Positions 1 to 64,000 of a DNA stretch of 64,000 nucleotides are shown piece by piece; the first letter of the stretch is position 1, and each line of letters opens with the position of its first letter. The position numbers and the translations under genes are program-made. Origin of the DNA: Selenomonadaceae bacterium (GTDB lineage Bacteria > Bacillota > Negativicutes > Selenomonadales > Selenomonadaceae); NCBI GenBank assembly GCA_017477125.1, contig JAFUXN010000076.1, positions 1 through 64,000 on the forward strand, given 5' to 3'. Under the pieces are notes generated by a model that saw only the letters and a list, made by a program, of their open reading frames with translations, made no database searches and was not told where the DNA came from.

Positions 1-132
1 GACGACGGCGCCACCGTCACCAACATAGCGGTGCACACCGTGGTGACCACGTCCACGCCGATCGCCACTTTGTGGAACGACAACCAGGGCACTCCGGCGG
101 CAAGTCCCGACGAGGAAGGTCCTTCCGATTGA
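1..132 (+). CDS. C-terminal end of a phage structural protein (partial)
   Basis: An open frame enters from the left edge and ends in TGA at 130-132. The 43 visible residues are rich in Thr, Val, Asp and Pro, ending in a short acidic tail, with no recognisable domain. It precedes fibre-like and lysis genes on the same strand, so it is probably the end of a tail-fibre or baseplate protein. The start lies outside the window and the function cannot be fixed from this fragment. Confidence 0.5.
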   Translation, partial: DDGATVTNIAVHTVVTTSTPIATLWNDNQGTPAASPDEEGPSD

Positions 133-144
133 TCTTTTAATACA

Positions 145-187
145 GACCGCCCCGAGCTTGCGGAAGGCTTGTTTGGGGCGGTCATTT
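145..187 (+). terminator. Hairpin between fibre-like gene and YvrJ-like gene
   Basis: A perfect 9-bp stem, GACCGCCCC (145-153) with GGGGCGGTC (175-183), is followed by a short T run. The 21-nt loop and weak T run suggest a partial terminator or processing hairpin. Confidence 0.4.
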
Positions 188-205
188 GATAAGGAGGTGA
201 GCGGC

Positions 206-403
206 GTGGAAGAGATGCTGTTTCGGACGGTGGCGGACTTCGGCGTGCCGACCGTGATATGTTTCTTTCTGTTGTTCAAGGGCACTAAATCAATGGACGC
301 ATTGACGGCGTCGATCAACGAGCTGATACGCTCGAATGCTCGAGTTGAGCAATCGCTTGCTCGTCTCGAGAGCGTCATCATCAATCATTACGATAGGAAG
401 TGA
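206..403 (+). CDS. YvrJ-like / holin-like small membrane protein
   Basis: A 65-residue protein. GTG at 206 is chosen because AAGGAGGTGA at 191-200 is well placed. One hydrophobic segment (about residues 9-24, FGVPTVICFFLLF) is followed by an amphipathic, probably coiled-coil tail with SINELIRSN. This layout matches small phage membrane proteins of the YvrJ type that sit in the lysis module. It lies between fibre genes and a GH25 endolysin, so a holin or holin-accessory role is plausible. It has one clear membrane segment rather than the two or three of classical holins, so the holin role is inference. Confidence 0.6.
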   Translation: MEEMLFRTVADFGVPTVICFFLLFKGTKSMDALTASINELIRSNARVEQSLARLESVIINHYDRK

Positions 404-408
404 GCATT

Positions 409-936
409 GTGGATTTCAATATGATTCAAGCATTGGATTCGACCACCACGGTGAGCGGGGCGCCGGGACTGTTCTACCCGCTCGACAAGGCTAAACTCGA
501 GCGTCTCTGGCACCGCGTGTTGGAGATGTCCGATGTGTTGTACGATCTGACGGAAGCGATGTTGCGGATCGAGGCGTTGGAGGAAGCGACGGGCGATCTT
601 GCCGACATTCGAGCGAACATTGAAGGGCTGCAGACCGAGGCGTTGTCTCTCCGCGGCGATCTCGATGAGAGTAACGCCAGATTTGAAGACTTCTCGAGCG
701 ACACGGGGTTGCGTTTCTCGGCGTTCGAGAGCACCTTTGAGGACGTTGAGGGCAGGCTCGACACCATGGCGGACAATCAGCTTGACTATGTGCGCAACAT
801 CGCGTATGCTACGGATACGGGCGTGTTGCACTTCTTCAACGGCGTGGGAGCGGATGTATTTACGATAGGAGGAGCGACGTACGAGACGGTTGCGGCAGAC
901 GACGGTGACAGTGATTCGGACGGTGATACGCCGTGA
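409..936 (+). CDS. Coiled-coil fibre or neck-type phage protein
   Basis: GTG at 409 sits 8 nt after AGGAAG; GTG at 400 overlaps the previous stop but is less well spaced. The 175-residue product has a long helical middle (about 20-125) with heptad-like Leu/Ile/Ala spacing, then a Gly-rich end and an acidic tail of Asp/Ser repeats. It resembles trimeric shafts of tail or head fibres. It overlaps the next gene, which carries fibre motifs, by 4 nt, suggesting coupled translation. No enzyme domain is seen. Confidence 0.5.
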   Translation: MDFNMIQALDSTTTVSGAPGLFYPLDKAKLERLWHRVLEMSDVLYDLTEAMLRIEALEEATGDLADIRANIEGLQTEALSLRGDLDESNARFEDFSSDTGLRFSAFESTFEDVEGRLDTMADNQLDYVRNIAYATDTGVLHFFNGVGADVFTIGGATYETVAADDGDSDSDGDTP

Positions 937-1310
937 GCGGCAAGTCGGGCTTGATGAGCTCGGCTGACAAGAAGAAGCTCGATGAGTTCAGCGCGGTGTC
1001 GAATGAGAGCGGCAAGTTCATGGGAGCCGATGGGAAATGGGCGACGCCGAAGGACGACGACAGTTGGGCTCTCGAGCACTTGACGGTGGAAGGCGGAGCG
1101 AACGGGCTTGATGTGAAACGGTCGTCGGGAGCGGTCGAATTCACGATCCCGTTCGTGTCGACCACGGGCGCGGGGGTAATGTCTGCCGCCGACAAGATCA
1201 AGCTCAACGGAGCGGCGACGGTCGGACACAAGCACAGCGGCTATGCGACGTTAACGTTCACAACCGTCAGCACCGACACTTGCGCCATTGCAATCAACAG
1301 AGTGGAGTGA
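933..1310 (+). CDS. Fibre protein with two M-S-x-A-D-K-x-K-L motifs
   Basis: A 125-residue protein whose GTG start overlaps the upstream stop. Two copies of a known fibre motif are visible: GLMSSADKKKLDEF near residue 6 and GVMSAADKIKLNG near residue 80, each beside a beta-type segment. This motif is widespread in tail and head fibres of Gram-positive phages. The short length suggests a fibre tip or head-fibre subunit. The 3' end is followed after 5 nt by the cystatin-like gene. Confidence 0.6.
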   Translation: MSGKSGLMSSADKKKLDEFSAVSNESGKFMGADGKWATPKDDDSWALEHLTVEGGANGLDVKRSSGAVEFTIPFVSTTGAGVMSAADKIKLNGAATVGHKHSGYATLTFTTVSTDTCAIAINRVE

Positions 1311-1315
1311 TAAAA

Positions 1316-1588
1316 ATGTTGGGATCGATAGAAGTACTTGAGCAGAAGGAATTGACAGTGATGCCGCAGTCTGCGGCGAATGCGTGGGGCGTGGCGATGA
1401 ACAGCCTGGTGGGAGCGAATTATAAGCCGATGGCGTACGTTGGGACGCAGATCGTCAAGGGCGTCAATCACGTGTTCCTGGCAGAGCAGACGATGATGAC
1501 GGTGCATTTCGACCGCCACATCGTCATCGTGACGATCAACGAGTTCGATGGCAAATACTGCCTGGTCGACATCGAGCGGGTGATATGA
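1316..1588 (+). CDS. Small phage protein resembling a cystatin/stefin fold
   Basis: A 90-residue protein from ATG 1316, after the GTGGAGTGA of the preceding gene's end. Its layout is a helix with a conserved-looking Asn (about residues 18-35), a strand, the segment QIVKGVNHVFLAEQ (about 45-58), and then Val/Ile-rich strands ending IVIVTINEF. The QIVKGVNH stretch closely matches the papain-inhibitor loop of cystatins (QVVAG followed by TNY). It lies between fibre and endolysin genes and overlaps the endolysin start. Possible roles are inhibition of a host or predator cysteine protease, or structural reuse of the fold; neither can be decided here. Confidence 0.5.
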   Translation: MLGSIEVLEQKELTVMPQSAANAWGVAMNSLVGANYKPMAYVGTQIVKGVNHVFLAEQTMMTVHFDRHIVIVTINEFDGKYCLVDIERVI

Positions 1589-2145
1589 TGAAGGGCGTAG
1601 ACGTGTCCTGGTACAATAAGAACGTGGATTGGGCAGGGTTGCGATCGGCGGGCATCGAGTTTGCGATCGTCCGAACGGGAGCGGGCTTGTCAATCCGAGA
1701 CGACTTCGCGTCGACGGTGGGCGCCGCCAAGAAGGCAGGCATGCTCGTCGGGGCATATCATTACTCGTATGCGCTGACTCCGTCGCGAGCGGCGCAGGAA
1801 GCGGTGTACTGCCGCCGTATCATCGACGACGCGGGCTTTATGCTGGAACTGCCGGTGTTCTTCGACATGGAGGACGCGGACGGATACAAGGAGCGGCATG
1901 GATTTCGGTTCAACCGCCGGAACGTGACGGCGATATGCAAGGCGTTCCTCGACACGATCGGATTGAACGCGGGAGTCTATGCGTCGTACAGCTGGTTGAC
2001 GGATTGGATCGACTGGCAGAGTCTGGGCTGTCCGATCTGGAATGCGCAGTGGGGTCCACGCGACGATATCAAAGGGTACCTGTGGCAGTTCACGGACAAT
2101 CTGCACATAGGCGGGTGCGTGTTCGACGGGAACATCATGCACTGA
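1585..2145 (+). CDS. GH25 lysozyme endolysin
   Basis: A 186-residue muramidase domain with no obvious separate cell-wall-binding domain. The GH25 marks are all visible: GVDVSWYN near the N-terminus, FAIVRTG, GAYHYSYA and the acidic FFDMEDADG, which supply the catalytic Asp/Glu residues. It hydrolyses the MurNAc-GlcNAc bond of peptidoglycan at lysis. There is no signal peptide, so export would need a holin. Two consecutive ATG codons overlap the upstream stop. It ends the late transcript, with a strong terminator 10 nt beyond. Confidence 0.9.
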   Translation: MMKGVDVSWYNKNVDWAGLRSAGIEFAIVRTGAGLSIRDDFASTVGAAKKAGMLVGAYHYSYALTPSRAAQEAVYCRRIIDDAGFMLELPVFFDMEDADGYKERHGFRFNRRNVTAICKAFLDTIGLNAGVYASYSWLTDWIDWQSLGCPIWNAQWGPRDDIKGYLWQFTDNLHIGGCVFDGNIMH

Positions 2146-2154
2146 AATTAAAAG

Positions 2155-2185
2155 AGCCTCCGACGCGGGAGGCTTATTTTTTTTT
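2155..2185 (+). terminator. Terminator after endolysin
   Basis: GCCTCC (2155-2160) pairs with GGAGGC (2168-2173) and is followed by a run of about ten T residues. It closes the phage late transcript. Confidence 0.85.
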
Positions 2186-2194
2186 GCTCGAAAG

Positions 2195-2223
2195 TTGACG
2201 GTAACCGACAATGCAGATATAAT
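2195..2223 (+). promoter_or_regulatory. Sigma70-type promoter for 2249-2707 operon
   Basis: TTGACG (2195-2200), a 17-bp spacer and TATAAT (2218-2223) lie just past the endolysin terminator, so the small genes that follow can be expressed independently of the late genes. Confidence 0.75.
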
Positions 2224-2248
2224 CTATGCAGAAAGGGGGTTGAACGTG

Positions 2249-2356
2249 ATGGACAACATCAGGGACGTGGTCGACACGATCGCGACGGTCGGCGGCAAAC
2301 TTCGACCGGCGAAGGGTTTGATAGCGGTCAAGCCCTTCGTTTTGGAGCGATGTTAG
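2249..2356 (+). CDS. 35-residue hypothetical peptide
   Basis: AAAGGGGG (about 2232-2239) precedes in-frame GTG 2246 and ATG 2249; the peptide begins MDNIRDVVDTIATVGGK and ends in TAG. It is the first gene of a short operon with its own promoter and overlaps the next frame by 7 nt. No homology can be recognised. The clean promoter and binding site support translation. Confidence 0.45.
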   Translation: MDNIRDVVDTIATVGGKLRPAKGLIAVKPFVLERC

Positions 2357-2565
2357 TGTATCACGTGAGAACTATGAAAGCAATCATCTTCTGGACGATC
2401 GCGGTGTTACTGGTGTTCGTCAGCCGTTTCGATCGGATCGATTGGATGTCGGCGCTTATGGGCGCGGCGCTTATGTCGCTGGCAGGAGGCTGGGCGGCGA
2501 AACTGCTTGTCAGGAGGTTGAGCAATGAAGGAAGAAGGCGAGTGGCTGCGCGTCGCGAAAGCTGA
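2350..2565 (+). CDS. Small membrane protein, two hydrophobic segments
   Basis: A 71-residue product from ATG 2350, or 63 residues from ATG 2374. Two hydrophobic stretches (IIFWTIAVLLVFV and MSALMGAALMSLAGGWAA) are followed by an Arg-rich tail, giving a hairpin membrane topology. It is translationally linked to its neighbours by overlaps on both sides. In this post-lysis position it could be a second holin, an antiholin or a superinfection-exclusion protein; the sequence does not say which. Confidence 0.5.
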   Translation: MLVYHVRTMKAIIFWTIAVLLVFVSRFDRIDWMSALMGAALMSLAGGWAAKLLVRRLSNEGRRRVAARRES

Positions 2566-2707
2566 GGCGGGCTTGAGCGTGAAGGCGTTGGCAGATTTAT
2601 TGGGAGCGCCTTACAAGACGGTGCAAGCGTGGAACGACGGGTCGCGCGTGCCGCCGGCGTGGCTGCAGAGATTGATCATCGCGGAGATCGAGAGGTCGAG
2701 GCGGTGA
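2525..2707 (+). CDS. Short HTH-like protein
   Basis: A 60-residue protein with CAGGAGG upstream. Residues 8-45 read as a helix-turn-helix of XRE type (AEAGLSVKALADLLG, then YKTVQAWNDGSR). It resembles the C-terminal HTH of the HicB protein at 15938-16381 (similar PYRTAQEWNSGRIRPPRW), so it may be a stand-alone relative. It ends the small operon and a terminator follows at once. Confidence 0.6.
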   Translation: MKEEGEWLRVAKAEAGLSVKALADLLGAPYKTVQAWNDGSRVPPAWLQRLIIAEIERSRR

Positions 2708-2715
2708 TCGGCGCG

Positions 2716-2742
2716 GGGAGGTTGGCAACAGCCTCCCTTTTT
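2716..2742 (+). terminator. Terminator with GCAA tetraloop
   Basis: A 9-bp stem (2716-2724 with 2729-2737, one G-T pair) capped by GCAA and followed by five T residues. Confidence 0.85.
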
Positions 2743-2750
2743 GATATAAT
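2722..2750 (+). promoter_or_regulatory. Promoter overlapping the terminator hairpin
   Basis: TTGGCA (2722-2727), 17 bp, TATAAT (2745-2750). The -35 box is inside the preceding terminator stem, a compact end-and-restart arrangement. Confidence 0.6.
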
Positions 2751-2768
2751 GATGCGGAGGTGAGAGCG

Positions 2769-2972
2769 ATGAAGATCAGTCCGAATGAGCTGTTGGCAGG
2801 AGATGGAAGCCGATCGGCGGGCGCGGGTCAGCGGGTTGCGTCCGAGGCAGGCGTTCAAGTGCAAAATCCATCATTGACGGGCTTTGCAGAATGCGAAGGC
2901 GTGAGCCGTCAAGGGCACGAACATCGAACTGAAGAATTGATGAGCACGGTTGCGACAGAGTTTCCAAGATGA
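2769..2972 (+). CDS. Doubtful 67-residue frame, possibly a gene remnant
   Basis: ATG 2769 has GGAGGTGAG at a good distance and a promoter upstream, so initiation looks real. The product (starting MKISPNELLAGDGSR) then becomes compositionally odd, with many Gly, Ser, Arg and Glu and no pattern of structure. The other frames here are short and closed. It is either a decayed gene or a short peptide. The stretch from 2973 to 3196 holds only the 28-bp repeat pair and no further gene that I can see. Confidence 0.3.
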   Translation: MKISPNELLAGDGSRSAGAGQRVASEAGVQVQNPSLTGFAECEGVSRQGHEHRTEELMSTVATEFPR

Positions 2973-3067
2973 AGGATTGGCAGAATGCGGGGAACCTGAT
3001 GCCGATCCAATGAGACGTCGGAGTGTCCTTTTCGAAACTCTGAATGGCGCTCTGCAGATGTCCGCTG

Positions 3068-3123
3068 TGGAGCATGTTATGAAACAGAGAGAAATTGGAG
3101 CATGTTCTGAAACAGAGAGAAAT
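3068..3123 (+). repeat. Tandem pair of 28-bp repeats
   Basis: Two adjacent 28-bp units (3068-3095 and 3096-3123) differ at one position. Each starts TGGAGCATGTT and ends ACAGAGAGAAAT. They lie in the gap between the late-end segment and the HicB gene, near the junction of the two prophage segments. Confidence 0.85.
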
Positions 3124-3196
3124 CCTTCATGATGCGTCCTCCGGGGCATTTTTTTTATGCGTTGAGAGCCTGCTGATGGGCGAGAGCGTTGCAGGC

Positions 3197-3427
3197 TCAT
3201 GCAATGGCGAAATTCAGCTCGATACGCTTGTCGGCAACCTTACCCACTTGCTCGCAGAACGCTATGTAATCATCTACCGCCGCTCGAAACTCATCTTCCG
3301 CTCCGGCGGCGCTCGTACTCTCGAACGTTACCAAATCGCTTATTCCTTCTATCTTGCCGAACCACACCGCCGCGTCCTCATCGTAGCCGATGTTCGTCTC
3401 GTATCCTTTATATCTCAAAGCATTCAT
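3197..3427 (-). CDS. hicB: HicB-type antitoxin
   Basis: A 76-residue protein with GAGGAG upstream. It has the HicB fold pattern: an N-terminal Tyr-containing strand (YKGYETNIGYDEDAAVWFGKI), the GI-DLVTFES stretch, then a helix with EFRAAVDDYIAFCE. The HicA-like toxin gene precedes it in the same direction with a 12-bp gap, the usual hicA-hicB order. The antitoxin blocks the HicA mRNA-cleaving toxin and normally represses the operon. A separate C-terminal DNA-binding domain is short or missing. It sits beside the phage repressor. Confidence 0.8.
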   Translation of the reverse strand: MNALRYKGYETNIGYDEDAAVWFGKIEGISDLVTFESTSAAGAEDEFRAAVDDYIAFCEQVGKVADKRIELNFAIA

Positions 3428-3439
3428 TTCCTACACTCC

Positions 3440-3700
3440 TCACAAATCGCCTTTCAGCGTCAAATGCTCCGCCAATGCCTTCACCGCCGCCACATTCATC
3501 TCATTGCCGGGGTGGGGCTTATGCAGCAAGATGATATCGTTATCGGAAGGGCGGAAGAAACCGACGCGCGAGCCCGAAGTTTTACCTTTCGAACGCTCCT
3601 CGTAACCGAGATGTCCGAGCAAGGTTTTCGCCTCCGAATAAGTATAATCCTTGGGCGTCTGGCGCAACCGTTGCTTTGCCTTCTCCAAATTACTCATCAT
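3440..3700 (-). CDS. hicA: HicA-type mRNA interferase toxin
   Basis: ATG at 3700 (or 3697) follows GAGGTG; a GTG at 3706 lies inside the binding site. About 86 residues: an N-terminal helix (EKAKQRLRQTPKDYTYSEAK), then GHLGYEERSKGKTSGSRVGF, and a dsRBD-like core with HKPHPGNEM containing the histidine region, and a final helix (AAVKALAEHL). This is the longer HicA variant. It would cleave ribosome-bound mRNA when unopposed. It directly follows the repressor gene (8 nt), suggesting one leftward immunity transcript. Confidence 0.75.
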   Translation of the reverse strand: MMSNLEKAKQRLRQTPKDYTYSEAKTLLGHLGYEERSKGKTSGSRVGFFRPSDNDIILLHKPHPGNEMNVAAVKALAEHLTLKGDL

Positions 3701-3707
3701 CAACACC

Positions 3708-4034
3708 TCACGCGTGCGCGAGCTTGGGCGCCGCCAACCGATCGAGCATATAGAAGATGTGTTGCTTATCGGCGTCGTTTAACACGCGGTACAAGTTGAC
3801 CAGTTGCCGTTCCTTATCATCATAGGTTGAAGTTTGACCGTAATTGCCGAGGAGATAGTCGGTTGAGACGTTGAAGAAACGCGCCAACTCCTTCAACTCG
3901 TCGTCTCTCAAAGGACGGCTGCCGTTTTCAATTCTATTGAGCACACTCCTGTTGATGTTGACGGCGTTAGCCAATTCCGTTTGAGTCATGTCTTTAGTTT
4001 CGCGCAAAGCTCGTATTTTGTTAGACACCTTCAT
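3708..4034 (-). CDS. CI-like XRE-family prophage repressor
   Basis: ATG 4034 follows AGGGAGGTG; the GTG at 4043 lies inside that site. The 108-residue protein has an N-terminal HTH_3 domain (IRALRETKDMTQTELANAV, then RSVLNRIENGSRPLRDDELKELARFF), ending in FNVSTDYLLG and a short helical tail. It lacks a LexA-like cleavage domain, so induction may depend on an antirepressor, for which BRO- and ORF6N-type genes are present. It is divergent from a Cro-like gene across an operator region. Confidence 0.85.
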   Translation of the reverse strand: MKVSNKIRALRETKDMTQTELANAVNINRSVLNRIENGSRPLRDDELKELARFFNVSTDYLLGNYGQTSTYDDKERQLVNLYRVLNDADKQHIFYMLDRLAAPKLAHA

Positions 4035-4059
4035 TTCGAACACCTCCCTTTATATGTGC

Positions 4060-4191
4060 ATTATATCGTTTCTAAAACAGAAATAAAATAGTAGTTCTGA
4101 TAAAGCACATTTTTTTATTGACAGTTCTTAAATAGCACACTATAATAAGGGCGTGAGTGTTGAAATAGCACAGTCGTTGAAGGGAGGTGTA
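4060..4191 (+). promoter_or_regulatory. Immunity switch: divergent promoters and three operators
   Basis: Rightward promoter: TTGACA (4118-4123), 17 bp, TATAAT (4141-4146). Three 15-bp direct repeats, consensus GTTCTnAwAdAGCAC, lie at 4094-4108, 4124-4138 and 4157-4171 (the last is GTGTTGAAATAGCAC). The middle copy fills the -35/-10 spacer and the third covers the start region. A leftward -10 (TATAAT, 4065-4060) serves the repressor gene. The layout is that of a CI/Cro switch. Confidence 0.8.
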
Positions 4192-4194
4192 ATG

Positions 4195-4410
4195 ATGGAT
4201 CATCGATTCGATTTGGATTTCATCAAAAAACGTCGTGAACAATTAGGTCTGTCACGTGCCGAGGTCGCCACCGCTCTCGGTTTCACCAATACTTCTACTT
4301 ATTGGAAGTATGAAAATGGGACATACAAATTCAAGGCAGAGATGTTGCCCACACTGTCAAAGGCATTGCAATGCGATCCGCGGGATTTTTTTTGCCCTGA
4401 CCTGTGCTAA
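4195..4410 (+). CDS. Cro-like XRE-family regulator
   Basis: ATG 4195 (or 4192) follows AGGGAGGTG. The 71-residue protein is a single HTH: KKRREQLGLSRAEVATALGF, then STYWKYENGTYKFKAEMLPTLSKAL. It is the first gene of the rightward early operon and lies divergent from the CI-like repressor, sharing its operators, so a Cro role is likely. It ends just before the BRO-type gene. Confidence 0.75.
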   Translation: MDHRFDLDFIKKRREQLGLSRAEVATALGFTNTSTYWKYENGTYKFKAEMLPTLSKALQCDPRDFFCPDLC

Positions 4411-4457
4411 TATCGAACATAGCCGAGCACAGCTGCCCGTTAGAGAGGAGAGATGAA

Positions 4458-5303
4458 ATGAGTAAAGGGATCATTCAGGCGGAGGGCATGTCGTTCTTCT
4501 TCGATGAGAACGGCACCGCCCACTTCAAACTCGCCGACGTCGCCATCGGTTTCGGTTTCACCGAGACCAAAAACGGTAAACTGTATATCCGCTGGAGAAC
4601 AGTCAAAGAATATTTGAGGCAAATCGAACTTTCGCAGGAAGTTGCGAAAACCTATTCCGACGCGGAGCTCAAGCGCATGTACATTCCCGAGCACGTGTTC
4701 TACCGGCTGGGAATGAAGGCGAACAATCCCGCCGCCAACGCTCTGCAGGACAAGATCGCCACTGAAATCTTGCCCGCCATCCGCAAGCACGGATATTACA
4801 TCAGCCCTGCCGTCGCCGAAGACTACAAAATCCAAAAGGCAATCAGCCGCGACCAGTACCTCGGCGCCTACAAGCTCAACATGAGTTCGGTCAAGGCGCT
4901 CATCGATTACGCGGAGATCGAATTCGACACGCCGCGAGACGAGATCGATCCCGACTGGTACGCGAAGATCAACGGCGCCGTCAACACCGCGCTCAAGATC
5001 ATCAAGGGAGGGCGTCCCGACTGCCCGCCCGAGAAGGACATTCATATGAAGATACTCAACCGCGAGCTCCGCAAGCTCATCGACAAGGCAATCGCCGCCC
5101 ACGAAAAACCGTTCCTCACCATGCACCGCGTGATCGAGCACATCAAGGAATACGGGCGTCAGGCGGCGGCGGACGATGCACTTGAGGCGGCGGCGAACAA
5201 GCCCAAACTCGCAGCGGCGAAGGGCAAGCGCAAGAACTCGGGCGCCGATCGCAAGCTCGATCAGCCCAAGGTCTACACTTTCGATAACCACTACATTCAC
5301 TGA
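4458..5303 (+). CDS. BRO-N domain antirepressor-like protein
   Basis: ATG 4458 follows GAGGAGAGA; frames upstream to 4404 lack a binding site. 281 residues. The N-terminal 100 residues match the phage BRO/antirepressor pattern (FFFDENGTAHFKLADVAIG, KLYIRWRTVKEYL, IPEHVFYRLGMKANNPAA, ATEILPAIRKHGYYI). The C-terminal half is helical and Lys/Ala-rich. Such proteins antagonise CI repressors or act on DNA. The first early gene after cro is a common place for one. Confidence 0.8.
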   Translation: MSKGIIQAEGMSFFFDENGTAHFKLADVAIGFGFTETKNGKLYIRWRTVKEYLRQIELSQEVAKTYSDAELKRMYIPEHVFYRLGMKANNPAANALQDKIATEILPAIRKHGYYISPAVAEDYKIQKAISRDQYLGAYKLNMSSVKALIDYAEIEFDTPRDEIDPDWYAKINGAVNTALKIIKGGRPDCPPEKDIHMKILNRELRKLIDKAIAAHEKPFLTMHRVIEHIKEYGRQAAADDALEAAANKPKLAAAKGKRKNSGADRKLDQPKVYTFDNHYIH

Positions 5304-5319
5304 TAAGGAGAGGATCATC

Positions 5320-6411
5320 ATGACGAACCTGAAGAAACTGTTTGAGGAGTACCGCGAGCTGATTGGCAGTCGGAGCAAACTGCAGAAGGAGTGCCTGAAC
5401 CGTCTGGCGTGGGGCGACAAGGCGACGGTCGTTCAGATCGCCTACCGCGACGCTTACAACACCTGCGAGCGCGCCGTTGACTTCTGCCGCAACATCGTCT
5501 ACCACGCCGATGAGGACTGCAACATCAAGTTCGAAATCCGCGTCAAGGGCGATCCCAACGTGCGTCTCGGCGGCGGAAGGTATCCGTCTCAGTACTGGAC
5601 TAAGTTCCTCAGCCAGCCCGAATTCGATCACATGACGTTCAATCAGATCGACGAGTACCGCATCAGCCTGGACGAAACGCAGTATGCGGAGGTTATGATG
5701 TTGACGGTGCAGATCGCTCTCGATCGCATTCTCAAGGCACGCATCTTGAACAAGCTCGCCAACGATGAAACCTTCGCGGTCGCCGTTGAATTCGTCGGTT
5801 CCAAGCGGATCGAGTCGATTGAGTCCGTCGACTGCCTTGACGAGATCATCCGCTCCATGCGCAAGGTCGCCAGCCTCGACAACTTCAAATACATCGAGAT
5901 CATGCGGTTCAACGCCGAGCACTCGATCTGCTTTCGCACCCACACCAACGCAGACGCGGCGCGCCGCTCGTTCGAGGCGTATCTGGAGCTTGCGGCGGAT
6001 CTCGATCGGGAGGTTGAGGAGCGCTCGACCAGGGAGCTCCGTTCGGACATCATTGCGTTGGGGGTGAAGGTTGTCGATGAGCCGATCGTCGAATGCAAGC
6101 AATCGAAAGTGGATCCTAAGAAAGCTCGTCGCTGGCACTTCCGTAAACTGGCGGCTGACGAGCTTGCTAAGCGCTCTCTCGACGTGGAATTCATCAGCAG
6201 CGCCGACTTCGTCGACAACGACAAGCGCCGCTACGATCCCGACGAGTACGTTGACGAGATCGACCACAGCATCGAAGTGCAGCGGGCGGTCGAAGAGCTT
6301 GACGAGCGCGTGATGCTGGCGGATTTGGAGGCGGGCATCGAGCCGCAGTTCTCGTTCGACTTCTCCCGTCACGCCGACGTGCACGACATTCGGAGGAACG
6401 GCAACAAATGA
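5320..6411 (+). CDS. Phage early protein of unknown function, 363 residues
   Basis: ATG 5320 follows AAGGAGAGG; the longer open frame upstream overlaps the BRO gene and is ignored. The protein is largely alpha-helical and highly charged, with no recognisable catalytic motif. Segments that stand out: a helical N-terminus (KLFEEYRELIGSRSKLQK), a central region with Cys at several positions, and an acidic end rich in Asp/Glu with FSFDFSRHADV. It overlaps the next gene by 4 nt. It could be a DNA-binding or host-takeover protein; I do not recognise it. Confidence 0.6.
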   Translation: MTNLKKLFEEYRELIGSRSKLQKECLNRLAWGDKATVVQIAYRDAYNTCERAVDFCRNIVYHADEDCNIKFEIRVKGDPNVRLGGGRYPSQYWTKFLSQPEFDHMTFNQIDEYRISLDETQYAEVMMLTVQIALDRILKARILNKLANDETFAVAVEFVGSKRIESIESVDCLDEIIRSMRKVASLDNFKYIEIMRFNAEHSICFRTHTNADAARRSFEAYLELAADLDREVEERSTRELRSDIIALGVKVVDEPIVECKQSKVDPKKARRWHFRKLAADELAKRSLDVEFISSADFVDNDKRRYDPDEYVDEIDHSIEVQRAVEELDERVMLADLEAGIEPQFSFDFSRHADVHDIRRNGNK

Positions 6412-6926
6412 GCGATACGACGTTCGTAACACTTGCGTACGTCGAGCTTTACAGGGACATGGGTACCCTTCGTTGGAGGGGTACCCGCCTCCAATACTCG
6501 ATACGCAGTGCACTCAAAAACGCTCGGTACACCGCCGCCGAGAAAGACGCCTTCAAAACGATGTACAACGAGACGCGAGTGATGATGCAAGCGGCGCGGG
6601 CGGTGCAGACGATACTCGAAAACCTGTGGGAGACCGACGGCACGCCCGAGCGCAGTGCCGAATTCCAATACAGTCCGAACAACTGCGTTTCGTACACGTT
6701 GAAGCACATTGATACGACAGGGCTCCACGTTCAACACAGGAGAGATGCCTGCACCAATGACTATGTGTTCCTCAGGCAGAGGCATTTGCCCGAAGTGTTG
6801 AAGCGGTTTTCGGAGTTTGCCGCCAAACAATATCTGTCGCTGTCGAAGATGATAGATATACGTTGGGCGACGATTGAGAGGAAGGGAGAGGACGCATGCA
6901 CGAAGAGTACGTCATTGACGGCGTGA
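6408..6926 (+). CDS. Phage early hypothetical protein
   Basis: ATG 6408 overlaps the upstream TGA. 172 residues, basic and rich in Arg, Thr and aromatic residues, predicted mixed helix and strand. There is no motif I can name. It overlaps the following gene by 31 nt, which shows tight packing in the early operon. Confidence 0.55.
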   Translation: MSDTTFVTLAYVELYRDMGTLRWRGTRLQYSIRSALKNARYTAAEKDAFKTMYNETRVMMQAARAVQTILENLWETDGTPERSAEFQYSPNNCVSYTLKHIDTTGLHVQHRRDACTNDYVFLRQRHLPEVLKRFSEFAAKQYLSLSKMIDIRWATIERKGEDACTKSTSLTA

Positions 6927-7216
6927 AGGTTGAAGTGATCGGAGTTGCGAACTTCGATCGGGAGGAGGCTCGTCGGTACGTCGAGTTTGTCAAACAGAAT
7001 CCCGATACGCCCGACAACTTCAGATTGAAGTACTTGAGAATTACCGCTGCGCCCGACGGCAGCGTTGATCTCGATTATGTGTTCGACGGTCCGAAATTCG
7101 AGCGCATCAGGCGGATCACCGGATACCTCACCGGGACGCTCGACAGCTGGAACAACAGCAAGCGCGCGGAGGAACGCGATCGGGTCAAGCACGGTTTGGA
7201 CGGCGTTGCGGTTTAA
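6896..7216 (+). CDS. Phage early hypothetical protein, 106 residues
   Basis: ATG 6896 follows GGGAGAGG. The product begins with short strands (YVIDGVKVEVIGVANF), has a helix EEARRYVEFVKQN, another pair of strands with DYVFDG, then a C-terminal helix. The pattern suggests a small alpha/beta protein. Function is not recognised. It is the last gene before the 206-nt leader of the recombination module. Confidence 0.5.
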   Translation: MHEEYVIDGVKVEVIGVANFDREEARRYVEFVKQNPDTPDNFRLKYLRITAAPDGSVDLDYVFDGPKFERIRRITGYLTGTLDSWNNSKRAEERDRVKHGLDGVAV

Positions 7217-7422
7217 ACGTTGACGCAGAGGGCTCGGGTGACAGACGAGCCTTCACGTGAGCGGTCAACCGCTCTTATACGAACGCTGCCGGGGCGGAGC
7301 TCATCTGTTTGCATTCACTCCTTGCAGACAAACGCTATTTACAAATGAAAGGACGGTGAATACTCCTCCCCTGATTTTGATCAAGCTCCCGCCCCTGCGT
7401 TCCAATTTGAAAGGAGGATCAT
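7217..7422 (+). promoter_or_regulatory. Non-coding leader with hairpins before the recombination module
   Basis: This 206-nt gap contains GGCTCG (7231-7236) pairing with CGAGCC (7246-7251), and 7-bp arms GAGCGGT / ACCGCTC (7259-7274) with a 2-nt centre, which could be an operator dyad. I see no clear sigma70 promoter. A 111-residue open frame across it (7257-7592) has no ribosome binding site and overlaps the ATPase gene, so I do not count it. Confidence 0.35.
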
Positions 7423-8094
7423 ATGAGCCGCACCATTCTCATCTACGGACAATCGGGCGTCGGCAAGACCACTTCCTGCCGCAATCTCGATCCCGCCCAT
7501 ACTTTCTACATCGATTGCGACGGCAAGGGCTTGTCGTGGCAGGGCTGGCGCAAGCAGTACAACAAGGACAATCAGAATTACATTCGGACTGACCTGGTCG
7601 ATACCGCCGCCTCAAACTCCGTGCCGAACATCTTGAACATCGTCGCCACCGGCGAGAAGTACTCCCACATCGACACCATCATCGTCGACGGCATCACCAC
7701 GCTCATGGTCACCGACGAGTTCCGCCGCCGCCGCGAGAAGGGTTTCGACAAGTATCAAGACCTTGCCGCTTGCATCTTCACGCTCTGCAAGAAGGCGGTC
7801 AGCTACCGCGACGACTTGACCGTTGTGTTCATCGGACACGTCGACATCGACCGCGATATCAACGGCACCGAGCTCTTCGCTCAGGTCAAAACCAGCGGAC
7901 AGAAGCTCAAGAAGATCGTGCTCGAAAGCCTGTTCACAACCGTGCTCTACGCCAAATCGGACGGAGATCAATTCTACTTCGAGACGCGCGCGGGCAACTC
8001 GACCGCTAAGAGCCCGATCGGAGCTCTGCCGCCCGTCATCGAAAACGATATCGCCGCCGTCATCAATCTGCTCAAAGCATACGAGGAGGAATAA
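7423..8094 (+). CDS. Sak4-like phage P-loop ATPase (RecA-like, single-strand annealing)
   Basis: ATG 7423 follows AAAGGAGG. 223 residues. Walker A GQSGVGKTT lies at residues 9-17 and a Walker B-like TIIVDG near 85-90; a conserved-looking FIGHVDIDRD follows. The fold and size match phage AAA_24/Sak4 proteins, minimal RecA-core recombinases that cooperate with phage SSB proteins. The next gene is such an SSB-like protein with a 1-nt gap, as in other phages with this pair. It probably serves recombination-dependent replication. Confidence 0.8.
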   Translation: MSRTILIYGQSGVGKTTSCRNLDPAHTFYIDCDGKGLSWQGWRKQYNKDNQNYIRTDLVDTAASNSVPNILNIVATGEKYSHIDTIIVDGITTLMVTDEFRRRREKGFDKYQDLAACIFTLCKKAVSYRDDLTVVFIGHVDIDRDINGTELFAQVKTSGQKLKKIVLESLFTTVLYAKSDGDQFYFETRAGNSTAKSPIGALPPVIENDIAAVINLLKAYEEE

Positions 8095-8095
8095 C

Positions 8096-8713
8096 ATGGG
8101 TAAAACGTTTCAGCTTCCCGACGGTTATGACACGGTGGTTGCCGCCGGTCAAAGCCGTCCCGCCCCCGAGCCCGCCGCTTACGTCTGCAAGATCGTCAAC
8201 ACCGATTTGGAGGACGGGCGCCTCAAGCTCGATCTCGACATCGCCGAGGGCGACTTCGCCGATTACTTCAAAGACGACTTCGACGAGCGCAAAGCACGCG
8301 GGCTCAAATTCGTCTATTGGAGCCTGACCGCATCGATCCCGATCGCATTCGACGATCCCAAAAACGGAGAGTTCTTCCAGCGGTTGTACAAGCGTTTTGA
8401 TCTCAACGTGACGGCGTCCAATCCCAACTTCGAGCTCGCCGACAACCGCGGCGTCGTCGACATCGACAAGCTCATCGGCAAGCACATCGGCGCGCTCATC
8501 ATCGTCAGAGAGAAGGAAGTTAATAGGAGCGTCTATCGGAACTACCGCGTCGAAGAAACGTACACGGTGAAGGAAGTGCACGATGGCAAGACGCGGGAGG
8601 CGTGGATCGTAGGCGTCGACGGCAACAAGCGCAAGCCCGGCGAGCCCGCGCCCGAGAAACCTAAGAACACGTCCGACAGCGAGCCCGTTGACGACGTCGA
8701 CATTCCATTCTGA
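8096..8713 (+). CDS. SSB-like single-stranded DNA-binding protein (DUF669 type)
   Basis: ATG 8096 follows GAGGAGGAA. 205 residues with a beta-rich core and a disordered Pro/Lys/Glu segment ending in the acidic tip DDVDIPF, the tail that SSB proteins use to recruit partners. Its position after a Sak4-like ATPase supports a ssDNA-binding role in phage recombination. DUF669 assignment rests on size, the DLEDGRLKLDLDIAEG core and context. Confidence 0.7.
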   Translation: MGKTFQLPDGYDTVVAAGQSRPAPEPAAYVCKIVNTDLEDGRLKLDLDIAEGDFADYFKDDFDERKARGLKFVYWSLTASIPIAFDDPKNGEFFQRLYKRFDLNVTASNPNFELADNRGVVDIDKLIGKHIGALIIVREKEVNRSVYRNYRVEETYTVKEVHDGKTREAWIVGVDGNKRKPGEPAPEKPKNTSDSEPVDDVDIPF

Positions 8714-8725
8714 GGAGGATTGAGC

Positions 8726-9220
8726 ATGAACAGACCTTTCACCATCGCACGCGCCATCGTCGACGACTTCAAATCCAAACACTTTGAGATCGTCGAAGGC
8801 GAACTCGATAGCCCTTACGACGCCATTAGTCCGAACAACGGACGCTGGGTCAGCATCAAGCCTGACACTCTGTCGTTCAACACCTGCTTGACCGATCTCA
8901 ACGGCAAGGAAATCTTCACCGGCGACACGCTCCGCAAGTACAACGAGCCCTACACCACCGTCGAAGTGGTGTACCTGCCGCCCGAAGGCGCATTCTACAT
9001 CAAGCGTGAGGAAACAGGCGTGCACTACTCCAACCGCTATCCCGATCCCACCGAGACCCGCATCGACCGCGCCGACATCATCTTCCAGCGCCTCACGCAG
9101 CGCGTCGCCGACTGCTATGTCATCGTTGCTCACAAGCAGGACTCGGAGGTTCCGCCCATCGACGAGCACGATGAGCTCTTCGATCCGCCTCCGCCGACCG
9201 TGGAGGGCTCCGATGCTTGA
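8726..9220 (+). CDS. YopX-like phage protein
   Basis: ATG 8726 follows GAGGAGG. 164 residues. The centre carries the YopX signature, LTDLNGKEIFTGDTL near residue 55, followed by VEVVYLPPEGAFYI. YopX proteins are common in phage early regions; their biochemical role is not known. The C-terminal 30 residues are acidic and Pro-rich. It overlaps rusA by 8 nt. Confidence 0.65.
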   Translation: MNRPFTIARAIVDDFKSKHFEIVEGELDSPYDAISPNNGRWVSIKPDTLSFNTCLTDLNGKEIFTGDTLRKYNEPYTTVEVVYLPPEGAFYIKREETGVHYSNRYPDPTETRIDRADIIFQRLTQRVADCYVIVAHKQDSEVPPIDEHDELFDPPPPTVEGSDA

Positions 9221-9596
9221 GATTTATTTCAACGTCGAAGGCGCGCCGCGCCCCTGGCAGAGACCGCGTTTCAACGCAAGGACCGGCGCCTGGTACGCCG
9301 ATACCGCCGTCAAAGAGTACACCGAGAAGGTCAGGCTCGCCGCCACCGAGGCGATGCACGGACATCAGGCGGCGCGCGTTCCTGTCATCGTCACGCTCCA
9401 TTTCTACCGCAAGCGTCAAGTCGACACTCGCGCCTTCGGCGACATCGACAACCTCACCAAAACCATTCTCGACGCCATGAACGGTATCGTCTACGATGAC
9501 GACGCCCGAGTTGTCAGCATCGCCGTCCGCAAGATCGTTTCCGACAAGGAACATTGCTCGGTGGCGGTGCTCAACGCCGATTTCGATTCCAACTAA
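9213..9596 (+). CDS. rusA: RusA-type Holliday junction resolvase
   Basis: ATG 9213 overlaps the YopX-like gene. 127 residues, the usual RusA length. The N-terminus has GAPRPWQRPRF; the metal-binding acidic cluster is visible as FGDIDNLTK (Asp 77 and 79) followed by the helix ILDAMNGIVYDDD (Asp 95-97). It cuts four-way junctions during phage recombination or replication. It ends the recombination group; a hairpin terminator follows. Confidence 0.9.
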   Translation: MLEIYFNVEGAPRPWQRPRFNARTGAWYADTAVKEYTEKVRLAATEAMHGHQAARVPVIVTLHFYRKRQVDTRAFGDIDNLTKTILDAMNGIVYDDDARVVSIAVRKIVSDKEHCSVAVLNADFDSN

Positions 9597-9615
9597 CTTG
9601 ACATACACCCGCGAA

Positions 9616-9645
9616 GGGCAGGCGCGTTATCCTGCCCAATTCTTT
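9616..9645 (+). terminator. Terminator after rusA
   Basis: GGGCAGG (9616-9622) pairs with CCTGCCC (9631-9637), followed by a T-rich tract. It could reduce read-through into the primase gene. Confidence 0.65.
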
Positions 9646-9662
9646 TACCAGGAGTGATTTCC

Positions 9663-12452
9663 ATGTTCGATTCATCAACACTCGATCACATCAAAGCCGA
9701 TTGGCAACGCATTCTCGGTCCCGACGGTTGCGGCAAGGGCGCGGTCTGTCCTGCCTGCGGCTCGGGCTCGGGCAAGAAGGGCACGGGCTTGTCGCCGATC
9801 CCCGGCACCAACTTCGAGCTCAAATGCTTCGGTTGCGGCGAGCGCCATGACGTGCTCGGCTGGGTCGCGATCAAGCTCGGTCTCGACATCAAGGCGGATT
9901 TCAAGAAGATCGTCGAGTACTGCGACGGCGGCAAGATCGATTACTCCGTCCCTGTCAAATTCATCAAGAAGCCCGAGGAGAAGCCCCCCACGTTCGAGCG
10001 CGATTATCAAGCCTACTTCGACGAATGCGCCGCCCGTCTCGACCAGACCGATTACTGGAGCAAGCGCGGGCTGTCGCTCGATACATGCAGACACTTCAAC
10101 GTCGGCTACGATCCCGCCTTCAAGCACAAGAAGTTCTCCGACAAGGCTCCCGCCACGCCCCGCCTCATTATCCCGACCTCCGATCACGCTTTCCTCGCTC
10201 GCGACACTCGCGACAATCTCAAATCCAAATTCGAGCGCGAGCACACCAAACTTCAGGAGGGCACCAAAAGCCTGTTCAATCCGTCGGCGATGGAAAATGA
10301 TGTGGTGTTCGTCGTCGAGGGCGAGATCGACGCAATGAGCATCTGGCAAGTCGGTTTCCAAAACGTCGTCGGTCTGAGCTCGATCAACCAATCAGATTAC
10401 TTCATCGATATCACTCGCGCCCTTAAGCATCACCGTCCGAAGGCTCTCATCATTTCTCTCGACAACGAATCCAAGCCCCAAGTCAAGGCGGCTAAGAATA
10501 AGATCGTCAAAGCCGCCAACGAATTGGGCATCGCCACTCTCGACGGCTCCGATATGTTCGCCGAGTTCAAGGACGCCAACGAACTGCTCGTCGCCGATCC
10601 CGATCTCCTCCGTCGCAACTGCCAAGCCAAACTCGACGAGGCGCGCAATACCCAGCCGCCGATCACCGAGCCGAAGGTTGGCAAGAAGGACAAGGGCAAA
10701 AAAAATACGGCTCCTGCCGTGTCCGATTGCAACCTGATGTTGTCGGCGGTCTTCGACGACTGCCCCGTCGATCTCGCCATTCCCGATGCTTACACCGTCA
10801 AGCCCGACGGCATCTGGCTCGATGATCTCATCGTCTCGTATACGCCCGTTTTCCCCTCGGGCGTCATCATCAATCATCACAGCCGCAATCACAGGATCAA
10901 ACTCGCCTTCCGCCTCCGCGACGGTTGGGCGGAGGAAGTCTTCGACGCGTCCGTTATCGCCGACAGCAAGCAAGTCCTTGCCCTGACCGACAAAGGCATC
11001 AACACTCGGTCGGGAGCATCCGCCAAGGCGCTCGTCGAGTTCCTTTCCGATATCAAGGCGGTCAATGAGTATCGCTTGCCGCGCATCGAAGAGTATGAGC
11101 AACCGGGCTGGAACACCGACTTCGACGATTTCCGCTTGCCCGATCGCAAGGGATATTACATGCCCGCGCTCGAAGAGATGCTCGAAGTGAAGGGCGACGC
11201 GCAAGCGTGGTTTGACAGAGCGGCGCGCCTTCGACACAACGTCTTTCACCGGACGATGATCGCCGCCTCGTTCGCCGCGCCCTTGCTCCGACTCCCCAAC
11301 ATCAACCTCCGCACCTTCGGCATCTTCCTGCATGGCACATCTCGGTCGGGCAAGACGACGTGTCAAAGGTTTGCGTTGTCGGCGTGGGGCAATTCGAAGA
11401 TGATGATGGTGGACTTCTCGGGCACGAGGAACGGTTTGGAGGCGGCGCTGGTTCGCTCGAACGACCTTCCCGTTATGGTCGACGAGTTCACCAACGTCAA
11501 GGACAAGGACGTGGCGTCGAACTTCGGATATATGTTCGCCAACGAGAAGCCGCGCGTGCGCATGACCAAATCCATTCGCGAGCGCCCGACCCATCCCTGG
11601 CGCACCGTCGCGATTATGACGGGCGAGCACAAGATGCTCGGCGCCGACGCCAAGGAGGGCGCCATCAACCGCATCATCGAGCTCGAGCTCCGAGTCGGCG
11701 ACAGACTGTTCGATAATGAGCTCGACGCCGATGCTCTAAACAATTTCATGGGCGTCAACCACGGCGCCGCGGGCAGGCTTTACGTTGAACAGATTATATC
11801 GCATATCCCGCTGATTGACAAGCATTTTTACACCTTCAGACGCGATCTGCTGGCATTAAACGAAGCGATGACCAAACCGCGGGCGCCGGAGCACGTGAAG
11901 CACGCGGCGAGCCTGGCGACGGCGGATTTCCTGCTCAATCATCTGATTTACGGCATGGATGAGGAGGCGGCGCATGCGGATACGATGAGCAACTTCATCG
12001 AGCCTCTGTTGAAACGGTTGCCGTCCGCCGACGCCCTTAAAGAGGAGTTCCGCGCTTGGTCTATCCTTATCCAGTACATCAAATCGCATCGAGCGCAATT
12101 CTACGGCGATCATCTGGAGGAGGAAGGGATCAAGCCGAGTCGGGAGATGTACGGCGAGATCAAATGGTCGACGGTGGCGACGGAAGGCTTGACGTTCAAG
12201 AAGGGCGACAAGGAGGAGGAGCACAAGATGATCGGTCGAGCGATCGACGAGGTGATCATGCTGACGGAGAGTGCTCGGCGAGTGTTGAAGGACGCGGGTT
12301 TCAGCGACGCGAAGATGATGCGGGCGTTCAGGGATCGCGGCTGGGTGCCGACCGAGAGCGACGGGAGCTTTGTGCGGAAGGCGTTCGGAGGCACCACCGA
12401 CAAGGTCAGGGTGTTGGTGATCGACCGCGATCATTTCACCGACGCCATCTGA
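9663..12452 (+). CDS. Phage primase-helicase fusion (CHC2 zinc, Toprim, P-loop)
   Basis: ATG 9663 follows CAGGAG; 929 residues. Domains in order: a CHC2-type zinc finger (Cys pairs CPAC near 29-32 and CFGC near 55-58), a Toprim domain (VVFVVEGEIDAMS near 212-225), a Lys-rich linker near 330-350, and a DUF927-like helicase/ATPase with Walker A GTSRSGKTT near 558 and acidic LPVMVDEFT near 604. It should prime and unwind at the phage origin. Iteron-like repeats lie directly downstream. Third-position composition shifts from C to G near 11.35 kb inside the gene. Confidence 0.85.
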   Translation: MFDSSTLDHIKADWQRILGPDGCGKGAVCPACGSGSGKKGTGLSPIPGTNFELKCFGCGERHDVLGWVAIKLGLDIKADFKKIVEYCDGGKIDYSVPVKFIKKPEEKPPTFERDYQAYFDECAARLDQTDYWSKRGLSLDTCRHFNVGYDPAFKHKKFSDKAPATPRLIIPTSDHAFLARDTRDNLKSKFEREHTKLQEGTKSLFNPSAMENDVVFVVEGEIDAMSIWQVGFQNVVGLSSINQSDYFIDITRALKHHRPKALIISLDNESKPQVKAAKNKIVKAANELGIATLDGSDMFAEFKDANELLVADPDLLRRNCQAKLDEARNTQPPITEPKVGKKDKGKKNTAPAVSDCNLMLSAVFDDCPVDLAIPDAYTVKPDGIWLDDLIVSYTPVFPSGVIINHHSRNHRIKLAFRLRDGWAEEVFDASVIADSKQVLALTDKGINTRSGASAKALVEFLSDIKAVNEYRLPRIEEYEQPGWNTDFDDFRLPDRKGYYMPALEEMLEVKGDAQAWFDRAARLRHNVFHRTMIAASFAAPLLRLPNINLRTFGIFLHGTSRSGKTTCQRFALSAWGNSKMMMVDFSGTRNGLEAALVRSNDLPVMVDEFTNVKDKDVASNFGYMFANEKPRVRMTKSIRERPTHPWRTVAIMTGEHKMLGADAKEGAINRIIELELRVGDRLFDNELDADALNNFMGVNHGAAGRLYVEQIISHIPLIDKHFYTFRRDLLALNEAMTKPRAPEHVKHAASLATADFLLNHLIYGMDEEAAHADTMSNFIEPLLKRLPSADALKEEFRAWSILIQYIKSHRAQFYGDHLEEEGIKPSREMYGEIKWSTVATEGLTFKKGDKEEEHKMIGRAIDEVIMLTESARRVLKDAGFSDAKMMRAFRDRGWVPTESDGSFVRKAFGGTTDKVRVLVIDRDHFTDAI

Positions 12453-12460
12453 TTTCGACG

Positions 12461-12744
12461 AGTGCCAGAAGTGGGCTGGCACTAATCGGCGCTTACAAAG
12501 CCCGCAGTGGCGCGGCTTTTGAGGCGAGTGCCAGAGTGCCAGCAAATTTTTGTATATAAGCTTATAAAGAGAGGAAGAAAAAAATTTTTTATTGATCGAT
12601 CGGAGAGATGATCGTAAAAAAAAAAGACTCTCGTCATGAATCTACTGATCTTCTGTGCTGGCACTCGTATGAGAGCCGATAAAGCGCGGTAGAATGCGGC
12701 TTTGAGAGGTTGAGAGTAGTGCCAGCGGGTTTCTGGCACTACTC
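12461..12744 (+). repeat. Iteron-like AGTGCCAG repeats, candidate phage origin
   Basis: Seven copies of the 8-mer AGTGCCAG or its complement lie at 12461, 12476(-), 12527, 12535, 12658(-), 12718 and 12733(-). Two form inverted pairs with a 7-nt centre: 12461-12483 (8-bp arms) and 12714-12744 (perfect 12-bp arms). Copies at 12527 and 12535 are directly adjacent. An AT-rich stretch follows (12543-12600). Two GC hairpins with GCGGCTTT ends (near 12497-12520 and 12681-12702) precede repeats. The gap holds no gene. It fits an origin or a regulator-binding array. Confidence 0.6.
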
Positions 12745-12788
12745 CACCGGCGTTTAAATTTGGTTGATCGTAACTTAGGAGGATAGCG

Positions 12789-13184
12789 ATGCGAAAGGAA
12801 GAATTGTTTCGATTGAAGGAGCTTACAAAGGAATTGGCGGGCGCCGAGGATCGTATCCTCCTGTTACGGGCGCAAGCAGAACGTATCACCGCCATGCTCG
12901 ACGGACTGCCGCGCGGATCGTTGATGCGCTCGAAGATCGAGGAGTCGGTGGTGAAGTTGGTGACGGCGGCAGACGATCTCGAAAACAAACGGTCGGAGCT
13001 GCTCGGACTGCAAGCGGAGTTGATCACGGACATTGCGTATCTGCCGGCGCTCGAGAGCACCGTGATCCGCATGAAGTATCTCGAAGGCTGGTCGTTCCGC
13101 ACCATCGCCGCCACTTTCAAATGCTCCGTCGGACACATCTTCAAAGCACACCGTCGAGCGTTGAAAAAAATTTTGTCGGCGTGA
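12789..13184 (+). CDS. Late-gene regulator, ArpU/RinA-like with sigma-region-4 HTH
   Basis: ATG 12789 follows TTAGGAGGA; 131 residues. The N-terminal two thirds form a coiled coil (ELTKELAGAEDRILLLRAQ and on). The C-terminal part is a sigma-70 region-4-type HTH (VIRMKYLEGWSFRTIAATF, then CSVGHIFKAHRRALKKIL). Such proteins (DUF1492, ArpU, RinA) activate late transcription in Gram-positive phages. It sits just upstream of the terminase genes, with a 10-bp repeat array in between as a likely target. Confidence 0.75.
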   Translation: MRKEELFRLKELTKELAGAEDRILLLRAQAERITAMLDGLPRGSLMRSKIEESVVKLVTAADDLENKRSELLGLQAELITDIAYLPALESTVIRMKYLEGWSFRTIAATFKCSVGHIFKAHRRALKKILSA

Positions 13185-13256
13185 ACGGTTGTGAACGGAA
13201 ATGAACGAAAGTGAACGGAATGAACACCGAGGACAGCTTGACAAGCGTGATATGAT
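13181..13256 (+). promoter_or_regulatory. 10-bp direct repeats and extended -10: likely late promoter
   Basis: GTGAACGGTT, GTGAACGGAA, ATGAACGAAA and GTGAACGGAA follow one another at exactly 10-bp spacing (13181-13220), with a partial fifth TGAAC. About 20 bp further is TGATATGAT (13248-13256), an extended -10. No good -35 stands at the expected place. One repeat per helical turn suggests an activator bound on one face of the DNA. Confidence 0.55.
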
Positions 13257-13311
13257 AGGCTCAGGGAACGGTGTGATGATCCTTTTCACTCTCTCTTTAG
13301 CGGTTGACAGG

Positions 13312-13344
13312 AAAGCCCTTGCGATCGAAGCGCGGGGGCTTTTT
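13312..13344 (+). terminator. Hairpin between late promoter and terminase
   Basis: AAAGCCC (13312-13318) pairs with GGGCTTT (13336-13342), followed by T. It lies downstream of the proposed late promoter, so it could be a site for antitermination. Confidence 0.6.
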
Positions 13345-13476
13345 AGGTACTGTGACACGCTTAGAGTCTTGCGGGCGCCCGTGACGCCCCAATATAGCTA
13401 GGTATTGAAAAAAATTGTCGGTTAATGGAGGGAGGCGGCAGGGCTGAAGGTAAGCGGTAATGTAAAAGAGATAACG

Positions 13477-13950
13477 GTGACGCAGAGTGCGTTGGCGCGA
13501 GCACTGAACTTAAGCCCGCCGCGCATACATCAGTTGATCGAAGAAGAAATCGTGGTGCGCGACGAGAAGGACCCCTCGGGCGGCGTGTACCTGTATCAAT
13601 CCGTTGTCAACTATCTGCAATCGAAGCAGAGCCGTTCGGAGGACGCGAATTTCTTTCGAGAGAAGGCATTGCACGAGAAGGTCAAGCGTCAGATAGCGGA
13701 GCTCAAGCTTGAGCGTGAGCAGGGACGGCTGTATGATGCGGCGACGGTGGAGGCGGTGATGATCGAGCAGTTGGTCGGGCTCCGCACACATCTGTTGGCG
13801 CTGGGCAATAAGCTGTCGCCGATGCTCGAAGGCAAGTCGAAGGGGGAGATCGCCGACATAATCAATCGAGAGATCGAAGAGAAGTTGAGAGAGCTGTCGA
13901 GTTACAAGCCGGAGTTGTTTGCAGATGAAAACGTCGAAGGAACTGCATGA
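13477..13950 (+). CDS. Terminase small subunit (Nu1-like)
   Basis: GTG 13477 gives 157 residues. The frame is open back to 13426 with GGAGGGAGG at 13428-13436, so initiation at the well-spaced CTG 13444 (adding 11 residues, KVSGNVKEIT) is possible. The N-terminus is a winged-helix-like HTH (TQSALARALNLSPPRIHQLIEE), followed by a helical region, as in lambda Nu1 and related proteins that bind phage DNA ends. It overlaps the large subunit by 26 nt. Confidence 0.8.
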   Translation: MTQSALARALNLSPPRIHQLIEEEIVVRDEKDPSGGVYLYQSVVNYLQSKQSRSEDANFFREKALHEKVKRQIAELKLEREQGRLYDAATVEAVMIEQLVGLRTHLLALGNKLSPMLEGKSKGEIADIINREIEEKLRELSSYKPELFADENVEGTA

Positions 13951-15697
13951 GATCACATTGCGGCGAGGGCTGTCGCCGATCGAGAAGGTAAGTGTGTCGG
14001 CATGGGCGGATCGATATCGAGTGTTGTCGGCGGGCAATGCGGAGCCGGGACGGTGGCGGACGAGCCGAGTACCGTATATGAGGGCGGTGATGGACGCGTT
14101 CACCGATCCCGCGGTCGAAAAGGTAGTGGTGAAGAGCGCGGCGCAGGTCGGCAAGTCGGAAGTGCTGTTGAATGTGATCGGTCGATATGCGTCGGTCGAC
14201 CCGGCGACGATCATGATCATTCAACCGACGCTGGAAATGGCAACGGACTTCTCGAAGTCGCGCTTGACGCCGATGATCAATGACAGCAAGGGCTTGAAGG
14301 CGTTATTCTATGGGCGACGTTCGGAGGCGGCGACGCGCGACGCCAACCAGACGCTCCTATCGAAGTTCTACGTTGGCGGCAGAGTGGTACTCGCGGGCGC
14401 CAACAGTCCCGCAGGGCTGGCAAGTCGACCGATACGCATACTCTTATGCGACGAGGTAGATAGGTTTCCGCCGAGCGCGTCTTCGGAGGGCGATCCGTTG
14501 TCGATAGCGGCGCGGAGGACGTCGACGTATTGGAACCGTAAGATAGGGATATTCTCGACGCCGACGATCGAAGGTATCAGCAGGATCGATGTTGAGTATG
14601 AGCTCGGGACGAAGGAGCATTGGGCGCACCGATGCCCCAACTGCGGCGAGTTTCACACGATTGATCACCGTGACATGACGGACGATGTGAAGTGGCGTTG
14701 TCCCGATTGCGGTTTCGAGTTTGACGAGCTGACGATCAAGAGGTCGGAGCAGAAATATGTGGCAGAGCGATCGGACGTGACGGGCGTGCGGTCGTTTTTC
14801 ATAAGCGGATTTTATTCGCCGTGGGTATCGTGGACGGAGATCATGAGGGAATGGTCGGAGGCGCGCGGCAAGCCCGAGCTCGAAAAGGTCGTTTACAACA
14901 CGCGGTTCGGGCTGAGCTATGAGCTCAAGGGCGATTACAGCGACGAGAGCGAGTTCGTCAAACGATTGGAGCGTTATGATGGTGAACTGCCGTCGGGAGT
15001 GCTCATCTTGACGGCGGGAGTGGACGTTCAAGCCAATCGGCTCGAATATGAGATAGTCGGTTGGGGCGCGGGCGAAGAATGCTGGGGGATCGTGCGCGGG
15101 CAAGTGTTTGGTAGCACGCAGGAGGCAGAGACGTGGCGCAAGCTCGATGAGGTACTCGACAGGGAGTATGCGGGGGCGAGCGGTCGATTGAAGGTGTATC
15201 GGACGTTCGTGGACAGCGGCTATCTGACGTCGATCGTGTATGAGTATTGCGCGAGACGGTTGAACGCGGGGCGGTTTCCGATCAAAGGATACGGCTCGGT
15301 GGGTCGAGCGCTGATTTATAAGACGGTGTCGGTGAAGGGCGTGCCGTTGACGCTGCTGGGCGTGAATGAAGGCAAGGCGATGGTGTACAATCGCTTGTCG
15401 ATCAAGGAGGGCGAGCAGTGCTTTCACTTCGGCAGGGACGATGAGCACTTGACGCGTCGATATGATGAGACGTATTTCAAGCAGTTGATCTCGGAACGAC
15501 GAGTGTTGCGGCGGACGGGCGGCTTGATATATGAGACGTATGAGCCGATAAGCCGTCGACAGAGGAATGAAGCGCTGGATTTGAGAGTGTATGCGTTGGC
15601 GGCGATGAAATCGCTCGGTATAGACGATTGGACGGACTTGAATGAGGAGCGGAAGGTTGAGCGTGCGGCGCGTTCGAGGGAGGTAGATATCTGGTGA
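13925..15697 (+). CDS. Terminase large subunit (lambda GpA type)
   Basis: 590 residues from ATG 13925. Walker A-like SAAQVGKSE near 71-79, Walker B ILLCDEVDR near 172-180, a CPNC / CPDC zinc pair near 240-265, and the nuclease half starting with TAGVDVQANRLEYEIVGWG, whose Asp begins the metal site. It packages DNA into proheads using ATP and cuts ends. Length is near that of the GpA family. No frameshift is visible. Confidence 0.92.
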   Translation: MKTSKELHEITLRRGLSPIEKVSVSAWADRYRVLSAGNAEPGRWRTSRVPYMRAVMDAFTDPAVEKVVVKSAAQVGKSEVLLNVIGRYASVDPATIMIIQPTLEMATDFSKSRLTPMINDSKGLKALFYGRRSEAATRDANQTLLSKFYVGGRVVLAGANSPAGLASRPIRILLCDEVDRFPPSASSEGDPLSIAARRTSTYWNRKIGIFSTPTIEGISRIDVEYELGTKEHWAHRCPNCGEFHTIDHRDMTDDVKWRCPDCGFEFDELTIKRSEQKYVAERSDVTGVRSFFISGFYSPWVSWTEIMREWSEARGKPELEKVVYNTRFGLSYELKGDYSDESEFVKRLERYDGELPSGVLILTAGVDVQANRLEYEIVGWGAGEECWGIVRGQVFGSTQEAETWRKLDEVLDREYAGASGRLKVYRTFVDSGYLTSIVYEYCARRLNAGRFPIKGYGSVGRALIYKTVSVKGVPLTLLGVNEGKAMVYNRLSIKEGEQCFHFGRDDEHLTRRYDETYFKQLISERRVLRRTGGLIYETYEPISRRQRNEALDLRVYALAAMKSLGIDDWTDLNEERKVERAARSREVDIW

Positions 15698-15906
15698 GCG
15701 ATTGGAAGAGGGAGAGATTGAAGGCGTATGTGGAGGCGGAGCGAATGATCTTATGCGGGCAGAGTTACACGCTGGAGGGCAGGACGTTGACGCGAGCGGA
15801 TTTGGCGACGGTGCGTGCGGTGATAGATGATCTGCTTGCCGACGGCGTGACGCTCGAGGACGGCGATCGGCAGCCGCGTCGATGGTTAAGGGCGGTGTTC
15901 GAATAA
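15694..15906 (+). CDS. Small head protein, DUF6148 / gpW-like
   Basis: 70 residues, starting in an overlap with the terminase stop. The stretch AERMILCGQSYTLEGRTLTRADLATVRAVIDDLL matches the conserved core of the small proteins found between terminase and portal in such phages. Normally the portal gene follows directly. Here a terminator and a leftward HicB gene follow instead. Confidence 0.7.
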   Translation: MSDWKRERLKAYVEAERMILCGQSYTLEGRTLTRADLATVRAVIDDLLADGVTLEDGDRQPRRWLRAVFE

Positions 15907-15930
15907 AAAAAAGCCGCCCGTGTGGACGGC
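15905..15930 (-). terminator. Terminator of the hicA-hicB unit
   Basis: Read leftward, GCCGTCC and GGGCGGC form a 7-bp stem with an ACAC loop, followed by eight T residues. Confidence 0.75.
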
Positions 15931-15937
15931 GTGATGA

Positions 15938-16381
15938 TCATTTCGACCAGATTTTATCGACGATGAGCTTTTCGCACCAACGAGGAGGGCGAATGCGTCC
16001 CGAGTTCCATTCCTGCGCGGTGCGATAGGGCACTTCGAGGTAATCGGACATCTCCTTGATCGACATACCCATCTGCTCTCGAGCATAGCGTATAGGGTTG
16101 CCGTCGATCTCCTTGAGCAGTTGACGGTAAGCGTCGGTGTCGGCGTGAATGAGACGGATCAACTTATCGTCGTCGGGCTCGACCTGATCGATCGGCGTCG
16201 GCTCCGGGATCGGCTTGCCTTCGTCCTCTAACTCGGTCAACACCATGTTCAACAGATCGGTCGCCATCTTGACGGCATCCTTGACATCGTCGCCGCACGT
16301 GTACCAATCCTGACTGTCGACGAAGGTGACGTTGAAACCGTGATCCTCGGCGTCGAACAGCGCCACATACGAGTATTTCAT
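15938..16381 (-). CDS. hicB: HicB-type antitoxin with C-terminal HTH
   Basis: ATG 16381 lies 8 nt after AAGGA; a second ATG at 16387 is too close. 147 residues: a HicB-like N-terminal domain (YSYVALFDAEDHGFNVTF, CGDDVKDAVKMATDLLNMVL), an acidic Pro-rich linker, and a C-terminal HTH (IRYAREQMGMSIKEMSDYL, then PYRTAQEWNSGRIRPPRW). It should bind HicA and repress its operon. The adjacent hicA is broken, so it is an orphan antitoxin. It belongs to the cassette occupying the portal position. Confidence 0.8.
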   Translation of the reverse strand: MKYSYVALFDAEDHGFNVTFVDSQDWYTCGDDVKDAVKMATDLLNMVLTELEDEGKPIPEPTPIDQVEPDDDKLIRLIHADTDAYRQLLKEIDGNPIRYAREQMGMSIKEMSDYLEVPYRTAQEWNSGRIRPPRWCEKLIVDKIWSK

Positions 16382-16451
16382 CTGCATCGTCCTTTCCTGT
16401 GAATTTATATGAAAGGGCTGGCAGGGCTTATTGACATTGCCTGCCGTCCTC

Positions 16452-16560
16452 TTATCGCTTCAACCCTGCGTCCTTTAGGATTTTGTTCATGGTCGCCGCC
16501 TTCCTTCACCTTCCTGCAACCGTGAGCTTCGAGGATTTTCTTGAGCTCGGAAGTCTTCAT
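16452..16560 (-). pseudogene. hicA: hicA toxin gene with internal deletion
   Basis: From ATG 16560 the frame reads as a normal HicA start (MKTSELKKILEAHG, then KVKEGGDHE with the histidine region). It then changes frame; the other frame gives TMNKILKDAGLKR followed by TAA (16454-16452), the typical HicA C-terminus. The middle strand region with the VPRH-type motif is missing. So an out-of-frame deletion joined the two ends. The full open frame runs on to 16405 with unrelated residues. The toxin should be inactive. Confidence 0.75.
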
Positions 16561-16647
16561 CGGTTGTGTCCTCCTTTCGATTGTCATTATACGCGATCAC
16601 TGTGCGTTTGCCAAGTGTTTTACGCAAATACTTTGCAATAAAAAATT

Positions 16648-16690
16648 CCTCTTGACAATTATGTTTTACAGAATATAACAGTTGTCGAGA
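16648..16690 (+). promoter_or_regulatory. Promoter and dyad operator of the RHH gene
   Basis: TTGACA (16652-16657), 16 bp, TATAAC (16674-16679). The promoter is framed by CTCTTGACAA and TTGTCGAGAG, an imperfect dyad of 10-bp arms that also overlaps the -35 box. This suggests autoregulation by the ribbon-helix-helix protein. Confidence 0.65.
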
Positions 16691-16703
16691 GGAGGGTTGA
16701 GAG

Positions 16704-16907
16704 ATGGCTCGTATGGGTCGACCGCCGATTGCTGATCCGCGTCACTCTAATTTTACGGTTAGAATGACGGCGTCGGAAGCGATGAGCCTTCGGAAATGCG
16801 CCGAAGCTCTGCAACTGACGAAGACGGAGATATTGATGAGAGGATTAAGATTGGCGGAAGCAGAGGTACAGAAAAGGCAGGCTGCCGTCGAAAAACATCC
16901 TGCCTGA
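16704..16907 (+). CDS. Ribbon-helix-helix (CopG/Arc-like) regulator
   Basis: 67 residues with GAGGAGGG upstream. An N-terminal arm (GRPPIADPRHSNFTVRMTASEA) provides the beta-strand, followed by two helices (AMSLRKCAEALQLTKTEILMRGLRLAEAEV). This is the RHH layout. The dyad over its promoter suggests it represses itself. It belongs to the cassette between gpW-like and protease genes. Confidence 0.75.
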   Translation: MARMGRPPIADPRHSNFTVRMTASEAMSLRKCAEALQLTKTEILMRGLRLAEAEVQKRQAAVEKHPA

Positions 16908-16985
16908 TCTGTTGACCTTAACCGTATGGATAATTGCTAAATCGATTATAGAGATCTTCCTTTGGTTTGTAAAGGAGGATTTTTG

Positions 16986-17780
16986 ATGATCAATCCGATC
17001 GTGTGCAACAAACAGTACGTGATGACGTCAGCGATGGCGGCAAACTTCTTCGAGTGCCCCGTCGTCAATCTCAAGAAGAACTATCAGCGTAACCAAAAGC
17101 GGTTCAAGCCGGGAGAAGAGTACTTCAAACTTGAAGGTGAGGAACTGGCAATCTTCAAAGCGAAGTTCAACGAGGACGTGGAAGCGGCACTGACGAACGA
17201 GGACGATTTGGACAAGGTGACAAATTGTCCCCCTGTTCAGCGGAACGCGAAAGTGCTGTACTTGTGGACGAGGCGCGGGATATTGCGACACGCCAAGATG
17301 CTCAACACCGATAATGCGTGGGAAGTGTACTTCATGCTCGAGCGCGCCTATCTCAAACTCGTCGAAGGCGAGCAGCCCGCGCTCGAGGAGCCCAAGACGT
17401 TGACGCTCAACGGTGCGTCGGTGTGGACGATACGGCAGGCGGCGCGCATCTTCAACGTGTCGAAGGGCAAAATCCAAGCGGCATTGCAGACGCGCACCTT
17501 CTCCCGCGGCAAGGATTTCCTCGTTACCAACATCGAGCAACTGAGGCGGTTGAGAGCCGAGAACGGTATGTGGTTCCGGAATGCGTTGACGCTCATCTAC
17601 GAGCGTGGCATGATGAAACTGCGGGCAAGGTTCGCAGAGCTGCCGTCGCTGTTCGAGCCGCCCAAGCAGATACCGGCGGAACTCAAATCGTTCGGGCAGA
17701 TGCTCAAGGACAGAGCGTCGACGATGATCGCCGGGGGCATGCTGTTGAAGGAATTGGGAACGCGATTGACCACAGAATGA
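16986..17780 (+). CDS. ORF6N-domain antirepressor-like protein
   Basis: ATG 16986 follows AAAGGAGG. 264 residues. The N-terminal region matches ORF6N (VVNLKKNYQRNQKRFKPGE, EEYFKL, then LYLWTRRGILRHAKMLNTD near 100). A central HTH-like stretch (SVWTIRQAARIFNVSKGKIQ) and a helical C-terminus follow. ORF6N proteins act as phage antirepressors or DNA-binding modules. A terminator follows, making the cassette self-contained. Confidence 0.75.
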   Translation: MINPIVCNKQYVMTSAMAANFFECPVVNLKKNYQRNQKRFKPGEEYFKLEGEELAIFKAKFNEDVEAALTNEDDLDKVTNCPPVQRNAKVLYLWTRRGILRHAKMLNTDNAWEVYFMLERAYLKLVEGEQPALEEPKTLTLNGASVWTIRQAARIFNVSKGKIQAALQTRTFSRGKDFLVTNIEQLRRLRAENGMWFRNALTLIYERGMMKLRARFAELPSLFEPPKQIPAELKSFGQMLKDRASTMIAGGMLLKELGTRLTTE

Positions 17781-17802
17781 CACACAGTTAGAAATTCATA
17801 TA

Positions 17803-17827
17803 GAGCCTCTGCGGGGGCTCATTTTTA
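17803..17827 (+). terminator. Terminator closing the inserted cassette
   Basis: GAGCC (17803-17807) pairs with GGCTC (17816-17820), followed by ATTTTT. It insulates the cassette from the head genes. Confidence 0.7.
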
Positions 17828-17841
17828 TTGGAGGCGATGAC

Positions 17842-18693
17842 ATGGAGATAATAATCAATGGGGAGATAACGAGCGAGACGCCGGCGCAGTTTGACGCGCT
17901 CGAAGGCGATGTGACGCTCAAGCTCAACAGTTACGGTGGCGATGTGGGCTCGGCGCTGGCGATCTATAACCGTCTTAAGGCGCACTCGGGCGCGGTGAAC
18001 ATCGTGATCGACGGCATCTGTTGCTCGGCGGCGACGGTGATAGCGTGCGCGGGACATTCTGCGATCGTCGCCAACGGGTTGTATATGATCCACAGCCCGC
18101 TGACGGAGTTGTGGGGCGACTACAACGCCGAGGAGCTCAACAAGAAGACGAAGGCGTTGCTGGCGATCGAGAAGATCATAGCGGAGACGTACGCGGAGAA
18201 GACGGGGATGTCGGTTGATGAACTGACGCGGCTGATGTATGCAGAGACGTGGTACACGGCGGAGGAGGCGGTTGCGGCGGGCTTTGTCGATGAACTTCTT
18301 CCGTTGACGGCGACGGTGCGTGCGGACGACGACGACGTGACGATCAATGATATGACGGTGTCGGTGAAGCGGTTCAGCAACAAGCAACCGCTGTTGAAGA
18401 TGAAGTTGGGAGGCAAGGGGATGGACAATCAAACGCTGTGGTCGAAGGTGCAAGAGTTCTTCGGTCGCAAGAAGTCGGCTCGAGAAGAGGAGCTGGAAAG
18501 AGAGGTGGTGCGATTGCGTGCGGAAGTTGAACGGCTGAGGTCGGAGGTCAAGACGGCAGATGAGATCTACGCGTTGATCGAAGACAACGTGCGTAGCGGA
18601 GGCATGACGGTGCGCGGCTCGACGGAGGAACTGTCGAATGCGGCGGACGATGCGATCTCGAAGGTAGTGCGATTTGCGAATGGGAGGGCATGA
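17842..18693 (+). CDS. ClpP-like prohead protease with scaffold-like tail
   Basis: 283 residues. The N-terminal 150 are a ClpP-type serine protease: LNSYGGDVGSALAIYNRL, catalytic Ser in GICCSAATVIACAGH near residue 61, His in YMIHSP near 85, and an EKTGMSVDEL helix. After about residue 195 comes a strongly coiled-coil region (AREEELEREVVRLRAEVERLRSE in pieces), typical of scaffolds fused to head proteases. It should process the prohead. GGAGGCG lies upstream. Confidence 0.85.
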   Translation: MEIIINGEITSETPAQFDALEGDVTLKLNSYGGDVGSALAIYNRLKAHSGAVNIVIDGICCSAATVIACAGHSAIVANGLYMIHSPLTELWGDYNAEELNKKTKALLAIEKIIAETYAEKTGMSVDELTRLMYAETWYTAEEAVAAGFVDELLPLTATVRADDDDVTINDMTVSVKRFSNKQPLLKMKLGGKGMDNQTLWSKVQEFFGRKKSAREEELEREVVRLRAEVERLRSEVKTADEIYALIEDNVRSGGMTVRGSTEELSNAADDAISKVVRFANGRA

Positions 18694-18696
18694 TTG

Positions 18697-19047
18697 ATGG
18701 AAACGTTGGTAGGAGCGGTATTTGATAGCCTTATGGGCGGACCGTATGTTGATAGCAGTGTTCGAGCGGTGAAGATGTCGAGCGACACGACGGTTGAGCG
18801 CGGCATGTTGCTGGCAGGCGTGTACGACGGGACTGATGTGACGGTGCACATAGCGACGGCGGCTGACGCGACCAATGGCAGCGGTTTGTACATAGCGTAC
18901 GGCGACGATTCGAACGACACGGTGACGGTGGCGTATGACAACGGTCTGTTCAATCGTGCGGCGATCAAGTTGTCGGAGGGGCTCGACATTGGGAACTTCG
19001 AGCTCGAGATGCGTCGGCAGGGACTGGTTTTGACGGAGGTGATATGA
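18697..19047 (+). CDS. Head decoration protein (lambda gpD-like)
   Basis: ATG 18697 lies 8 nt after GGGAGGG. 116 residues: VKMSSDTTVERGMLLAG, then a beta-rich core with ADATNGSGLYIAYGD and a C-terminal segment. It matches small trimeric decoration proteins that stabilise capsids. It lies between the protease and the major capsid protein, the standard order. Confidence 0.75.
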   Translation: METLVGAVFDSLMGGPYVDSSVRAVKMSSDTTVERGMLLAGVYDGTDVTVHIATAADATNGSGLYIAYGDDSNDTVTVAYDNGLFNRAAIKLSEGLDIGNFELEMRRQGLVLTEVI

Positions 19048-19048
19048 G

Positions 19049-20101
19049 ATGATCGAGATCAACGACACGATCAGCCTGATCAAGGCGGCGGAACAGATCA
19101 AGCCGCCGGCGACGTACCTGGTTGATACCTTCTTCCCGACGGTCGAAACGAATTTGCAGTCGACGATCATGATGGAGTATCGAGAGCGCGGTCGGGAGAA
19201 GTTGGCGCCGTACGTGGTTGAGGGAGCGAAGGGCGTGAACATGAAGCGCGAAGGCTCGTATATGAGGGTTTACAGCCCGCCGATGGTGGCGCCTCGTCGA
19301 GTGATCACGCAGAAGGACGTCAGCCGCCGCGGCTTTGGAGAGATGCCCTATTTCTCGACGGTGAGTGCGGAGGAACGTCAGGCGAAGATGCAAGCGGATG
19401 ATCTGGCGGACTTGATCGGCTCGATCGCCAACCGTAAAAACCAGATGGCGGCGGAAATCCTTACGACTGGAGGCTTTACGATCGAAGGATACGCCGACGA
19501 CGGTTCGCGCGGTCGATTGGATCAAGTGACATTCTCGAACACGGTCGATATCAACGTGACGGCGGCGTGGTCGGACACCACCACATCGATCTTCAACGAT
19601 CTGCAACGAATGAGCGAGCACATTCAAGAAGATGCGGGCATGGTGCCGACCTTGCTCATTGTCGGCAAGAACGTCCCAGGCTACCTTCGCAAGAATAAGG
19701 AGATGCTCGATTGGTTGATGGTGCCGAACCGTCAAAATTTGGCGGTGATGTCGTTCGAACCGAAGTATCTGAGTCCGCAAGTGCAATACATCGGGACAAT
19801 CAGCGCGCTCAACCTTGAAGTGGTGTGCTATAACGAGACGTACACGGCGGACGATGGTACTCTCAAACCGTTTCTCGGAGCGGACGACGTGATCATGGGA
19901 GTGCCGGGGCGCGGGACGTGTCAACACGCGGCGATCACGCTGATAGACGACGCCGAGACGGGCTTTCGATCGTATGCGGCGACGTACGTACCGAGTTACA
20001 CGGTGTCGAAGGCGGCGAATCAGATGTCGTTGACGCTGTGGAGCCGTTTCATCCTGGTGCCGAACTTCATCTGCGATTTCGTACACGCGAAGGTGGTGTG
20101 A
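19049..20101 (+). CDS. Major capsid protein (lambda gpE family)
   Basis: ATG 19049 follows GGAGGTGATATGAG. 350 residues, typical of the gpE family. Recognisable parts: TYLVDTFFPT near 25, the P-loop-side VYSPPMVAPRR near 75, a long DLADLIGSIANRKNQMAAEIL helix, and the C-terminal NQMSLTLWSRFILVPNF. It is HK97-fold and forms the capsid shell. Confidence 0.9.
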   Translation: MIEINDTISLIKAAEQIKPPATYLVDTFFPTVETNLQSTIMMEYRERGREKLAPYVVEGAKGVNMKREGSYMRVYSPPMVAPRRVITQKDVSRRGFGEMPYFSTVSAEERQAKMQADDLADLIGSIANRKNQMAAEILTTGGFTIEGYADDGSRGRLDQVTFSNTVDINVTAAWSDTTTSIFNDLQRMSEHIQEDAGMVPTLLIVGKNVPGYLRKNKEMLDWLMVPNRQNLAVMSFEPKYLSPQVQYIGTISALNLEVVCYNETYTADDGTLKPFLGADDVIMGVPGRGTCQHAAITLIDDAETGFRSYAATYVPSYTVSKAANQMSLTLWSRFILVPNFICDFVHAKVV

Positions 20102-20103
20102 GA

Positions 20104-20289
20104 ATGCGTTTCAAGGTGATACTGAAACCGCTGATCACGGTCGACGGATACAAGGCGGTCGGAGAGATAATCGACGTGGATGAGCGATTGGGGAAGATGT
20201 TGGCTCGAGCGGGCAAGGTTGAGATCGTTGGCGACGACGAGCCGGCGGGCGAGGAGATCAAACTGCCGACGCTGAAGCAGAAGAAATGA
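20104..20289 (+). CDS. Small head-completion protein, 61 residues
   Basis: ATG 20104 starts 3 nt after the capsid stop. The sequence, with DGYKAVGEIIDVDERLGKML and an acidic/Lys C-terminus, resembles short phage proteins that follow the capsid gene in many siphophages and myophages (DUF7210-like). It overlaps the next gene by 4 nt. Confidence 0.55.
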   Translation: MRFKVILKPLITVDGYKAVGEIIDVDERLGKMLARAGKVEIVGDDEPAGEEIKLPTLKQKK

Positions 20290-20630
20290 TGACGCTGAGA
20301 GAGATGTTCGCGAAGGACTTGCCGACGTTCATCAGCGCGGGCGGTCTGTCGAAGTTGCACACGCTCAACGGCGTTATCCTCCAAGCTGCGACACGACACT
20401 ATACGTCTGAGATGTCGGGGCGGTTGAGCGATCAATACGAGTCAGTGCACGGGGAACATCTGTCGGTGCAGTTGAAGGCGGAAGACCTGTTGAGGAAATG
20501 CGCGAACTTACCCGTCGAAGGCGATCGCTTGCAGTTTGACGGACGCTGGTACGATGTGGAGAGTTGCGAGAATGAATTTGGGATATGTCGATTGGTATTG
20601 ACGTCATACAGAGGGGCGTATGTGAGATGA
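20286..20630 (+). CDS. Head-tail connector-region protein
   Basis: 114 residues, ATG overlapping the previous stop. An N-terminal helix (REMFAKDLPTFISAGGLS) is followed by beta segments with VEGDRLQFDGRWYDVESCE. Size and position between capsid and gpZ-like protein suggest a head completion or connector role. Without a portal its assembly role here is uncertain. Confidence 0.5.
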   Translation: MMTLREMFAKDLPTFISAGGLSKLHTLNGVILQAATRHYTSEMSGRLSDQYESVHGEHLSVQLKAEDLLRKCANLPVEGDRLQFDGRWYDVESCENEFGICRLVLTSYRGAYVR

Positions 20631-21217
20631 GATTGATCGACATAATGATGAGCGGTCTGGGGCTGCAGATCAAGGGCGATATGTATGCGAAGGGCGAGCG
20701 TCGCGGTCGTATGAGCAGTTCGTTGCGACCGGCGCTCAACGACGTGATCCGAAAGGTGCTGACGAGAGCCAAGCCGCAGGTGCGTTCGCTGGTCAAGACG
20801 CGATACACGTACAAGGGAGCGGTATCGCCGAAGGTGCGTATCACGGGCTCGAGCGGAACGTTGACGGTGAGTGGCAGACGCAATCGCATTCAACGGTTTC
20901 AATACAAGCGCCCGAGTAAGAAGCGGCAGATGTATGCGGAGGTAGTGCGCGGGCAAGGCGGAACGATTCCTCGCGCGTGGTTGTGGCGCGGCAGAGGGAC
21001 GTACTATCGCCGTTTGACGGAAGCGCGGCGCCCGATCAAAAGCATTTACGGACCGTCGGTGGGCGAGATGGCGGGCAAGGAGCCGGAAGTGGCGACGCGG
21101 ATCATCGACCACATCACGCAAGGGATCAACGAAGAGATGCCGCGGTTGGCGGAGATGATCGGCGGGCACATCGGGACGCTCATGACCGAGCAGTTCATAG
21201 GGGGCTCGATGGTATGA
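20627..21217 (+). CDS. Minor tail / head-tail joining protein (gpZ/gp10-like)
   Basis: ATG 20627 overlaps the previous stop. 196 residues, strongly basic, with LNDVIRKVLTRAKPQVRSLVK, a beta-rich middle and a C-terminal amphipathic helix ending in IGTLMTEQFIGG. This is the pattern of lambda Z-like or HK97 gp10-like proteins that join the tail to the head. Confidence 0.6.
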   Translation: MRLIDIMMSGLGLQIKGDMYAKGERRGRMSSSLRPALNDVIRKVLTRAKPQVRSLVKTRYTYKGAVSPKVRITGSSGTLTVSGRRNRIQRFQYKRPSKKRQMYAEVVRGQGGTIPRAWLWRGRGTYYRRLTEARRPIKSIYGPSVGEMAGKEPEVATRIIDHITQGINEEMPRLAEMIGGHIGTLMTEQFIGGSMV

Positions 21218-21699
21218 CGGGAGTGGGATTGATCAAGGCGTTGAGCGCGCGAGTAGAAGCGGCGGCGAAGAATTACAAGTTTGAGGCGGACAACCACCCT
21301 GACAAGCCCGTGTCGGTCTATCGGCAATACATACCGAAGTCGCATCTGGAAAACCGTCAAGGGCAGTATCATCCGTTGATAGTGGTGTCGCTGGTCGGTC
21401 TCGAAGATGACGATGAAACGATCGCCGACGTGAATTTGACGTTTGGAGTGTACGGCGAGAGCGATGACACGTGGCTTGATCTGATCAATCTGATGGAGAC
21501 AGTTCGGATTGATCTGTTGTCGAAGCCGGAGGTAGGGCGGCGGTATCGATTGCAGATGCCGCTGCGAATGGAGATATCGGAGATGCAACCGTCTCCGTTT
21601 TTTTATGGGCTGATGGAGGCGCGCTACTGGTTGGCGAGCCCGACAGAGGAAGGGAGAGATTTGAGTGGCTGGATACAGACACGGAGTATATGTGACTGA
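21214..21699 (+). CDS. Tail completion-type protein
   Basis: 161 residues, ATG overlapping the upstream stop and ending 35 nt inside the sheath gene. It has strands around HPLIVVSLVGLEDDDE and a helix WLDLINLMETVRIDLLS, the alpha/beta layout of tail terminator proteins. The order Z-like, terminator-like, sheath matches contractile-tail phages. Confidence 0.5.
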   Translation: MTGVGLIKALSARVEAAAKNYKFEADNHPDKPVSVYRQYIPKSHLENRQGQYHPLIVVSLVGLEDDDETIADVNLTFGVYGESDDTWLDLINLMETVRIDLLSKPEVGRRYRLQMPLRMEISEMQPSPFFYGLMEARYWLASPTEEGRDLSGWIQTRSICD

Positions 21700-23119
21700 A
21701 AAGGGGACTGAGTTCTATCAGATCACGCGGCAGGCGACGGGGATCACGTTGGTGGTAGGGACGTCGCCGATCAGAGAAGCGGCAAGTCCGGCGGGGTCGA
21801 ATGAGCCGGTGCTGTGCAACACGTACAACGATGCGGTGACGGCGCTCGGATACTCGACGGACACGGCGAAATATACGCTGTGCGAGGCAATGGAAGTGCT
21901 CTTCGGACTGTACCAGGTGGGACCGATCGTGTTCGTGAATGTGTTCGATCCGTCGGTGCACAAGAAGACGGTCGAGAGGGAACTGCATTTGGCGACGGCA
22001 GAGCACACGGTTGAGATCGATGGCGATGTGAATGTGGATGATATCAAGATCGAAGTGAAGACGGTCGACGGCGACGATGAAGTTTGGACGCAGATCATTC
22101 CCGACGGTTTCTATTGGCGATTGGAGCAGACGAGCATCGCGCTGCCGTCGACGTATTCGATGGGGGCGCAGATATATGTGACGTACACGACGCCCGACGT
22201 TACGAAGGTAAGTGCGTCGGACGTGGCGGGCTCGGTGAATGCGCTGACGGGCAAGTGCACGGGGCTTGAATTGATCTCGGAAGTGTACTCGCGCTTCGGA
22301 TACACGGTCGGGCAGATCATTGCGCCGGGGTTCAGCCACATTGCCGAGGTCGGCTTGAAGATGGCGGCGAAGGCAGAGCTGATCAACGGGCATTTCAGTT
22401 CGATGGCGATAGTTGATCTGCCGACGGCGTCGATCGGAGGATACGCGCAGGCGGGCTCGGTGAAATCGACGCTGGGATATTCGAGCCCGTTCCTGACGGT
22501 GTGCTATCCCGCGGTGAAATACGGCGACAAGGTACAGCATTTGAGCACGCACATTGCGGGGATATGGGCGAAGCTGGCGGCGAGCAACGATGATATTCCG
22601 TACCAGGGCGTTTCCAATCAGACGATCTACATGTCGGGAATGTGCAATCTCGACGGCACGAACAATTTCTACGGTTTGGAGGCAGCCAACGAGCTCAACG
22701 GGCAAGGGATAGTGACGGTGACGAACTTCAACGGCTGGAAGGCGTGGGGCGACGAGACTTCGGCATATCCGTCGAACACCGATCCGAAGGACAGATGGAT
22801 CAGCGTGCGTTCGATGTTCAACTTTATCAAGAGCCAATTGACGCTGAACTTCTGGTCGAAGATCGGAGTGCCGATCGAGCGGCGCGTGGTGGACAACGTG
22901 ATCAACAGCGTGAACGTGTATCTTAGCGGATTGGTGAGACGCGGAGCGCTGTTGGGCGGGCGATTGGAGCTCAACGACGATGAGAATGACGAGCAATCGG
23001 TGATGGACGGCAAGCTGACGTTCCATTGCTACATCACGCCGCCGAGCCCGTTGAAGGAAATGGTATTTGTGCTGGAATATGACGCGAGCTATTTGAGCGG
23101 CGTATTGAGTGGGGAGTGA
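21665..23119 (+). CDS. Contractile tail sheath protein
   Basis: GTG 21665, 484 residues, a normal sheath length. The N-terminus (GYRHGVYVTEKGTEF, TGITLVVGTSPI) and the C-terminal part (VTVTNFNGWKAWGDETSAYP, DRWISVRSMFNFIK) match sheath proteins of P2- and Mu-related myophages. With the tube gene next to it, it makes this a contractile-tailed phage. Confidence 0.9.
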   Translation: MAGYRHGVYVTEKGTEFYQITRQATGITLVVGTSPIREAASPAGSNEPVLCNTYNDAVTALGYSTDTAKYTLCEAMEVLFGLYQVGPIVFVNVFDPSVHKKTVERELHLATAEHTVEIDGDVNVDDIKIEVKTVDGDDEVWTQIIPDGFYWRLEQTSIALPSTYSMGAQIYVTYTTPDVTKVSASDVAGSVNALTGKCTGLELISEVYSRFGYTVGQIIAPGFSHIAEVGLKMAAKAELINGHFSSMAIVDLPTASIGGYAQAGSVKSTLGYSSPFLTVCYPAVKYGDKVQHLSTHIAGIWAKLAASNDDIPYQGVSNQTIYMSGMCNLDGTNNFYGLEAANELNGQGIVTVTNFNGWKAWGDETSAYPSNTDPKDRWISVRSMFNFIKSQLTLNFWSKIGVPIERRVVDNVINSVNVYLSGLVRRGALLGGRLELNDDENDEQSVMDGKLTFHCYITPPSPLKEMVFVLEYDASYLSGVLSGE

Positions 23120-23124
23120 TTTGA

Positions 23125-23655
23125 ATGGCGGTGCAAGGGCAAGGAATAGGCGTAATCAATTTTGAAGTGTATCGAAGCGGAACGAATCGGTTGATGGGGC
23201 TGGCGACGGTGGAGCTCCCAACGATCGAGTATGAAACGGTGGACGCGAAGGGCAACGGATTAGCGGGCACTCGGTCGTTCCCGATCAGAGCGAACACGGG
23301 CTCGATGGAGCTGAAACTGACGTGGCGAACGATGACGGATGAAGCGGCGGTGTTGATCCGTCACGAGGCGATTGATCTGAGCTTGTACGGAGCGATTTCG
23401 AGCTACGATGCGGCGACGGGAGCGATCGAGACGATCCAGCATCGGATTGAAACGCGAGTGGTGCCGAAGACGGTGAACCTGGGTAAGTTCGAACCGAGCG
23501 CGACGGCGGACAATGAGAACACGTTTGAAATCCTTACGCTGAACTATTACATCAAAGGCGTGGAATGGATAGCGATTGATTGGGCGAACTACGTGTTCCG
23601 AGTGAATGGCAGGGATTATGGTCAGCCTGTACGGACGGCGACGGGTTTGAGGTGA
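23125..23655 (+). CDS. Tail tube protein
   Basis: 176 residues, 5 nt after the sheath stop, with GGGGAGTG upstream. Beta-rich, with FEVYRSGTNRLMGLATVELP, VDAKGNGLAGTRS and IKGVEWIAIDWANYVFRVNG, matching the P2 FII tube family. It builds the inner tube inside the sheath. Confidence 0.88.
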   Translation: MAVQGQGIGVINFEVYRSGTNRLMGLATVELPTIEYETVDAKGNGLAGTRSFPIRANTGSMELKLTWRTMTDEAAVLIRHEAIDLSLYGAISSYDAATGAIETIQHRIETRVVPKTVNLGKFEPSATADNENTFEILTLNYYIKGVEWIAIDWANYVFRVNGRDYGQPVRTATGLR

Positions 23656-23659
23656 GAGT

Positions 23660-24007
23660 ATGAAGATCGATTACGAAAAGCTCAAGGCAGGGCTGGAGAG
23701 TTTGACGGGGCACGACTTTGAGAGAGCGGAGAGGGCGGAGCAGTCGAGCGGGAACAATGCGCCGATGCTTACGCTGACGAAGGGATTTCAAGCGCGGCTG
23801 GCGGCGGAGGCGTTGAAGGTCCCGACTCCCGAGATCAAGGGCTTGCCGATCCGTGAGTACAACCGTGTAACGAATGAGGTATTCAGTTTTTTGTACGGGC
23901 AATCGGTCGAGAGCGGCGAATTGGAAAACTCTATCGAAGGATTGCAGTCCGATGCGCCGAGTACGGAGGAGCAGAATACTGGCTCGGACAAACGCCGGCG
24001 GAGTTGA
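23660..24007 (+). CDS. Tail assembly chaperone gpE-like (zero frame)
   Basis: 115 residues. ATG follows GGTGAGAG. It resembles P2 gpE: an N-terminal helix, then TKGFQARLAAEALKVPTPEIKGLPIREYN and FLYGQS. A P2-like slippery heptamer T-TTT-TTG lies at 23887-23893 in the right phase. The gene stands between the tube and tape-measure fragments, the standard place for the chaperone. Confidence 0.75.
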   Translation: MKIDYEKLKAGLESLTGHDFERAERAEQSSGNNAPMLTLTKGFQARLAAEALKVPTPEIKGLPIREYNRVTNEVFSFLYGQSVESGELENSIEGLQSDAPSTEEQNTGSDKRRRS

Positions 24008-24075
24008 GCGATTGGATAGAGGAAATAAATGAGCACCGGCGTGAGCAGATTGAGCAGCTGAAACGTCGGCACTAA
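23887..24075 (+). CDS. gpE' extension made by -1 frameshift
   Basis: Slippage at TTTTTTG (T 23887, TTT 23888-23890, TTG 23891-23893) moves ribosomes to the -1 frame, open to TAA 24073-24075. The extension contains CAEYGGAEYWLGQTPAEL followed by SDWIEEINEHRREQIEQL, well-formed protein that no start codon in its own frame explains. The fused product would be about 138 residues. This mirrors P2 E/E'. Confidence 0.75.
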   Translation, partial: FFVRAIGRERRIGKLYRRIAVRCAEYGGAEYWLGQTPAELSDWIEEINEHRREQIEQLKRRH

Positions 24076-24079
24076 AAAA

Positions 24080-24109
24080 GGGGCGGTCGAGTGATCGCCC
24101 CACATTTTT
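24080..24109 (+). terminator. Terminator after gpE'
   Basis: GGGGCG (24080-24085) pairs with CGCCCC (24096-24101), followed by ACATTTTT. It ends the tail transcript just before the antisense gene. Confidence 0.7.
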
Positions 24110-24400
24110 CTATCGGCAATAACCGTTCCGATTGCACCCCCAACGATCAAAGCCGGTTTCATCATATCCCTCCCAATCGAAACCGTCGGGAGCGAAGCCG
24201 TCGAGATAGGAAAAGCGATTTTTGCCGAGGCGCGACAAACCTTGACGATTGAAACCGTCCTTGTTGAAGCCGTCGGAGTCAAAACCGTCGTCGTCGACAG
24301 CCTCACCGTTGGCGAGCAGATTGGAGATACGTTGCGCTTGACGTTTATGTTCGTCAGCTATCCGCTTGTTCCGTTGCAAATCGAAGTAATCTCCCGACAT
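24110..24400 (-). CDS. Antisense DGF-repeat protein A
   Basis: ATG 24400 lies 9 nt after AAGGAGG. 96 residues: a basic helical N-terminus (about 1-33, with DLQRNKRIADEHKRQAQR), then about 12 degenerate pentapeptide repeats of the form [FY][DN]xxG (DGFDSDGFNKDGFN at the start), ending in CNRNGYCR. At DNA level the repeat is a 15-bp minisatellite. I do not recognise a family; it is not the A[DN]LxX pentapeptide fold. It is divergent, over 28 bp, from a tape-measure fragment. It may be a moron. Confidence 0.6.
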   Translation of the reverse strand: MSGDYFDLQRNKRIADEHKRQAQRISNLLANGEAVDDDGFDSDGFNKDGFNRQGLSRLGKNRFSYLDGFAPDGFDWEGYDETGFDRWGCNRNGYCR

Positions 24401-24428
24401 GAAAACATTCCTCCTTGAGGTGATACAG

Positions 24429-24566
24429 ATGAAAACAATAGAAACCATATTCAAAATCAGCGGGGTGTTGGACGGCTCGCTGATGTCGGCGATACAAAAT
24501 GCGATGACGGTTTTCTATCGGCTCAAAAATTGGTATTGCCGTATTCGTCGAAACCGTACCGATTGA
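24429..24566 (+). pseudogene. Tape-measure 5' fragment, copy 1
   Basis: ATG 24429 after GAGGTGATACAG. 45 residues; KTIETIFKISGVLDGSLMSA and the following IQNAMTVFYRLKN look like the start of a tape-measure protein. After residue 34 the frame runs into the antisense repeat gene B (WYCRIRRNRTD) and stops. So a tape-measure start has lost its remainder. Confidence 0.5.
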
Positions 24567-24801
24567 ACCCGTCGCGCCCGAAGCCGCGGCGGTCGTAACC
24601 GTGCCGATCATATCCGTCGCGATCATAGCCGTCCTTGTCATAACCGTTGCGGTCAAAGCCGTCGAGATCGAAGCCGTTGTGATCGAACAATTCACCGGTG
24701 AACTCGAGATTGTTAAGACACTCGAGGCGACGCTGATGTTCTTTCATTTCCTCGAGACGGCGTTGACGAATGTAATGATCGGCGCCGGGGTTCCAAGCCA
24801 T
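24523..24801 (-). CDS. Antisense DGF-repeat protein B
   Basis: ATG 24801 after AAGGAGG. 92 residues: a charged helical N-terminus (about 1-36, with RQRRLEEMKEHQRRLE), then ten nearly regular pentapeptides [FY][DNG]xxG (FDHNG, FDLDG, FDRNG, YDKDG, YDRDG and on), ending GNTNF. The regular Asp/Gly spacing could bind divalent ions, but this is speculation. It is the paralogue of gene A and is again divergent from a tape-measure start. Confidence 0.65.
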   Translation of the reverse strand: MAWNPGADHYIRQRRLEEMKEHQRRLECLNNLEFTGELFDHNGFDLDGFDRNGYDKDGYDRDGYDRHGYDRRGFGRDGFNRYGFDEYGNTNF

Positions 24802-24830
24802 GATAATTCCTCCTTAGAAAGGTGAGACAG

Positions 24831-25589
24831 ATGAAAGAGCATACATATCGATTGAATGTGATAGCGAATATGAGCGGGGATCTGCAGGGAGCGTTGCGAG
24901 CGACGGCGGGAGCGTTCAAGCAATTGAAGATGGCGGCGAACGGGCGAGCGAACTTCGACACGGGACGTTTGCAAGCGCAATTGCAAGAGCTGATGAAGAT
25001 GCAGCGAGCGTTACAAGCGTTAAGAGACAAGAATGCGGCGGCGAACGGATATCGAGCGGTGCAAGAGGCGAGCGGGCGAGTGACGCAACTGCGTGGGGAA
25101 TTGAGAATAGCGCGGTCGAGTCTGGAGGAAATGAAGAAGCGTCTGGCGGAGGCGCGAGAGCGTGGTGCGTCGCGAGCAGAGACGGCGACGTTGCGTGCGC
25201 AGGTGAAGGCGAAGGGCGATGAACTGAAGCGTCTTGAGAGTGATTTGAAGGGCGCGCAGAATGCGTTGCGAGGAACGGTTAACAGTTTCAATCAACAGAA
25301 GAGTGCGTTGTCGGGACTGCAGGCGGCGTTGAAAGCGGCGGGACTGGCGACGAACAACTTTGGATTGGCGCAGATGGCGTTGCGCGGGCGAATAGCGGAA
25401 GCGAATGCGTTGTTGAAGGCGCAAGAAAATCTGGCGAATGCGTATAAGGCACACAACGATGCGTCGAGCAATCTTAGCAACGAATGGAATAACATGTCAA
25501 ACGCGGTGTCGACGGCGCAGAGCATAATGAGCCCGATGATGAGGGCGTCGGACGACGGCGATGACGCAGATGGAGCGGCGACAAAGTAA
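24831..25589 (+). CDS. Tape measure protein, N-terminal fragment
   Basis: ATG 24831 after AAAGGTGAGACAG. 252 residues, whereas tape measures are usually 600 or more. The start (YRLNVIANMSGDLQGALRA) and the long coiled-coil with GKAKGDEL-type heptads are typical. The last 15 residues turn acidic (SDDGDDADGAATK) and stop, so the gene is cut. A hairpin and a host gene follow. Minor tail and baseplate genes are absent at this end. Confidence 0.75.
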   Translation: MKEHTYRLNVIANMSGDLQGALRATAGAFKQLKMAANGRANFDTGRLQAQLQELMKMQRALQALRDKNAAANGYRAVQEASGRVTQLRGELRIARSSLEEMKKRLAEARERGASRAETATLRAQVKAKGDELKRLESDLKGAQNALRGTVNSFNQQKSALSGLQAALKAAGLATNNFGLAQMALRGRIAEANALLKAQENLANAYKAHNDASSNLSNEWNNMSNAVSTAQSIMSPMMRASDDGDDADGAATK

Positions 25590-25622
25590 AGGATTAGAGC
25601 CTTGCGGTCAAGCAATAAAAAT

Positions 25623-25689
25623 GGCAGTCCGATTGAACTGCCCTCGATCAAAATCGTTTCGAGCCGACGAGCGCGGCTCATTTTTTTTT
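25623..25689 (+). terminator. Hairpin pair at the prophage/host border
   Basis: GGCAGT (25623-25628) with ACTGCC (25637-25642), then GAGCCG (25661-25666) with CGGCTC (25674-25679) followed by nine T residues. The second is a clear rightward terminator and overlaps the stop of the leftward gene. Confidence 0.75.
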
Positions 25690-25842
25690 GCCGCTCGCCT
25701 TGCCCTCGCCGCTGCGCTCCTTCGCGACGCCGCCCGAGTTGTCGCCGCCTGCCTTGCGCGCCGCACTCTTGACTTTGCCTTGATCGCTGTCTCTCTCCTT
25801 GAGCTTCTGCCCCATGCGTCTTGCCGAATCTCCCAACTTCAT
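25678..25842 (-). CDS. Small basic hydrophilic protein
   Basis: ATG 25842 follows GGAGG; 54 residues ending in a poly-Lys tip before TGA. Composition is Lys, Gly, Arg, Ser and Glu, with KLGDSARRMGQKLKERDSDQ and a Gly-rich tail, probably disordered. It could bind nucleic acid or be stress-related; nothing identifies it. It lies downstream of the histidine kinase in the same direction. Confidence 0.5.
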   Translation of the reverse strand: MKLGDSARRMGQKLKERDSDQGKVKSAARKAGGDNSGGVAKERSGEGKASGKKK

Positions 25843-25873
25843 GCTCCAAACCTCCAATATATTTTGGTCGTGA

Positions 25874-28800
25874 TCAATCTTTGATCATCTTCTCGAGTGT
25901 CTCAAATAATATTTCGGGCTCAACCGGCTTGGTCAAATGCGCGTTCAGCCCCGCTTGCAACGATCTCTGAACATCTTCGTCGAAGGCGTTCGCCGTCAAC
26001 GCGATGATCGGGATCGTCTTCGCGTCGGGTCGATCGAGCGCGCGGATCGCTTGCGTCGCTTGTAAACCGTCCATCTCCGGCATCCGTATGTCCATCAGGA
26101 TCGCCGAGTAATATCCCACGTCCGACCGCTTGAACATGTCCACCGCAATCTTGCCGTTCACCGCATGCTCCGCTTCGACCTCCCTCATGCTCAACACCAT
26201 CATCATGATCTCCGCGTTAACCTGCATGTCCTCCGCCAACAATATTTTCCGCCCTTCGAGCTCCGCCTTCTTCTCCTCGACCGGTTGAGTCGCTTTCTTC
26301 TTCTTGAGCGCCGAACGGAATTCATCAATGAGATTGCTCGTGAACAGCGGCTTGGCGATGAAACTGTCGACGCCCGCCGCCTTCGCCTGCTCCTCTATCT
26401 CGTCCCAATTGTACGCCGTCAAAATTATTATCGCCGATTCGTCGCCGAGGATCGATCTGATCTGCCGCGTAACTTCCAGACCATCCATTTCGGGCATCTG
26501 CCAATCGACCACGATCAGATTGTACGGGTCGCGACGGGCATGACGCGTCTTCGCCATCTCAACCGCCTCTCGCCCCGACATCACATAATCAGATGCAATG
26601 CCCGCCGTCGACAGCACCAATTTGGCATGCTCGCAAGCGATAGGATCGTCGTCGATCACCAGCACGTTCAAATCTTGCGGACGCACTTCAATGTCGTCGG
26701 CAGTTGCGTCGGTCTTGTCGGAATCAATCAGCGTGACCGCGACGGTGAAGGTGGTGCCCTTGCCCTTCTCGCTCTCGACATCGATCCTGCCGTTCATCAT
26801 CTCGACGATGCTCTTGGTAATCGCCATGCCCAAGCCCGAACTGCCGTACCGATTGGTTGTGCCGCTGTCCTCTTGGCTGAACGTGTCGAAGATGTGCGGG
26901 AGGAAGTCCTTGCCGATGCCGATGCCGCTGTCCTTGATGGTGAACTTGAGCGTGGACTTGCCGTCGAAGTTCGCGGTTCTCTCGATGAGGAAATCGATGT
27001 TGCCGCCCTCGGGCGTGAACTTCACCGCGTTGCTCAAAATGTTGATGAGCACTTGACGGAGCTTGACGCTGTCGCCGATGTAATAATCATCGACGTGCCC
27101 GTTGATGCGACAGTCGTAATTAAGATGTTTATCGTGGCATTGACTGCTGAACAGAATGTTGATCTGCTCGATGAGTTTGGAGAAGGAGAACTCCTCGCTC
27201 TTTATGATCATGCGCCCGCTCTCGATGCGGCTCATGTCGAGTATGTCATTGATCAACGACAGCAGATGTTGAGCGGAGGCGCCGATCTTCTCAAGATAAT
27301 CTTTGGTCGTCTCGGACAGGTCGGGCTCGTGGAGCGCAAGACTGTCGAGCCCGATGATGGCGTTCATCGGCGTCCTTATCTCATGTGAAACCGAGGAAAG
27401 GAACGCCGTCTTGGCGCGGCTCGCCTCCTCTGCGGCTTTGAGTGCGTCACCGAGCGCCCGATTCTTCGCCATGGAGTCTCGCATTTCGGAATCGATGATG
27501 GTAAAGCCGACGCCGACCGCATGAATCATATGGTCAACGCGATCTTCGACATGACGGACGCCCGCCATTCGAAGCATCTCGTAAATCTCTTTGCCGTTGC
27601 GGACGGTCAAATATCGATAGGAAATGATCCTTTCGCACTCGAGTCCCGCGCGGATCGTTGACGGCTTTATAAATTTCAAGAAGTCCTCCCGATAATCCTC
27701 GGCAACGTAATTGTGAGCGTACTCGGTGAAGAGTTCTTTGAACGACGCGTGCGCGCCCTCGTCGATCGTATCTTCCGCCTTGGAATCCTTCCGATAACAG
27801 ATGCAGTCATCGTTGTCGAGATTGACATAATAGACGCTGCGATAATCCGACGCAAGCGCGGTGATCATGCTGTCCTGTTGAGTACGCTGCTGCTCTTGAG
27901 CCATCAATTCTTCCTGAAGTGCCAGCTGTTCTTCGAGCTCCTGTTGTTTGACGCGATTTTCGGTTTCACTGACTTGCTTATCGAGCGTCATCTTGGCAGT
28001 GCGACGGGTCTGAATGATCACGACGGCGAACATCGCCAGCAACACGAGCACGGTCAAGATCGATTGGATCAGACTGCGGAAGACGATGCCCTCTGTGATG
28101 TCGCTGATCAACGACGTGATGATGCTTTCGCGGATCAGATAAGTGAGCATCCAATCGGTTCCGTGGATCGGGACGTAGCACATGGTCTCTCGAACATTCT
28201 CGTAGGTGAACGACGCGATGCCGCGCTTGCCGTTGGCGAAGTCGTCTCGCATCTTCTCGATGTTGTACTCTTCTTCGAAGGAGGCATTTTCGAGCGCGTT
28301 GAACAAACTTCTTTCGTTGGAGAGCCCGCCGAGCACGACGTTGGCGAGCGAAATTCCGTCGGAGGTATAGATGTTGCAAAACGTGGTGTTTGAGTTGTTG
28401 GTTGTCAATGAGGCGCTCGACAGCAGATGATCCATGTCGATCTCCATGAAGCACGCGACGAAAGTTTTGCCCATGAATGTAAAGCTGTCGACGGGCACGG
28501 CGATGACGATCTTCTTGTCCTTGCCGTTGACGTTCTTGATTGATATCTCCGTCTCGAAAATATTTTTGTAGTCGAAATGATAGCGATCGATGTCGTTTCG
28601 GGTGCCGCGGGATGTGTAGATCAAACCGTCGGAGTCGACGAACGCCAATCGGTTGAGCGCGTAGAGTTGTTTCATTCGAGCCAAGTAGGCTTGTAACTTC
28701 TCGATGCTGCTCAAGTCGTCGGGAACCAACAAGCCGATCACGATGTTCATATTGTTGACGTAATCGTCGAGAGTGGAGGCGACGACCTGTTCGCGGCGTT

Positions 28801-28966
28801 CGGCGAGCTCGTCGAGGTATAGGAGGCTGACGGTGCGAACTGCCTGCTCGGTATCGTCGCTGACGTTTGAGCCCGTGAGCATGGTGCCGCCGACGAGAAT
28901 GACGACCAGGGCGATGGTGCCGATGATGATCTCTCGCATAAAATTAGAGTTGGGTTTTGATTCCAT
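25874..28966 (-). CDS. Hybrid sensor histidine kinase with two receiver domains
   Basis: ATG 28966 follows GGGAGG; the two upstream residues groups to 28984 are not needed. 1030 residues. Order: TM helix near 11-30, an extracytoplasmic cache-like sensor to about 290, TM helix near 300-325, a coiled coil, a PAS-like region, HisKA with SHEIRTPMN (His near 527), HATPase (NAVKFTPEGG, DSGIGIG, GSSGLGMAI), and two receivers with Asp in VVDWQMPEMDG (near 822) and LMDIRMPEMDG (near 958). There is no Hpt domain in view. It autophosphorylates in response to an unknown signal. A promoter lies at 29001-29029. Confidence 0.9.
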   Translation of the reverse strand: MESKPNSNFMREIIIGTIALVVILVGGTMLTGSNVSDDTEQAVRTVSLLYLDELAERREQVVASTLDDYVNNMNIVIGLLVPDDLSSIEKLQAYLARMKQLYALNRLAFVDSDGLIYTSRGTRNDIDRYHFDYKNIFETEISIKNVNGKDKKIVIAVPVDSFTFMGKTFVACFMEIDMDHLLSSASLTTNNSNTTFCNIYTSDGISLANVVLGGLSNERSLFNALENASFEEEYNIEKMRDDFANGKRGIASFTYENVRETMCYVPIHGTDWMLTYLIRESIITSLISDITEGIVFRSLIQSILTVLVLLAMFAVVIIQTRRTAKMTLDKQVSETENRVKQQELEEQLALQEELMAQEQQRTQQDSMITALASDYRSVYYVNLDNDDCICYRKDSKAEDTIDEGAHASFKELFTEYAHNYVAEDYREDFLKFIKPSTIRAGLECERIISYRYLTVRNGKEIYEMLRMAGVRHVEDRVDHMIHAVGVGFTIIDSEMRDSMAKNRALGDALKAAEEASRAKTAFLSSVSHEIRTPMNAIIGLDSLALHEPDLSETTKDYLEKIGASAQHLLSLINDILDMSRIESGRMIIKSEEFSFSKLIEQINILFSSQCHDKHLNYDCRINGHVDDYYIGDSVKLRQVLINILSNAVKFTPEGGNIDFLIERTANFDGKSTLKFTIKDSGIGIGKDFLPHIFDTFSQEDSGTTNRYGSSGLGMAITKSIVEMMNGRIDVESEKGKGTTFTVAVTLIDSDKTDATADDIEVRPQDLNVLVIDDDPIACEHAKLVLSTAGIASDYVMSGREAVEMAKTRHARRDPYNLIVVDWQMPEMDGLEVTRQIRSILGDESAIIILTAYNWDEIEEQAKAAGVDSFIAKPLFTSNLIDEFRSALKKKKATQPVEEKKAELEGRKILLAEDMQVNAEIMMMVLSMREVEAEHAVNGKIAVDMFKRSDVGYYSAILMDIRMPEMDGLQATQAIRALDRPDAKTIPIIALTANAFDEDVQRSLQAGLNAHLTKPVEPEILFETLEKMIKD

Positions 28967-29000
28967 GATGATCGCCTCCCGCAATCGATTTACTCATGAG

Positions 29001-29029
29001 ATGTTACGTTGCGGCGATCCATTTGTCAA
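29001..29029 (-). promoter_or_regulatory. Promoter of the histidine kinase gene
   Basis: TTGACA (29029-29024), 17 bp, TAACAT (29006-29001), 35 bp before the ATG. Confidence 0.7.
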
Positions 29030-29030
29030 C

Positions 29031-29058
29031 GAAAAAAAAGCGGCTACTTCGAACCGCT
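29031..29058 (-). terminator. Terminator of the RiPP-like operon
   Basis: Leftward, AGCGG and CCGCT (29058-29054 and 29043-29039) form a stem followed by eight T residues. It sits 18 nt after the PqqD-like gene and next to the kinase promoter. Confidence 0.75.
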
Positions 29059-29075
29059 CTCCCAAAAATTTTATA

Positions 29076-29357
29076 TCAGCCCTCCAAAGTTAAAATTTCT
29101 TTCCACTGCAGCTCGCGGATCATGTCGACGAAATCATTTTCGAGCATAACTTCATCTACCTCGTACTTCTGCAGAAATTTATTTTTTATGTCCTCGACGG
29201 TCGCCTTGCCGTCAACAGAGTTGAGAAAAAATGCCGCCGTCGAATTGAAGTAGTAGATCGTCAACGAGTTTGCGCAGACGATCAGGATATCGTCATTTTG
29301 CCGCATCTTGACGACGGAGCGATGCGGGATTTTATTTTTAAGCCATTGAAACACCAT
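29076..29357 (-). CDS. PqqD-like RiPP recognition protein
   Basis: ATG 29357 lies 6 nt after GGAGGTG, inside the end of the precursor gene. 93 residues. The PqqD pattern is clear: beta segment LIVCANSLTIYYFNSTAAFFLN, then the winged helix (SVDGKATVEDIKNKFLQKYEV, MLENDFVDMIRELQWKEIL). Such proteins bind the leader peptide and present it to the radical SAM enzyme. It is the last gene of the operon. Confidence 0.8.
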   Translation of the reverse strand: MVFQWLKNKIPHRSVVKMRQNDDILIVCANSLTIYYFNSTAAFFLNSVDGKATVEDIKNKFLQKYEVDEVMLENDFVDMIRELQWKEILTLEG

Positions 29358-29646
29358 CGTCGGCACCTCCGCGCTTCACGAGACTCGGCAATCTGAATGC
29401 GGGCATAGCCGCGACCGATTTTTTGACTGAGCGTCCGATCGCATAGCCCGCCGCCAATTGAACGCCCTCCGTTGCCGCCACAGCCGATGCTGCGCCCGTC
29501 GCTGCCGCCGCTCCCGCCGCGAGTGCTCCACCGGCAGCCGCGCCCGCCGACATCACTGCCGCCCCGATTGCCGCCAATGGAAAAATGCCGTGCGCCTCCA
29601 AAATATCAGCGCCGACCACTGTCGGACGCAGATATACTTCTTTCAA
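29338..29646 (-). CDS. Precursor-like peptide 2 of the rSAM locus
   Basis: TTG 29646 follows GGAGTG; 102 residues. The N-terminus KEVYLRPTVVGADILEAHG and IFPLAAIGAAV are shared in pattern with peptide 1. A long Ala/Gly-rich middle (about 30-75, membrane-like) follows, then the second shared motif PAFRLPSL and a short polar end. A leader with a Y-x-R-P motif, a repetitive core and a PqqD plus radical SAM neighbourhood suggest a modified peptide. There is no double-Gly cleavage site that I can single out. It overlaps the PqqD gene by 20 nt. Confidence 0.6.
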   Translation of the reverse strand: MKEVYLRPTVVGADILEAHGIFPLAAIGAAVMSAGAAAGGALAAGAAAATGAASAVAATEGVQLAAGYAIGRSVKKSVAAMPAFRLPSLVKRGGADDGVSMA

Positions 29647-29667
29647 TGCAATCACTCCGATCAAATT

Positions 29668-29931
29668 TTAGTCATCGCCCGAAAAATTTTTGAAGCTCGG
29701 CAACCTGAAAGTTGGAAACGCTTTGCTTTTGGAACTGCTTGCCGCCGCGAGCCCCAAACCTGCGGCGACACCTACTTTGAATGCTGTGGTCGATGCTGCG
29801 GCTGCGGCTGCCGAGCCTACTCCCGCTGCCGCTGATGCCACTGCCGCTCCGATTGCCGCCAACGGGAAAATCCCTTGGAACTCTAAAACTGCGCTGTCAA
29901 TCACTGACGGACGCAAATATGCTTCCTTCAA
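29668..29931 (-). CDS. Precursor-like peptide 1 of the rSAM locus
   Basis: TTG 29931 lies after TTGGAGGTGAG, in the same sequence context as peptide 2 (ATTGAAGGAAGC versus ATTGAAAGAAGT). 87 residues. Shared: KEAYLRPSV near the start, IFPLAAIGAAV near residue 20, an Ala/Gly/Ser core, and PTFRLPSF near the end. The two peptides keep both ends while the core varies, as in precursor families. It starts 16 nt after the radical SAM stop. Confidence 0.6.
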   Translation of the reverse strand: MKEAYLRPSVIDSAVLEFQGIFPLAAIGAAVASAAAGVGSAAAAAASTTAFKVGVAAGLGLAAASSSKSKAFPTFRLPSFKNFSGDD

Positions 29932-29947
29932 TCCGCTCACCTCCAAT

Positions 29948-30988
29948 CTACAACGCAATATCAACGTCGACGTGATTTTTGATGTCGCTCGTCTGCGTCA
30001 CGTCGTCGATGCTCATCACATAATCTTTGACCGCCTGCGAGTTCCAAGCATCGATCCCCTTCGCGAGCCACATATCTTTGATCGATTGATTGATCACGTT
30101 GCCGATCGTAAACGGCGCCATGCAATCGAGCCGAAAATCGCCGTTCGGACGAATGATCCCGCCGCCGTTGACTTCGCTCATATATCGCTCCATCTGAAAT
30201 TTTAATTCCGCCGACCGTTGCAGGATGATCTTGCCCGCATATTTTTTACTGAGCTCCTCGATCAATCCGTACAAAACATTTTTCTGCTCGTCGTCGAGAA
30301 CGATATCAGTGTTTTCGTAAGCGCGCCCGCTGTACATCACTTCGCCGAGAATGATCGAATTGGCGCCGAGCCGATAGGCAAGATTGATCATGTCTTCAAC
30401 CTGCGAAAGATTTTCGGGCGTGACGGTATGCGCGATGACGAGCGGGATTCCGGCATTACTGATCTCGAGCGCGCCGTTGACCGCCCGATCGAACGAGCCG
30501 TTGACGCCGCGAAATTTGTCATGAACTTCGGCGGTCGCTCCGTCGATCGAAATTTGGAACCAAAAGTAGCGATATTTTATGAAGCGGCGCACCTTATCAG
30601 GCGTGAGAAGCAAAGCGTTGGTGATCACGACAAAGGACGTGCCGTCGTCGTGTAAAATGTCCATGATGTCGAATAGCCGATTGCCGAGCAGAAGCGGCTC
30701 ACCACCGGAGATGATGCATTGAAAAATCCCGCCGTCAGCAACAATCTGATGAGCGAGATCAATCCATTTGTCGGGCGTCATGGGCGTGATGCGATCGGCG
30801 TCGCCCGAACGATTGTAGCAATGCTTGCAAGCGAGATTGCATTGACCGGTAAGCTCAAACTGCAAAGTGATCGGGTAATTGAATTGCCTCGGATAAATGC
30901 CCGCTCCCTGCAATGCGGCGAGATTATTCTTGAGGGACTTAAGATTGCGCTCGTCGAGCGTTCGGTACTTCTTCAAATAATTTTTCAA
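29948..30988 (-). CDS. Radical SAM enzyme of a RiPP-like locus
   Basis: TTG 30988 with AAGGAG upstream. 346 residues. The [4Fe-4S]-SAM motif is Cys 50, 54 and 57 (CNLACKHC), with SGGEPLL near 97 for SAM binding. The C-terminal part has the SPASM-like IIRPNGDFRLDCMAPFTIGN but only one Cys, so auxiliary clusters may be missing or incomplete. It likely forms a radical-based cross-link or other modification on the adjacent peptides. It overlaps the upstream YkgJ-like gene by 50 nt. Confidence 0.85.
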   Translation of the reverse strand: MKNYLKKYRTLDERNLKSLKNNLAALQGAGIYPRQFNYPITLQFELTGQCNLACKHCYNRSGDADRITPMTPDKWIDLAHQIVADGGIFQCIISGGEPLLLGNRLFDIMDILHDDGTSFVVITNALLLTPDKVRRFIKYRYFWFQISIDGATAEVHDKFRGVNGSFDRAVNGALEISNAGIPLVIAHTVTPENLSQVEDMINLAYRLGANSIILGEVMYSGRAYENTDIVLDDEQKNVLYGLIEELSKKYAGKIILQRSAELKFQMERYMSEVNGGGIIRPNGDFRLDCMAPFTIGNVINQSIKDMWLAKGIDAWNSQAVKDYVMSIDDVTQTSDIKNHVDVDIAL

Positions 30989-31253
30989 GCTCTCGTCTCC
31001 TTATGTCGTCGCAAAGGACGGCAATCATTTTATGAAACTCCTCGACCGGCATATGGGCGTAACCGTTTTCGTAGACGTAGCGACCGTTACACATATCGGG
31101 GCGATGCTTGTATATGTCGCACAGATTTTTTTCGGTCAGATGTCGGCAGACTCCGTCGCCACGATCCAGATACCGCAGTTCATCGATCGCGCGGATGTTT
31201 CGACAGCATGCTCCGCATCGTCGACAAGGATAAGAAAAATATTTTTTCGAGCC
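30939..31253 (-). CDS. YkgJ-like Cys-cluster protein, start unresolved
   Basis: The frame is open from 31253 to TAA 30941-30939. It contains CRRCGACC, then GDGVCRHL, NLCDIYKHRPDMC and VLCDDI, the YkgJ cysteine set (probably metal-binding). No ATG, GTG or TTG precedes the cluster. The frame that begins at GTG in AAAGGAGTG ends up one base off after a run of six A (31243-31248 region). Removing one A would give MIRLEKYFSYPCRRCGACC. So there is either a real or artefactual frameshift, or a slippage site. It is a close relative in pattern of 51250-51519. Confidence 0.55.
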   Translation of the reverse strand, partial: GSKKYFSYPCRRCGACCRNIRAIDELRYLDRGDGVCRHLTEKNLCDIYKHRPDMCNGRYVYENGYAHMPVEEFHKMIAVLCDDIRRRELEKLFEEVPNARRAQS

Positions 31254-31273
31254 TTATCACTCCTTTCATGTAC

Positions 31274-31304
31274 ATTATATCACGGGGGGGGGTTAGGCTG
31301 TCAA
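31274..31304 (-). promoter_or_regulatory. Promoter with C9 tract in the spacer, likely phase-variable
   Basis: TTGACA (31304-31299) and TATAAT (31279-31274) are separated by 19 bp: GCCTAA, nine C, GTGA. The nine-residue run is the longest G/C homopolymer I find in the window. Loss of two residues would bring the spacer to 17. It drives the RiPP-like operon. Confidence 0.65.
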
Positions 31305-31347
31305 CCGGCTCGGCTAAAAAATTTTTTTCGACGCCGCCAACGCGCTA

Positions 31348-31356
31348 TGCTATAAT
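31348..31356 (+). promoter_or_regulatory. Extended -10 promoter of the M16C gene
   Basis: TGCTATAAT at 31348-31356 is an extended -10, with a weak -35 region. It lies 29 bp before the ATG and divergent from the RiPP promoter. Confidence 0.6.
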
Positions 31357-31384
31357 GTGCAAAACTTTTGAAGGGAGTAGTTCA

Positions 31385-34315
31385 ATGCACTCTGATCTTA
31401 AAATCAACGACGAGCTCCACGGGTTCAAACTCATCGACCGCACGCACCTCGACGAGCTCCGCGCGGATACTTTCCAATTCGTTCACCTCAAGACCGGCGC
31501 CAAACTCTTCTTCATCGCCGCCGACGACGACAACAAAGTTTTCTACATCGGGTTTCGCACGCCGCCCACCGACGATACCGGCGTCGCTCACATCATCGAA
31601 CACTCTTTGCTCTGCGGCTCTAAAAAATATCCGCTCAAAGAACCGTTCGTCGAGCTCGTCAAGGGCTCGCTCAACACTTTCCTCAACGCCATGACTTATC
31701 CCGATAAAACCGTCTACCCCGTCGCCAGCCGCAATCCCAAAGATTTTCGCAACCTCGAGGACGTTTATCTCGACGCCGTTTTCAACCCCGCCATCTACTC
31801 AACTCCCGAAATCCTCATGCAGGAGGGCTGGCACTACGAGATCAACGATCAATCAGAACCGTTGACTTACAGCGGCGTCGTCTACAACGAGATGAAGGGC
31901 GCCCTCTCCTCACCCGAATCAATTCTCGGCAGTAAAATTTGTCGCGCCGTCTACCCCGATACCTGCTACCACTTCGAATCGGGCGGCGACCCCGAAGCAA
32001 TTCCCTCCCTCACGCTCGACGCCTTCATCGATTTTCATAAGCGTTATTATCACCCGTCTAATTCCTACATCTACCTCTACGGCGACGTTGATATCGATGA
32101 TCAATTGGCTTACCTCGATCGGGAATATCTGTCGAAGTATGATCGCCTCGAGATTGATTCGTCCATCGCTCGACAACAGCCGTTCGATCAAATGCGACGC
32201 GACGAAGATTTCTATCCGATCGGCGACGAGGAGGACGAGCGCGATAAAACTTTCCTCACGTTGAGCTTCCTCGTCGGTGACGTGCTCGATACCACCAAGC
32301 CCCTCGCCCTCAACGTCTTGGAACAAACTTTGCTCGTCGCCTCCGCCGCCCCGTTGAGGAAGGCGCTCGTCGACGCTCACATCGGTAAGGACGTCGATTC
32401 AAGTTTCGACGAAGATTATCTGCAGCCGACCTTCACCGTTCAGGTCAGCGGAGCCGAAGCCGCTCGTCTCGATGAATTTTACGAGCTCACCATGTCAACG
32501 TTGAAGAAGTTGGCGACCGACGGGATCGATCGTTCGCTCCTCCAAGCGTCGATCAATACATTGGAATTCGGTTTGCGCGAGGCTGATTTCGGCGGCACTC
32601 CGCGCGGATTGGTCTACGGCTTGCGCGCGCTCAAGAGTTGGTTGTACGACGCCGATCCCAACATGCATCTGCGTTATGAGGATTCGCTTGCCGAGCTCAA
32701 GGCGGGGCTCAACAGTCGCTACTACGAACAGCTCATCGAGGAGTACTTCCTCAACAATCCGCATCGAGTGCTGTTCACCCTCAAGCCGAGCAAGACCGTC
32801 GCCAAGGAACGCGAGGCTCGTCAGGCAGAGGCGCTTGAGAAGATCAAGGCGTCGCTCACATCAAACGAACTTCAATCGATCGTCGACAACGCCAATCGTC
32901 TCAAAGCTCGCCAGCAGGCGCCCGAAACTCCCGAAGCACTTGAAACGATCCCCATACTCAAGTTAGAGGACATTCGCAAAGAGGCTGAACGCTTGCCGCT
33001 GAAGTTCCGTGATCTCGACGGCACCCGCATTCTCGACAGTTGCGTTGAGACCAACGGCATCATCTATCTCAACTTTTTCTTCGACGCAACCCGCGTCCCT
33101 CAGAGCAAACGCTTCCACGCTCAACTGTTGATGAGTTTGCTCGGAGAGGTCGACACCAAAAATCACACCTATGAGGAGTTCACCACGCTCACCGATACGC
33201 ATCTCGGCGGCATCGGCATGGGGCTGCAGACTTACATCAAGAACGGCATGCCCGACTCGTTCAATCCAAAATGCCGCTTGACCGTCAAGGCGCTGGCGTC
33301 GAAACTGCCGGAGATGACCGACATTCTCATCGAGATGTTGACCGAAAGCATTTTCATCAACAAGAAACGCATTCGTGAGTTGATCGAAGAACAGCAGATT
33401 GGCATCGAGCTCAGCCTTCAACGCAACGCTCAAAGCATCGTGGTGTTGAGACTGGCGTCGTACCTGTCGAAGGCGGGCGCGTACCTCAACGAAGGCGTGC
33501 TGCCCTACAACAAATTTTTGAAGGAGCTGCTTGCGAACTTCGACAAGCGATTCGATGATCTGGTCGATGAGCTCTACGACGTGCTCACTCGATTGATCAA
33601 CAAGAACGGTTTGATCGTGGGCGTGACCGCCAACGATGACGTCTATAAACAGTTCGTGCCGCATCTGTCGAGATTGCTGAAGGCGTTGCCGACCGACGAA
33701 TTTAAAGTCGAGCATTACCACTTCCCGTTGAAGGCGAAGAACGAAGGCTTTATGTCGCAGAGTCGCGTGCAGTACGTGGGCAAGGGCGCCAATTTTATTA
33801 ATCTCGGCTTCGAATTTACCGGGGCGCTCGGCGTGCTCGAAACGATCATGAGATACGAATACATGTGGACGCTGATTCGAGTGCAGGGCGGCGCCTACGG
33901 AGCAATGACGAGCTTCACTCGCAGCGGCGCGATGCATTTCTGTTCGTATCGCGATCCGAATTTGAGCCGAACGTTGGCGGTGTTCGATCGGACAGCGGAT
34001 TTCCTGTCGAACTTCAACGTGTCCGATCGGGAGATGGACAAGTACATCATCGGGACGGTCAGCAAGTTGGATCATCCGTTGACGCCGTCGATGAAGGGCA
34101 ACCTTGCAATGGAGTGCTACATGAGGAGCATCACGTTCGATGATCGGCAAAAATATCGCGATGAGGTATTGGCGACGCGGCAGGAGACGATCCGCGGGTT
34201 GGCGCCGTTGATCGACGCGTGCATGAAGGCGAACAACCTTTGCGTGTTCGGCAATGAGGAACTGCTCCGTCAGAACAAAAGTATTTTCGGCGAGCTGGTC
34301 AATGTCAACGCATAA
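31385..34315 (+). CDS. M16C zinc metalloprotease (presequence-protease type)
   Basis: ATG 31385 after AAGGGAG; 976 residues, the usual M16C size. The inverted zinc motif HxxEH is in VAHIIEHSLLCGSKKYPLKEP near residue 70, and a downstream Glu (NEMKGAL) completes the site. Four M16-like domains with the C-terminal RVQGGAYGA motif close the chamber. There is no signal peptide. It would degrade peptides in the cytoplasm. dapA follows 19 nt later. The 5' half uses C-ending codons, the 3' half more G-ending ones. Confidence 0.92.
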   Translation: MHSDLKINDELHGFKLIDRTHLDELRADTFQFVHLKTGAKLFFIAADDDNKVFYIGFRTPPTDDTGVAHIIEHSLLCGSKKYPLKEPFVELVKGSLNTFLNAMTYPDKTVYPVASRNPKDFRNLEDVYLDAVFNPAIYSTPEILMQEGWHYEINDQSEPLTYSGVVYNEMKGALSSPESILGSKICRAVYPDTCYHFESGGDPEAIPSLTLDAFIDFHKRYYHPSNSYIYLYGDVDIDDQLAYLDREYLSKYDRLEIDSSIARQQPFDQMRRDEDFYPIGDEEDERDKTFLTLSFLVGDVLDTTKPLALNVLEQTLLVASAAPLRKALVDAHIGKDVDSSFDEDYLQPTFTVQVSGAEAARLDEFYELTMSTLKKLATDGIDRSLLQASINTLEFGLREADFGGTPRGLVYGLRALKSWLYDADPNMHLRYEDSLAELKAGLNSRYYEQLIEEYFLNNPHRVLFTLKPSKTVAKEREARQAEALEKIKASLTSNELQSIVDNANRLKARQQAPETPEALETIPILKLEDIRKEAERLPLKFRDLDGTRILDSCVETNGIIYLNFFFDATRVPQSKRFHAQLLMSLLGEVDTKNHTYEEFTTLTDTHLGGIGMGLQTYIKNGMPDSFNPKCRLTVKALASKLPEMTDILIEMLTESIFINKKRIRELIEEQQIGIELSLQRNAQSIVVLRLASYLSKAGAYLNEGVLPYNKFLKELLANFDKRFDDLVDELYDVLTRLINKNGLIVGVTANDDVYKQFVPHLSRLLKALPTDEFKVEHYHFPLKAKNEGFMSQSRVQYVGKGANFINLGFEFTGALGVLETIMRYEYMWTLIRVQGGAYGAMTSFTRSGAMHFCSYRDPNLSRTLAVFDRTADFLSNFNVSDREMDKYIIGTVSKLDHPLTPSMKGNLAMECYMRSITFDDRQKYRDEVLATRQETIRGLAPLIDACMKANNLCVFGNEELLRQNKSIFGELVNVNA

Positions 34316-34334
34316 TCAGATTGGAGCGAACGAC

Positions 34335-35219
34335 ATGAAGGATACAATTTTCAAGGGCGCGGGCGTCGCCATCATTACGCCCTTCACCGACGACGGCATC
34401 AACTTTGACGAGCTCGGTCGCATCATCGATCACCAGATCGAGCACGGCACCGACGCCATCATCATCACGGGCACCACGGGCGAGGCGGCAACCATGTCCG
34501 ACGCCGAGCACAAGGCGACCATCAAATTTGCCGTCGACCATGTCAAGAAGCGCGTCCCCGTCGTTGCCGGCACCGGCTCGAACGAAACGCGTTACGCGAT
34601 CGAGCTGTCGACCTATGCAGAGAGCGTTGGCGTCGACGGGCTTTTGATCGTCACGCCGTACTATAACAAGTGCACGCAAAACGGGCTTGCCGCGCATTAC
34701 GAGAAGATCGCCGACAGCGTCAACGTCCCGATCATCGTGTACAACGTGCCGTCGCGTACCGGCGTCTCGATCAAGGTCGACACTTATGCCCGCATCTCGA
34801 AACACCCGCGCATCGTCGGGATCAAAGAGGCGAACGGCGATCTTTCGTCGGTGGTGCGGACGCGGAAGGCATGCGGCGACGAGCTTGCGATCTACTCGGG
34901 CAATGACGATCAGATCATTCCGATCCTGTCGTTGGGAGGCTGCGGAGTGATCTCGGTGCTGTCGAACGTGGCGCCGCAAGAGACGCATGACATCTGTCAA
35001 TTGTATTTCGACGGCAAGTTTGAGGAAGCGGCGCGCATGCAGATCGATTACTCCGATCTGATCGACGCGCTGTTCTGCGAGGTCAATCCGATCCCGGTCA
35101 AGACGGCGATGAACTTGATGGGTTGGAACGCGGGACCGTTGAGAATGCCGTTGAGCCCCATGGAGCCGCAGAATGTCGAGCGATTGAGGGCGGCATTGGC
35201 GGCGCATAAATTGATTTGA
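34335..35219 (+). CDS. dapA: 4-hydroxy-tetrahydrodipicolinate synthase
   Basis: ATG 34335 after TTGGAGCG; 294 residues. TIM barrel with ITGTTGEAATM (substrate loop), LIVTPYYNK, YNVPSRTG and the Schiff-base Lys in IVGIKEANGD near residue 160. It condenses pyruvate and aspartate semialdehyde on the lysine/diaminopimelate path, needed for peptidoglycan. Start-to-end codon shift: C-ending codons 18 of the first 30, 4 of the last 30. Confidence 0.95.
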   Translation: MKDTIFKGAGVAIITPFTDDGINFDELGRIIDHQIEHGTDAIIITGTTGEAATMSDAEHKATIKFAVDHVKKRVPVVAGTGSNETRYAIELSTYAESVGVDGLLIVTPYYNKCTQNGLAAHYEKIADSVNVPIIVYNVPSRTGVSIKVDTYARISKHPRIVGIKEANGDLSSVVRTRKACGDELAIYSGNDDQIIPILSLGGCGVISVLSNVAPQETHDICQLYFDGKFEEAARMQIDYSDLIDALFCEVNPIPVKTAMNLMGWNAGPLRMPLSPMEPQNVERLRAALAAHKLI

Positions 35220-35234
35220 TCGGAGGCGATTGAA

Positions 35235-35810
35235 TTGAAACGGCTGATCCAACTGTTGACGATGGCGATGATGCTGATGATGTCGACGGCGTGCTTTGCG
35301 GGTCAGGCAGAGACAATCGAGGAGGGCGCCGACCTCACCAAGATCGACAAGCTGACGATCTGCCTGCCGTACTACACCAAGATGCTCGACGAGGAGCCGA
35401 CGACCGACGAGCTGTTGAAGGCGTTGGCGGAGGCGGGCAAGAAGGCGAAGGGCTACGAAGTGATCTCGTATAACGATCTGGCGCGCGAGATCAAGGCGGA
35501 CACGGCGATCGACATTCGACGGCTGCCGATCCCCGAGTCGAAGAAGGTTTATAAGGAGTATGTGGACAAGTACGCCGACGCATATCTGTTCGTGACGATC
35601 GCCAACAACTCTCGAGTGAATTTGTTCGGGAGCGTGTACAAGGCGGGCACCAATGAATTGCTCTACGACTTTCGGATTGAGGGCGGCAAGGAGAAGTCGA
35701 GCAAGACGTTGAGGAACTACCAGACGTTGGCTGAAAGATTTTATGAAGCATTCGGGGCGGCGAAGGCTCGTCAGCTGAAACAGTCTCGCGGCGAGGACGA
35801 CGACGAATAA
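35235..35810 (+). CDS. Secreted protein of unknown function
   Basis: TTG 35235 after CGGAGG; 191 residues. A signal peptide is clear (KRLIQLLTMAMMLMMSTACFAGQAE, cleaved near AFA-G-like site; Cys-Phe-Ala could also suggest a lipobox variant). The rest is alpha/beta with DLTKIDKLTICLPYYTK and a C-terminal basic-acidic tip (RGEDDDE). The pattern DAYLFVTIANNSRVNLF is beta-rich. I do not recognise the family. It ends before the hairpin repeat array. Confidence 0.6.
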   Translation: MKRLIQLLTMAMMLMMSTACFAGQAETIEEGADLTKIDKLTICLPYYTKMLDEEPTTDELLKALAEAGKKAKGYEVISYNDLAREIKADTAIDIRRLPIPESKKVYKEYVDKYADAYLFVTIANNSRVNLFGSVYKAGTNELLYDFRIEGGKEKSSKTLRNYQTLAERFYEAFGAAKARQLKQSRGEDDDE

Positions 35811-35866
35811 ATAATTGATCCCGCCCACCCGCCCCTAAAACCTACGGTTTTGATCCCTTCAACGGT

Positions 35867-36093
35867 TGAGAAGGCAGTCGCCTTCAACACTTCCGTCGGT
35901 TCTGAAGGCAACAGCCTTCAATCCTCCCTGTCGATTCTGAAGGCAATAGCCTTCAATGTTCCCCGGCGGTTCTGAAGGCAACAGCCTTCAATCCTCCCTG
36001 TCGGTTCTGAAGGCAACAGCCTTCAATCCTCCCTGTCGGTTCTGAAGGCAACAGCCTTCAATCCCCCGGTCGGTTCTGAAGGTGGAACCTTCA
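35867..36093 (+). repeat. Tandem 35-bp hairpin repeats
   Basis: Dyads of the form TGAAGGCaacaGCCTTCA start at 35903, 35938, 35973, 36008 and 36043 at exact 35-bp steps, with a diverged first copy at 35867 and last at 36077 (GAAGGTGGAACCTTC). The linkers are mostly TCCTCCCTGTCGGTTC. The array lies between the secreted-protein gene and the tRNA. It may be a terminator-derived or structured-RNA repeat; no spacers are unique, so it is not CRISPR. Confidence 0.85.
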
Positions 36094-36126
36094 AAGGGTG
36101 GGAGAAAAATTTTTTGGTCAAAGGGC

Positions 36127-36155
36127 TTGCATTTTGGAAATGTAGCGCGTATAAT
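36127..36155 (+). promoter_or_regulatory. Promoter of tRNA-Pro
   Basis: TTGCAT (36127-36132), 17 bp, TATAAT (36150-36155), 29 bp before the tRNA. Confidence 0.75.
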
Positions 36156-36183
36156 AACAGCGTTGTCGATCGACAGCACGACT

Positions 36184-36260
36184 CGGGATGTAGCTCAGTT
36201 TGGTAGAGCACCGTGTTCGGGACGCGGGGGTCGTAGGTTCAAATCCTGTCATCCCGACCA
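36184..36260 (+). tRNA. tRNA-Pro (CGG)
   Basis: 77 nt with the CCA end encoded. Acceptor CGGGATG/CATCCCG, D arm with AGCTCAG, anticodon arm CCGTG-TTCGGGA-CGCGG giving anticodon CGG, T arm with GGTTCAAATCC. It reads CCG, a frequent codon in this genome. A promoter lies upstream and a bidirectional hairpin downstream. Confidence 0.95.
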
Positions 36261-36289
36261 TCTTGAATATTTTTGCAGGACACAATATA

Positions 36290-36324
36290 AAAATCCCTCT
36301 TCGCTCAAAGCGTCGAGGGATTTT
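36290..36324 (+). terminator. Bidirectional terminator between tRNA-Pro and rex
   Basis: AAAATCCCTC (36290-36299) pairs with GAGGGATTTT (36315-36324). The A and T flanks allow it to serve the tRNA rightward and rex leftward. Confidence 0.8.
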
Positions 36325-36367
36325 CCGTTTCCGTCGTTCAATGCAATCGGTTAATTCGACGAGTGTT

Positions 36368-36994
36368 TTAGTCGAGGCGCGCCAAGTGGTACGACAGGCT
36401 GCTCAGCCCGATCGACAAATCTTCGTTGACGATGTACATGGGTTTGGGTACCGACAGTTTGATCGGCGAGAAGTTCCAGATGCCCCGCACCTCAGATTCG
36501 ATCAGCAAGTCCGTCACGTTCTGCGCTTCAGACACCGGCACCGTGATGATCGCGATCTGGATTTTGCGCTCCGCCACGACCTCTTTGAGCACGTCGATGC
36601 CCTGCACTTTGATCCCGTTGATCGTCGTGCCGACCACGCTCTTATCGGTATCGAACAGCGCCACCAGGTTGAAGCCCAACGTGATGAAGTTTTTATAGTT
36701 AGCAAGCGCACTGCCGAGGTGTCCGACGCCCACGATAGCGAAGTTCCAGTGGTTTTCGAGCCCCAGAATGTTGCCGATCCTGTTCTTGAGTTCGCTCACG
36801 TAGTAGCCGACGCCCTTCTTGCCGAATTGCCCGAACGACGCCAAATCTTTTCTGATCTGCTCGGGCGTGATATCGAGCCGCCGTCCGAATTCGTCGGAGG
36901 AAATGATGTCCATGCCGTCCTTCTCTGCGAAGTTCAACGTACGAAAGTAGAGCGGGAGCCTCCCGATTGTCGCTTGTGAGATTTCATTTTTCAT
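36368..36994 (-). CDS. rex: Redox-sensing repressor Rex
   Basis: The start is taken as ATG 36994 (MKNEIS); an earlier ATG at 37027 lies inside the ligase gene. About 208 residues. Winged helix: RLPLYFRTLNFAEKDG, ISSDEFGRRLDITPEQIRKDL; Rossmann domain with VGVGHLGSALANY binding NADH/NAD. Rex represses fermentation and respiration genes until NADH rises. It ends the leftward operon. Confidence 0.93.
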   Translation of the reverse strand: MKNEISQATIGRLPLYFRTLNFAEKDGMDIISSDEFGRRLDITPEQIRKDLASFGQFGKKGVGYYVSELKNRIGNILGLENHWNFAIVGVGHLGSALANYKNFITLGFNLVALFDTDKSVVGTTINGIKVQGIDVLKEVVAERKIQIAIITVPVSEAQNVTDLLIESEVRGIWNFSPIKLSVPKPMYIVNEDLSIGLSSLSYHLARLD

Positions 36995-37001
36995 TTTAGC
37001 G

Positions 37002-38735
37002 TTATTTTCTCCTTTTGATTTCTTCATTCTCGGGGAGCAGCGAAATCGCTCCGCCGAGCGCGCCGAGCAGCCACATCAGCATTGACGTTGGGATATTGAA
37101 CAGCAGATTATCCGTCAGACCGTTTAAAGTCATCGACAGAAACGCCAGCCCGATCCCGAACTTCACGCCGTCAGTTATTTGCCGGTTGCTAATCTCGGCG
37201 ACTTCATTCCAATCGAATATTTTTTTGTCCTCGTCGACGGTCGGCGTCATAATCCTCTTGATGCGGGGAGCCTCCTTCTCCTCCGATTCATCTTCGATTG
37301 AGTTGTCGTCCGATCGTTCCGATTCGATTGGTTTGTCCCGATGGGTGATTGGCAGTTTTGTTTTTTTGAGCGAGATTTTCTTTTTGAGTGAGACCTTCTC
37401 GACTGTCGCAGTCGATTCCCCGTCGGCGTCGTCCTCTCGATCGTCCTTCGATAACGAAATCCAACCGATGAACTTCTCCGACGCGTCGGCGATTGCATCT
37501 TCTGTACGTTCCTTCATTCTGACGAGCCGTTCAAGCCGCCCGTTCTCAATCAGGTAACGTTCCTTGATCTCGCCGGCGGTCTCCGCGAGCTTACGCTTAA
37601 GCCCGACGTTCCAAATCCGCTCGATGAGAGATAATACCTTGTCCTTGATTGCATTGAACTTCCGATTGGCGCCAAGCTCGAGTGTCATGAGCATGGTGCC
37701 GAAGAAGTACCAAAAGAATGCCATCGCGCCGATAATCCCGACCTCGGCGGCATGGTGCAGGAAAATGTTGTGCGCGTGGAATATCTCAACGTTCGCTCCC
37801 TTAAGATAGTAATCGTAATTTGGATAGACAGACTTAAATGCGCCCCAACCGATTCCTATGAACGGGTGATCGGTGATCATCGCGAGGGTGCTCGTCCAGA
37901 TGCCGATGCGAAGTCCTTCGGAACTGTCGGTTGCGATGAAGATTGACAGCATGCGATCGACGAACGCGGCATCGTAATGGAGGATCCCGCCGGTGACGAA
38001 CAAGAAGAATACAAACACGCGCCAATCTTGAATGATGCCGTAGATGACGAAGACGATGGCGATGGTCAAGTAGGCGCCGCGCGCGTAAGTCATGGCGAGA
38101 CAAGCGGCGAGCATGACGATGGCGATGATCATGGCAAACTTTTGAGTTCTGCCGGCGACCTTGGCGAGCACGCCCAACGCCAGGCAGATGAATATGTCGA
38201 GGTAGCCTGCGAGCACGTTGGGGTTTTCGAGCGTTGAGAAGACGCGCTTACGGAGCTCGGGGAATTTCTCGGGATCGACCCATTTCATATCGGCGGTATC
38301 GATGCCGAAGACGAATTGGAAGTAGCCCCACAGCACCACCAGCAATGCGGAGGCGGCGAGCGCGATCACGACGGCGCGAACCTGTTGACGTGATCTGATG
38401 TTTTGTCCGATGAGCAGGTAAGTCAAGCCGTAGATGCCGACGAACGAGCAGAAGTGGTAGAGCAGTTCGAAGTTTAGGCTCGACGAATTGAACACCGAGA
38501 CGAGCGCAATGAGCGCGAAGATCATGGCGGGCGTGTCGAAGGGCAGGGCGCGCATCTTGAATTTGTTGTCGAGCGCCAGACGCATGACCCAAGTGACCGT
38601 GCCGAACAGGACTGCCGCGGCGGCGATGCTCGGGAACAGGGCGAGGAAGAAGGCTTCGACGATAATGGCGCGCATGGTCCAGATTTCGAGAGTTCTGATG
38701 CGTCGCCTTCTCACGAAGACATCTGCTCGATTCAT
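37002..38735 (-). CDS. O-antigen ligase/polymerase-like membrane protein
   Basis: ATG 38735 after AGGAGG; 577 residues. About ten to twelve TM segments, with the Wzy_C-type signature (FHAHNIFLHHAAEVGIIGAMAFFWYFFG). It should join sugar chains to lipid A or polymerise a surface glycan, matching a diderm. Between the last TM pairs there is a long charged insertion (about 385-530, rich in Lys, Asp, Glu) that is unusual for the family. It precedes rex. Confidence 0.8.
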   Translation of the reverse strand: MNRADVFVRRRRIRTLEIWTMRAIIVEAFFLALFPSIAAAAVLFGTVTWVMRLALDNKFKMRALPFDTPAMIFALIALVSVFNSSSLNFELLYHFCSFVGIYGLTYLLIGQNIRSRQQVRAVVIALAASALLVVLWGYFQFVFGIDTADMKWVDPEKFPELRKRVFSTLENPNVLAGYLDIFICLALGVLAKVAGRTQKFAMIIAIVMLAACLAMTYARGAYLTIAIVFVIYGIIQDWRVFVFFLFVTGGILHYDAAFVDRMLSIFIATDSSEGLRIGIWTSTLAMITDHPFIGIGWGAFKSVYPNYDYYLKGANVEIFHAHNIFLHHAAEVGIIGAMAFFWYFFGTMLMTLELGANRKFNAIKDKVLSLIERIWNVGLKRKLAETAGEIKERYLIENGRLERLVRMKERTEDAIADASEKFIGWISLSKDDREDDADGESTATVEKVSLKKKISLKKTKLPITHRDKPIESERSDDNSIEDESEEKEAPRIKRIMTPTVDEDKKIFDWNEVAEISNRQITDGVKFGIGLAFLSMTLNGLTDNLLFNIPTSMLMWLLGALGGAISLLPENEEIKRRK

Positions 38736-38750
38736 CGACGAACCTCCTGT

Positions 38751-39959
38751 TCAGTTTACAAGCATTTGACGGACGCCGCCGATCATGTAGAGTGAACCTG
38801 CCGCGATCAACACCGTTTGATTCGTCCCGCCGTTGATCCATTTGTCGAAAGCCGCCTTGACATCATCGATCGCCTCCGCGCGGATTTGTCGACGCTCGAT
38901 CAGTTTGGCAACGGCATTGGGATCGGCGGCGCGATCGGATTGCGGACGAGTAACAATCACCTCGTCCGACGGTCTGAACAAAATGTTGATCATACCGTTG
39001 AAATCCTTGTCGCCGAGCACTCCGAACAGAAATCGCCGCGGTCGATCGCCGAATTTGATGTCGAGCGAACGACGAAGGGCAGTCGCGCCGTCGGGATTAT
39101 GAGCGCCGTCAATGACGACCGTCCTGCCGTTGACGTCAAACAGTTCGAAGCGCCCCGCCCATTTGACATGTTCGAGCGCGCTTTCAATGATCGATCGGGT
39201 AATGCGCGGCTCGTTGAGACATTCGGCGGCAGCGACGGCAACGGCAACATTCTCCCGTTGGTAATCGCCCTCGAGAGAAGTTTTAACGTCGACGGTTGGA
39301 GGCATGATCAGTTTTGCATCGAGCAGAGTGGCGACGGCAGAAATGATTTTGAGAGGTTCACCCTTCGCCGCCGTCACGACGGGAACGCCGCGCTTGATGA
39401 TGCCCGCCTTATGACGAGCAATGTTTTCGAGCGTGCCGCCGCACTTATCGGCGTGATCCATGCCCACGTTGGTTATCACCGACACGACGGGAGTGATCAC
39501 ATTGGTCGAATCGAGCGTGCCGCCCAATCCCACCTCGATCACCGCGTAGTCGACATTCTCACGCGCAAAGTAATCGAATGCCATTGCCGTCATTGCTTCA
39601 AATTGTGTGGGGTGCTCGTCGCCGTCGTTGAGCATCGCGTCGATCACATGAGCGATCCTTTCGACGCCCGCCGCAAAACTCTCCTCGTCGATCTCCCGAC
39701 CGTTGAGCCTGAACCGTTCGCAATAACTCGTCAGATGCGGCGACGTAAACATTCCAACCTTAAATCCCGCCGTCGACAGAATCTGATTGAGCATCGCGCA
39801 GACGGAGCCCTTGCCGTTGGTGCCGGTCACGTGGATCGTCTTGTACTTCGATTGCGGATTGTCGAGCCGAGCCAGCAGTCTGCTGATGCGTTCGAGCCCC
39901 GCCTTGATCCCAAACACGCGGAGCCTCTCAAGGTAATCGATCGCCTCATGGTAGTTCAT
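38751..39959 (-). CDS. folC: Folylpolyglutamate / dihydrofolate synthase
   Basis: 402 residues, slightly short for FolC (about 420-430). The Mur ligase-like ATP loop is HVTGTNGKGSVCAM near residue 43; TSPHL and DGAHNPDGA follow. It adds glutamate to folates and may also make dihydrofolate. It lies 19 nt downstream of valS in the same direction. Confidence 0.9.
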   Translation of the reverse strand: MNYHEAIDYLERLRVFGIKAGLERISRLLARLDNPQSKYKTIHVTGTNGKGSVCAMLNQILSTAGFKVGMFTSPHLTSYCERFRLNGREIDEESFAAGVERIAHVIDAMLNDGDEHPTQFEAMTAMAFDYFARENVDYAVIEVGLGGTLDSTNVITPVVSVITNVGMDHADKCGGTLENIARHKAGIIKRGVPVVTAAKGEPLKIISAVATLLDAKLIMPPTVDVKTSLEGDYQRENVAVAVAAAECLNEPRITRSIIESALEHVKWAGRFELFDVNGRTVVIDGAHNPDGATALRRSLDIKFGDRPRRFLFGVLGDKDFNGMINILFRPSDEVIVTRPQSDRAADPNAVAKLIERRQIRAEAIDDVKAAFDKWINGGTNQTVLIAAGSLYMIGGVRQMLVN

Positions 39960-39978
39960 CGCAAATTTCCCGGCACGC

Positions 39979-42636
39979 TCATGACTTCAGTTGAGAGATG
40001 CGAGCCTCGAGCGCTGAAATTTTTTCCCGAGCCGCCGACAGTTTTTCTCGTTCCGCCGCCACCACGTCTGCCGGTGCCTTCGACAAAAATTTTTCATTGC
40101 TCAACTTGCTCTCCGTCGACGCAATCCCCTTGCGCAACTTCTCAAGCTCCTTGTTGAGACGAGCCGTCTCCTTGTCGACATCGATCAAGCCCGCCAACGG
40201 CAAGTAAATCTCCACGCCGACCGCCACGCCCGATAACGCATGCTCCGGCTTGGCATCGTCCGCCGACATGAATATTACAGGCTCCGCCGACGCCAGTTTC
40301 AAGTAGTCCGCATTCGCTCTGAACGTTTCGAGCAACGCGCCGTCGCTCAACTTTAAGCGGACTTCCGATTTCTGCCGCGGCTGCACGCCCACTTCCGCGC
40401 GGAGGTTTCTGATCGTCTTGATCGTCTCCATGATCGTTTCCATCGAGCGGATCGATTGTTCATCAATTGTATGCTCCGACTTCGGGAACGGTGACACCAT
40501 GATGCTGTCGCCCTCGTGCGGCAACTTCTGCCAAATCTCCTCGGTCAGGAACGGCATGAACGGGTGCAACAACCTCAACGTCGATTCGAGCACCGTCGAC
40601 AGCACATACAGCGCCGTCTGTCGTGCCCGCTCGTCGTCCCGATTGTACAGCCGCGCCTTCGTCAGCTCGATGTACCAATCGCAATACTCGCTCCACAAGA
40701 ATTCATAGATGAGCCGCGCCGCCTCTCCAAGCTCGAAACGATCAAGATTGTCCTTCACGCTTTGACGCACTTGCTCGAAACGCGACACGATCCATCGATC
40801 CGCCAACGTGTAATCATCGTTCGACGGTCGGAACGATCGATCAAAACCGTCAAGATTCATCAGCAGATAGCGCGACGCGTTCCAAATCTTGTTTGCGAAG
40901 TTCCGCGCGGATTCCACACGCTCCCAATAGAAACGCATGTCATTGCCCGGAGTGTTGCCGGTGATCAGCATGAACCTCAACGTGTCGGCGCCGTACTTGT
41001 CGATCACTTCGACGGGATCGATGCCGTTGCCGAGCGACTTGCTCATCTTGCGCCCTTGAGAGTCTCGCACCAGCCCGTGGATAAACACATGACGGAACGG
41101 AACATCGCCGGCGAACTTGAGCCCCATCATCACCATGCGCGCCACCCAGAAGAAGATGATATCGTAGCCCGTCACCAGCACGCTCGTCGGGTAAAACTTT
41201 TTGAGCGTCGCGGTTTGTTCATTCCAACCCATCGTCGAGAAGGGCCACAGCGCCGAACTGAACCACGTGTCAAGAACGTCCTCGTCCTGATGAATGTGTT
41301 TGCCGTGGCAGTGCGGACATTCGTCGAGATCGATCCGCGAAACCGACGTTTGACCGCAATCGTCGCAGTACCACGCCGGGATTCGATGCCCCCACCACAG
41401 CTGCCGACTGATACACCAATCGCGAATGTTCTCAAGCCAGTTCTCGTAAATCTTTGAGAATCTATCGGGAACAAACTTCAATCGACCGTCGCGCACGCAT
41501 TCGATTGCCGGCTTCGCCAACGACTCCATTTTGACAAACCATTGCTTGGAGATCAACGGCTCGATCGTGGTGCCGCAACGCGAGCAATGCCCCACCGCAT
41601 GCTCGTGAGCCTCCGTCGAGACCAATGCGCCGATCGCTTTCAAGTCCTCGACAATCAACCGTCGACACTCATAACGATCAAGCCCCGAGTACTTGCCGAG
41701 CCCTTCACTCATGGTGCCGTCGTTCTCGATCACTTTGACCTGCTCGAGATCATGACGCAAGCCCATCTCATAATCGTTCGGATCGTGAGCGGGCGTGACC
41801 TTGACGGCGCCGGTGCCGAACTCCTTGTCGACGTAATCATCGGCGAAGAGTTTGATCTTGCGACCGACCAGCGGGAGGATCAATGTCTTACCAACGAGAG
41901 CCTTATAGCGATCATCATCGGGGTGAACAGCAACGCCTGTGTCGCCGAGCATGGTTTCGGGTCGTGTGGTTGCAACTTCGACGTAGCCGGAGCCGTCTTC
42001 GAACGGATAACGCAGATGCCAGAGATGTCCCGCCTCCGTGACGTGATCAACTTCGATGTCCGACAGCGCGGTATTGCATTTGGGGCACCAATTGGTGATG
42101 CGCGTGCCGCGGTAGATGAGCCCTTCGTCGTAGAGGCTTACGAAAACTTCTCTGACCGCCTTCGAACAGCCGGCGTCCATGGTGAAGCGTTCGCGTTCCC
42201 AATCGCATGACGAGCCGAGCGTCTTCAGCTGGTAGAGGATTCGACTGCCGTATTTCTGTTTCCATTGCCAGACGCGTTCGAGGAACCTTTGACGCCCCAA
42301 CGCATAACGATCGGTGCCCTCCGCGCGGAGCGATTCCTCAACGCGGGCTTGGGTGGCGATGCCCGCATGGTCGCAGCCCGGCATCCACAACGTTTCGTCG
42401 CCGAGCATGCGATGATAGCGGATCAAGATGTCCTGCAACGTCTCGTCGAGCGCATGCCCCATGTGAAGTTGACCCGTGACGTTCGGCGGCGGGATCACGA
42501 TGCTGTAGGGCGCGGCGGACGAATACTCGTCGGCGCGGAAGTAGTGATGCGACTCCCAGAATTCGTAGACGCTCTTCTCGAATGATTGCGGCTCGTAGGT
42601 CTTCGGAATGTTTTTATCGCCGGTGCTCTCGTTCAA
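39979..42636 (-). CDS. valS: Valyl-tRNA synthetase
   Basis: TTG 42636 lies 7 nt after GGGAGG; an upstream in-frame stretch to 42666 lacks a site. 885 residues. Class I marks: [15 protein letters not shown] (HIGH) near 45 and [12 protein letters not shown] (KMSKS) near 525; a C-terminal coiled coil ([19 protein letters not shown]) is the ValRS tRNA arm. No T-box is visible upstream, which is unusual for some firmicutes. A promoter lies at 42679-42707. Confidence 0.96.
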
Positions 42637-42678
42637 ACTATCGACCTCCCAAAAAGTTTGTCTCAACGAAGCTGATTG

Positions 42679-42707
42679 ATTTTAACGGTTGAACGTAATT
42701 TTTTCAA
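42679..42707 (-). promoter_or_regulatory. Promoter of the valS operon
   Basis: TTGAAA (42707-42702), 17 bp, TAAAAT (42684-42679), 43 bp before the TTG start. Confidence 0.65.
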
Positions 42708-42745
42708 GCCCTTTATCAAATGAAACTGATCTGATTGACGGACGA

Positions 42746-44314
42746 TTACTGTTTTGCGAAGGCGAGCACCGCCTCAGCCATCTGCGACGGCTCGACCACA
42801 TTCGTATGAATCACCGCCGCCTTGTCGAGCTTCGCCAACCCCGCGGGGATCATTCGGCTCGAAATGTTGTTCAATCGATCGAGTTGCCCGAACTCGCTCA
42901 TCTTCGACACGTCGACGCCCAACGCTCCCAATACCGCAGGCGCGAATTTGTACGGTGATGCCGTCGACGCGATCAGCATCGGACGTTCGTCGCCCGTCTC
43001 CCGACGATACTTCTCCGCCACCGCATAACCCACCGCCGTATGCGGATCGATCACGTAACGCGCAAACTCTTTGAATACGCCGTCGATCGTCGCGCGCGTC
43101 TCTTCCTCCGTCGCGAAACCCGCATAGAAAATCCGATCGAGTTTCTTCTTGAGCACCGTATCGATTTTGAATTTGCCCGTCGATGCCAGCTCGTCCATCA
43201 TCTTCTTCACGCGACGCGGATCGCCCGTCTCATGGAACAACAGTCGCTCCAGATTGCTCGAGATCAAGATGTCCATCGACGGCGAGATCGTCTTGTAAAA
43301 TTCCCGATTGCGATCGTACACTCCCGTTTGGAAGAAATCCGTCAAGATGTGATTGGCATTCGACGCGCAGATCAGTCGATCGATCGGCACGCCCATGCGC
43401 TTGGCATAATACGCCGCCAGGATATTGCCGAAGTTGCCCGTCGGCACCGTCACGTTGATCTTGTCGCCGAGCTTGATCATCTTGGCATCGATCATGTCGA
43501 CGTACGCCGAGACGTAGTAGACGATCTGCGGCACCAGTCGCCCCCAATTGATCGAGTTCGCCGACGACAGTTTGATGTGATGCTCTGCCAGCTCCGCGCG
43601 GATCGCCTTGTCGCCGAAAATTTTCTTCACACCGTTCTGCGCATCGTCGAAGTTGCCCTTCACCGCCGTCACGTTGACATTCGAGCCGACCTGCGTCACC
43701 ATCTGCAGCCGTTGAAGATCGCTCACTCCTCCGTCGGGATAAAACACCATGATCTTCGTCTGCGGCACGTCGGAGAATCCTGCCAGCGCCGCTTTGCCGG
43801 TGTCGCCGCTCGTCGCCACCAGGATCATGATTTGATCGGTCTCGCCCGTCTTCTTGAGCGCATAACGCATGAGATGAGGCAGAACTTGCAACGCCATGTC
43901 CTTGAACGCCGACGTCGGACCATGCCAGAGCTCGAGCAGCGCCGTCACCTTCTTCTCGACGGGAGCAGCCGCGGCGGTCGAGTCGGCGGGCGGCGGCGGA
44001 GCAGGTTGATTCATCTTGTCGTTGAGGAAGATCGCTATCGTCGCACGCTTGGGCACGTCGAACCAATCATACCCGAGCTCAACGCACTCGGCGAGCTCGT
44101 CTATCGTGTAATCAGTCAAGAAGCGATGAAGGATATCAACCGCTCGAACTTCGTAGCGCTTGACCAACAGCCGTTCGATCTCCGCGGGCTTGAGCTTGGG
44201 AATCTCCTCGGGCACGAACAGACCGCCGTCGGGAGCGAGCCCCTTGAGGATCGCTTGAGCAGAGGTAACCGCCTCCGACGATTTCATCTTGCTCCTCGTG
44301 CTGACGTATTTCAT
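42746..44314 (-). CDS. thrC: Threonine synthase
   Basis: 522 residues; ATG 44314. PLP Lys in TSAFKDMALQVLPHL, the phosphate loop VPTGNFGNILAAYY, and GDTGKAAL. It makes threonine from phosphohomoserine. An odd Pro/Ala-rich linker (NQPAPPPPADSTAAAAPVEKK) lies near residue 100-125, just before the PLP region. It is upstream of valS but separated by a promoter. Confidence 0.95.
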   Translation of the reverse strand: MKYVSTRSKMKSSEAVTSAQAILKGLAPDGGLFVPEEIPKLKPAEIERLLVKRYEVRAVDILHRFLTDYTIDELAECVELGYDWFDVPKRATIAIFLNDKMNQPAPPPPADSTAAAAPVEKKVTALLELWHGPTSAFKDMALQVLPHLMRYALKKTGETDQIMILVATSGDTGKAALAGFSDVPQTKIMVFYPDGGVSDLQRLQMVTQVGSNVNVTAVKGNFDDAQNGVKKIFGDKAIRAELAEHHIKLSSANSINWGRLVPQIVYYVSAYVDMIDAKMIKLGDKINVTVPTGNFGNILAAYYAKRMGVPIDRLICASNANHILTDFFQTGVYDRNREFYKTISPSMDILISSNLERLLFHETGDPRRVKKMMDELASTGKFKIDTVLKKKLDRIFYAGFATEEETRATIDGVFKEFARYVIDPHTAVGYAVAEKYRRETGDERPMLIASTASPYKFAPAVLGALGVDVSKMSEFGQLDRLNNISSRMIPAGLAKLDKAAVIHTNVVEPSQMAEAVLAFAKQ

Positions 44315-44347
44315 TGCGAAAACCCCTTTGGAAAAATTTTTTTGCCC

Positions 44348-44375
44348 ATTATAACATCAATCGGCATTAATTCAA
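44348..44375 (-). promoter_or_regulatory. Promoter of thrC
   Basis: TTGAAT (44375-44370), 16 bp, TATAAT (44353-44348). It lies back to back with the rightward promoter at 44376-44404. Confidence 0.55.
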
Positions 44376-44404
44376 TTGTATTTTCCACGCGCGTTTGATA
44401 AAAT
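44376..44404 (+). promoter_or_regulatory. Promoter of small membrane protein and diguanylate cyclase
   Basis: TTGTAT (44376-44381), 17 bp, TAAAAT (44399-44404) with an extended TGA. Confidence 0.65.
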
Positions 44405-44431
44405 GATTTTAATCAACGAGAGGGGATAACA

Positions 44432-44611
44432 ATGGCACAAGTATTTTCGATGATAACTCTGGTGGCGATGGTCGGCTTGTCGATCACCGTCGGCATAATT
44501 TCCTACAAGGCAATCCATGGTCAGCCCAGCCTGCCGTTCATCAAAGCGGCGCTCGGTTTCCTCGCACTCATTTTGGTTTCGACAGCGGTGATCTTCAGTC
44601 AGGGCACATAA
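44432..44611 (+). CDS. Small membrane protein, 59 residues
   Basis: ATG 44432 follows GAGAGGGG. Two hydrophobic segments (FSMITLVAMVGLSITVGII and AALGFLALILVSTAVIF) are separated by a polar loop (SYKAIHGQPS). It is not long enough for most gene callers. It precedes the diguanylate cyclase by 22 nt and likely shares its promoter; it could be a partner of that sensor, which is inference. Confidence 0.6.
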   Translation: MAQVFSMITLVAMVGLSITVGIISYKAIHGQPSLPFIKAALGFLALILVSTAVIFSQGT

Positions 44612-44633
44612 CACTTTGCGATGAGGGATCGGT

Positions 44634-46322
44634 ATGAAAAAATCCATTCAGTGGCAGCTCGTAACGATAATCGTCGGCGCAATCTCCGTATCGTTCGCGG
44701 CGTTCCTATTGATCATGCGCTACTTCATGCTCGACGACTACAAGCAGTTCATGCAGACAAACGATCTGCAGACGGCTCAAATTTTATCGAACCAGGTCGG
44801 ACAAACAATCGCCCGCCCTCTGCGTCGGCAGCACATGATCGCGTCTTACCCTTCACTGATGAGGTTACCGCCCTCGGAACAAGCGAGTTTGATCCTGCAG
44901 TTTTCGCTCGACGAGATTTCTTATGAATTGTTCACGGTGCTCAACGCCAACGGTGTGTCGACGGTTCAGGTGGTCGGAGATTTCGATTCGGCAGGTATCA
45001 AACAACGGCTCGCCGGTCTGAACGAGCAGGAAAATGTTTCCGCCGCGTATCGCTCGCCGACGACGCATGATCTGATCGTGACCTCGGTTCAGAAGATCGA
45101 GCACGACGGTAAGCTCGAGGGCACAATCGTGGCGGATATCAGCCTTCGCCCTCTGCAGACGTACATCAACGATTTCAATCATCGAAGTGATCTGTCGGCG
45201 TATCTGTTCGATCAGAACGGCGTGGCGATCGCTCAACCGTCGTGGTTCGGCGAAGGGCTGTTCAATTATGAGACGCTCAAGGTCATCAAGCAGGCGACCG
45301 ACAACGCCGGCAATGTGCTCGAGGACGAAACAGATTTCCGAGCGCCGATCGGATTGGTGCGAGCGATGCAAGCGGCTCAACGCGGCGGGCGCGGCGAGAC
45401 GACTTATCGCGATCAGGAGAACAACGAGTACTATTGCATCTATCGACCGATCCCGTTGCCGAACTCCGATAAGAATTGGGCGCTGGTGCTGACGCATTCG
45501 GCGACGACCATCAACGTCATTCTCAATAAATTGTTTTTGAGGGCGTTGCTCGGCGGCATGTTGATCTCATTGCTGACGCTCGGAGTGGTGATCTACTTCT
45601 CGAGGGAGCTGACCGCGCCGTTGAGGCAGATCATAGAGATGGCGAATCGGATCCGCGCGGGCGATCTGTCGGGGCAGTTGAAGGTCAAGAGCGATAACGA
45701 AATCGGAGTGCTCGCCGACAATATCAACTATATGATCCAAGGGTTGAGGGCGACGCGCAAGAAGTCTCAAGACGCAGAGACGAAGATCAAAGCGATTGCG
45801 TACCACGATGCGTTGACGGGGCTGCCCAATCGAACGCACTTCCTGATCTACTTGCGTCAGATGATGGACAAGTCGATCCAAAGTCGGTTCTACGGAGCGC
45901 TGCTGTTCATCGACGTGGACAAATTCAAGATGGTCAACGATACGTACGGGCATGCGGTGGGCGACGGCTTGTTGATCGCGTTCGCCAAACGAATAATCGA
46001 GATTGCGGGGCGCAAAGAAGTGGCGTGCCGATTCGGCGGGGACGAGTTCCTGTTGTTCCTGTTGGGCTACGATGCGACGGATACTCGAACGATCTGTGAG
46101 AAGCTGGTCAAGAGTATGAGGGAGCCGTTCGAGATATCGGGGCATAAGTTTTCGCTGTCGACGTCGGTGGGAGCGGCGTTGTTCCCGAAGGACGCAACCA
46201 ACATTGATGATCTGTTGGAGCGAGCGGATGCGGCGTTGTACGTGTCGAAGCGCAACGGTCGGGATCAATATAATTTCTACGTTGATGGCATGGAGACAAC
46301 GCCCATCGAGGATCGCGATTGA
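44634..46322 (+). CDS. Membrane-bound diguanylate cyclase with cache sensor
   Basis: 562 residues. TM near 10-30, dCache-like extracytoplasmic sensor to about 290, TM near 300-320, HAMP (LTAPLRQIIEMANRIRAGDLSG), coiled coil, GGDEF with active-site CRFGGDEF near 465. The allosteric inhibitory site RxxD five residues before it is missing (RKEV), so feedback by c-di-GMP may be weak. It makes c-di-GMP. A hairpin terminator at its end starts the repeat array. Confidence 0.9.
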   Translation: MKKSIQWQLVTIIVGAISVSFAAFLLIMRYFMLDDYKQFMQTNDLQTAQILSNQVGQTIARPLRRQHMIASYPSLMRLPPSEQASLILQFSLDEISYELFTVLNANGVSTVQVVGDFDSAGIKQRLAGLNEQENVSAAYRSPTTHDLIVTSVQKIEHDGKLEGTIVADISLRPLQTYINDFNHRSDLSAYLFDQNGVAIAQPSWFGEGLFNYETLKVIKQATDNAGNVLEDETDFRAPIGLVRAMQAAQRGGRGETTYRDQENNEYYCIYRPIPLPNSDKNWALVLTHSATTINVILNKLFLRALLGGMLISLLTLGVVIYFSRELTAPLRQIIEMANRIRAGDLSGQLKVKSDNEIGVLADNINYMIQGLRATRKKSQDAETKIKAIAYHDALTGLPNRTHFLIYLRQMMDKSIQSRFYGALLFIDVDKFKMVNDTYGHAVGDGLLIAFAKRIIEIAGRKEVACRFGGDEFLLFLLGYDATDTRTICEKLVKSMREPFEISGHKFSLSTSVGAALFPKDATNIDDLLERADAALYVSKRNGRDQYNFYVDGMETTPIEDRD

Positions 46323-46344
46323 GCCTTCGGCGTTGAGCAAAATA

Positions 46345-47650
46345 AAGAGTACGGGCGCCCGCCTGCTCATTCGGCGGCGCGCCCTATTTTTTTTGTCGCT
46401 CAAAATTTTATCGTCGTCCATGAACTTTATTCGCCCCAAAAATTTCTTCTGATCAAAGAACTTTGTGGGGTGACGATGAAAGAGTACGGGCGCCCGCCTC
46501 CCGCTTGGGGCGGCTCGCTCGATCCCCTCTATCGCTCAACATTTTATCGTCGTCCATGAACTTTATCAGTCGGCAACGAAAAAGGGCGGACGCCCCGCGA
46601 ACAAGGCGCCGCCCTTTTTATTTCAGCTCCAAAAATTTCTTCTGATCGCAGAGCTGTGGGGTGACGGTGAAAAGAACGGGCGACCGCATCCCGCATGGGG
46701 CGACTCGCCCGATCTTTTTCTGCCATCCAACATTTTATCGCCGTCCATGAAGTTGATCCGAAGGCAAAGAAAAGGGCGGGCGCCCCGCGAACACGGCGCC
46801 GCCCTTTATATTTCAGCCCCAAATATTTCTGCTGAGCAAAGAGCTGTGTGGGGGGACGGTAAAAAAGTACGGGGGTTCAAAAATTTTATCGGCGTCCATG
46901 AACTTTATTCGTCGGCAAGAAAAGGGCGGGCGCCCCGCGAACTAGGCGCCGCCCTTTATATTTCAGCCCCAAACATTTCCTATGAGCAAAGAGCTGTAGG
47001 GTGATGGTGAAAAGTACGGGCGACCGCCTCTCGCTTGGGGCGGCTCGCCCTATCCTCTCTGTTGCCCCGATTGTTATCGTCGTCTATGAAATTAATCCGT
47101 CGGCAAGGAAAAGGGCGTGCGCCCCGCGAACACGGCGCCGCCCTTCATCTTATTCAGCCCCAAACATTTTTGCTAAGCAAAGAACTGTGTGGTGACGGTG
47201 AAAGAGTACGGGCGCCCGCCTCTCTAAGGGGGCGACTCGCCCGCTTTTTTCTGTCGCTCAATATTTTATCGGCGTCCATGAAGTTTGTCCGAAGGCAGTA
47301 AAAAAGGCGGGAGCCTCGTGGAAGACGTCGCCCATGAATTTTATTCGTCGGCAATGAAAAAAGGCGAGTTCCCCGCGAACAAGGCGCCCGTCCCTTTATA
47401 TTTCAGCCCCAAATATTTCTTCTAAGCATAGATCTGTGGGGTGACGGTGAAAGAGTACGGGCGCCCGCCTCTCGATGGGGGCGGCTCGCCCGATCTTTTC
47501 TGTCGCCCAAAATTTTATCGCCGTCCATGAACTTTATCCGAAGGCAGTAAAAAAGGCGGGAGCCTCATGGAAGACGCCGTCCATGAAATTTATCCGTCGG
47601 CAACGAAAAAGGGCGGGCGCCCCGCGAACACGGCGCCCGTCCCTTTTTTT
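46345..47650 (+). repeat. Array of about 190-bp units with paired GC-rich hairpins
   Basis: TCCATGAA-type landmarks recur at about 46417, 46553, 46744, 46895, 47083, 47275, 47330, 47524 and 47580, so the full unit is about 190 bp with shorter internal deletions. Each unit has hairpin H1 (for example 46774-46804, stem GGGCG.GCGCC with loop CCGCGAACA) and H2 (GGGCG(A/C)CCGCC ... GGCGGCTCGCCC), both followed by T-rich tracts. The array separates two converging genes. Open frames within are short and low in quality. A related array is at 51533-52292. Confidence 0.85.
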
Positions 47651-47666
47651 TCATTCGATGTCGAGA

Positions 47667-49643
47667 TCAGATTTTGAATTGACCGATCGCCGTCTGCATG
47701 TCCTCCGCCAAGTTCGCCAGCGCTTGCGACGCCGCCGCAATCTCCTCGTTTGATGCCGATTGCTCCTCCGTCTCCGACGAGATCGCTTGCGTCCTCTGCT
47801 CCGTCGTGCGGCTCGTCTGATCGATCGTATCTACCGCCCGAACGATGTTATGCGCACCGTCCGACACCGTCATCACCGAATTGTTGATGCCCTCTATCTC
47901 GCCCTTGATACCATCAACCATCTCCATGATCGCTTTGAACTGCACGCCCACATTTCGGATCGCCTCGGTGCCCGCGTTAACGTCGTCCGTGCCGCTCTTC
48001 ATCGACGTAACCGCTTCCTCCGTCGCCGCTTGGATCGATTCGATTCGCGCTCTGATCTGCTCCGCCGACTCCTGTGATGCCGTCGCCAGCTTGCGCACCT
48101 CGTCCGCCACCACCGCAAAACCGCGTCCCTGTTCGCCCGCGCGCGCTGCCTCTATCGCCGCGTTGAGCGCCAACAGATTCGTTTGATCCGCTATGCCCGC
48201 TATCGCCTCGACTATCGAACCGATCTCTTTCGAGTTCTCGCCCAACCGTCGTACCACTTCCGCCGACGCCATCACCGACGTCTCGATGCTCTTCATCTTG
48301 CTGACCGCTTCATTCATCAGCTCTTGACCGATCTTCGCAGCCTCCGCCGTCTTGTCCGTCGACACCCCGACGTTCGTCGCCTTCGTCGCCATTAACTGCA
48401 CGTCGCTAAACACCACATCGACGTTCGACTTCGCGCCGTCCACCGATTGAAGTTGCAACACAATATCGTTGCTCACTTCCCCGACCGTCTCCGCCACGTG
48501 CACCGCCGCTTGCGCCGATTGTTGAGCCGATGCCGTCAACTGTTCGCTCGACGCCGCTACCTGCTCGGCGGTCGTCGCCATCTTCGTGATCAATCGTCTG
48601 AGGCTGTGGCTCATATCGTTGAACGCCGTCTGCAACGATCCGATCTCATCGTCCTGATTGATCACCAGGTCATCAATTCGAAGATTGCCCTGCGCCAATT
48701 GTTTTGCGTGATGCTCGAGTGCCGACAACGGGCTGATGATCGTCGCCGCCGTCCTGCCGCATACAATGAACGACAAAATAAGTCCCACTACCGTAAAGAT
48801 GATGAACAGATTCCTGAGCTTGGTCGCCGACGCGAACACGTAATCATAAGACACCGCCAGCCCGATTACCCAATTCGTTTCGGGGATCGTCGAGTACGCA
48901 AAAATTTCATGCCCGCGTCGACTTTCCATCTCGAAATATCCGCTGCCGTTGGTGAGCATCTCGTTGTAGTGTTCGCCAATGCCGTTGAGATCCTTGATAT
49001 TGGAATTGATTGCCGCGTCGCCGTTGGTGGCGAGCACCATGCCGTTCTTGTCGAAGATGATGCTGGTGCCCTCGCCGTGGTAGGTCAACGTCTTTGCGTG
49101 ATCGCTCAGAACGTTGAGCGCGATGTCATTGCAGATCGCCCCGATAAACTGTCCGTTGGCTTTGACCGGAGCCGCCGCCGAAATGATCAGGCTGTTGGTA
49201 TACGTATCGATATAAGCGTCGGTGAAGATCAAACCGTTGGCAGCCTTCGCCTGCTGATACCACGGACGGCTTTTCGGATCGCGAGTGCCGGTACTCTCTC
49301 CGGCATTGTAACTGGCGAAGTAACCGTCCTCGAGCCCGATGGTCATTTCGGTGATCTCCTTGTCGCTCTTGGCAAGGCTGAGGTTGTCACGATTTTTGAG
49401 ACGAGCCGTATCACCGTTGAACTCCGTCATGAGATTGGATTCGTGTTCGACCGAGGAGCACTTCTCCATCAGCCAGCCCTCGAGTTTGTCCTTCTGAGAC
49501 TCGACAACCGCGCCGAGTTCGTTCTCGACGCTCGTGCTGAGATTGTCTTTGGCATTGAAATAGCCGACGACCGAGACGATCGCCAACAGCAGCCCCATCA
49601 ATGCCGTCAGGATTGAAAACTTTTGACGCAACGTGAGATTCAT
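47667..49643 (-). CDS. Methyl-accepting chemotaxis protein
   Basis: ATG 49643 (GGGAG upstream, spacing 9); the frame runs further back without a site. 658 residues. TM near 12-32, dCache sensor to about 290, TM near 300-320, HAMP, then the signalling coiled coil with tip [20 protein letters not shown] and the following [22 protein letters not shown]. It controls CheA and flagellar motion. The sensor has [13 protein letters not shown], typical of ligand-binding cache domains. Confidence 0.93.
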
Positions 49644-49783
49644 CAACATCAACTCCCAACTTACAAATGCATTACGAATAAAATTGTTTTCGCGGCGGCA
49701 TTGAAAAATCCTTTCGACCGCGTTGCAATTTCTCATGTCGAAGTATAAAATTCGATCGCTAAATTATTTTGGGAGGGCTCAAC

Positions 49784-50377
49784 ATGAAGATTGGAGTTAT
49801 CAGCGACACCCATGGTCACGAGCAGAGATTTGCGTTGGCGGTCGAGAAGTTCTTCGACGACGCCGACATCATCATGCATGCCGGCGACGTCCTCTATCAC
49901 GGTCCGCGCAACCCCATGCTCGCCGATTACAATCCCGCCAAGTTGGCTGAACGCATCAACGCTTGCAACGCTCAAGTGATCATCGCGCGCGGCAATTGCG
50001 ATTCCGATGTCGATCAGCTCGTGCTCAATTCTCCGATCCAAGCGCCTTACGCTTATGTTTTTGCCAACGGTCGCCGCATCGTCATGACCCACGGCACGCA
50101 CTTCACCTATTGCAACGATCCTTCCAAGCCCGATTGGTCGAAGATGATCGACGAGATTGCCAAGCAGGCGAACACTCTCCGCGCGGATATCTTCATCACC
50201 GGACACATTCATAACAACATTCTCGAGCGACACGGTCAATCGATCCTGCTCAACCCCGGCTCGCCGTCTCTGCCCAATCGATCGGATCGTCGGGCGACGG
50301 TGGCGGCGATCGACGACGCGGGGATCAAAATATTTGATCTCGACGCGGGCGACGAGTTGATGAGCTATGAGTTCTGA
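49784..50377 (+). CDS. YfcE-like metallophosphodiesterase
   Basis: ATG 49784 after GGGAGGG; 197 residues. Calcineurin-like motifs in order: SDTHGH, HAGDVLYHG, ARGNCDSDVD, MTHGTHF and ITGHIHN, giving the two-metal site. YfcE-family enzymes hydrolyse phosphodiesters in vitro; the true substrate is not known. It overlaps hslO. Confidence 0.88.
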   Translation: MKIGVISDTHGHEQRFALAVEKFFDDADIIMHAGDVLYHGPRNPMLADYNPAKLAERINACNAQVIIARGNCDSDVDQLVLNSPIQAPYAYVFANGRRIVMTHGTHFTYCNDPSKPDWSKMIDEIAKQANTLRADIFITGHIHNNILERHGQSILLNPGSPSLPNRSDRRATVAAIDDAGIKIFDLDAGDELMSYEF

Positions 50378-51245
50378 TCGCATGAAAGATCAATTGGTGC
50401 GGGCGACCGCCGAGGGCGTCAGGATATTCGCCGCGACCACGACCGATCTCGTTGCCGACGCCGCTCGTCGACATGATTGTTATCCGATCGCTGCCGCGGC
50501 TCTCGGTCGAACGATAACGGGCGCGCTGTTGTTCGCCGCCAATCTCAAAAACGAGGAGGCAGTTACGATCAAGATCGCGGGCGACGGACCGTTGGGCAGG
50601 CTCGTCGCCGACGCGGTGCCCAAAGGATTTGCGCGCGGCTTCGTCGACAATCCGCATGTCGATCTGCCGTCGAACGCCAAGGGTAAGCTCGATGTGGCGG
50701 GAGGCGTCGGGCGCAACGGCGTGGTGAGCGTCACGCGATTCACCGGGCTCGAACATGACGTGAGCGGCAGTTGCGAGCTGGTCAGCGGAGAGATCGCCGA
50801 GGACTTGACCAATTATCTGTTCGTGTCAGAGCAGACGCCGTCGAGCGTGGGGCTCGGGGTGCTGGTCGACACCGATTTGAGCGTGAGGGCGGCGGGCGGC
50901 TTCATGGTTCAGCCGTTGCCGGACGTAAGCGATGCCGTGCTCGATCGATTGGAACAAAATTTGAAATCGATGCGATCGGTGACGGAGATGATCGACGGCG
51001 GGCTTGACGCGCGCGGGATCATCTCGACGGTGTTTGACGGGCTCGACGTAAATTTCTTGAGCGAGACGCCGTTGGCATTTCGCTGTCAATGCAGTCGGGA
51101 GCGTGTCGAGTCAACGCTGATCAGTTTGAACGCGAAGGATCGTCAATCGCTGATCGACGACGGGCATGCGGAAGTGGTCTGTCAGTTTTGCGGCGAGAAG
51201 TATCAATTCAGCGGCGACGAGCTCAAGCGGTTGTTCGAGAGGTGA
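50367..51245 (+). CDS. hslO: Hsp33 redox-regulated chaperone
   Basis: 292 residues from ATG 50367 (or 287 from ATG 50382, which fits the usual MKDxLVRATA start better). The core has AALGRTITGALLFA, IKIAGDGPLGRLVADA; the C-terminal redox switch is FRCQCSRE and VVCQFCGEKY, four Cys that bind zinc and form disulfides on oxidation. It protects proteins under oxidative stress. Confidence 0.93.
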   Translation: MSSDRMKDQLVRATAEGVRIFAATTTDLVADAARRHDCYPIAAAALGRTITGALLFAANLKNEEAVTIKIAGDGPLGRLVADAVPKGFARGFVDNPHVDLPSNAKGKLDVAGGVGRNGVVSVTRFTGLEHDVSGSCELVSGEIAEDLTNYLFVSEQTPSSVGLGVLVDTDLSVRAAGGFMVQPLPDVSDAVLDRLEQNLKSMRSVTEMIDGGLDARGIISTVFDGLDVNFLSETPLAFRCQCSRERVESTLISLNAKDRQSLIDDGHAEVVCQFCGEKYQFSGDELKRLFER

Positions 51246-51249
51246 GCCG

Positions 51250-51519
51250 ATGTTTGATTGCGAACGGTGCGGACGGTGTTGCCGACGGGTGGGGCGGACG
51301 GCGTTGGGCGAAGACATGGCGTTGCCCGATGGCGCGTGCCGACACCTCGACAAGGCGACCAACCTCTGCACGATCTACGAGCGTCGACCGCTGATCTGTC
51401 GCGTTGATGATTTCTATGACGCGTACATGTCGAAGGCGATGACGCGCGAAGAATTTTATCGACGGAACAAAAATGTCTGCCGCATGTTTCGAAACGAAGA
51501 AAAAATCCCTGCCGTCTGA
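51250..51519 (+). CDS. YkgJ-family Cys-cluster protein
   Basis: ATG 51250 after GGTGAGCCG; 89 residues. Cys pattern CERCGRCCRR, then GACRHLDKATNLC, RRPLICRVD and NVCRMF, eight Cys in all, as in YkgJ proteins thought to bind zinc or iron-sulfur. Its function is unknown. It may belong with hslO in redox response. The other YkgJ copy is in the RiPP-like locus. Confidence 0.8.
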   Translation: MFDCERCGRCCRRVGRTALGEDMALPDGACRHLDKATNLCTIYERRPLICRVDDFYDAYMSKAMTREEFYRRNKNVCRMFRNEEKIPAV

Positions 51520-51532
51520 CAGGGAATTTTTT
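51507..51532 (+). terminator. Terminator overlapping the YkgJ stop
   Basis: TCCCTG and CAGGGA with a 7-nt loop, followed by seven T. Confidence 0.75.
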
Positions 51533-52292
51533 TGTGAGGGGGCGACGGTTGAAGGTAGGAGCGCCCGCCGGCTCACGTGGCGGCTCGCTCCTGCGTCTTC
51601 GGCACCGACGCCTTTGTTCAATCCGATCAAAAAAATTTTAGGGTGACGTTTGAAGGAAGGAGCGCCCGCCGGCTCATGGGGCGGATCGCTCCATTTCCCT
51701 TCGACCGAAAAACTTTGTGGCGACGGCTGAAGTTGGCAGGCTGAAAGAAAAAGCGTCGGGCGTCCCGCGAAGAGACGCCGACGCCTTTTTTACCGACCAA
51801 CAAAGATTTGGCAGGGAATTTTTTGTGGAGTGACGTTTGAAGGAAGGAGCGCCCGCCTACGATGCCGGCGGCTCGCTCCCCAGTCCCTTCGACCCGAAAA
51901 ATTTTGTGAAGCAACGGGTGAAGTTGGGAGGCTGAAAGAAAAGGCGTCGGGCGTCCCGCGAAGAGACGCCGACGCTATTTTTTTTTACTGACCAACAAAG
52001 ATTTGACAGGGAATTTTTTGTGGTGCGACAGTTGAAGTTGGGAAGCTGAAAAAAAAGCGTCGTGCGTCCCGCGACGAGACGCCGACGCTATTTTTTTTTA
52101 CTGACCAACAAAGATTTGACAGGGAATTTTTTGTGGGGGGCGACAGTTGAAGGAAGGAGCGCCCGCCTAGTTACGGGGCGGCTCGCTCCCCATTGCCTTC
52201 GAACTGAAAAATTTATAGGCGACGGTTGAAGTTGGCAGGATGAAAGAAAAAGCGTCGGGCGTCCCGCGATGAGACGCCGACGCTATTTTTTT
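51533..52292 (+). repeat. Second hairpin-repeat array, related to 46.3-47.6 kb
   Basis: Four H1-type hairpins (for example 51753-51784, stem GCGTCG.GCGTC with loop CCGCGAAGA) and several H2-type (GGAGCGCCCGCC ... GGCGGCTCGCTCC) alternate with AT-rich segments containing AACAAAGATTTG and GACAGGGAATTTTTTG. The H1 loops and the extra G in the 5' arm match the first array, while the stem bases differ in a paired way. It fills the gap between the rightward YkgJ gene and the leftward coiled-coil gene. Confidence 0.85.
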
Positions 52293-52307
52293 ACCGCTCC
52301 GCGCGGA

Positions 52308-52805
52308 TTATTTTTTCGCGCGCCGAACTTTCTTCTCGGGCGCCGCCGCTTCCGATTGCGTCTTATACTTCAACAGTTCCGCCGCCGCATTGCGGAAATG
52401 CTCTTCGGTCTCGCTCAACTTCGCCTTCAGCTCATCAATCTCGCGCTCGCGATCCTCGAGCGTCTCTTTGAGCTCCTCGATCTCTTGCAAGTTCTGTTTC
52501 GTCTCCGTCCGATACCGATCGAGCTTCTCTTTCGCATCGTTGAATTGATTAGCCGTCTCCTCAACCTTGTCAGCCAAATCAATGTTCGCCTTGTCGAGCT
52601 CCGCTACCTTCGCCTTCAGATCGTCTACTTCCGTCGACGCCTTCAGCTCCGCCAATTCCTTCTCGAGCTCCGCTATCCTCGTCGCCTGCTCCTCGAACGC
52701 ACTGTGCGGCTTATACCCGTCGAGATTCAACAGCCGCGCCTTGAGATCGGTGCTGCGCTCGTTCATATACTCGTCTATGATCATCTTCACTTCGTTTGCA
52801 TCCAT
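52308..52805 (-). CDS. Coiled-coil protein
   Basis: ATG 52805 after AGGAGG; 165 residues. Nearly all is a coiled coil with heptads in ATRIAELEKELAELKAST, KAKVAELDKANIDLADKV and LKETLEDREREIDELKAKL; the tail is Ala/Lys-rich (KKVRRAKK). It may be structural or a cell-division accessory; no known domain is seen. It follows murA by 12 nt in the same direction. Confidence 0.6.
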   Translation of the reverse strand: MDANEVKMIIDEYMNERSTDLKARLLNLDGYKPHSAFEEQATRIAELEKELAELKASTEVDDLKAKVAELDKANIDLADKVEETANQFNDAKEKLDRYRTETKQNLQEIEELKETLEDREREIDELKAKLSETEEHFRNAAAELLKYKTQSEAAAPEKKVRRAKK

Positions 52806-52817
52806 GATTCTTTCCTC

Positions 52818-54083
52818 CTATTGATCCACGCGTCGAATGTCGGCGCCCAGGTTCACCAATTTCTCAACCAGATTGTCATAACCTCGATCGATGTGGTGAA
52901 TGTATCCGATTTGCGTCTCGCCCTCTGCCACGAGCCCCGCCAACACGATCGCCGCTCCCGCGCGGAGATCGGTCGCCTTGACCTGGCAGCCTGTCAGGCA
53001 ATCGACGCCATGCACCATCGACGTCCGTCCGTCGATCTTGATCCGCGCGCCCATACGTCGCAACTCGTCGACATGCATGAACCGATTTTCGAACACCGTC
53101 TCGGTCACCATCGCCGTGCCTTCGGAGATCGTCAGCATCGCCATGAATTGCGCCTGCATGTCCGTCGGGAACCCGGGATAAGGCAACGTCTTTATATCAA
53201 CCGCCTTCGGACGATGATCGCATGCCACTCGAATGCCGTCAACGTCCTCATCAACCGTCACGCCCGCCTCTTTGAGCTTGGCGATCACCGGCTTGATGTG
53301 TTCGCTGATGGCGTTGGCAATGTAGACGTCGCCGCGAGTCATCGCCGCCGCGATCATGTACGTGCCCGCCTCGATCCGATCGGGTATGATCGTGTAGTCA
53401 TGCGCGACGAGTTTCTTTGCGCCCTCGACCTTGATCACATTCGTGCCCGCGCCTCTGATCTTCGCGCCCATGATGTTGAGGTAATTGGCAAGGTCGACGA
53501 TCTCCGGCTCCTGCGCGGGATTCTCGATCACGCTCAAGCCTTCCGCCATCGACGCCGCCATCAATATATTTTCGGTCGCTCCCACCGACGGGAAGTCGAG
53601 ATAAATTCTCGCGCCCTTGAGCCCCTCGGGAGCCTTCGCTTCTATATAACCGTGCCCGATCGAAATCTGAGCACCGAGTGCTTCAAAGCCCTTGAGGTGC
53701 AGATCGATCGGTCGAGTGCCGATTGCGCAGCCGCCGGGCAGAGATATTTTTGCTTCACCGAGCCGAGCAAGGAGCGGTCCCATGATCAGGAACGACGCGC
53801 GCATCTTGCGAACGAGCTCATAAGGCGCGGTGATGTTGTCGATTGACGAGGCGTCGACGATCAGTTGATGTTTCTCCGGCACATGAGTTACCTTGACGCC
53901 GAGTGTCCTTAGCACTTCGCTGATCGTTCTAACGTCGTCGAGGTTGGGAACTTCATCGAGGATCGTCTCGCGGTCTTGACCGAGCAGGGTCGCGGCAATC
54001 GCGGGCAACACCGCATTCTTTGCGCCGCTGATCTTGACGGTTCCTCGCAACGGTCGCCCTCCGTTTATGATCAATTTCTCCAA
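52818..54083 (-). CDS. murA: UDP-GlcNAc 1-carboxyvinyltransferase
   Basis: TTG 54083 after GAGGTG with 6-nt spacing; earlier ATG 54131 lies in an AT-rich repeat. 421 residues. EPSP-synthase fold, [18 protein letters not shown] near 16, catalytic Cys in [15 protein letters not shown] near 116, and [15 protein letters not shown]. It adds enolpyruvate to UDP-GlcNAc, the first step of peptidoglycan synthesis. The Cys means fosfomycin should bind. Confidence 0.96.
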
Positions 54084-54100
54084 ATTCGTCACCTCTAAAA

Positions 54101-54172
54101 GGCAATGCGTAATTCGTAATTCGTAATTCATAATTATAATTACGCATTATGCATTACGCATTACGCATTATA
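54101..54172. repeat. AT-rich imperfect palindrome with 8-9-bp subrepeats
   Basis: About 72 bp made of GTAATTC units on the left and GCATTAC units on the right, which are near-inverse of each other. It begins upstream of murA and overlaps the stop of the S55 gene by a few bases. It looks like a small mobile (MITE-like) or fold-back repeat. Confidence 0.65.
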
Positions 54173-56162
54173 TTTTCTCGATGTCTATGATGGTGTGAAC
54201 CACGTTGTCAATTATATACCCCGTGTCAACCTTTGATTCATTCGGCGTCTTTTCGAGCTTCTTGCCCTGTTTGGCTGCCTTCTCTTGAGCCTTGCGGGCG
54301 CGCTCGATCTCGCGCTTGAGTTCCTTCTCGGTCTGCGGCTCGACCACGCCGCCGGGCTCGACCACCAGTTCATTGTTCTTGCCGGTCTTGAGGAAACTCT
54401 CAATGCGCTCACTGTAATCGCGCGCGGGCTCGTTGACGTCCGAAAGCAATCCCGCGTTCGCCAGCACTTGAGCCAACGGCACCAGCGCGCCGCCATGAAT
54501 GTCGAGCGTCAACGGACCCGGCTTCATTGCGATCGGCACCGTGTACGGCACGACGATCGTTTCGGATTTTTGACGATAGGGTTGCAGTTGGACGGTGAGA
54601 TTGACGGTTTCGCCCGGCTTGACCTTCACGCGATCGGGCGTGGCGGAGATCAGCGACGCGGTTTTGCGTTCGTTGTCGAGCGTCATGTTGACGTCGATCG
54701 AAAAAATATCCGACTCGACGTTGGTGTTCGAGCACACGAGACTCAACGCTTGCATCAGTTCAATGACGGCGACCTGCCCCACGTCGGTGACATTATAAAA
54801 CATGTTCTGGCGTTCGATCTTGCCGCTCGTGATGGCGTTGGTCTTGATGCCGAAGTCGACCGTGACGGTGCTTTCGGCGAGAGAATCAGCGGTCTTCGAA
54901 AGCGCGGTGTAGGCGATCGACGCGCCGAGCTTGGGGATCAGCATTTCGTTGTAAGCGATGGTCGCGGTGTATGATTCCGATTTGTTGAGGTTCTTGTCGG
55001 TGATGTTGACGGTGATCGGGACGACGGAGGGGAACTTGCCGATGATGCCGGCGATGCCCGACTCCCGATCCTGATTGATGCGACCGATAATATTGCCGAT
55101 GCTTGAAACTTTGATGCCCGAGCCGTCGACGCCGCTGACGGTGCCGATGATAGATGCGTCGGTCATGAAGAAATTGACATTGCCGGCGTGAGTAAACGAG
55201 TGCCCGAAGCCGAGAATTTTCTTGCCGTCGACGGCGGTAACGGTGCCCGTCGCGCCGACGGAGAAATCGCCGTAGACAACCGCCACGCCGATGGGAGCGC
55301 CGGGCTCGAGCGTTGCGTCGTAATCGATCGAACGACCGTCGGAAGAAATTGCGGCGGCGTAGAAATTCCTCATGCCCAGCGGTTTGAACTCGCGCTCAAG
55401 GAAGTTGGCGCCGTTTGCATCGAAGCCGCTGAAAAATATCTCCGCCTTCGGCTCAAGCTCCGCCTCGTCAACGATCGGCTCGTCAACGCTCGGCGTCGGC
55501 TGTTCGGTCGGAGGCTCAACCTTCTGATCATCAACCTTCTGATCATCAGCCTTCTGATCATCAGCCTTCTTCTTTTTGCGTTTCTTATCTTTGCGCTCCT
55601 TCTTATCCTTCTTGTCCTTCAGATCAGTTTTTTCTTCCGCGGGAGCTTCGGGTGTCGGCTCTTCTTTGGGCTCCTCCTTTGTCTCGTCGGTCGAAGGCTC
55701 CTCCGTCGGAGTTTTGATCGGCTGTTGCAGATATTTGTTCGCCGCTTTCGGATCGGGCATGTCCCACATCGGCAGCATGCTTTCGATCGGCGTGATGAAG
55801 AATGTATAAGGACTCATCTCCTTGAGCCCCGCCGCCAGCGCCCCGACCAATTTCCCGTCGACGTAGATCGGACTGCCGCTCATGCCCTGCAACACTCCTC
55901 CCGTCTTGTTGATCACGTCGCCCGACGCCTTCGCCATGATCATTTTGGTTGAGCCCTTGCCGTTGTCTATCAGCCCGATGATGTCCACGTCGAACGGCTC
56001 AATCACTCCCGAGTTGTCGACGACGGTGTACGCCTTGCCGCTCATTCCGTTCTCGATCTGATCGAGCGGCATGATCTCCGGCATCGCTTCCGTCCGCGTT
56101 GGCAGCAATACGGTCATCGTCATCGCTATCGATAAAGCCAGCCCTTTGAGCAAACCTCGCAA
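54168..56162 (-). CDS. SpoIVB-type S55 peptidase with linker insertion
   Basis: TTG 56162 after GGAG; 664 residues. Signal peptide (LLKGLALSIAMTMTVLLPTRTEA), then the S55 core with GGVLQGMSGSPIYVDGKL (active Ser) near residue 98. After about 150 comes a Pro/Glu/Lys-rich linker with four DDQK[AV] repeats (15 bp each in DNA), then a second beta-rich part with ADGKKILGFGHSF-like residues. It resembles diderm SpoIVB-like envelope proteases of unknown target. It is divergent from secA. Confidence 0.8.
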   Translation of the reverse strand: MRGLLKGLALSIAMTMTVLLPTRTEAMPEIMPLDQIENGMSGKAYTVVDNSGVIEPFDVDIIGLIDNGKGSTKMIMAKASGDVINKTGGVLQGMSGSPIYVDGKLVGALAAGLKEMSPYTFFITPIESMLPMWDMPDPKAANKYLQQPIKTPTEEPSTDETKEEPKEEPTPEAPAEEKTDLKDKKDKKERKDKKRKKKKADDQKADDQKVDDQKVEPPTEQPTPSVDEPIVDEAELEPKAEIFFSGFDANGANFLEREFKPLGMRNFYAAAISSDGRSIDYDATLEPGAPIGVAVVYGDFSVGATGTVTAVDGKKILGFGHSFTHAGNVNFFMTDASIIGTVSGVDGSGIKVSSIGNIIGRINQDRESGIAGIIGKFPSVVPITVNITDKNLNKSESYTATIAYNEMLIPKLGASIAYTALSKTADSLAESTVTVDFGIKTNAITSGKIERQNMFYNVTDVGQVAVIELMQALSLVCSNTNVESDIFSIDVNMTLDNERKTASLISATPDRVKVKPGETVNLTVQLQPYRQKSETIVVPYTVPIAMKPGPLTLDIHGGALVPLAQVLANAGLLSDVNEPARDYSERIESFLKTGKNNELVVEPGGVVEPQTEKELKREIERARKAQEKAAKQGKKLEKTPNESKVDTGYIIDNVVHTIIDIEKI

Positions 56163-56262
56163 ATCATTTCACTCCATTCTCAGTGATCCGCATTATTAAT
56201 CGGCGGCATTGTATCATATCTTCTTCATTCAAGCAAAAAATTTTCGCGCTGTCAATCTGTTT

Positions 56263-56291
56263 TTGACTTTGCGGTGTATGTTTGATAAAAT
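56263..56291 (+). promoter_or_regulatory. Promoter of secA
   Basis: TTGACT (56263-56268), 17 bp, TAAAAT (56286-56291) with extended TGA. Confidence 0.75.
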
Positions 56292-56325
56292 CCTTCCCAA
56301 CAATCGACCGACGGGAGTGATCATA

Positions 56326-58890
56326 TTGTTTGGATTCCTGAAGAGATTTTTTGGAGACAACAACGAGAAGGAGATCAAGCGCTTGCAGAAGACGGTCGAC
56401 AAGATCAATGCGCTTGAGCCTTCGATGCAAAATATGACTGATGACAAGCTCATGAGTTCGACTGATAAATTTCGTGAGCGCCTTGCCAACGGTGAGACGC
56501 TCGATGATCTGTTGCCGGAAGCGTTTGCGGTGGCGCGTGAGGCGTCGCGTCGAGTGCTGGGCATGCGGCACTTCGACGTTCAGTTGATGGGCGGCATGTG
56601 TCTGCACGAGGGCAAGATCGCCGAGATGAAGACGGGCGAAGGCAAGACGCTGGTGGCGACGCTGCCCGTCTACCTCAATGCGCTCGAGGGCAAGGGCGTG
56701 CACATGGTCACCGTCAACGACTACCTTGCTCGACGCGACAGCGAATGGATGGGGCGGCTCTACACCTTCCTCGGCTTGTCGGTCGGGTTGATCCTGCACG
56801 ACATGAATTTTCCCGAGCGCAAGTTTGCCTATAACTGCGATGTCACGTTCGGCACCAACAATGAGTTTGGATTTGATTATCTGCGCGACAACATGGTTAT
56901 CCAAGAGGAGCAGATGGTTCAACGTCCGTTGCATTATGCGATCGTCGACGAGGTTGATTCGATCCTGATCGACGAGGCGCGCACGCCGTTGATCATCTCG
57001 GGACCGGGCGCGAAGTCAACCGACATGTATGCGGTGATGGCTCGAGCGGTATCGGGGCTCCGCGCGGACGTCGATTATACCGTCGACGAGAAGCAGAAGA
57101 CGGTGGCGCCCAAGGACGAAGTGATCCCGAAGATCGAAAAGATGTTGGGCATCAACAATCTGTACGCGCCCGAGAATATTGAGCTGTCGCATTGCTTCAC
57201 GGCGGCGTTGCGTGCGAAGGCTCTGATGAAACGCGATCGGGATTACGTGGTGCGCGGCGACGAAGTGATCATCGTCGACGAGTTCACGGGTCGATTGATG
57301 GAAGGGCGACGGTATTCGGACGGCTTGCATCAAGCGATCGAGGCGAAGGAGGGCGTCCGCATTCAACGCGAGTCTCAAACGCTGGCGACGATCACCTTCC
57401 AAAATTATTTTCGAATGTATGACAAGCTGGCGGGCATGACGGGTACCGCCAAGACCGAGGAAGATGAGTTCCTCAAGATTTACAAGCTGCCGGTGGTGGT
57501 GGTGCCGACGAACATGCCTGTGGTTCGAATCGATCACCCCGACGTGATCTATAAGACCAAGCGCGCGAAGTATAAAGCGGTGTGCAACGAGGTCGAATCG
57601 ATCCACGGCAAGGGGCAGCCGGTATTGATCGGCACGACGTCGATCACGCAATCGGAAGAACTGAGCATACTGCTTCGCAAGCGCGGCATACCGCATAGCG
57701 TTCTCAACGCCAAGTTCCATGAGAAGGAGGCGGAGATCGTAGCGGACGCTGGTCAGCGCGGCGCGGTGACGATCGCGACGAACATGGCGGGGCGCGGCAC
57801 CGATATCAAGTTGGGCGAGGGCGTTCCCGATGTCGGCGGGCTGTTCATCATCGGGACGGAGCGGCATGAGTCTCGACGTATCGACAATCAGTTGAGAGGT
57901 CGATCGGGGCGTCAAGGTGATCCCGGCGAGTCGAGATTTTATCTGTCGCTCGAAGATGATCTGATGAGGCTGTTTGCGTCGGACAACATAGCGAAGGTGA
58001 TGGATAAGCTCGGTATGGACGAGGACGAGCCGATTGAGCATTCGCTGATCACGAAATCGATCGAGCATGCGCAGAAGAAGGTCGAGGCGCGCAACTTCGA
58101 CATTCGCAAGCACGTGCTTGAGTACGATGATGTTATGAATCAGCAGCGCGAAATCATGTACGGCGAGCGGCGGAAGATACTGCGCGGCGAGAACTTGCGC
58201 GAGAATGTGATGGGCATGGTCAAGCACATAATCAAGCAGGAGCTGAATCAGTATGCGAACGAGAAGCTCTACCCCGAGGAGTGGCAGCTCGATGAATTGA
58301 TCAAGGACGCGGAGAAGATTTATGCGCCGGCGGGACGATTGAAGGTTGAGGAGCTCGAGAAGTTGAGCCGCGACGAGTTGAAAGACGAGCTTGAGGAGTT
58401 GGCGGAGGACAGTTACAAGCAGCGCGAAACGGCGTTCGGCGAATCGGTGATGCGCGAGCTCGAAAAAGTTGTGATGCTTCGCGTGGTCGATAACAAATGG
58501 ATGGAGCATCTCGATCACATGGATATGTTGAGGGAGGGCATCAACCTTCGGGCGTACGGTCAACGGAATCCGCTGGTCGAGTACAAGATCGAGGCGCTGA
58601 CGATGTTTGAAGAAATGGAGGCATCGATCCAAGATCAGATAGCGGCGTTGATGTACCATGTGATGATAGCGAATCGGGAGGAGCAGAATCCCGAAGAGGT
58701 AGTGAGCCACGAGAAGGAGCAGTTGAAAGATCGATTGCAGAATGCGCAGGCGTCGCATGGAGATGAAGTTAGTGCGGCGGAGTCTCAGAAGCGGGATCGG
58801 ACGCCGGACGGCAAGAAGGTCGGGCGCAACGATCCGTGTCCGTGCGGGAGCGGCAAGAAGTATAAGAACTGTTGCGGCAAGGGAAAATGA
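56326..58890 (+). CDS. secA: Preprotein translocase ATPase SecA
   Basis: TTG 56326 lies 8 nt after GGGAG; the longer frame to 56209 lacks a site. 854 residues. Walker [19 protein letters not shown]-like [13 protein letters not shown], motif [15 protein letters not shown], and a C-terminal zinc tail [14 protein letters not shown] then NCC. It drives protein export through SecYEG. An internal antisense frame of 775 residues is an artefact of codon use. Confidence 0.97.
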
Positions 58891-58923
58891 GCCGTCGATT
58901 GGGTGCCAAGGGGAGGACCATGC

Positions 58924-59483
58924 ATGGTCAGCAGCGACAAACTTTTGAGGTTGAAGCCGATTCAAATAAATGTCGAAGGTCCAACGATCATAGGAGTTGA
59001 AAACAATATTGAGTTCCGAATGTATAAGATCGATTGGATCAAAACGCCGATGGTGTTCCGATACATCGACGAGTGGCTCATCAAACCGATCTTTGCGGTT
59101 CGGGAATATGCGATCCCCTTGAAGGATTTTGAACCGAAATTTATATTGGATTGCGGAGGGAATATCGGGACGAGTGCGGTGTTCTTTGCGAATTACTATC
59201 CGACGGCGAAGATCGTGGCGGTTGAACCCGACGCCGGCAATTTTCAATTGCTGTCGATAAACACTCGTTTTTATCCCAACGTTGAATGTGTTAACGCGGC
59301 GCTGTGGGATCAAGAGACTTATATTGAGTTGAAGGGCTGGCACCCTTCGTCGTACAAAGCGTTTGAGACTGATGCGAATTTGGCTGTTCGAGGGCGTTGT
59401 TCCGTGCGGTTTTGGAGCATAAATTTCTCCTCACGCAGAGCGGCGAGAATTTGATTTTTATTCGAGAGGAATTGCTGCAATGA
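58924..59483 (+). pseudogene. FkbM-type methyltransferase with internal deletion
   Basis: ATG 58924 after GGGGAGG. The N-terminal half is intact (KFILDCGGNIGTSAVFFANYYP, VAVEPDAGNFQL), parallel to the next gene. After FETDAN it jumps to what should be the C-terminus in another frame (CSRALFRAVLEHKFLL, then FIREELLQ and TGA 59481-59483). By comparison with the neighbour, about 184 nt are missing, which breaks the frame. The visible ORF stops at 59454 with unrelated residues. Confidence 0.75.
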
Positions 59484-59502
59484 ATTTAAGGAAGCGGTCC
59501 CA

Positions 59503-60243
59503 ATGAAAAGAGATAACAAACTCATCAACATCAAACCGATCCGAGTGCAGGTTGACGGACCGGAGTTTGTCGAAAATGATCCGACAGGCTTGAGACTTTA
59601 CAAGATCAATTACATCAAGACGAAGATGGTATTCCGATACATCGACGAGACGCTCATCAAGCCGATTTTTCAAGATCGAGAGTATGCCATTCCGATAAAG
59701 GATTTTAAACCGAAGTTCATATTGGATTGCGGAGGGAATATCGGCGCGAGTGCGGTGTATTTTGCAAACGCTTACCCCAAAGCCAAAATCACTGTGGTCG
59801 AGCCGAACATCGATAACTTCATGATAATGGACGTCAACACCGCGCCTTATGAAAATATCACTTGCATTCAATCGGCGGTTTGGGACAAAGAAACTCACAT
59901 CGCGCTCAAGGGCGATCACCCTGCCGCCTTCCAAGTATTTGAAACCGACGCCGACGATCCGAACGCGCTGATGACGACCACGATTGGGAAGTTGTTGGCG
60001 GATTCGGGCTTTGATTCGATCGATCTGTTGAAGATGGATATCGAGGGCTCAGAGAAAGAAGTATTCGAGGCGCCCGACGTGCACGATTGGCTCTCGAAGG
60101 TCAAAGTGTTGACGCTCGAGTTGCACGATCGATACAAGCGCGGGTGTTCGAAGGCGTTGTTCCGTGCGGTGACGGAATATGATTTCTTGTTTACTCAACG
60201 CGGCGAGAATTTGTTCTTCATCAGAGAAGAACTGCTCGATTAA
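59503..60243 (+). CDS. FkbM-family methyltransferase
   Basis: ATG 59503 after AAGGAAG; 246 residues. SAM-binding motif FILDCGGNIGASAVYFANAYP near 73, ITVVEPNIDNF, and DLLKMDIEGSEKEVFEA near 175 are the FkbM marks. It likely methylates a surface sugar or lipid. The upstream gene is a broken paralogue, so this is the only working copy here. Confidence 0.85.
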   Translation: MKRDNKLINIKPIRVQVDGPEFVENDPTGLRLYKINYIKTKMVFRYIDETLIKPIFQDREYAIPIKDFKPKFILDCGGNIGASAVYFANAYPKAKITVVEPNIDNFMIMDVNTAPYENITCIQSAVWDKETHIALKGDHPAAFQVFETDADDPNALMTTTIGKLLADSGFDSIDLLKMDIEGSEKEVFEAPDVHDWLSKVKVLTLELHDRYKRGCSKALFRAVTEYDFLFTQRGENLFFIREELLD

Positions 60244-60266
60244 AAATATTGATGGGAAGTGACAAT

Positions 60267-61374
60267 GTGCTTGAAGATTTGAAGGTGGAGCTGACCGCTC
60301 TGCGAGACAAGCTCAACGAAATGGGGAATTCACTTTGACATCGCTCGCAAGCAGGAGAAGATAGCGGAGCTCGAATACAAGATGGGCGAGCCGACGTTTT
60401 GGGATAACCCCGAGTCGGCGCAGAAGATCACTCAAGAGCTGAGCGATGTGAAGTCCGGCGTCGAGGCGTATAAAAATTTGATGTCGAAGTACGAAGACGC
60501 GCAGACGCTGTTCGACATGGGCATCGAGGAGGGCGATCAATCGGTTGAGCCCGACGTAAAGAGCGAGATCAATGAGATCAAGGACGGGCTTGAGACACTG
60601 CAACTTGAGGTGCTGTTGTCGGAGCCGTACGATGCGAACAATGCGATCCTGACGTTGCACGCGGGAGCGGGCGGCACTGAGGCGCAAGATTGGACGCAGA
60701 TGCTGTTGAGAATGTATGTTCGATGGGCGGAACGTCATGGGTTCGAGGTCGATACCGCCGATCTGTTGCCGGGCGACGAGGCGGGCGTCAAATCCGCCGC
60801 GCTGTTCATCAAAGGTCATAACGCTTACGGCTTCCTCAAGTCAGAGAAGGGCATTCATCGATTGGTGCGCATCTCGCCGTTCGATTCAAATGCTCGACGC
60901 CATACGTCGTTCGCGGCGTGCGACATCATGCCCGAGCTCGACGACGCCGTTGAGGTTGATGTGAACATGGCGGACGTCAGAGTTGATACGTATCGAGCAT
61001 CGGGCGCGGGCGGTCAGCACATCAACAAGACGTCGTCGGCGGTGCGCATGACGCATATCCCGACGGGGATCGTCGTTCAATGTCAGAATGAGCGGTCGCA
61101 GATTCAGAACCGTGAGCGCTGCTTGAAAATGCTCCGCGCGAAGCTGTTTGAGCTTGAGATGGAGAAGAAGGAAGCCGAGCGCGCCAAGCTCGAGGGAGTA
61201 CAGCAAAAGATCGAGTGGGGCAGCCAGATCAGATCGTATGTGTTTCAACCGTATACGATGGTCAAGGATCATCGGACGGGCGAAGAGGTCGGCAACGTGC
61301 AGGCGGTCATGGACGGCTCGCTCGACAATTTTATAAGGGCGTTCCTCGCCGCTCGCGCCAACCATACCATCTAA
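60267..61374 (+). CDS. prfB: Peptide chain release factor 2 (+1 frameshift)
   Basis: GTG 60267 (7 nt after GGGAAG) or ATG 60252. Frame 0 ends at CTT TGA (60333-60338); a +1 shift skips T 60336 and continues GAC to 61374, giving about 368 residues. The shift site is CTTTGAC with a Shine-Dalgarno-like GGGGA a few bases before it, as in most bacteria. Marks: SPF in VRISPFDSNARR (stop recognition), GAGGQHINKTSSAVR (peptide release). It reads UGA and UAA. Confidence 0.96.
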
Positions 61375-61441
61375 AATTGTTCTCAATCAATCGTCTTACC
61401 GGTGGCAGTCGACGACTTGATCGAGAAGGAGGTAAAGGCTG

Positions 61442-62161
61442 TTGAAAAAGATATTACTCTTCTTCGGCATACTCATCGCATTGCTCGCGCTCCTCGCCGA
61501 GTTTGTGTTGCCCAACATATTGACCGGCATGCTCCGCGACCAGGTCATTCGCGTGACCGCCGCGCAGGAGGTAGATCTGTCGCTCGATTCGAGTCCGCGA
61601 TTTATGATAGCCGCCGGTCGGGTTGATAACGTTCATTGCGACGCCGTCAACGGCAAGATCGGCGACCTCGACACGTCCAAGCTCACGCTCGACGGCGACA
61701 ACGTCAAGGTCGATATGCCCGCGCTCCTGTTCGGGCTCAAGGAGGGCAAGCGGCATTTCGAAGTCGACGAGGTTTTGAAATCCGTCGGCAATGTCGAGCT
61801 CACCGGCGTCATCACCGAGGACAACCTCAGGGATTTCCTCATGAAGAAGTTTTCGCAGATTGAGGAGCTTCAGATCAAAATGACGCCCGTTTCGATCAAC
61901 GCGATCGCAAAAGCGCGGGTGCTCGGTCGAGCGGCAAGCGTCGATCTCAACGGCGTGGTGATTGCCGACGACGGCGATCTCTACTTCCACGCCACCGGCT
62001 TCAATATCCACAACGCGTTGCTCCGTCATGTGCAGCTCGATAATTTTCTCGCCGACCTAAAGATCGTCGACGCCGATCAATTGCCGCTCGATCTCAAATT
62101 TTCCAAGGTCGAGCAACAGGACGGTCAGACCATCTTGACCGCGGTTAGGAAGGCTCAATGA
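61442..62161 (+). CDS. DUF2993-like (LmeA-type) envelope protein
   Basis: TTG 61442 after AAGGAGGTAAAGGC; 239 residues. TM or signal anchor near 4-25, then repeating SRP-like beta segments (VDLSLDSSPRFMIAAGRVDNV, LTLDGDNVKVDMPALLFGLK), typical of DUF2993 proteins linked to the envelope. It overlaps the next gene by 4 nt. This prfB, DUF2993 and DUF5693 order recalls the csaB neighbourhood of Negativicutes. Confidence 0.75.
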   Translation: MKKILLFFGILIALLALLAEFVLPNILTGMLRDQVIRVTAAQEVDLSLDSSPRFMIAAGRVDNVHCDAVNGKIGDLDTSKLTLDGDNVKVDMPALLFGLKEGKRHFEVDEVLKSVGNVELTGVITEDNLRDFLMKKFSQIEELQIKMTPVSINAIAKARVLGRAASVDLNGVVIADDGDLYFHATGFNIHNALLRHVQLDNFLADLKIVDADQLPLDLKFSKVEQQDGQTILTAVRKAQ

Positions 62162-64000
62162 AAAAATTTCTCTACAATCGATTGCTGTTGATAGCCATCG
62201 CCGTCGGGTTGATCGCGTCGCTCGCCATCGCCTTTCAACGTAATGAGGTCGAGCGCGCAAACTCTCAAGTCGATCTCGTCGTCGATTACGACAGCCTTTG
62301 GAATCTCGCCGAACGTGAGGGCATCGACTTCAACACCGTGCTCGCCGAAGCCAAGTCTGCGGGCATCACGTCGCTCGCCGTCTACGAGACCACGCTTGAG
62401 AAGCTCACTCGTCAGGGGCGCATCGTCGTCAACGCCGGTTATGACATCGTCGCCGCCTACTACAACGGTTCGATCGTCGATCCCAATTGGCGCGCGCTGG
62501 TCGAGGACGGTTCGATCGATCCCAATCGCGTCTATGTGCTCGCCTCCGATCCGAATACTTACGTCGAGGCGAAGGGCGACATCATTCGGCGCATCGGGAA
62601 CGAGCGCGTCAGAGTGTTGCCGTTCGGCGAAGGTGAAGTGCTCGAGCTCCGCGTTCAATATGCGCCGTTCATGACGGTCAAGCTGGGCATCCCGACGTAC
62701 GAGCTCGAGATCGCTCGCGACAACGGTTTTATGATCCTCGCTCGTCCTTCGAACTATCAACAGTGCTCGCCCGAAGACGTTCAATCGGTGTTCGCGCGGC
62801 TCGACGGGTTTCCGATCTCGGCGATGGTTTTCGACGGGCAGCAGGTGCTTGGCGCGTCGAATGCGCTTGACACGACCGTTGAGGAGATGAGCCGTCGACA
62901 CATCACGCTCGGATTGATCGAGCACGTCACTCAACTGCAATTCTATCCTCAACTCGGGCTTGAGGCGTTGGCGCGCGGGCTGGGATATGAGCATGCGGCG
63001 CGGCTGTACGCGATCCCGAAGGACGAGCAGCCGAAGTTGCCGATCGAAACGGCGGTGAACCGTTGGGCGACGACCGATCACGAGCGGAATATTCGCATCA
63101 ACCTGTTGAGGATTTACGACAAGCCCGACGGCGAAATGACTTTGCTCGAAACCAACATGAAATATTTCCGCGACACCGCCGCTGCGGTCAAGGCGAAGGG
63201 CTTCACGTTGGGAGCGGCGTCGACGTTCGACGGATATTATCCCGCGCGACCGTTGAGGGCGTTGGTGGTGATCGGGACGGCGGCGGCGATAGTGCTGTAC
63301 CTTTCGCTGATCTCTCCGACGCTCAATCGCTCGATCAAATTTCAATTGATAGCATTCGGCGGGCTGTCGATTATGATGCTCATACCGGTGTTGATGGGCG
63401 CGGGCGGCAAGGTGAGATTGTTTGCGGCGTTCGCGGCGGCGAATTTGTTCCCGGTGCTGGCGATCATCTGGCAACTCGATCGGATCAGATTCATGAAATT
63501 GCGCGAGACGCTCCGTCTGCGTCGGCTGAAGGATCGCGTGCTCAAGATCAAGAAGCCCGCATCGATCGTACGGATCATATTGATAGCGATGGGCGCGTTG
63601 CTCATCACGGGCGCGATGTCGATGATCGGAGCGGCGTACTTATCGGGGGCGCTCTCTGATGTCGAATACTTCTTGGAGTTCAACGTTTATCGCGGGACGA
63701 AGCTGACGTTCGTGTTGCCGTTCGTGCTGGTGGCGGTGGCGTTCCTTCAACGGTTCAACGTGGTCGACGACACCGACGAGCGCGACTTACAAAATCTCAA
63801 CGCGTTCGATCAGATCAAGAAGTTGCTCGATATGCCCGTCAAGGTCAAAACATTCGTGGGGCTGACGCTGGTGGCGGTGGCGTTCATCGTTCTGATTGCG
63901 AGGAGCGGACACACCGCGGGCATGCCGGTGCCGGGCATCGAAGTCAAATTCCGCGCGGCGCTCGAAAACTTCTTCTACGCTCGACCGCGTTCGAAGGAGA
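62158..64000 (+). CDS. DUF5693-family membrane protein (partial)
   Basis: ATG 62158 overlaps the previous stop; the frame is open to the window edge, at least 614 residues. TM near 8-25, a TIM-barrel-like soluble domain (NLAEREGIDFNTVLAEAKSAG, FMILARPSNYQ) to about 370, and then several TM segments (LRALVVIGTAAAIVLYLSLI, LRRLKDRVLKI, LTFVLPFVLVAVAF). DUF5693 proteins are usually next to csaB and thought to act in S-layer or cell-wall polymer attachment. The end lies outside the window. Confidence 0.8.
   Translation, partial: MKKFLYNRLLLIAIAVGLIASLAIAFQRNEVERANSQVDLVVDYDSLWNLAEREGIDFNTVLAEAKSAGITSLAVYETTLEKLTRQGRIVVNAGYDIVAAYYNGSIVDPNWRALVEDGSIDPNRVYVLASDPNTYVEAKGDIIRRIGNERVRVLPFGEGEVLELRVQYAPFMTVKLGIPTYELEIARDNGFMILARPSNYQQCSPEDVQSVFARLDGFPISAMVFDGQQVLGASNALDTTVEEMSRRHITLGLIEHVTQLQFYPQLGLEALARGLGYEHAARLYAIPKDEQPKLPIETAVNRWATTDHERNIRINLLRIYDKPDGEMTLLETNMKYFRDTAAAVKAKGFTLGAASTFDGYYPARPLRALVVIGTAAAIVLYLSLISPTLNRSIKFQLIAFGGLSIMMLIPVLMGAGGKVRLFAAFAAANLFPVLAIIWQLDRIRFMKLRETLRLRRLKDRVLKIKKPASIVRIILIAMGALLITGAMSMIGAAYLSGALSDVEYFLEFNVYRGTKLTFVLPFVLVAVAFLQRFNVVDDTDERDLQNLNAFDQIKKLLDMPVKVKTFVGLTLVAVAFIVLIARSGHTAGMPVPGIEVKFRAALENFFYARPRSKE

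Follow-up and report, generated by a model that had tools for sequence, protein, structure and literature searches.

Tracts of G or C in Campylobacter and Helicobacter act mostly by shifting a reading frame. In Neisseria, homopolymers lie between the -35 and -10 hexamers of porA (poly-G) and fetA (poly-C), and the length of the homopolymer sets transcription (PMC2791445, PMC5320596, PMC7864442). Poly-G runs in the promoters of the tpr genes of Treponema pallidum modulate the transcription of genes encoding surface proteins (PMC7864442). The contingency genes of Campylobacter and Helicobacter have long G/C tracts beside or within genes of surface glycans and restriction (PMC6321876, PMC2823697).

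The 64,000-nucleotide stretch of a Selenomonadaceae genome analysed here (the window) carries a promoter that resembles those of porA and fetA in having a homopolymer, nine C, between -35 and -10. Unlike the Neisseria cases, it has many counterparts, in a rumen genus represented chiefly by assemblies from metagenomes; moreover, the base of the tract differs here between orthologs, and the spacers of G-tract promoters are 19 bp, versus about 17 bp in porA and fetA. The likeness to tpr lies in poly-G runs within promoters that precede genes for surface proteins. In tprL, however, the run lies across the -10 region and leaves the spacing of the hexamers unchanged, whereas length changes in the spacer tracts described here would alter it. 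The window's genome, like those of Campylobacter and Helicobacter, has G/C tracts near surface-glycan and restriction genes, but the nine C of the window would act on transcription rather than on a reading frame. None of the papers covered by the literature search gave an account of phase variation in Selenomonadaceae. The familiar examples of phase variation through homopolymeric spacers are a few promoters of host-adapted pathogens; here this form of control appears to be common in a genus of rumen commensals.

The promoter and its operon

The minus strand of the window, from 31304 to 31274, reads TTGACA-GCCTAACCCCCCCCCGTGA-TATAAT, and both sigma70-type hexamers are perfect. The initial annotation, made from the sequence alone, had described this element as TTGACA and TATAAT separated by 19 bp containing nine C, the longest G/C run in the window. 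The description is exact: in the plus-strand reading the tract is G9 (31284-31292), and the next-longest runs of G or C in the 64 kb do not exceed six. Promoters of the porA/fetA type have a homopolymer of about eight or more nucleotides between a recognizable -35 and -10, as is found here.

By itself, C9 is only mildly unusual for 64 kb and constitutes weak evidence, because shuffled windows occasionally yield C8 matches (at least two in 11 of 100 dinucleotide shuffles). Since long runs are not very rare by chance in a sequence of this length, the case rests on position and comparison. The placement of C9 within a spacer flanked by perfect hexamers is, unlike the run alone, not weak evidence. 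Among the matches listed (100 of 132), the window's genome has about 38 runs of at least eight G/C, two of which fall within perfect TTGACA/TATAAT spacers, and the probability of at least two such placements by chance, estimated from these counts of runs among the matches listed, is about 3e-5. One might still appeal to the occasional C8 runs in shuffled windows, and to the 154-contig draft state of the assembly, to argue that the tract is a chance run or an assembly error in a single draft genome. That argument is scarcely credible in view of the homopolymers that occupy the same spacer in independent rumen assemblies and the genus-wide excess over control patterns (both described below). Chance was rejected on the strength of the pattern controls and the recurrence of homopolymers in orthologs.

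The operon downstream of the promoter (Table 1) keeps the gene order CxxCxxCC, radical SAM, PqqD in all 14 of the related operons fetched, one of them from Anaerovibrio lipolyticus, and similarity to the candidate peptides was detected in 8-9 of the 14. A maturase, a PqqD-like chaperone, and a small candidate precursor peptide, conserved together, are what we took to mark a radical-SAM RiPP operon, and all three are found here. The label "RiPP-like" given in the initial annotation is thus fair, with radical SAM and PqqD in every related operon and peptide similarity in most; none of the named NCBIfam maturase families fits the radical-SAM protein, all matches lying far below the curated cut-offs. 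Because the hybrid sensor kinase-like frame found no match in the 14 related loci, its membership in the operon is uncertain.

No start codon lies in frame with the CxxCxxCC sequence, and the nearest start is offset from it by one base. Several relatives have the gene intact, with an initial ATG. Judging from the sequence, the operon's first gene looks damaged in the window's genome. The offset sits at a run of six A within 31238-31263 (minus strand); it could represent a second variable site, reflect damage to the gene, or result from misassembly. Adjoining the operon are genes resembling those of a phage tail (21665-25900; a sheath-like protein and the frames that follow it), which, judged by eye, may constitute a prophage or a tailocin-like island.

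Table 1. Promoter elements and genes of the operon (positions in the window), with promoters of orthologous operons
Feature	Position	Strand	Basis or remark
-35 hexamer TTGACA	31299..31304	-	sequence
Spacer, 19 bp, GCCTAA-C9-GTGA	31280..31298	-	sequence
C9 homopolymer tract, proposed slippage site	31284..31292	-	sequence; C/G/T homopolymers in same spacer of orthologs
-10 hexamer TATAAT	31274..31279	-	sequence
AAAGGAG, ribosome-binding-site-like	31260..31266	-	sequence
CxxCxxCC (PF03692, YkgJ-like) open frame	30939..31238	-	profile match and sequence
Radical-SAM peptide-maturase-like protein	29948..30988	-	Pfam PF04055 3.8e-26; PqqE/GeoRSP-like below cut-offs
Candidate precursor peptide 1, small, Ala/Gly-rich (KEAYLRPSV...GIFPLAAIGAA)	29668..29964	-	sequence
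Candidate precursor peptide 2, small, Ala/Gly-rich, N-terminal motif common with peptide 1	29338..29664	-	
PqqD-like peptide chaperone	29076..29366	-	PF05402 1.1e-9; present in 14/14 related operons
Hybrid sensor kinase-like ORF, downstream	25874..28984	-	operon membership uncertain
Promoter of ortholog L098: TTGACAATGGGGCATT-G10-ATAAT			
Promoter of ortholog L101: TTGACAAAGGGACGTT-G10-ATAAT			
Promoter of ortholog L102: TTGACAAAGCGGCAT-G7-TAAT			
Promoter of ortholog L099: TTGACACGCCG-T12-ATAAT			
Promoter of ortholog L104: TTGACAAACCCG-T13-AATA			

Recurrence of the tract in orthologous operons and across the genus

This spacer holds C9, G10, G10, G7, T12, or T13 in the orthologous operons of six species, including that of the window, so that the window promoter differs from its orthologs in the base of the tract as well as in its length. 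Because C, G, and T replace one another between orthologous spacers, the homopolymer itself has evidently been retained by evolution; the swaps constitute evolutionary evidence that it is the homopolymer that is kept. Within the region examined, no spacer tract was found in nine of the 15 orthologous operons. A gene encoding an XRE-type regulator, read from sequence, apparently lies directly upstream of the operon in four of the tract-less loci (L094, L096, L097, and L107).

A second promoter in the window's genome, TTGACATGCTAA-C10-GTGCTATAAT (contig C38), precedes a gene encoding an exported protein, and its orthologs carry C13 (69% identity) and G9 (48%). Elsewhere, three orthologous RTX-type genes (L161, L221, and L227) are preceded by near-identical promoter flanks enclosing G9, G12, and G9, respectively, and further groups with near-identical flanks carry G10/G11, C8/C9, or T10-T14, the tract differing by one to four bases. 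In these comparisons, made between species representatives with one genome per species, a given promoter has tracts of unequal length in related genomes of different species (C10/C13; G9/G12; C8/C9).

Sixty genomes of the rumen Selenomonadaceae genus were surveyed for the pattern TTGAC..G7+..TAAT and its C- and T-tract equivalents, with the reversed pattern as control. About 100 G-tract sites were found, distributed over 39 of the 60 genomes (control: 3). The C-tract pattern gave 14 sites and the T-tract pattern 85, versus control counts of 1 and 0, respectively. Outside the genus such promoters are rare: about 197 Negativicutes genomes gave 10 G-tract sites versus 4 control matches, in an output that includes a few members of the genus. 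The C9 locus is a homopolymer-spacer promoter, as initially annotated, but it is not special, being one of many in the genus. When aligned, the tract promoters of the genus share an A/T-rich stretch upstream and a C preceding TTGACA. Loss of mismatch repair was rejected as a cause of the tracts, as mutS1 is intact in the genus.

The T-tract promoters form a separate class, TTGACA-NNCCG-T10-14-ATAAT (L261-L280 among its members), many with a conserved GCTT after the -10. Promoters with A tracts, TTGACA-An-CAATTAC/T-TATAAT, recur with A runs of differing length and the rest the same (e.g., G017:C1:85600 and G065:C58:7751) and are a possible further class subject to slippage.

Spacer length

The initial annotation took spacers of 17 bp to be best. 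Ordinary TTGACA/TATAAT promoters, taken from two genomes of the genus, do peak at 17 bp (28 of 57), but G-tract promoters typically have spacers of 19 bp (32 of 69 distinct promoters, with 7% at 17). The difference between the two gives a Mann-Whitney p of about 2e-7, a value that overstates independence owing to the shared ancestry of the genomes. The spacers of T-tract promoters are mostly 14-16 bp (p about 1e-6, overstated for the same reason). The length of the G tract is negatively correlated with that of the rest of the spacer (r about -0.49), as is partly expected from how the tract is cut out.

The window promoter, at 19 bp, sits in the typical state of a G/C-tract promoter. Since 19 bp is typical for G-tract promoters, the equation of the ON state with 17 bp is unproven: either it is a low state that most of the assembled genomes happen to show, or the optimum itself is displaced by the tract. 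In E. coli, expression remains high across spacers of 15 to 19 bp (PMC8695583). Because these data suggest that spacers of 15-19 bp can all be active, tuning and on/off switching are equally likely, and changes of one base at 19 bp may tune expression rather than switch it.

A peak at 19 bp is also what brings to mind promoters of the MerR type, where a regulator binds a dyad in the over-long spacer and twists it so that the two hexamers come into register; if so, the homopolymer would be incidental. Spacers of 19-20 bp are described for MerR-family promoters (PMC8113463, PMC11049809). By inspection, however, the homopolymer lies to one side of the spacer and has no counterpart on the other, and dyad symmetry centred in the spacer was found neither in GCCTAACCCCCCCCCGTGA nor in the aligned promoters of the genus, on which ground a MerR-type spacer was rejected. 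The peak of T-tract promoters at 14-16 bp and the diversity of downstream genes, among which no common regulator gene was seen, also speak against regulation of this sort, which we consider very improbable.

The dependence of spacer length on the base of the tract (19 bp for G, 14-16 for T, 17 for ordinary promoters) and the correlation given above, partly expected though it is, might reflect a structural role for the tract, in which the stiffness of G/C or T DNA sets geometry and basal strength; the tract would then be kept for constitutive strength, not for switching. This is unlikely, given that C, G, and T tracts substitute for one another at orthologous promoters, that near-identical flanks carry unequal lengths, that the gene content suits contingency loci, and that similar G/C tracts lie inside coding genes of the window's genome.

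Genes behind the tracts and the proposed mechanism

The first proteins encoded downstream of tract promoters (n = 75) include 23 with RTX calcium-binding repeats, 8 radical-SAM proteins, and 5 AAA ATPases, besides one instance each of flagellin, C-type lectin, glycosyltransferase, and clostripain. T-tract promoters precede genes of varied small and exported proteins, one of which has, by eye, a GG-type bacteriocin-like leader. To judge from these similarities, such genes are typical targets of phase variation. Within the class, the RTX proteins (23 of 75), the flagellin, the lectin, and others may act at the cell surface or in interactions; the window promoter precedes a peptide-maturation operon.

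The reading of the locus as a phase-variable promoter, first put forward in the initial annotation, is supported by the recurrence of the homopolymer with change of base, the differences in length between near-identical flanks, the over-representation in the genus, and the kinds of genes downstream. The best reading, and a probable one, is that C9 forms the slippery element within a sigma70-type promoter, phase-variable in the manner of porA and fetA, that serves the operon of CxxCxxCC, radical-SAM, peptide, and PqqD genes. Slippage during replication would cause the tract to gain or lose one or more bases, the change in length would alter the distance between -35 and -10, and the altered distance would lead to heritable, reversible differences between cells in the expression of the operon. 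We infer slippage within populations, an effect of length on transcription, and a benefit from bet-hedging. In the genus, many proteins that are secreted or lie at the surface can probably drift up and down at random in their expression, and the promoter class predicts that individual cells of rumen Selenomonadaceae differ in their surface proteins and peptide products. Perhaps, though we offer this only tentatively, the spacers define a genus-wide phase-variable regulon: selection would maintain a slippage-prone run whatever its base, and that base would set the usual spacer length (19 bp for G, 14-16 for T) as the helix geometry of the tract shifts the optimum off 17 bp.

Besides its two promoter tracts, the window's genome has, among the matches listed, at least about 36 poly-G/C runs, mostly 9-11 in length. 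Open frames flanking these runs (again among the matches listed) include genes for glycosyltransferase, LicD, FkbM methyltransferase, WbqC, and MmeI-type restriction. At several of the runs, long open frames that differ in reading frame flank the tract on either side, an arrangement usual for contingency loci. One region of the genome (L066; G000:C14:1-17000) has nine poly-G/C runs of 9-11 within about 15 kb, with two near-identical copies 1.1 kb apart; it may be a dense contingency cluster. Two contigs (C39 and C47; L071 and L077) terminate in a poly-G/C run, which is what one would expect had variants of differing length interrupted the assembly. The gene for an MmeI-type (type IIL) restriction-modification enzyme adjoins a poly-G/C run and is a candidate phasevarion.
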